From a virus, in IMG/VR virus record IMGVR_UViG_3300023196_000860, positions 1 to 25,150 of that record: 25,150 nucleotides of DNA; one strand, 5' to 3'. This document shows positions 1 through 25,150 of this stretch, in pieces (the stretch's first letter is position 1; each line of letters starts with the position of its first letter). A program made the position numbers and the translations under genes. Below the pieces are notes generated by a model. It was not told the origin of the DNA. It ran no database searches and saw only the letters and a program-made list of their open reading frames with translations.

Positions 1-37
1 AGGGGAGCTTGCCGTAATGGTTTGCTCCCCTTTTTTT
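1..37 (-). terminator. Probable bidirectional terminator at end of operon
   Basis: AGGGGAGC (1-8) is complementary to GCTCCCCT (24-31) with a 15-base loop, and on the plus strand a run of seven T follows (31-37). The hairpin starts just 6 bases past the stop codon of the last gene. On the minus strand the stem is preceded by seven A, and its own T run would lie outside the window, so the minus-strand tail cannot be seen. The A-run/stem/T-run layout is typical of terminators that work in both directions, which would also protect this operon from a converging one. Confidence 0.72.
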
Positions 38-42
38 ATTTA

Positions 43-612
43 TTATGATCCCATAAAATTACCAAATGTATATTTTCTATCAGAAGAATTGGTTTCCATA
101 TTTTTACCTCCGCTAGTTTCAGGAAATAATAAATTTTTTATAACATCATCATTAGAATTTTCTTTTTGGTCTAATGCGGTAGCATCTTGCTCTTTTTTCT
201 TTGTTACGTTATAAGCAGACATTGTTTCCATCCTAGTATCGTAATACTTACGCGCTTCCTCAGTTGTCATATTATTTCTATTAGCCATCCTTTCAACACG
301 TCTATTTCTGCGATCAGTTCTTTTTGCACCTATTTCTTTATCGCGAATGTCCTGCATCCTTCTTCTTTTTTCTGATCTAATTTGTTTAGCTGAACTACCT
401 GAATCAAGGCCAAGAGAGACGTCATTAGCATCTGCATTTGTTAAAGCTTTGTTTTTTTGTTCTTTAACAAAATCTTTATCTTCATTAACTTTCTGTTTTC
501 TTTCAAGAGTTCCTTCTCTAACAGATTTTATATCTACAGCGTCTTCAGCGGCTTCATCTTGTATATCTTTTTTAAATTTATTTGGATCAAAAAAGTTTAT
601 AGGTGTTTTCAT
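43..612 (-). CDS. Small highly charged protein at end of virion operon, 189 aa
   Basis: This 189-residue protein starts one base after the stop of the giant gene (TAATATG) and is the last gene before the terminator. It is almost all charged helix: acidic/basic mix at 1-70, then a very basic stretch (about 80-115, KQIRSEKRRRMQDIRDKE and RTDRRNRRVER), and a Ser/Asn-rich tail ending FGNFMGS. The basic block could bind nucleic acid or pack against DNA inside the head. There is no known motif. Coupling to the giant gene suggests a virion or assembly partner of it. I do not recognise a family. Confidence 0.75.
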   Translation of the reverse strand: MKTPINFFDPNKFKKDIQDEAAEDAVDIKSVREGTLERKQKVNEDKDFVKEQKNKALTNADANDVSLGLDSGSSAKQIRSEKRRRMQDIRDKEIGAKRTDRRNRRVERMANRNNMTTEEARKYYDTRMETMSAYNVTKKKEQDATALDQKENSNDDVIKNLLFPETSGGKNMETNSSDRKYTFGNFMGS

Positions 613-613
613 A

Positions 614-3600
614 TTATGATAATTTTTGTTTACTTAATTTATTAGCCTCTTGTTCCCACGGAAGTTGTTTAGCTCCTTCTATATATAATTTACCATTGTA
701 AAGTATTTTTGAATCAGCAGTTCGTGGAATTTTTTGGCCTTTCCATGTTATATCAGAATCTGTATAATCTAATTTTCCTGATTTAAATTGATCAAGATGT
801 ACTTGCTCGTGAGCAACTACTTCTTTTCTTTTTTTAGCACTTAAACCAGGTTTTATATCCATAGTTCCATCTTTGTTAGCTCTACCTAATACACCTTCAG
901 GTAATTTATCTGGTACAGGTGATTTTGGTTTTTTAATAGATTTTAATTTTTTTATTTTTTTAGGTTCACTAGCTTTTGAATTTTTATATTCAATATCTAC
1001 TCCAACATTATACGGTGACCATCCTAAAGCTAAAGCTACAGACTGCCAAGCCTCAGTACTATCCTGTGATGCTGCTTTTAAGTTTTCTATTTTCTTAAAT
1101 ACACGATCAGCAGGTAAATTAGTTAAACCTGAAAAATAATTAGCATAAGCAAAGCCTTGGTAAAACGGATCATTTTTATATTGTTTCCATGTTTCAAACT
1201 TTTGACCTTCAACTATATCACTTATTTTTTTACTAATAGGCGGAGATATAGAAAGACCTTTTTGAACAAGCTTTAAAGTTCCATCATAAACTCTTTTTCC
1301 TTTTTCTCTTTTTTGTCTTTGATCATAATATTCCATGCTAAGATTTTTAAGAGCAGCAACTACTGCACCTGCATATCCCATACCTCTTAATATACCATCA
1401 GCAACACTATTTAAAGAATACATTAATTTTTTATCTGTTTCTTTGTATTCTTCATCATCAGCATCACTTAATATTAAAGAAAATAAACCTTGTTGCAGTG
1501 CTGTAAATATAACATTTTGAGCAACGCCATAGTAAAGTATTTTAGAAATATTTGTTTTCCAATCACCTCTACGATTAACTAAGTCTGATGTAGCTTTTCT
1601 AGTTTCACGAGCATACTGCAATGGTGTGTTAGCAAAAGCTAATATAAGTCTACCTATATCTGATGCTTGTTGTCTAGATACTTTATCTACTCTTGATGAT
1701 TGCTGTGCTGTTTCAGAAACTTCTTGAAATTCTAGCATAGCTTGAGCATCTGCATCTGATTCAGACATACCTTCTTTAATTAATTGATTATATCTATTAC
1801 GATACCAAGTAGCACCACCAAATGCAATAGCATTACTATCACCCCATTGCGTAGGTTTAAACCCTGCTTCAAGAACTTTTTTATTTAATCTTAAAAATAG
1901 ATTACCTGGATTAGAATCTGCAATATCAGCTAAGTTAACTTCAATAGCCATACCTCCTCTTCTTTCTTTTAAAAAATCAGAGTTTATTATTCTAATATAA
2001 TCTTTCATAAACTGAGGCACATTAGCCATAGCAATACCCATTTTAATAGGATTATTAAAACTCCAGTTCATGTAGTTAACAATAGACATTTGCTGTAGTA
2101 TAGCAGATCTCATGTTAATAGCCATAACAGCGCCAACAGATTGATTGATCCAATTCATTGCTGAATTAAATTCTTTATCTTTACCTTTCTTACGGTTTTG
2201 ACCTGTTTCCATTCGTTCAAGAATATTACTAAGCGCATCAGTATAATCATTACCATATATTTGCTTAATAAGCTTCATGTTTTGATCAGAGAATATTTGA
2301 TTTTTATTATTAGTAAATTCTTGCAAAAACTCTGCTCTTTGAGCTCTGTTAGAAACAACAGCCATATCAGTAGAAATACTACCACCTAACCATTGTTCTG
2401 TTATAGGTGGATAACCAGCATCTAGCTTAGTTATTTTAGATAATTCTTCTGCATAAGCCTTTAGCTCAGAGTTACCTTCAACTAGAGCAATTAAATCTTG
2501 AGTATCAGCTTTATTAAGACCTAAGTCTTGACCAGCTTTATCATAAAGATAAGCACGAACAGCTTGTTCGTTAGTGTATATACCACCTAAAACATTTTCA
2601 CTGAGCATTCTTCTAAATTTAGTAGGTATACCAAGTGTTCTAGTGTTTTTAAATCTTTTATTTAAAGCTTTAAAATCATTAGCTAGTGTTACTTTAGCTG
2701 TAGTGTAGGCATTTATACCTTGAGCAAAAGGTGTTAATAAGTTTTCTTCAAACCATTTCATTTGCTCGTCACCTAATTTACCTTTAGCTTGAAAATATTT
2801 AAGTAATCCTGCAAAGTCATCAGCTCCTGGAGGTATGTATATATTAAACCTACTTAGAAACTTACCTATTTTAGATCTTTTCTTACCTCTTATAAGTGAA
2901 TCCATTTCATCTTCAAGATTTCTTTGACCACTTTCTTTAGCCTGTTGTACTCTTTTAGTTACACCTAAATTATCTAACATTCTAGCCACAGCGTCAACGT
3001 TAGCTTTAGAATCATCAGCAAAGAATACATCATTGTAACCTTCAGATACTTTTTCAGCAACCCACATAGCTTTAGCGCCAGGCTTACCATTAGCAAGTCC
3101 ACTTATGTTTTGTAAAGGTATACTTATGCCTAAGGTAGATCTTAAAAATTCTTGTATAGCTTCAGCTGCTTCAGCAGGTCTAGCTGTTAAAACAAAAACA
3201 TCTCTATCGCCTTTAGATTCAGTAAAACGCTTAGCAAGTGTAGCCAGAGGCCCTTTACTACCATCTTTTACTTGGTTAAACTCTGAATAATCAAAAGTTG
3301 CTCCCGCTTCCTGTAACTCATTATATTGTTCAGCAAATTGCGTAGCATCTAAACTACCTGTTTCACCAGGTATATTAAGGCTAAACTCTACTTCAAAATC
3401 AGCTTTATTTTCTCCATCTTTATTATTAATATTAACATCATATGTTTTACCATTAATAACAAAGTTAGTATTTAAATTACCAGCTTCATCTTCTGTTAAA
3501 TTATACTTACCTTTTGTTTTTATTTTTTTACCACCGTTTTTAGGTCTTACTAATTCAAAATCTTGAGTACTAGGTTTACCTAAAAAAGAAGTTTCATAAT

Positions 3601-6600
3601 TATCAATTTTCCAACCAAGATCTTTGCTTAATTTTTTAGTAATAAAATCATACAACTTAACTCTACTTGGCTCTCTAGCATCAGAACTAAACCTAAGGCG
3701 TTCTATATTTGGATTTTTACTTATTGCATTTAAAACTTCATTATAAATTATAGTTCTAATAGCAAAAGCATCACCAGTTCCTGTTAACTCTTGAGTAGTT
3801 GTGTCTGGAAGCGTATAGAGTACTTTAGAATTAGTCTTAGCTAGTGTATCATCAAAATCAAACACTCTAGCTTTTTTCTTAGGAGCTTTTGTATTAGAAC
3901 CTACAACTTTAGCTTTTCTAAGAATATCTATTTTTTCAATAATTTCATCCGTAGTTAAACCATCAATGTCTATGCCAAATTCTTTTAATAAACCGTAATT
4001 ACCTTGACGAACTTGCTCTTGTAGTTTTGCTACGCCAGCTTCGTTCATAATCATTAACTTAACCTGTGCAGGATTGTTTTCATTACGAACTTCTTGAGAT
4101 GAATTAGATACAAAGTCAGACCATTCTTGAGAAGACATATAATCTTTAACTTTACTATAGCCATCAGCTATTGCATCCGCTAAAGCTTTACCACCTTGAT
4201 AAGCTAATTTAGTTGCTCTTAATCCTCCAATAAGTATATTAACAGGTACAGCACCTAAGTTTGTTTGTAGCGTACCCTCTGTTCCAGTAAGCTCTGTTAA
4301 CTTAGCTATAGCTCTATCAATTAAGTTTTCTACTTGATCAGAGTTATTAGCAGTAAATGCATCGCTAGAAGCTTTTTTTCCGTCTATTGTGTCAGGACCC
4401 TCAACTTTATATTTTTTATCTAAACTTTCTTTACTTTCAATATCTATTAAAGAACTTAAATTAATTTTAGATTGTATTAATCTTTCTATACCTACATTTT
4501 CATCAAATATAGTCATACCATTTGGTAAAAAAGAACTAAGTTTATTATTGTCTATTAAAACATCATCTTTTTTAGATAATTGTGTTTGAAAAAAGTTTTT
4601 TCTAATAGAAGGAAACATAGAATCTATAGAATTTGTTGATATTCCAAAAATTATGCTAGCAGCTATTCTTGAAGCAGGGGGACTATGTTCTTCTCTGTAT
4701 TTTAATTTTTTGTTTGGTTCTAATCCAGCTTGATCTTTGCTTGCGCCGTCTTGAACTCTACCATATTCAAACTTTTTAGATCTTATTTTAAATGGAGCGG
4801 CTGCTTTTATTAAACCATCCGTTGCTTGAAAACTTCCAGTTATAAACCTAGCTATAGTAGCTATGTCTACACCATTTTCATTAACAGCTTTGTTTAATAT
4901 TTTAGTCATTTCCTCTAAAGCATTCATATTATAAGCTGACTGTTCTTTTCTGCTTATTTTAGAACCTTGTGGTATTGTATTTAAAAATTCTTCTGTTACA
5001 ACAGTACCAGATCCATCTTTTCCTTTAGGTAATTTTATTGTTTTGTAATTAGAAAAATCTTTATTGTTTTTATTGTTTTCAGTTGCGGCTTCTAAAGCTG
5101 CTATATATGCAGGATCAGATTTACCATAATATAGTTTGTTTTTTGAAGGAACTAAACCTGTCATTCCAGGTTGCATAACTCCATTTACCTTTGTTCCTAA
5201 AAAAAACCTAGGATCATTATTTAATATAGTACCACCGTCAGCTAAACTGTATCTTCTTAATGGTTTAAATTTACCGTTTTTACTTTTAAACCTAACATTA
5301 CCATCTTTAGATTCAAAATTTATTCCGTCTATTTTACCAATAAAATCATCCACTGTAACAGTAGAATTTACAGCACCACCAACACCAAACATTGCAGATT
5401 CAAAAACCCAAGATGGAATATTTCCATTTTTTATTGCGTTTAAAACTTGACTTTGTATTTTAACTCTACTTTTGTTATTTATACCAATATAATCTATATC
5501 TAAAGCATTTAAAACTTGACCAATATTTTTAGCTTTTAAAGATGTAGATATATATTTTAGTAAATCATAAGCTTTTTTTCCTACTAAATTTATATAAGAT
5601 TGTTTTTGTTTGTTAACAGAAACATCAACAGCAGCTTTTTTAAACTCTTCAGTTTGTTGTTCTTGTTGTTGTTGCTCAGCAAACCTCTGTCTAAACTCAG
5701 TATCATTTTCTAATAGATTAATAGCTTCACGTGCGCCCATAGAAACAGCTAATGCTTCAACTAAATGCATCTGTCTATCTGATCTAGTGTTTTTAGCTAT
5801 ATTAGGATCTGTTATATAATTTAATATACCGTCAACGCCTAATTTATTTAATGAAACTTTTTCTAAAACTCCATTAACATCTTTTAAAAAACCAGCTTCT
5901 ACAAAAGGATTTATACCACCTTTACCTCTAGCTTTACGCATTGCCTCAACTGACATTGCATCGTAAAAAGCCGATGGATTTTCTTCTATAGCATTAGTTA
6001 AACCTTTATTTGTTTTAGTATCTTTTAGTCCTAGCTTTTGTTTTATATCAGTATATAAAGCATCTTTAAAAGTCTTAGCTATATCTGATTTAAATTTAGT
6101 TGCATCTACTTTTTGTTGTGTGGTTAACAAAGATCTTTTAGCAACATTTTTAATTGTTGTTAATAAATCGTTACTAATGTTCAAAGCTTTAGCTGTATTT
6201 ATATTTTTAATTTCTGGTGCAACTTCTGAATCTTCTTCAGCTATAATACTTTGAACAGCATTGCTTTCTAAATCTTTATTAAAAGTTTGATTAGATATAC
6301 CTTCTAAAGCTCTAGCACTTACTGCTCTTTTTCTTAATATACCTTGAACATAAGCACCTAAAGGTATAGATCTATTATATGTTCTTAATACGTCTAATAA
6401 TTCTGTTTCTAAATTACTTTCATATTCAGCTTTAGTTCCTCTACGTAAATCTTGTGGTATTGCGTTGTAAACTTGATTTGAAAGTTTTTTTATAAAAGGC
6501 TTTTGTGTTTTAATTATAGCTTTAAAAGCTTTGTCTGATATTACATTTTTACCATCTTTATCTTTTGTTATAGTGCCTTCTGTTACGCCATCATCAAAAG

Positions 6601-8695
6601 CTTGTTGTAAATCTTTTGACGCTTGAATACTACTTTCCTTAACGCTTTCAACACTTTCATTAACTTTAAATACTTTATTTTTAATGTCGTTATTTTTAGC
6701 GGCATACTCAGATGTTAATCTAGTAAAATCTGCTTCATATTGATTTTCTGATATTAAACCTTCATCAAGCTTAGCTTGTAAATCAATTAAATCATTATTT
6801 AATTTTTCTTGATTTGTTACTTTACTTGTAGCTGGCTTTATAATGCTTAATCGTATTTTTTCTAATTCTTTTTTATATTCTTCCGTAAATGAACCATCTT
6901 TATTTCTTATATTTTGTGTAGATTCATCAGCAACTCTAGTTAAAATTTCAGATATTTTTTGATCTGCTTGTTTTATTTTTAATTGAAAACCATCTCTAGA
7001 CATTTGGTAATCAGTATTGTCTAAACCAAATTCTTTTTGTTCTTCTAGATTTTCAATTTGTTCTTGGGCATTTGTTATTTCATCATTAGCTTTTATAACA
7101 GTATCAATATCTTTATCAGATAATTTTCTAGCAAGCTTATTACCTCTTCTTAATTCTGTTTTAAGTTGAGATTCAACAACATTAATAGCATCTTGCATAC
7201 CTTGTTTAACATCAGGATCTTTAGTCAATGCTTGTCTTTGCTTTAAAACGCCTAAGCTAAATAAAGAATTAGATGCAGTACCTTGAGTGTGAACAGGCGC
7301 ATGATCTCTAATTATTCTAGCTGCTTTTCTTAATTGAGAACCACCTGTTATAAATAATCTACTTCCAATAAAAGACTGTGCTATTACCTCAGGAACTTGA
7401 TCCCAAAAGTTTTCTGAAATATAATCTGTATATTCATCTCCTTTTAATTTTTTAGCTTCAGCTTGATTAATTAATTCTAAAGGAAGTTGAAAAATTTCTG
7501 TAATAGTTTCTGCAGAAGCGCCCACAGTACCTGGCGCAGCTTTAGATGCTTTTGCTAATAATCCATTTTTACCAAATCCTGCAAGCATTGCTTTTGCATA
7601 ATTTTTAGCACCTTTAGAAGCTAATTTACCAGTTAGAGCTCCACTAAGCCCTTTAACGCCAATAGTTTCTAAACCAGAAGCAGCTCCAGCTAAAAGCATA
7701 GGTGTTGCAACTTGTTCTTTATTCTCTTTAAACATTTTAGCTATGGCTTCTTCCTCAGGAAGATTAGGATATAATGCTTTAGCATTTTCTACATTAAAAT
7801 CAACATAAAATTGAGGAGCTAATTGTGTAGAAAAAATAGTTCCAACTGTTGCTATAGTACCAGCTATAGGTCCACCAACTACAGTACCAGCGGCCCCACC
7901 AATCATAGCTGGAATTGCCGATGTTAAAACGCTTGCGAATCCATTAGCCGCACCTCCAACCATACTAGCAACGTCTCCTTGTTTAGCTCCTTCTACAAAA
8001 CCTTGACCTGTTGTTTTTAAATTTTTTCTTAATTTCTGTAATTCATTAAATATTTCTATTTTTTCTTTATCAAAAGCATTGTTTATTTTTGTAGCTTGTT
8101 CTTTTTTTAATTTTACCTGCTTAGGAGTATCTAAAACATTGGCGCCTATGCCAAATCCTAAATTATTAACACCTATTTTACCAGTCTCTTCAATTGTTTG
8201 ATACTTTAGAGCATTAAAATTTTCTATTGACATATCAAAAAGAGTGGGAACGTTTTCTATTATAGCATTTTTAAATGCTTCTAAACTACTTAACTTTTCT
8301 CCTTTTTCATTAACGGCTATTTTAGTTTTTTCACCTAGTAAAGATTCGTCGATCTCGCCTGTTGACTTATATTTTTCATAAGCCTTACGTTGATCCATTT
8401 CAAAATTACCTTTATCAAATTGAAACTTAATTGATTCTATATCAAAATCTTCTTCTACAGTATTAGGTTGTGATTCCGACGAACCAAGATCCGATTGCGA
8501 TTCCGTAACGACGGTTTCCGCCGCTGCAGGTGCAATCTCGTCCTCTACAACGGCTTCTGTCTTTACTTCTTCTAATGTATCATCTTTTTTTGTGATACCA
8601 TACTCATTTACATATTCATCAACACTCAATCCTTTAGCTAATGCAGCCTCTTCTACTTGTTCAAGTGAAAATTGTGTACCGTTGTATTCAAACAT
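614..8695 (-). CDS. Giant virion protein with HAD phosphatase and HExxH peptidase domains
   Basis: This 2693-residue protein takes a third of the window. Its order is: a short opening domain (MFEYNGTQFSLEQVEEAALA), of a kind I associate with giant phage virion proteins; an acidic linker (about 45-85); a Gly/Ala-rich hydrophobic segment (about 241-290) and another near 328-355; and long coiled coils (about 480-720). A HAD phosphatase domain follows (about 1608-1910: Asp1613, Asp1615 and Thr1617 in DFDDT; Thr1837 in LTARP; Lys1871/1875; Asp1894-Asp1895 in FADDS). Then come helical regions including ANTPLQYARETRKA, and a C-terminal metallopeptidase domain (about 2599-2690: His2629-Glu2630 and His2633 in HEQVH, with Glu2681/2683 in LPWEQEA). 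No lytic transglycosylase motif was seen. It fits an ejected protein (T7 gp16 position) or a polyvalent protein delivered with the DNA. The enzyme motifs are seen; delivery is inferred. Confidence 0.82.
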   Translation of the reverse strand: MFEYNGTQFSLEQVEEAALAKGLSVDEYVNEYGITKKDDTLEEVKTEAVVEDEIAPAAAETVVTESQSDLGSSESQPNTVEEDFDIESIKFQFDKGNFEMDQRKAYEKYKSTGEIDESLLGEKTKIAVNEKGEKLSSLEAFKNAIIENVPTLFDMSIENFNALKYQTIEETGKIGVNNLGFGIGANVLDTPKQVKLKKEQATKINNAFDKEKIEIFNELQKLRKNLKTTGQGFVEGAKQGDVASMVGGAANGFASVLTSAIPAMIGGAAGTVVGGPIAGTIATVGTIFSTQLAPQFYVDFNVENAKALYPNLPEEEAIAKMFKENKEQVATPMLLAGAASGLETIGVKGLSGALTGKLASKGAKNYAKAMLAGFGKNGLLAKASKAAPGTVGASAETITEIFQLPLELINQAEAKKLKGDEYTDYISENFWDQVPEVIAQSFIGSRLFITGGSQLRKAARIIRDHAPVHTQGTASNSLFSLGVLKQRQALTKDPDVKQGMQDAINVVESQLKTELRRGNKLARKLSDKDIDTVIKANDEITNAQEQIENLEEQKEFGLDNTDYQMSRDGFQLKIKQADQKISEILTRVADESTQNIRNKDGSFTEEYKKELEKIRLSIIKPATSKVTNQEKLNNDLIDLQAKLDEGLISENQYEADFTRLTSEYAAKNNDIKNKVFKVNESVESVKESSIQASKDLQQAFDDGVTEGTITKDKDGKNVISDKAFKAIIKTQKPFIKKLSNQVYNAIPQDLRRGTKAEYESNLETELLDVLRTYNRSIPLGAYVQGILRKRAVSARALEGISNQTFNKDLESNAVQSIIAEEDSEVAPEIKNINTAKALNISNDLLTTIKNVAKRSLLTTQQKVDATKFKSDIAKTFKDALYTDIKQKLGLKDTKTNKGLTNAIEENPSAFYDAMSVEAMRKARGKGGINPFVEAGFLKDVNGVLEKVSLNKLGVDGILNYITDPNIAKNTRSDRQMHLVEALAVSMGAREAINLLENDTEFRQRFAEQQQQEQQTEEFKKAAVDVSVNKQKQSYINLVGKKAYDLLKYISTSLKAKNIGQVLNALDIDYIGINNKSRVKIQSQVLNAIKNGNIPSWVFESAMFGVGGAVNSTVTVDDFIGKIDGINFESKDGNVRFKSKNGKFKPLRRYSLADGGTILNNDPRFFLGTKVNGVMQPGMTGLVPSKNKLYYGKSDPAYIAALEAATENNKNNKDFSNYKTIKLPKGKDGSGTVVTEEFLNTIPQGSKISRKEQSAYNMNALEEMTKILNKAVNENGVDIATIARFITGSFQATDGLIKAAAPFKIRSKKFEYGRVQDGASKDQAGLEPNKKLKYREEHSPPASRIAASIIFGISTNSIDSMFPSIRKNFFQTQLSKKDDVLIDNNKLSSFLPNGMTIFDENVGIERLIQSKINLSSLIDIESKESLDKKYKVEGPDTIDGKKASSDAFTANNSDQVENLIDRAIAKLTELTGTEGTLQTNLGAVPVNILIGGLRATKLAYQGGKALADAIADGYSKVKDYMSSQEWSDFVSNSSQEVRNENNPAQVKLMIMNEAGVAKLQEQVRQGNYGLLKEFGIDIDGLTTDEIIEKIDILRKAKVVGSNTKAPKKKARVFDFDDTLAKTNSKVLYTLPDTTTQELTGTGDAFAIRTIIYNEVLNAISKNPNIERLRFSSDAREPSRVKLYDFITKKLSKDLGWKIDNYETSFLGKPSTQDFELVRPKNGGKKIKTKGKYNLTEDEAGNLNTNFVINGKTYDVNINNKDGENKADFEVEFSLNIPGETGSLDATQFAEQYNELQEAGATFDYSEFNQVKDGSKGPLATLAKRFTESKGDRDVFVLTARPAEAAEAIQEFLRSTLGISIPLQNISGLANGKPGAKAMWVAEKVSEGYNDVFFADDSKANVDAVARMLDNLGVTKRVQQAKESGQRNLEDEMDSLIRGKKRSKIGKFLSRFNIYIPPGADDFAGLLKYFQAKGKLGDEQMKWFEENLLTPFAQGINAYTTAKVTLANDFKALNKRFKNTRTLGIPTKFRRMLSENVLGGIYTNEQAVRAYLYDKAGQDLGLNKADTQDLIALVEGNSELKAYAEELSKITKLDAGYPPITEQWLGGSISTDMAVVSNRAQRAEFLQEFTNNKNQIFSDQNMKLIKQIYGNDYTDALSNILERMETGQNRKKGKDKEFNSAMNWINQSVGAVMAINMRSAILQQMSIVNYMNWSFNNPIKMGIAMANVPQFMKDYIRIINSDFLKERRGGMAIEVNLADIADSNPGNLFLRLNKKVLEAGFKPTQWGDSNAIAFGGATWYRNRYNQLIKEGMSESDADAQAMLEFQEVSETAQQSSRVDKVSRQQASDIGRLILAFANTPLQYARETRKATSDLVNRRGDWKTNISKILYYGVAQNVIFTALQQGLFSLILSDADDEEYKETDKKLMYSLNSVADGILRGMGYAGAVVAALKNLSMEYYDQRQKREKGKRVYDGTLKLVQKGLSISPPISKKISDIVEGQKFETWKQYKNDPFYQGFAYANYFSGLTNLPADRVFKKIENLKAASQDSTEAWQSVALALGWSPYNVGVDIEYKNSKASEPKKIKKLKSIKKPKSPVPDKLPEGVLGRANKDGTMDIKPGLSAKKRKEVVAHEQVHLDQFKSGKLDYTDSDITWKGQKIPRTADSKILYNGKLYIEGAKQLPWEQEANKLSKQKLS

Positions 8696-8719
8696 ACTTA
8701 ATATTATTATTATTGTTTA

Positions 8720-10261
8720 TTAGGGAAGATTTACTGGAGGAACTATACCTAGCATTCCAGTAGAAGTATTGGTTGTTTTTATTTGCTTTAATTTAGCATC
8801 TCTAGCGTCTTTTATTCTTTTTTTTCTTTTTGCAATGTTTTCTTTCGCTATTTCATTAGCTTTTATTATAGCTTTTTTATTAGCTAATTGTTGTTGTTTT
8901 TGTCCTTTTGCATATCTCATATAATCTGGACCAGTGATATATTCTAAAACATCATCAGAATTAGTTAAATCTATTTTTATAGTTTTATCTGGAAAAGGTG
9001 TACCTTCATTGCTTTCAGCACCGCCTTTTATTATTGTTATAACTTCATTTTCTTCTTTAAAGTCTTTAACATTAGGAGCATATTTGTCATCTTCAATAGT
9101 TATATCATCTATATTAAAACCACCTTCTTTATTTTGATAACCTTGATCAGTTTGTTGAATAAATAAAGCATCTGGTCTTGATTCAATAGGCTTTAAAAAA
9201 CGAGTTTGATCTAAATAAGTTTTTTGTATTTGTGCCATTTCTGCAGCTAAATCGTCAGTAGCATATAGCATTGCTTCAGCTTCTGTCATCTTAGCATTAT
9301 CATTTCCAAATCTTATTTGTTGTTCTTTTGTTAAAGAACCTAATGTTTTTCCAGGCATAGAAGGTCTAGACACTTCTCCCGTCATATACTTATGAATTTT
9401 TTCATCTAATTCTTCTTCAGTATATTTTAAAACATCCATACCATACCTTTTATATCCATTTTCTCCTAACTCTCCTATTGATTTAGATATATCATTTGTT
9501 TCTTGTTTCAAATCAAAAACTGGTAAAGGATTTTTTAAAGGATTATCTAAATATGCTTTGTATTTTGTTTTATACGTATTTCTAGTTACATCTAAAACAT
9601 CTGTAATATTACCAGCACTTTCTTGAATTCCTGGTAAATTTTTTTGAAAATCTCTTAATGGTAAATTAATATCATAACCACTACTTGTTTTGCCTATTAA
9701 TCTAGTTTCTCCATCTACATAATCAATGCCTCCACCAAATTTACCATCAGCCAATTCCTCATACATTTCTTGCCACTGAGGTTCCATTGCTTTAGATATA
9801 TTACCAGTTAAAGCACCTTCTGCAAAAGAAGCTATATTAGTATTTAATGTTGCTTGAGCATTTTTTAATAAAGGTATTTGATTTGTCAACTTTTTTAAAG
9901 CCATAGCTCTCTTATCACTATCCATGTCTTTATCATTGTAAATACTAGTATATGTTTTTACAAGTTGATTAGCTGAGTAGTCAAATATTTGATTAACATT
10001 ACTATAATCTTTACCATCTGCTCCTGCTGGTATTTTGAAAGTGTTTTCAGTTTCTCTATTAAACTTATCAACAACAAGCTGTTGAGCTTGTGCAGCTCTA
10101 TCTTGTCTTTCTTTTTCAAGTTGTTGATTTCTTCTTTTTGTCTCTTGAAGTCGCATGCTTGAAGATACTGAATTTATTGCATTAGCTGTTTCTTTAGCCG
10201 CAGCAGCTCTACCAGCCGCTTGCGCTTTTGCAGCAGCTGTAAAATCCCATGAAATTGCCAT
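8720..10261 (-). CDS. Helical virion protein, probable internal/ejection protein, 513 aa
   Basis: I do not recognise a family. The 513-residue product starts MAISWDFTAAAKAQAAGRAA and continues as an Ala/Gln/Arg-rich helix (residues 5-65). It then becomes mixed helical with several acidic patches, and ends in a strongly basic Lys/Arg/Ala helix (about 460-500). There is no signal peptide, membrane segment, lytic motif or Cys pair. It sits between the membrane-segment protein and the giant protein. That position and its helical make-up match the middle partner of a podovirus ejection set (T7 gp15 position), which forms a tube with the giant protein after leaving the capsid. The role is an inference from order. 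The leader is AT-rich with no Shine-Dalgarno. Confidence 0.66.
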   Translation of the reverse strand: MAISWDFTAAAKAQAAGRAAAAKETANAINSVSSSMRLQETKRRNQQLEKERQDRAAQAQQLVVDKFNRETENTFKIPAGADGKDYSNVNQIFDYSANQLVKTYTSIYNDKDMDSDKRAMALKKLTNQIPLLKNAQATLNTNIASFAEGALTGNISKAMEPQWQEMYEELADGKFGGGIDYVDGETRLIGKTSSGYDINLPLRDFQKNLPGIQESAGNITDVLDVTRNTYKTKYKAYLDNPLKNPLPVFDLKQETNDISKSIGELGENGYKRYGMDVLKYTEEELDEKIHKYMTGEVSRPSMPGKTLGSLTKEQQIRFGNDNAKMTEAEAMLYATDDLAAEMAQIQKTYLDQTRFLKPIESRPDALFIQQTDQGYQNKEGGFNIDDITIEDDKYAPNVKDFKEENEVITIIKGGAESNEGTPFPDKTIKIDLTNSDDVLEYITGPDYMRYAKGQKQQQLANKKAIIKANEIAKENIAKRKKRIKDARDAKLKQIKTTNTSTGMLGIVPPVNLP

Positions 10262-10277
10262 ATTAATTTATTGATTA

Positions 10278-11642
10278 TTAGTTTGGTCCATATCCTTTTT
10301 TATAATACACACCATCACCAACAGCTTTGCCGGCGGCGCTTATACCTGCTGTTAATGATCCTCTTATTGCCTCTTGTTGTCCCTGTACTAAAGCATCTGC
10401 ATTCACAGATTGTCCTCCTCTTATTTGTGTTATATCAGATTGCTGTTGGTATTCTCTACCTTGAGTATCCATGTCGCCTGCTCTTGATAATCTATCAGCT
10501 TCAAAACCTGATTGTGCTTCAAATTTTAATCCTTCGTTAGTAGCGCTAGTATTAAATTGATTCATTTGATTTCCAGCACCAAACTCAGTTAAATTATACT
10601 GGTTTTGAGATTGTGTGTCTGCCATGCTAAATTGATTTTGAGCACCAATATTAAATTGATCCATTGCATTAGCAGCTTGAAATCTTGACTGAGCAAATTG
10701 ATTTTGAGCCTGTGCTTTAAACCTTGCTTGTGTATTCATAGCATCTGCTGTAAATCTATTAGCTTGATTTTTTGCATCAGCACCAAACTGAGCTGCTTGA
10801 TTAGCTGCTTGAGCACCAAATTGCGCAGCTTGATTTACTGCGCCAACATTAAATTGTGATTGGCCTAAGTCAAACTGTGATGCTAAATTGCCTTGAGCTA
10901 ATTGTGCTCTTTGTAATTCTCCTTCACCACGAGCCCTTAACATTTCGTTTTGTTTAACTTGTTGATCAATACTAGAGGCAACTCCTTGTTTAGATTTTGC
11001 AGCAGCAGCGGCTAAAGCGGTTGCGCCACCAGCACCAGTACCAGCTTGAGCAGCTAAATCTTGTGATGCAGCTAAAGCTTGATCTGCTTCTTGAGCCTGC
11101 ATTTCAGCGGCTGCTGTAGAAACTTGCAAGTTATTCATTGTATTTGTTAAACCTGTATTAGCACCTCTTTGTAATTGTCCAATATTTGTACCTTGAGCTG
11201 TATAACCTTGAGATGTATACCCTTCTCCTTCGTATCCTTGAGCTGAATATCCTTGTGCTTGAGCTAAAGTATTAGCCTCTCTTTGAGCTGGATCTCCAAA
11301 TTTAGCTCTTTCTTTTAATTGAGCTAATTCTGCTTGTGCTGGATCATAAGAAGCGCCTTCCATACCTTCATATGCATTAGTAAATTCAATGTTTTCTAAT
11401 TCTTTAATTTCTTCCTCAAGTAAATCTGCTTTTTCTGCCGCATCTTTCTTTTTATCTTTTATACCTTTTGATTTTATCAAAGCATTAGCTCCGCCAGCAA
11501 CAACAGCAGCACCAGCAGTTACTAGAGCAGCTGTTCCAACTCCTACTGCTACAAAAGATCCTTTTATTATATCAGTATTTATTTCACTAGATAAATTAAT
11601 GCAAGCATCTTGCAAAGGTTGTAATATTAATAATATATCCAT
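10278..11642 (-). CDS. Membrane-segment and hendecad-repeat protein, probable internal virion protein
   Basis: This 454-residue protein has one strong hydrophobic helix at about residues 29-56 (VAVGVGTAALVTAGAAVVAG), then a Lys/Glu-rich coiled segment (57-85). Next come five Gln-Gly-Tyr pentapeptides (129-153), a long Ala/Gln-rich helical zone and a run of 11-residue repeats (252-401). The end is Gly-rich (KKGYGPN). Cys, Trp and enzyme motifs are almost absent. A single membrane helix plus long amphipathic repeats fits a protein that enters the envelope during DNA delivery, the role of T7 gp14, and the order 454-513-2693 residues parallels T7 gp14-gp15-gp16. This is an analogy of layout, with no claim of homology. 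The start is ATG at 11642 with an AT-rich leader and no Shine-Dalgarno. Confidence 0.72.
   Translation of the reverse strand: MDILLILQPLQDACINLSSEINTDIIKGSFVAVGVGTAALVTAGAAVVAGGANALIKSKGIKDKKKDAAEKADLLEEEIKELENIEFTNAYEGMEGASYDPAQAELAQLKERAKFGDPAQREANTLAQAQGYSAQGYEGEGYTSQGYTAQGTNIGQLQRGANTGLTNTMNNLQVSTAAAEMQAQEADQALAASQDLAAQAGTGAGGATALAAAAAKSKQGVASSIDQQVKQNEMLRARGEGELQRAQLAQGNLASQFDLGQSQFNVGAVNQAAQFGAQAANQAAQFGADAKNQANRFTADAMNTQARFKAQAQNQFAQSRFQAANAMDQFNIGAQNQFSMADTQSQNQYNLTEFGAGNQMNQFNTSATNEGLKFEAQSGFEADRLSRAGDMDTQGREYQQQSDITQIRGGQSVNADALVQGQQEAIRGSLTAGISAAGKAVGDGVYYKKGYGPN
10440..10889 (-). repeat. Run of 11-residue (33-bp) coding repeats
   Basis: Residues 270-401 of the 454-residue protein divide into twelve consecutive 11-residue units without a gap: NQAAQFGAQAA, NQAAQFGADAK, NQANRFTADAM, NTQARFKAQAQ, NQFAQSRFQAA, NAMDQFNIGAQ, NQFSMADTQSQ, NQYNLTEFGAG, NQMNQFNTSAT, NEGLKFEAQSG, FEADRLSRAGD and MDTQGREYQQQ. 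Asn at position 1 and Phe at about position 6 recur. A further unit (NLASQFDLGQS, from residue 252) precedes, separated by a 7-residue stump. The DNA copies have diverged, so this is a protein-level repeat. Confidence 0.85.
11184..11258 (-). repeat. Five QGY pentapeptide (15-bp) repeats
   Basis: Residues 129-153 of the same protein read AQGYS, AQGYE, GEGYT, SQGYT and AQGTN. This is a tandem Gln-Gly-Tyr array of 15-bp units, still partly alike at DNA level. Tyr/Gly/Gln pentads are usually flexible or self-associating, so this may be a linker between the membrane helix and the hendecad rod. Confidence 0.8.
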
Positions 11643-11648
11643 TTTTTA

Positions 11649-12107
11649 TTATTTATTGTTTAAAAGAACAGCTGGATCATCAAAGCTTTCAGCTAATACA
11701 TCTTTTCTTACTTCTTCTACTGTTGTTTTTTCTGTAGCATGAACTGTTATAAAAATAACATCCTCATGTATGTAAACAGCTCTTTTGGTTCCTTTTTTAG
11801 TTATACCATGAAAAGGTGCTTCTATATTTAAAGTTCCATTTTCTGATGCCATAGATAATTTACCTTTTAATAAAAAAAAAGGATGATCTTTTTTATGTAT
11901 TTCTGTTGTAAAAAATTGACCAGCAGGAACAAATATTTCTCTAATGTAACAACCATCTGCAAAAGTGCTTTTGGTTGGCATTATTTTTTCTAATTCATCA
12001 CCACTAACTGATTCAGGAATATTTAATAATCTTTGCTCAACATCCATACACAGGTCTCTAAAATTCTGTTTATTTTGTAGAGCTTCTTCTTTTTTACTTA
12101 ATTTCAT
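11649..12107 (-). CDS. Cupin-fold virion-module protein
   Basis: This 152-residue protein has a helical lead (1-35) and then a single cupin-like beta barrel (about 45-128). Cupin motif 1 is recognisable: GCYIREIFVPAGQFF, then His71 and His75 in EIHKKDH, and Gly82 closing the turn in LLKGKL. Motif 2 is visible as GTKRAVYIHED followed by a His at 123 (ITVH). The usual Glu of motif 1 is not in its place, so metal binding would rely on His71, His75 and His123, or may be absent. Similar cupin-like proteins occur among tail genes of other marine phages. The role is unknown; a structural beta barrel is as likely as an enzyme. A run of nine A at 11872-11880 inside the gene is the only spot prone to sequencing error. 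Confidence 0.68.
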   Translation of the reverse strand: MKLSKKEEALQNKQNFRDLCMDVEQRLLNIPESVSGDELEKIMPTKSTFADGCYIREIFVPAGQFFTTEIHKKDHPFFLLKGKLSMASENGTLNIEAPFHGITKKGTKRAVYIHEDVIFITVHATEKTTVEEVRKDVLAESFDDPAVLLNNK

Positions 12108-12117
12108 TTAATAATAT

Positions 12118-12354
12118 TTATTGTGAAGAGTACACCGACTCTGAATTTATTGCAAATAGTTCAGCATAACTAGCTGCGGCTGGAACAGGAAGTGTAAGTC
12201 TTACTGAAGCGTAAGCACCTTTTATTCCACCCACAATCTTGTTATCTGTTTGAACTAAAGATCCACCTACAACTTTATAGTTAGGTTCTGACGAACTTAT
12301 AGGTGCAAAATACTTACCTTCTTTTTCTTGAAAAGGAAAATTTACTATAGCCAT
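12118..12354 (-). CDS. Small virion-module protein, 78 aa, unknown
   Basis: A short gene starting one base after the stop of the stabilization protein (TAATATG), so probably translationally coupled to it. The product is 78 residues, uncharged overall and strand-rich, with KVVGGSLVQTDNKIVGG and an Ala-rich stretch LPVPAAASYAELFAI near the end. It has no signal peptide, membrane segment or catalytic motif. Tight packing between tail and ejection genes suggests a minor tail or head-tail component. I do not recognise a family. That it is a real gene is supported by frame, start and spacing alike. Confidence 0.75.
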   Translation of the reverse strand: MAIVNFPFQEKEGKYFAPISSSEPNYKVVGGSLVQTDNKIVGGIKGAYASVRLTLPVPAAASYAELFAINSESVYSSQ

Positions 12355-12355
12355 A

Positions 12356-15300
12356 TTATGATAATTGAGATATTGTTATACTTCCTGGTGTTAATCCTGT
12401 TACTCTAGGATTAGTGTTAGTTACAGAAATACTTCCGCCTCTTTGTGATCCTGTATTATTATCGCTTACAGATACCGTAAAAGTTTCTTCTGCAGTTAAA
12501 TTAACAGTAGCATTACTACCATTTATTAATATCCAAGGATCTGATGGAACTAACTCTGTGCTAACATTACTTAATGCAGTAATCGTAGCTGGACTTGAAC
12601 CGCTTGCATTAAACGGAGGTTCAGCTGTTGATCCTACTTGAGCATCAACTGGTCCACCTGTTACAGTTGTTATAGCACCTATATCAACGCTAGGTGAAGT
12701 TAACACAATACTATACACCGCACTAAAGTTTGTACCCGCATCTATAGCTGTATTTGTTGTAGATGCGACTGCTGCGCCACCTGCAGAGCCATTTGTTATA
12801 GCAAATGTAGCACTAGTAGGCGTCATTGTTTTAGTGCTAGGTATACCTGTATATGTTACTGTTGCTGTAACATTAGATTCATCAAAAGGTGAAACTTTGT
12901 ATATTGTTCCAGGATATGGCGAACTAAATACTGCGTTAGTCATATTAACAGTAGGTATTGTCCAACTTAAATTAGTTTTAGCTGTTGCAGTTCCAGTTAC
13001 ATCAACTGTTCCTGAAGCTGGTAAAGCTGGCACTGTTAAATTATAAGTATATACTGCATTGTCTTTATTATTAGCTATTGCAGGTAGTGGAGCTGTTGCT
13101 CTTGTAACAACCGGCGGTAAAACAGGATTAAATGAAGATATTCCAGATGTATCTAAAGTTACATTACTTGGATCTATATAATATCCATCTTCTGCTAATA
13201 AAGTAAATTGAGCTTGACCTGTACCGGCATTATTAAACACTTGAGATGCAGGCGTAAGATCTGAGAATGTTACAGCATCATCTGTATTTATTGTTAATAA
13301 AGCAGGTAAATTAGCTAACACAGCACCTACACCACCAACATTTATTGTTTGAATAGAATCTGTGCTTCCAACAGTGTAAGAAACTCTAAATACTATGTTA
13401 CCTTCAGAGGTTAAACTAGTTGGATTTATAACACTTAAACTTGTATTACCTGAAAGAGTTATATCTGTAGGTAAAATAAAATTATAAGCAGAACTTATAG
13501 GTCTTGCTGTTATTATCCAAGTTATAACATCGTTTTGTTTACCAATTAATGTTGATTCACCTGTAACACTACCATTTACAGCTGTACCTATTATCTGCAA
13601 CGATGTAGATATTATTGTTGCAGGAGTGGGCAATGTACCCATACTAGAAACATCTGTTTCAATAAAATCTAATGTCCAACCAGTTGATCCTTCATAACCT
13701 ATAGTGTTAAATTGTTTTATAGTAGAAGGAGATTCATTAAATATAGGTTCAACATATGATGGTTGAGTGCCTAAGCCATAAAAGTTATTTCTAAAACCAA
13801 CCGTTGGATCGTTATGTTTCCATAGGTTACCTGTAAAAAACGTGTAATAAGTATTATTTAAGCTTAAACCTGATTCTTGATTAAAAGATCTAAAGCTACT
13901 CCAGCCTTGAGAGTTTTCGTCAAACGCTAATGTTAAATATCCATCTGCAGCTGTGCCTACGTTTGTATCTTCGTTACCATCAAGGCCTTGACCAACTATT
14001 GTTAACATAAACAAACTAGAGTATTCATCATAACTACCAACAATACTTGTTGAAGCTTTTAATGCGTCTCTAAAAAAGTCAGCCATACCTATACTAGATA
14101 TTTCTTGTATACCTTGAGGTGTTAATTTTAATACAGTACCATTGTTTTTATCTGTAAAGTACTTATTAAAGCCAAACTCAGCATATGATAATGGATCTTG
14201 AGATATTCCAAATCTACCTGCATAAGGTGCAACTGTACCTAAAAATTGTGTATTACTAGTTACAGGTATTTGACCACCTTCAGCTGAATATATAAAATCT
14301 TTATCAATAGGTGATCTAGATATTTTATCTTCTTGAAATATTAAAAGTTGAGTATCGTCTGCAGCAAGTTTTTGTATAGCTCCGTCTTGTGGATCTACTG
14401 ATATTGTTAAACCGCCTTCAGACTCATTAAATTGATTTATATAGTTAATACCTGTTCTAGAGTTAAAAAGTCCACTAGAGTGTATTAGAGTGTTAAATCT
14501 TAGCTCTTCTGCAAAGTTTTCTTGAACAACATAAGCTCTAACACCTACATCAAAAAAAGTTTCATTAAAAGCAGCTCTTAGTCTATTTAATTCTATATGT
14601 GCTCCTGATCCAGTTGGATTAAAGTCTAATAAATAAGAATTAAAAAAATCTATGTTTATTGCTACACCTGTTATAGATGATACTAAACCACCTGTAGATG
14701 TTTCATAAAATATATCTAAATCAGACTCTACTGGTTGCGTTTCAAAAACACATATACCAGACGTTACGCTTGTACCAGAATTATTTACCGTAGTTGTAGA
14801 CGCTGTGCCTGTTGGATTAGCTATAGATTGTATTGACTGTAATGCTCCGTATGTTGTAGAAAATATATTTTGACCTCCTACGTACTTAGGATAAACAGAT
14901 ACGTCACATGGAGATATTGTAGCTGAAGTACTTGGTGGTATAGCAGCTGTTTGATCTCTTGGTATTTTATTTTGACTATCACCTAATCTTTCAACAGTAT
15001 TAGCTGATGACACACCTGATATCCAATTGTAATATTCTTGTTCACGTTGTTTAACAACAACTCTATATGAGTAAGCCCAAGAAGGTATTTCGTTTGTAGG
15101 ATCTGCAAAAGTAATTCTCAAAGCATTAAATGCAGTTGTTGAATCAGCTGAACCCGTGTTTGGATCTATAAAAACAGTATCACCGCCTGAGTTTGATAAT
15201 ATTACAGGCGATTGTCTACCAAATTTATCGGCTAAAACAATACCTATTTGATATGTTCTTCTTGATTTTAAAGAAAGAGGATTTTTACCTGGCCCCCAGC

Positions 15301-16393
15301 TTATTCTTGATGAATCTTCACCAGTTCTACTTACGCTAAAGTTTATATTAGGTATGTTGTAGTTTTGTAAAAAATTACCATAAACTAATCTAGCACCTAC
15401 TAGTTCTTGAGATTGAGCTATTCTAGGAACAGCATCATATACTCTTGTTAATTGATCACTTGGTAAAGTTCTAAATGGATCTTGAGATGCATAGAAAAAG
15501 TTTATAGATGTTTCACCTGCAACAGGCTTATCTTCAACAACATACAATGCGCTAGATCCTGTTTCTTTATATATTAATTCAACTTGAGTAATGCCATATC
15601 CGGCTGGAGTAGGTATTTGTAATTGCACAGATTTTATAGCATTTACAAATGTTTCTATTTCTCCAAAGTCATTAATGCTTGTAGATATTGTATCAGGATT
15701 ACCTAGTCTTGAAAATATAGTTGTACTAAAAGGTGCTAATGTGCTATACTCACCATCATCAAATTTCCATCTGTATGAAAATCTAACCATTTTATCTTCT
15801 AAAAAGTTAGATGTTATTGGTTGGCCTTGTTCATCATTTGAACCTACCGCTAAAACAGTTGGTGATTCATATGGTGCAAACTTAGCTACTGAAGCTAAGT
15901 TATCAAAAGCACCAGATGTATAATATGTAGGATCATTTACTGCTCTTACAACATTTATTTTTCTTGGTGGATTACGATTATCTGTCCAAAATAAAAGATC
16001 ATCAACTAAGTTAATGCCTGATATTTTAAAATCTTTGTGAAAATTTAACGATGAACCACTAACTAAAGTTCTTAATTGTTTAGATGATTGATCGTAAGAA
16101 AAAATACCGTGCTCTCCACCATTACTTCCATCATAAGAATCATTTGAAGTTACATAAAAGTATATTCTATCATCACTATTGCTTCTATAAGAACCTATAC
16201 ATGATCCACCAGTTATACCTGAAGATGCAACTTGAATATTACCTAGTAAATTTTCAATAGCACCCATGTCGGCACTTTCTGATTTACCTACATTTATATT
16301 TAATGCTTCTCTATATTCACCAGCTGGCACTAACCTATCATCTAGGTCTCGATTCATTCGGCCACCGTTGAACATTCTTTTAATTTCTGGCAT
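12356..16393 (-). CDS. Tail stabilization (muzzle) protein with tandem beta domains and BACON-like end
   Basis: This 1345-residue protein is a tail nozzle candidate. The start (MPEIKRMFNGGRMNRDLDDR) and the next motif (LVPAGEYREALNINV) are the hallmark opening of the stabilization or muzzle proteins of crAss-like and marine podoviruses, counterparts of P22 gp10 or T7 gp12. Residues 1 to about 915 form that core, rich in strands. From about 915 to 1280 come tandem beta-rich, Thr/Ser/Pro-rich segments of roughly Ig-like size. The last 60 residues (about 1283-1345) look like a BACON domain: SDPWILI with Trp1287, then FTVSVSDNNTGSQRGGSISV and a final ITISQ. Such C-terminal domains probably protrude from the tail and may bind host glycans; that is inference. 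The stop is one base from the next start, at a junction identical to the one at 610-624. Confidence 0.85.
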   Translation of the reverse strand: MPEIKRMFNGGRMNRDLDDRLVPAGEYREALNINVGKSESADMGAIENLLGNIQVASSGITGGSCIGSYRSNSDDRIYFYVTSNDSYDGSNGGEHGIFSYDQSSKQLRTLVSGSSLNFHKDFKISGINLVDDLLFWTDNRNPPRKINVVRAVNDPTYYTSGAFDNLASVAKFAPYESPTVLAVGSNDEQGQPITSNFLEDKMVRFSYRWKFDDGEYSTLAPFSTTIFSRLGNPDTISTSINDFGEIETFVNAIKSVQLQIPTPAGYGITQVELIYKETGSSALYVVEDKPVAGETSINFFYASQDPFRTLPSDQLTRVYDAVPRIAQSQELVGARLVYGNFLQNYNIPNINFSVSRTGEDSSRISWGPGKNPLSLKSRRTYQIGIVLADKFGRQSPVILSNSGGDTVFIDPNTGSADSTTAFNALRITFADPTNEIPSWAYSYRVVVKQREQEYYNWISGVSSANTVERLGDSQNKIPRDQTAAIPPSTSATISPCDVSVYPKYVGGQNIFSTTYGALQSIQSIANPTGTASTTTVNNSGTSVTSGICVFETQPVESDLDIFYETSTGGLVSSITGVAINIDFFNSYLLDFNPTGSGAHIELNRLRAAFNETFFDVGVRAYVVQENFAEELRFNTLIHSSGLFNSRTGINYINQFNESEGGLTISVDPQDGAIQKLAADDTQLLIFQEDKISRSPIDKDFIYSAEGGQIPVTSNTQFLGTVAPYAGRFGISQDPLSYAEFGFNKYFTDKNNGTVLKLTPQGIQEISSIGMADFFRDALKASTSIVGSYDEYSSLFMLTIVGQGLDGNEDTNVGTAADGYLTLAFDENSQGWSSFRSFNQESGLSLNNTYYTFFTGNLWKHNDPTVGFRNNFYGLGTQPSYVEPIFNESPSTIKQFNTIGYEGSTGWTLDFIETDVSSMGTLPTPATIISTSLQIIGTAVNGSVTGESTLIGKQNDVITWIITARPISSAYNFILPTDITLSGNTSLSVINPTSLTSEGNIVFRVSYTVGSTDSIQTINVGGVGAVLANLPALLTINTDDAVTFSDLTPASQVFNNAGTGQAQFTLLAEDGYYIDPSNVTLDTSGISSFNPVLPPVVTRATAPLPAIANNKDNAVYTYNLTVPALPASGTVDVTGTATAKTNLSWTIPTVNMTNAVFSSPYPGTIYKVSPFDESNVTATVTYTGIPSTKTMTPTSATFAITNGSAGGAAVASTTNTAIDAGTNFSAVYSIVLTSPSVDIGAITTVTGGPVDAQVGSTAEPPFNASGSSPATITALSNVSTELVPSDPWILINGSNATVNLTAEETFTVSVSDNNTGSQRGGSISVTNTNPRVTGLTPGSITISQLS

Positions 16394-16402
16394 ACTAATT
16401 TA

Positions 16403-17341
16403 TTAGTGTTTAATCCATTTAGATTTACCTCTAAATATTTGAGTCATCTCAGGAAGCTTCATGTTAGATAATCTAATTTTTGCATTACGCATTTTAGCTG
16501 CTGCTTCTTTTTTATATAAAGCAGATATTTGTACAGTAGAAGGTCTAAGCTTAGTTAAGTTATAAAGCATAGATGCCATCACAGCATCCTGTGCTAGCTT
16601 AGGTACAAAAACGTTAGAAAAATCTCCGTTTTCACCTAATCCATCTGAAATATACCTTAGCGTAATTAAATCATCAGCTTGAAAGCCAGAGCTAAAGTAA
16701 ACTTGTCCAGCTGTTAAGTCTAAAACATAAGTACCATTCATGTTAGCAAGCTCAGGTGTCAATCCATACCTTTGACCCCACATGCCTCCTATGTTTTCTG
16801 GACCATATATGCTATTATAATATCCGATGTAGTAACTAGATAGCTCTTCAACTGTTAAAAGTGATATTGCTTTTTGATAACGATCTATTGTATCTGATGT
16901 TTCTGCAAATACTATATTACCTGTTTGATCATAAAGATATTGATAATTTTCATCTTGAGCAACGCCATTGTTTGGTTTAGTTGTTTGAGATGGCATTATA
17001 GGTCTCATGTTACCATATTTGTCAGTAAAAGAAAAACTAACATAATTAACATAATCAGACGGCAAAGACATTTGTAATGTAGAACTTAATTGTATTTCTA
17101 TTGCTTTTTCAGAATAAAAAACATCAAAGCTAAATTCTTGTACGGCTCTTTGAGCCCAAAACGCAACTTCATATCTAGGCACCTTTGTCAATGTTTTTCC
17201 ATCACCAACAAAAGCTACCATAAAGTTATTTATAATATCATTTATATTTGTTCTTCTGTATGATCCTGGTATATCTGTACCATTTCCTCCATCTAATGCT
17301 GAGTAATTATCTACGTCTAAAGGTTTTCTTGATATTGCCAT
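16403..17341 (-). CDS. Tail tubular / adaptor protein (P22 gp4- or T7 gp11-like role)
   Basis: This 312-residue protein starts on the stop codon of the preceding neck gene (TAATG) and is followed by the large stabilization protein. The N-terminal third contains NINDIINNFMVAFVGDGKTL and then an EVAFWAQRAVQEFSFDVF helix followed by beta strands (IEIQLSSTLQMSLPSDYVNY). This helix-then-strand order is typical of head-to-tail adaptor proteins of short-tailed phages, which form a ring under the portal. The C-terminus is basic (residues 285-312). In crAss-like phages a protein of this appearance is annotated as tail tubular or ring protein. Function is inferred from position and fold impression; I cannot separate it from other ring proteins without a structure comparison. 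Confidence 0.7.
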   Translation of the reverse strand: MAISRKPLDVDNYSALDGGNGTDIPGSYRRTNINDIINNFMVAFVGDGKTLTKVPRYEVAFWAQRAVQEFSFDVFYSEKAIEIQLSSTLQMSLPSDYVNYVSFSFTDKYGNMRPIMPSQTTKPNNGVAQDENYQYLYDQTGNIVFAETSDTIDRYQKAISLLTVEELSSYYIGYYNSIYGPENIGGMWGQRYGLTPELANMNGTYVLDLTAGQVYFSSGFQADDLITLRYISDGLGENGDFSNVFVPKLAQDAVMASMLYNLTKLRPSTVQISALYKKEAAAKMRNAKIRLSNMKLPEMTQIFRGKSKWIKH

Positions 17342-18066
17342 TATTGTTCAGTTGTTTCAAGTTTTTGTTCTTTTCCTAATGCAAATTGAGCTACATCAGC
17401 TTGTTTAATTACAACACCCGCGTATGCTAGTATCCTAATTATTAATTCTGATTGTTCTGATGGATCTAATTCAAAATTATAAGACTTAGCGTTTGTATCA
17501 TAACTATCTGTTGATGGATCAAAAACAGTTGGATCATAATAAGGTATAGTTCCATTTAAAATATAACCCCATTTTGGTCTAGTTGGTTTTGATAAATAAT
17601 CAAAAGTAACACCAGTAGTTACACTAGATGGTAAAACTTTTACACCATTAGATGCTAAAGTATATACCGGTTGAGTAGGAACTGGATAAGTTAATGGTGA
17701 TAAGTTTATGTATTTAGCATCTTCATGAGATGAATAATCAGCAACAATATCATTAACGTTTACTACTCCTAATTTATAAAAATCAGCAGGATATGGATAT
17801 ATACCATTTGTTAAAGTTGGTGTGTGTAGTTTATAAAATGCATTTATTTTTTGAGCAACAGTTAATGTTGGATTTGAAAAATCACTATCAACATTACTAC
17901 CACCAGTTTGCATTTCATAAGTCATTTCTCTCATGAAATAGCTAGCAAATATAGATTCTTGAGCTTGAGTTGCTAAACTATTAAACTCTTCAGGGGTTAT
18001 GTAGCCCCTGTTGTCTTTGTTAGTAATAACAAGAACCGCTTGATATACAGTGTTTATATTTACCAT
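17341..18066 (-). CDS. Head-tail connector / neck ring protein
   Basis: This 241-residue protein follows the head genes and overlaps the next neck gene. It begins MVNINTVYQAVLVITNKDNR and continues with a GYITPEEFNSLATQAQ stretch. I associate this opening with a neck or ring protein found beside the stabilization protein in crAss-like and uncultured marine podoviruses. Its likely job is to extend the portal channel toward the tail. The centre holds beta strands with many Pro/Tyr residues, and the C-terminus is a helix (about residues 205-230) of the kind that packs against a portal. The stop codon shares one base with the start of the 312-residue gene (TAATG), which indicates translational coupling and a fixed ratio between the two products. 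No Shine-Dalgarno; the leader is A-rich. Confidence 0.68.
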   Translation of the reverse strand: MVNINTVYQAVLVITNKDNRGYITPEEFNSLATQAQESIFASYFMREMTYEMQTGGSNVDSDFSNPTLTVAQKINAFYKLHTPTLTNGIYPYPADFYKLGVVNVNDIVADYSSHEDAKYINLSPLTYPVPTQPVYTLASNGVKVLPSSVTTGVTFDYLSKPTRPKWGYILNGTIPYYDPTVFDPSTDSYDTNAKSYNFELDPSEQSELIIRILAYAGVVIKQADVAQFALGKEQKLETTEQ

Positions 18067-18091
18067 TTATTTTTTTTATTATTAATGTTGT

Positions 18092-18122
18092 TGATATAGA
18101 GTTGATTTCTCACTCTATATCA
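18092..18122 (-). promoter_or_regulatory. Perfect 11-bp inverted repeat between head and neck genes
   Basis: TGATATAGAGT (18092-18102) is exactly complementary to ACTCTATATCA (18112-18122), with a 9-base loop. It lies in the 62-base gap between the 261-residue gene and the 241-residue neck gene. On the transcript it is followed by AACAACAUUAAUAAUAAAAA, which is A-rich rather than U-rich, so it is not a standard intrinsic terminator. It could be an RNA processing or stabilising stem at the head/tail boundary, or a binding site for a protein at the DNA level. The sequence alone does not decide. Confidence 0.6.
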
Positions 18123-18128
18123 GGTTTT

Positions 18129-18914
18129 CTAGCCTAGTTTTTTAGTAATAGACTTCATCAAGTCTAAACCTTCATCGGTTTTAAAATACTGTGCTAAAGC
18201 CCCATAAGCGTTTTGCTCAAATGGAACTGTCATTATTTTTTTACCATTAGGAAATTTAAATACAGTATTATTATCTGTTAATTTAATAATAGCTGATTCA
18301 ACTGCTCTATTGGCTAAATTACGTAATTGCAAATCTTCATCCTCGCTTAATTCTATAAATAGCTTAGGATTATTTCTTGCAAAACGATATGCATCTCTTT
18401 TTAATTCTTTAGAAGAAGATCTAGAAACATTAGAACCTAATTCTGTTCTCATTATAGCTTCTAAGTGGCTTATATCTAATTCATTAACAAGATTTAATGC
18501 TTGTAATTCATGTTCAACATAATCAACTTCATCTTCAGCATCCTTTACATCATCAATTTCTTCCCATAAAACACCTATTAAAGGGTGATATATAGACATT
18601 AATTTTTGAACGTTTTGTTTATTTCTTGGTACAAATATAACACCTTCTTCAAATATAATATGTTCTAAAAGTGCTTGTCCTTTTTGTTCATCAACAAAAA
18701 TACTAGGAAAATTAGAGGCTAATCTTATTTCTCTATTTTCACCAGTAGACTCATTAAACCATAATAATGGATTACGAGGAGAACCTTTTGTTTGTATTGT
18801 CCAAGTTATAGGAGCTCTATTGTTAGTTAATGCGTATGTTCTGTCTTTTATTTCCCAATTTTTTTCTAAAGGAGAAACTCTAGACACTTGTTTTTTTGTT
18901 ATTGTTGTAGTCAT
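18129..18914 (-). CDS. Conserved-looking virion-module protein of unknown function, 261 aa
   Basis: I do not recognise this protein. It lies between the major capsid and the neck genes, where phages often encode a head-decoration, head-completion or auxiliary protein. The N-terminal half (residues 30-110) is mixed alpha/beta with a run ending in FEEGVIFVPRN. The middle (about 115-150) is a strongly acidic helix, and residues 150-235 are helical with many charged residues. There is no signal peptide or membrane segment. The gene is isolated on both sides: the UUCG hairpin lies just upstream and a perfect 11-bp stem loop just downstream, so its transcript level may differ from the capsid's and from the tail genes'. 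The leader lacks a Shine-Dalgarno sequence and is simply U/A-rich. Confidence 0.8.
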   Translation of the reverse strand: MTTTITKKQVSRVSPLEKNWEIKDRTYALTNNRAPITWTIQTKGSPRNPLLWFNESTGENREIRLASNFPSIFVDEQKGQALLEHIIFEEGVIFVPRNKQNVQKLMSIYHPLIGVLWEEIDDVKDAEDEVDYVEHELQALNLVNELDISHLEAIMRTELGSNVSRSSSKELKRDAYRFARNNPKLFIELSEDEDLQLRNLANRAVESAIIKLTDNNTVFKFPNGKKIMTVPFEQNAYGALAQYFKTDEGLDLMKSITKKLG

Positions 18915-18940
18915 GATTAAATAATATAAAATAAGAATAC

Positions 18941-18958
18941 TGGGCTCCGAAGAGCCCG
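18941..18958 (-). terminator. Hairpin terminator after capsid gene, UUCG loop
   Basis: Read on the minus strand, GGGCTC (18957-18952) pairs perfectly with GAGCCC (18947-18942) around the loop TTCG, giving the very stable C(UUCG)G tetraloop. The next bases on the transcript are AGUAUUCUUAUUUUAUAUUAUUU, a U-rich though interrupted tail. This fits an intrinsic terminator or attenuator. It lies between the capsid stop and the 261-residue gene, which starts at 18914, so it would reduce transcription of all downstream virion genes relative to capsid. Efficiency cannot be judged from sequence. Confidence 0.78.
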
Positions 18959-18976
18959 TATCCTGTAGTTAAAAAA

Positions 18977-20497
18977 TTAAGCGTCTTTGAATAAAACAAA
19001 GTTATTTGCCGCTTGTGTAATGAGACATCTTTCACTTAAGTAGTTCATTCTCATTTCATCAACATCAGTTGTAGCTGCGCCTCCAACAGATCCTGTTACC
19101 CAAGATTTGTTTTTACGATTATCAACTTCTGAAGCTCTATATCTAACGTGTAAGAATGGACGCTTGATATTTTGACCTAATTGTTGGTCATAAACAGTAG
19201 AAGTACCTGCTGGTACTAATACACCTTCAATATCGCCAAAACCTCCACGAGTAGCCCAGTCATTTAAGTATTTCCAGTCAGTCTTATAAAAGTCATAAGA
19301 ACCTCTACGATAACCAGAGAAACCTAAATTAAGTGCCATATCTTCATCGTTGTTGAATACTCCATAAGAAGTACCACCAGCGTAAGCTCCATTTTGCTGT
19401 GCTAATATGTCATCAATTTCTAAAGAAAGATTTCTATTTAAGAAAAGCATATTTTCTTCTATAGCACCTTGCTTATCTAATTGCTTAAGAACTGCATCAA
19501 AGTCAGTTAATGCTCCACCACCTGCAGCTTGCGCTCCAAATCCAGAGTAAACGTTTCCACGAGCTTCTAATGAAGCAAAGAAACCTTCAGTACCTTTAGC
19601 AGTTTGAGTTGATCCATATCCTAATACAGCACCTGTTCCATCCTGTAATTCACCTTCAACCATAGACATTTCTAAATAGTCTTCCCAACGAAGTCTATTT
19701 TCATGCTCTGATTTCATATACCAAAGATATCCATTGGCACCGTTCTCAGAAGTAACTTCAATCCAACCAATCTGAGCTGTGTCAGATCCATTGATAGAAT
19801 AGTTTTCTTTTAAGATAATTGGCGAATTAGCAAAAGTAGCATAGCTAGGATCTAATTTACCAGTAAAACTTGATGTTCCCTTTGCAAATTCTGAACCATA
19901 AGCAATAACAGTAAAGCGATCAGCTGTAGTAATAGCTGGAACTCCACCGTAAGTTTTGATTGAAAAATGCTGAGCACTAACAAAAGTTACTACACCTTTA
20001 ACAACAGGTGCTCCAGCTGCTCCAACCGCTGATGTAGCACTTGATTGCTTTTGGATCATTACTGTTTGTCCTATTCTAAAGTTAACTTGTGTAGTTTTTT
20101 GCGTTGTACTTCCGCTGCTTTCAACCGCCGTTTGAGCTGCTGCAGGTACGTTATAATGTTGTACATTACCACCAGCTGTTGCTGCTGCTCCTGTTGACGC
20201 TGCTGTTGCTGCGTTATTAGCTACATGTAAACATCCTACGTATCTAGTGTGTAATCTTCCTTGTTCTGTCCATATGATTTGGTCAGAAGCTGAAGGCATT
20301 TCCGCTGATACCATACGTAAAAAAGCTCCGATAGTTCTATTGCCATATCGTTCTACTTCTTTTTCGTATACATCAGGTAAAAATTGTTGTCCCCACTGTG
20401 CAAAATTTGTATCAGTGAAGTTAATGTAATTCCCAGCATACATATTTTTTGTTTGCGTGGGTTGTAATGGTGCGGGTATACCGCCTGTAAAAGCCAT
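18977..20497 (-). CDS. Major capsid protein (HK97-type, crAss-like look)
   Basis: This 506-residue protein is placed after the scaffold and is the likely shell subunit. It begins MAFTGGIPAPLQPTQTKNMY. The stretch from about residue 255 (ENGANGYLWYMKSEHENRLR, then WEDYLEMSM) is the kind of conserved patch seen in capsid proteins of crAss-like and marine phages. An Ala/Thr/Gly/Ser-rich insertion at about residues 90-180 could be a surface domain. The gene is richer in GC than its neighbours (for example 28 G/C of 60 at 19201-19260) and uses more C- and G-ending codons, as expected for a very highly expressed protein. No pro-peptide or delta-domain is evident, consistent with a separate scaffold. 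A strong hairpin follows the stop. The start has no Shine-Dalgarno; the leader is A-rich. Confidence 0.88.
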   Translation of the reverse strand: MAFTGGIPAPLQPTQTKNMYAGNYINFTDTNFAQWGQQFLPDVYEKEVERYGNRTIGAFLRMVSAEMPSASDQIIWTEQGRLHTRYVGCLHVANNAATAASTGAAATAGGNVQHYNVPAAAQTAVESSGSTTQKTTQVNFRIGQTVMIQKQSSATSAVGAAGAPVVKGVVTFVSAQHFSIKTYGGVPAITTADRFTVIAYGSEFAKGTSSFTGKLDPSYATFANSPIILKENYSINGSDTAQIGWIEVTSENGANGYLWYMKSEHENRLRWEDYLEMSMVEGELQDGTGAVLGYGSTQTAKGTEGFFASLEARGNVYSGFGAQAAGGGALTDFDAVLKQLDKQGAIEENMLFLNRNLSLEIDDILAQQNGAYAGGTSYGVFNNDEDMALNLGFSGYRRGSYDFYKTDWKYLNDWATRGGFGDIEGVLVPAGTSTVYDQQLGQNIKRPFLHVRYRASEVDNRKNKSWVTGSVGGAATTDVDEMRMNYLSERCLITQAANNFVLFKDA

Positions 20498-20515
20498 TTG
20501 TTTTGATTTTAAGTA

Positions 20516-21772
20516 TTATTTATTCCATTTAACGCGCAACTTATTAGGATTATCATTATCATTTGAAATAGCTCTTATTCCAGATGTATTGTTTTTAGGC
20601 ATAGAAGCATTATCCTTTCTAGGATCCATGTTTATATTTTTTGCTTTTTTTGCACTTTCTCTTATAGCATCGGCACGGCCTTGCTCGTAAAAGTGTCCAG
20701 CTATTTTATCTACATTTTTTGCAGCAAACATTGCTTTATGGTAACCTTCAACATCTTTAAAGTTTCCATCCTTACCTACATGTTCATTAATAAAATTATT
20801 AATAGAATATTGATATTCCTTAACCTTTTGTGGGTTATCAACTTTAAACCTATACTTGTTTTCACCGACCTTAAAATCAAAACCTTTGAAATTTTCGTTA
20901 AAAACTTGATCTGTTTGTTGTCTAAATTCTTTCGTTTTAGTCTCACTTATGGTTTGTTGTTGCTTATAATTATTGTAATGATCAATTGCTTCAATTTGTT
21001 CTGGAGACATATCATTTTGCTTTCTTAACTTAAGATCAGCATAATATTTATCCTTACTAGAATTAAAATGATTTTCAGCATTAAATAATTCTTCTTTAAA
21101 AGCCAATTGCTTAGCTTTAATTTCTTGCGGATCATCCGCATCTCCATCATATGCAAAATTTTTGTTTAATAAAAATTCAACATCATCTGCATTTAAATGG
21201 GGTTTTGTGTTTTTATAGTATTCTCTTAATAAAGTAACATTGTCCATTTTAGAAACATCGCGATTGAGACTAACATAGTCTTCAACTGTACCGCCTGTTT
21301 CTTCCATAAACTTTACTAGTTTATCAATATTTTCTGGTAAAACATTTTCTTTAGTTTCAACAGTTTTTTCTTGTACTAACTCAGGTTGTTTTGTTTTTTC
21401 TTCTTCAACCTCTTCATCTTTTATTAATTCTAATGGAGAATCTGGTACATCAGCTACTTCTTCTTCTTTTTCTTCTTGCTGTTCTTCTTTAGTTTCTTCT
21501 TTACTGGGTTCGACCCGTACTTCGCTGTCCACCTCTTTGCTATCTCCGGATGGTTCATCCACAGATACCTCCTCTGTTTTTCGCTCCTGAACGGCATCTT
21601 CTTCTGTTTTTAAAGGTTCATCTAAATTTATTTTATATACACCATCGTCTTGTAAACCAAACTCTTGACTTACTTCTCCTTTTTCAACTGCTTGTTCTAA
21701 AACAGTTTCTTCTTGACTTTGCTGACTTGTGTCTGCATCTGGCATAACTTCTACTTGTACTTTTTCTTCCAT
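20516..21772 (-). CDS. Scaffold-like head assembly protein
   Basis: This 418-residue protein lies between portal and major capsid, the classic position for a scaffolding protein. The composition fits: the first 140 or so residues are extremely acidic and low in complexity (Glu/Asp/Lys/Gln/Val, no hydrophobic core). The middle is helical and charged, and the last 40 residues are basic and Asn-rich, ending KLRVKWNK. Scaffolds commonly bind capsid protein through a basic C-terminal tail and leave or are degraded during maturation. No protease gene is visible nearby, so removal by cleavage cannot be inferred. The acidic N-terminal part, around 21490-21600, has much higher GC and different codons from the rest of the gene. 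Assignment is by position and composition; I do not recognise a specific family. Confidence 0.72.
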   Translation of the reverse strand: MEEKVQVEVMPDADTSQQSQEETVLEQAVEKGEVSQEFGLQDDGVYKINLDEPLKTEEDAVQERKTEEVSVDEPSGDSKEVDSEVRVEPSKEETKEEQQEEKEEEVADVPDSPLELIKDEEVEEEKTKQPELVQEKTVETKENVLPENIDKLVKFMEETGGTVEDYVSLNRDVSKMDNVTLLREYYKNTKPHLNADDVEFLLNKNFAYDGDADDPQEIKAKQLAFKEELFNAENHFNSSKDKYYADLKLRKQNDMSPEQIEAIDHYNNYKQQQTISETKTKEFRQQTDQVFNENFKGFDFKVGENKYRFKVDNPQKVKEYQYSINNFINEHVGKDGNFKDVEGYHKAMFAAKNVDKIAGHFYEQGRADAIRESAKKAKNINMDPRKDNASMPKNNTSGIRAISNDNDNPNKLRVKWNK

Positions 21773-21798
21773 AATATAATATAATAATTAATTTTTTT

Positions 21799-24213
21799 TT
21801 ATCTTGGTTCAAACCTAGATAAATCAATACCGCCTAGTACATCATTACCTTTTGATTCAAATGATTTAGCTGGCTTACCACTATCCGGTGGTCCAGATAA
21901 ACTTGCTGTTGAGGTTTTCATTGCCGCAACGTCTTTTTGAGTTTCACTTTGTTTTTCTACTAATTCTTTTTGAGCTTGTAGTTCTAATTCTTTTAATTGA
22001 ACATTTAACTCATATTCAAACTGCATTAATTCTCTTTTTGTTCTAGCTTCTACTTCAAGTTTTTTAATTTCAAACTCAATATCAGCTTGTCTGTATTGTA
22101 TTTTAGATTCTGTTTTAACTTGCTCAGCTTGAGCTTTAGCATTTTCAACAACAACTTGTGCTTGGCCTTGTGCTTCAGCTTGTGCTGCGCTAGCTGCTTG
22201 AGCTTGCTGTTGATCTACTTGTTGTTTCTTAATTCTTCTATACTTAAGAAGTTGATTTGCTAATTGAACGTTTTTTATTTCTCTAACATCAATAGCATCT
22301 TCTAAAAATATACTACCTTGACTTAGTGCTGCTTGTATGTTAGCTTCTAACATAGCTTTTTCTGCTTCGTCTGGTTCAAGTTCTAAGAATATACCAAAAT
22401 CATGCAGATGCATGTTTTTCATTTCTTCTAAAGATCCTACTGAAAATGGACCTATAGCACTTATAAAAGCTTCTTTAGTTGGATGATATTCTAAAACATC
22501 TTTAAACCTTAAAGCTATAGATTCAGCAAGTCTTGTTGTTATAGACATGCTGCTGTCTAATATGTGTCTTGTTGCCACATTACTATTTGCTGCAGCTAAT
22601 TTTTGTACACCTACTAATGCTTTTGGATCTGGATCAGAACCATCTCTAGCTTCATTTAAACCAGTTATATCACGCATCATTTGTATATACTGATTATAAG
22701 CACCAACAAGTATTTGAACTTGACCACCGCCACCGCCTGGTAATTCTGTAATAGGTACTTTACCTATGTTTTGTTCTCCATCTACAGTAAGCGATCTACC
22801 TATAATAGATCCTGTTTGAAAGTACATGTTTAATGCTTCTTGCGGATTATAGTTAGTACCATTACCTAAATCAATTTCAGCTAAACCATCTGCATCTAAA
22901 TAAACACCTGAAGGTGTCATTTTTTGTATAGCTTGTTGCATTTTTAAATGCGTTAACTGAATTAAATCAGCATAAGGCATCATTTTAGAAACTAAAGAAT
23001 TTATAGCACCTCTATATATTCTAGGCGCACTAACAACATAATTCATTAATACTAAATTAGTATTAGAATTAGGCCTTACCATGTTAGAAGCCTTTTCCCA
23101 TTTTAATAAAGTATTAGAACCTAATATTAAAACACCTTCATAAACTACTTCTACAGCTTCAGCTACTTTTTCAAATCTAGATCTTTGATCTTTTGGTGGA
23201 TCAAAAGTGTCATCTTTTTTAATAGCTTTATTTGCACCTGTAGATGTTTCTTTTATTTTATATACGTTATTTTCCCAAGTTTTCCAATTGAAATATAGTA
23301 CTGAAACAATATTGTCATCGTTATTGTTTTGAGCATTAGTGTTGTCGTTGTAAGAAGTCCAGTCATAGCTTTGTCTTGCAAGTTCTCTAAACTCTTCATT
23401 AGAAGTTTCAGGAAACTCTTTTTTTAATTCATTTAATTTTACTCTTTTAACTTCACCAAAATAATAACAATCAGCAAAATCAGGATCTTCAGTATAAGAC
23501 CATATTAAATTAGCTGGATCAACATAATTTAATTTTATACCATCAGTATTATTAAACGTACATTTACCAGCACCAATACCTATAGTAGCTAAATCATAAT
23601 CAATACGTTTTTTAATGTTTTTATATTTATTAGTTAAAAAAACATTATTAATAGCTTGTTCTTCAGCTATTTCTATACCTTGCTTATAATTAAGCTGCAT
23701 GTATAATTGAAACTCTTCGCTGTTAAGTGGTAATTCTTCTTCTGGAACATTCCTAGGTGCTTGACCTAGCTCTGCTTCCATAACTTTCAAAAGTTCTCTT
23801 GCTGCTAAATCTTGCTCAATACCTTTTACAAATTTAGTTTTTCTATCTGTAGCTAAAGGATCTTGACCAACTGCTTTTATAGAAAACAATCTATCTTGCA
23901 TACCATTAACTACTATATCTACAAATTTAGGTATAATAGGTACTGGCTTCCAGTCTAAATTTAAATATGACAAATCTCCGTTTACAGAAAATTCATCTTT
24001 ATATTTACCTATAGATTGTTCACCTCTAGCATATAGTCTAAGCATATTGTATTGATTAGAAGACTGATAAAATCTTCCAACATTACCATCTCTGTTAAAC
24101 CAATCTTGCTCGATAGCTTTAGCGACTTGTAAACCATAATCATCTGAACGCTTTTCACCGTCGGAAACTGCCTGACTAGGAAATGAGCTGTATTGCCCTG
24201 TTGTTTTTGCCAT
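21799..24213 (-). CDS. Portal protein with long C-terminal coiled coil
   Basis: This 804-residue protein follows the terminase by 2 bases and precedes the scaffold and capsid genes, the usual place for a portal. The core resembles portals of crAss-like and uncultured marine podoviruses, including a conserved-looking stretch around residues 524-550 (MRDITGLNEARDGSDPDPKA followed by LVGVQKLAA). The portal forms the twelve-part ring at one vertex through which DNA enters and leaves. Residues of about 660 to 765 are a long Gln/Ala/Glu/Lys-rich helix, predicted coiled coil, corresponding to the barrel or crown that projects into the capsid in other podoviruses. A Pro/Ser/Gly-rich tail follows. No Shine-Dalgarno sequence precedes the start; the upstream bases are ATAATAAAATAAAT. 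The family call rests on sequence look and position, with no search run. Confidence 0.88.
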   Translation of the reverse strand: MAKTTGQYSSFPSQAVSDGEKRSDDYGLQVAKAIEQDWFNRDGNVGRFYQSSNQYNMLRLYARGEQSIGKYKDEFSVNGDLSYLNLDWKPVPIIPKFVDIVVNGMQDRLFSIKAVGQDPLATDRKTKFVKGIEQDLAARELLKVMEAELGQAPRNVPEEELPLNSEEFQLYMQLNYKQGIEIAEEQAINNVFLTNKYKNIKKRIDYDLATIGIGAGKCTFNNTDGIKLNYVDPANLIWSYTEDPDFADCYYFGEVKRVKLNELKKEFPETSNEEFRELARQSYDWTSYNDNTNAQNNNDDNIVSVLYFNWKTWENNVYKIKETSTGANKAIKKDDTFDPPKDQRSRFEKVAEAVEVVYEGVLILGSNTLLKWEKASNMVRPNSNTNLVLMNYVVSAPRIYRGAINSLVSKMMPYADLIQLTHLKMQQAIQKMTPSGVYLDADGLAEIDLGNGTNYNPQEALNMYFQTGSIIGRSLTVDGEQNIGKVPITELPGGGGGQVQILVGAYNQYIQMMRDITGLNEARDGSDPDPKALVGVQKLAAANSNVATRHILDSSMSITTRLAESIALRFKDVLEYHPTKEAFISAIGPFSVGSLEEMKNMHLHDFGIFLELEPDEAEKAMLEANIQAALSQGSIFLEDAIDVREIKNVQLANQLLKYRRIKKQQVDQQQAQAASAAQAEAQGQAQVVVENAKAQAEQVKTESKIQYRQADIEFEIKKLEVEARTKRELMQFEYELNVQLKELELQAQKELVEKQSETQKDVAAMKTSTASLSGPPDSGKPAKSFESKGNDVLGGIDLSRFEPR

Positions 24214-24215
24214 AT

Positions 24216-25150
24216 TTATTTTATTATCTCACTTCTTGATCCTTTGTTATTATATCTTGAAAAACCAAAATCAAGTTTTTTTACTTTTCTTTCTGCGCTA
24301 GGTCTGTACATGTGTTTTCTACAGGCCATTAAAGCTAAGCCGCTACTTATAGATGCATCATGAGCTGTTCTTCTTGATATATCAAATCTTGCCCAGTCTT
24401 CTAATGTTCTTTGAAAAAACATATCACCGTGATCTTCTTCTTTAATACCTACATATTCTTCTATGTAAGATTCTATAGCCGCAGCATGTGCTTGTTTAAT
24501 ATCTTCAGAAGTGTTAGGTATACCACCTAGCTCTGCTTCTGTTTTAGATAAATTATATCTTAATTTGTCAGGTCTATTCATAGAAAAACCTCTGTAACCT
24601 CTTCTTTTTAAATGATATAGTAATCTAGGTTTGTTATTTTCAGCAAGTATTGGCATGCCATAAAATATTAATGCCATAAGTACATCTTCAAAAAATATCT
24701 CAGCTGTTTGAGGTCTAGCTATATATTCTAAAAAAAACTTAGTGCTAGGTATTGAAGGATCCATTGAAAACGTAGTTAATCCATGAAGAGCACCATTAGA
24801 CCCACCACCCCCAACAGTACCGCTGATGTCATAACTATCACATCCGAAGGCTCCGAGGCCATCATTACCAGGATATTTAATACCATTTTTAATTATTATA
24901 TTATTTTGAAACTTATTGTTTGGTATCCAAGATATATAAAATCTACCTTTATTATTTGGTTGCCATATTACTTTACTATCAATTTTACCATTTAGCCAAC
25001 CAAAGTTACCTCTAACAACATGACCTTCTCTTGTCATTTCTTCGTTAAAATCTATTTGCTCGTATATTTTAGTTAAATTAAATAATGAATTAACAGTTTC
25101 ATCTCTAAAAGCATGTTTTTCAGATCTTGGAAATTGTCTGTAATATTCAT
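24216..25150 (-). CDS. terL: Terminase large subunit, C-terminal nuclease part (partial at window edge)
   Basis: This is the 3' part of the DNA-packaging motor gene. The reading frame is open to the window edge, so 310 residues are visible and the true start lies outside; the ATG at 25037 is internal. The residues before that ATG (YYRQFPRSEKHAFRDE, then SLFNLTKIYEQIDFNEE) are typical of phage terminases between the ATPase and nuclease domains. The RNase H-like nuclease can be followed: an Asp in FGCDSYD (codon 24837-24839), a Glu in LAENN (24639-24641) and an Asp in HDAS (24357-24359) sit where the three metal-binding acids are expected. In this family the enzyme cuts concatemeric DNA and drives it into the prohead through the portal. 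The ATPase domain, with its Walker motifs, is not in the window. The stop codon is separated by only 2 bases from the portal start, so the two are probably translationally coupled. Confidence 0.93.
   Translation of the reverse strand, partial: EYYRQFPRSEKHAFRDETVNSLFNLTKIYEQIDFNEEMTREGHVVRGNFGWLNGKIDSKVIWQPNNKGRFYISWIPNNKFQNNIIIKNGIKYPGNDGLGAFGCDSYDISGTVGGGGSNGALHGLTTFSMDPSIPSTKFFLEYIARPQTAEIFFEDVLMALIFYGMPILAENNKPRLLYHLKRRGYRGFSMNRPDKLRYNLSKTEAELGGIPNTSEDIKQAHAAAIESYIEEYVGIKEEDHGDMFFQRTLEDWARFDISRRTAHDASISSGLALMACRKHMYRPSAERKVKKLDFGFSRYNNKGSRSEIIK

Follow-up and report, generated by a model that had tools for sequence, protein, structure and literature searches.

What an array of 11-residue repeats does in a putative ejection protein, and how it came to be there, is the question raised by the locus analyzed here. 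The window (the whole stretch of DNA that was analyzed, 25,150 nucleotides, positions 1 to 25,150 of IMG/VR record IMGVR_UViG_3300023196_000860) is a fragment of a short-tailed, marine phage related to Cellulophaga phage phi38:1. The repeats lie in the product of a gene that we call P0001.

P0001 occupies the gp99 position of a phi38:1-like late operon

The portal and muzzle proteins put the window near Cellulophaga phi38:1, the Flavobacterium elemo phages, Maribacter phage Panino, and Tenacibaculum phage Gundel. Its gene order (TerL, portal, scaffold, capsid, ring, ring, muzzle, small gene(s), P0001, P0002, giant) is that of phi38:1 gp90–gp101, and the slot of P0001 is occupied in phi38:1 by gp99, which is a virion structural protein of 200 aa and has no repeats. 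The order muzzle, P0007-like small gene, P0001 is also the common one among the array-bearing relatives described below. The genes of this cluster are as follows.

10278..11642, minus strand: P0001, 454-aa putative ejection protein, at the phi38:1 gp99 position (ORF, gene order, profile comparison)
8720..10261, minus strand: P0002, second member of the putative ejection set (513 aa), in the slot of phi38:1 gp100 (gene order)
614..8695, minus strand: P0005, third member and a giant protein (2693 aa), in the slot of phi38:1 gp101 (gene order)
12356..16393, minus strand: P0004, muzzle-like tail protein, upstream landmark of the cluster (crAss_MUZ_C, phrog_14478)

A reading made earlier from the sequence alone (the sequence-only reading) had labeled P0001 an ejection-type protein. 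Though unproven, this label is well supported by the late-operon position of the gene before two larger proteins, which is the layout of T7 gp14-15-16, and an ejection role is likely because of this position. P0001 resembles ejection proteins of the T7 gp14 or P22 gp7 type in being the first of a three-gene set with increasing sizes. Profile comparisons detected no similarity of P0001 to T7 gp14 (0.6%) or P22 gp7 (1.5%), and at 454 aa it falls outside the range of 181–240 aa given for gp14-like ejection proteins in a review that describes their size as varying little (PMC8954989). Direct HMM searches of Pfam and PHROG with P0001 gave no matches and hence no known family, and tblastn searches of cultured phages with P0001, P0002, and a short relative (L008) returned nothing.

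Elsewhere in the cluster, P0005 (614–8695) contains a stretch, FDFDDTLAKT, like that of HAD phosphatases, and its C-terminal VVAHEQVHLDQ (HExxH) could be a metalloprotease motif; family matches were weak only. The C-terminal extension of the muzzle-like protein (12356–16393) weakly matches BACON.

P0001 contains a gap-free array of 11-residue units

The sequence-only reading had described twelve gap-free copies of the unit N-Q-x-x-x-F-x-x-x-A-x between 10440 and 10889. The repeat is real and lies inside this interval, which on the minus strand corresponds to residues 252–401 of P0001; the motif is correct, and no gaps were found in the array. Over these residues, self-identity at a lag of 11 was 44/144, compared with 15.3 ± 3.5 (highest value, 35) in 20,000 shuffles. 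The self-comparison also showed harmonics (lags 22, 33, and 44), whereas identity fell below background at lags 10 and 12. Ten successive Asn residues occur at exact 11-residue spacing from residue 270 to residue 369; the longest lag-11 Asn run in 20,000 shuffles was 5, and Asn runs at the other lags tested (5 to 19) did not exceed 3.

Two parts of the earlier description need adjustment. The count of twelve is slightly generous, since the Asn is present in ten units and the other two, one at either end, are degenerate. In addition, the array holds to residue 383, and the final ∼18 residues of the interval are no longer periodic. Seven of the ten Asn units have an aromatic residue at the expected place, and in two the aromatic is shifted by two residues; the consensus of this ten-unit core is Q-F-N/G-A-G/Q-A-Q-N-Q-A-A. 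The parts of P0001 are located as follows.

11499..11555, minus strand: hydrophobic N-terminal segment, residues 30–48, possible membrane helix (Kyte-Doolittle mean 2.11)
10890..11144, minus strand: conserved core, residues 167–251 (alignments; AlphaFold helices 167–199 and 206–330)
10494..10889, minus strand: array including the degenerate unit at either end, residues 252–383
10527..10856, minus strand: array core of ten 11-residue units, residues 263–372 (Asn in 10/10)
10617..10652, minus strand: predicted hinge in the array helix, residues 331–342 (AlphaFold gap, low pLDDT; gap at the equivalent unit of the relative L037)

In its DNA the repeat is old: adjacent array units are 36–73% identical in sequence, and TRF detects only 2.5 copies of a 33-bp unit. 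The conserved core preceding it consists of a helix, a Gly-rich turn (GTGAGGATAL), and a helix that continues into the array, and alignments place the same core in relatives that lack an array. A second repeat in P0001, at 11191–11259, has a 15-bp period and a 5-residue unit, QGYxx, that occurs about five times.

Array length changes by whole units among relatives

A profile search of IMG/VR found 80 loci, which after deduplication gave 51 proteins with the array start motif (the window included). Members of the P0001 family reach 517 aa. Other relatives, of 197–330 aa, contain the conserved core and no array. When compared with the profile of the phi38:1 gp99 family (phrog_13764, virion structural protein), the short relatives matched with 96.9% probability and the array-bearing family with 87.0%. 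By way of the short relatives, the core of P0001 is homologous to the gp99 family by profile, P0001 itself being without a direct PHROG match, and the two share a late-operon slot that follows small tail genes and precedes the genes of two larger structural proteins. Unlike P0001, the gp99 family members have 200–225 aa in phi38:1, Panino, elemo, and Gundel (302 aa in ctfjg026) and no 11-residue array.

Because the short, array-less set matches the gp99 family, the array seems to be optional, having been inserted into or added onto members of a small family. The sequence-only reading had named homologues without periodicity as evidence against it; the only ones found are these short relatives, which are without the whole module. 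In a scan of genome contigs, the one relative found was distant and had no array; it lies in a Flavobacteriaceae MAG. The membrane helix that had been noted upstream of the array is clear in P0001, but it is not conserved, as only 16 of the 51 array-bearing proteins have a segment with a Kyte-Doolittle value of at least 1.6.

The array is set in a constant register to the core, with 36 residues from the KSK core motif to the array start in 50/50 measurable proteins. Distances from the array start to downstream non-repeat anchors were 141, 152, 163, and 174 aa in one set (20 proteins), 124, 135, and 146 aa in another (12 proteins), and 102 and 113 aa in a third (4 proteins). In a subclade of 5 proteins, the distances of 148 and 159 aa are offset from the others by a non-multiple of 11. 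The forecast that unit number would change among homologues in steps of 11 residues was thus borne out exactly, anchor to anchor, over 102–174 aa. Such steps can also be explained by recombination between 33-bp repeats. Across the relatives, the Asn phase is retained in 83% of array units.

Some relatives with or without the array (L018, L023, L036, L041, L048, L054, L077, L078, L091, and L114) carry a ∼70-aa end module, SDRRLKK...DxVDYSxxDVEFK, that is Peptidase_S74-like and falls below the Pfam cut-off. A Pfam search found no Peptidase_S74 domain at the C terminus of P0001.

The array is predicted to form a long helix with two hydrophobic stripes

Among the array residues sampled from the 51 proteins, 33% are Asn or Gln, 32% Ala or Gly, 10% Phe, 10% charged, and 0.0% proline. 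Averaged over these proteins, hydrophobicity power has its maximum at 98 degrees per residue, in agreement with the 3.67 residues per turn that had been deduced from the repeat period. AlphaFold predicts helices at residues 206–330 and 343–442 of P0001, separated by a gap at 331–342, with pLDDT values of 77–84 over residues 271–320. For the relative L037, it predicts helices at 153–263 and 271–379, with a gap at the equivalent unit and pLDDT values of 41–56 in the array. Based on the lack of proline, the 98-degree peak, and the AlphaFold helices, a helical array is supported over a disordered one; we rejected disorder on these grounds, with the caveat of the low pLDDT in L037. The monomer models have a pTM of only 0.29–0.34 (P0001 and L037) and therefore speak for the helix, not for its packing. 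Foldseek searches of BFVD and the PDB with the monomer model gave nothing significant, as expected because the model consists of long helices, and a profile search of the PDB gave no match.

On a 98-degree wheel, the array has two hydrophobic stripes, at phases 2, 6, and 10 (Phe/Ala/Met) and at phases 11 and 4 (Ala/Phe), which are separated by Asn/Gln faces and have their centers roughly 147 degrees apart. This angle is the one expected if each helix of a ring with some 10–12 members touches two neighbors, and it may hint weakly at such a ring. In the window, the 98-degree moment is clear in units 2–6 only, and the second half of the array is without a clear moment.

A possible rod or tube for DNA entry

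The ancestor of P0001 was probably a protein of ∼200 aa in which a Gly-rich turn joined two helices, and the second helix would have been lengthened in P0001 by the array of 11-residue units. The array would be a long, straight α-helix with 3.67 residues per turn, in which 10 units measure ∼16.5 nm, and the two hydrophobic stripes between Asn/Gln faces would let each helix pack on two neighbors, as in a helical barrel or bundle. We infer that P0001 would be ejected and that several copies would then align into an amide-rich rod or tube, which would contact DNA and help it to cross the envelope and whose length would be set by the number of units. That P0001 comes first in a set of three ejection (pilot) proteins in a short-tailed phage of the phi38:1 kind, with an array that forms a rod or tube for DNA entry, has in our judgment an even chance of being correct.

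An oligomeric rod or tube is favored because the DNA pilot protein H of phiX174 forms a tube of similar length to ten P0001 units. In protein H, a hendecad/heptad segment makes up a 17-nm decameric helical tube (PDB 4JPP, PMC7354561), and the lumen of this tube is lined mostly by the amide and guanidinium side chains of Asn, Gln, and Arg (PMC7354561). Protein H shares with P0001 an Asn/Gln-rich hendecad helix and an N-terminal hydrophobic/Gly-rich segment, and by analogy its tube may be the best mechanistic counterpart of the P0001 array. In contrast to P0001, H belongs to an ssDNA phage and has three hendecads followed by heptads, compared with at least 10 units of variable number, and profile comparison found no sequence homology between the two (0.5%). 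The building of periplasm-crossing channels by short-tailed phages is known for few models only. A first-position protein that ranges from about 200 to >500 residues by whole helical units would offer a natural length series for the genetic control of channel length, and P0001 could be a dsDNA-phage counterpart of the phiX174 tube in marine phages.

The main rival reading is that the array is a packing element of the virion, in which about twelve array helices would form a lining in the tail barrel or in the lumen of the portal until ejection and would have no channel role. The window encodes a crassvirus-type muzzle domain, and in the crAss001 virion the tail barrel is lined by helices of cargo protein 1 (gp45; PMC10172136), 12 copies of the gp45 helix being arranged in this way. 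Like P0001, gp45 is encoded just after the muzzle and has an N-terminal membrane segment and helical parts. Unlike P0001, it has no long array; profile comparison with gp45 showed no similarity (2.7%), and like arrays occur in phages outside this group. With these points on either side, we regard packing in the virion as possible but unlikely. Near its C terminus, gp45 (L249:11988–14516) has a helix-SGGNR-helix-like stretch in which FN pairs recur at a spacing of roughly 11; this stretch is core-like by eye only, the profile comparison being negative.

It is improbable that the array forms the trimeric coiled-coil stalk of an external fiber, with the S74 module of some relatives acting as a folding chaperone. 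Several relatives do have the weak S74-like end, and some similar genes are annotated as tail spike or fiber, but the S74 matches are below the Pfam cut-off and absent from most relatives and from the window, and annotated ejection proteins also end in S74. The gene position, which is typical of gp14-type proteins, and the hydrophobic N terminus of the window protein also argue against a fiber.

Still less probable is a membrane-surface or membrane-lining amphipathic helix like that of the apolipoprotein or synuclein 11-mers, a form that the sequence-only reading had also entertained. The 11/3 periodicity with Phe stripes and the N-terminal hydrophobic segment would suit such a helix, but the moment is weak in the second half, the faces are rich in Asn/Gln (one third of the array), hydrophobicity is low (the most hydrophobic 19-residue stretch averages about 0.2), and Lys/Arg residues do not border a hydrophobic face, few being in flanking positions.

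Similar arrays occur in other phage proteins

A search with the array alone found like arrays in other phage proteins, including a group that matches phrog_4287, "DNA ejection protein." Like P0001, these proteins (e.g. L119, L122, and L137) have an NQ/F/A hendecad array after a helix-Gly turn-helix core; unlike P0001, they have the core sequence AGAFGGSRQ, arrays of 15–45 units, and an S74-like end. Arrays in L119, L122, and L137 have up to 26 consecutive Asn residues at 11-residue spacing (26 in L137) and a 22-residue superperiod. In this group, the distances between the FGGSRQ and GFGxGQ anchors were 165, 253, 264, 341, 385, and 495 residues, all multiples of 11, and array-less members had distances of 59 and 70. 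Array proteins of another lineage reach about 1085 aa. A third group was judged by aromatic runs, as anchors matching for a distance comparison were not found there; an aromatic run of six at lag 11 was present in 58/58 proteins tested, and the cultured Roseobacter phage CRP-235 has a run of seven, its units being weak. Two matches on 6-kb contigs (L121 and L125) were considered as microviruses, and this assignment was rejected on their neighboring ORFs, which are tailed-phage-like. Searches of open-licence PMC papers yielded no description of such arrays in podovirus ejection proteins.

These array groups and P0001 may share ancestry or may have converged. That several tailed dsDNA phage lineages carry a modular hendecad ejection-protein helix that builds an amide-lined DNA-conducting tube, convergent with that of phiX174 H and evolving in length by whole 11-residue units, is a tentative proposal that we think unlikely. 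The 495-aa arrays of the phrog_4287-type lineage would be about 74 nm long if straight; because such arrays exceed the periplasm, a simple ruler cannot hold for all lineages. Least probable of all is a neutral low-complexity spacer whose length drifts up and down as its 33-bp repeats recombine, for although the anchor distance is highly variable in the phrog_4287-type lineage and the units of L137 are near-identical, the window units have diverged in DNA sequence yet their Asn phase is retained in relatives, the register to the core helix is fixed, and none of the 51 arrays contains proline. L137 also has expanded Gly-Tyr repeats that resemble the QGYxx repeat of P0001.
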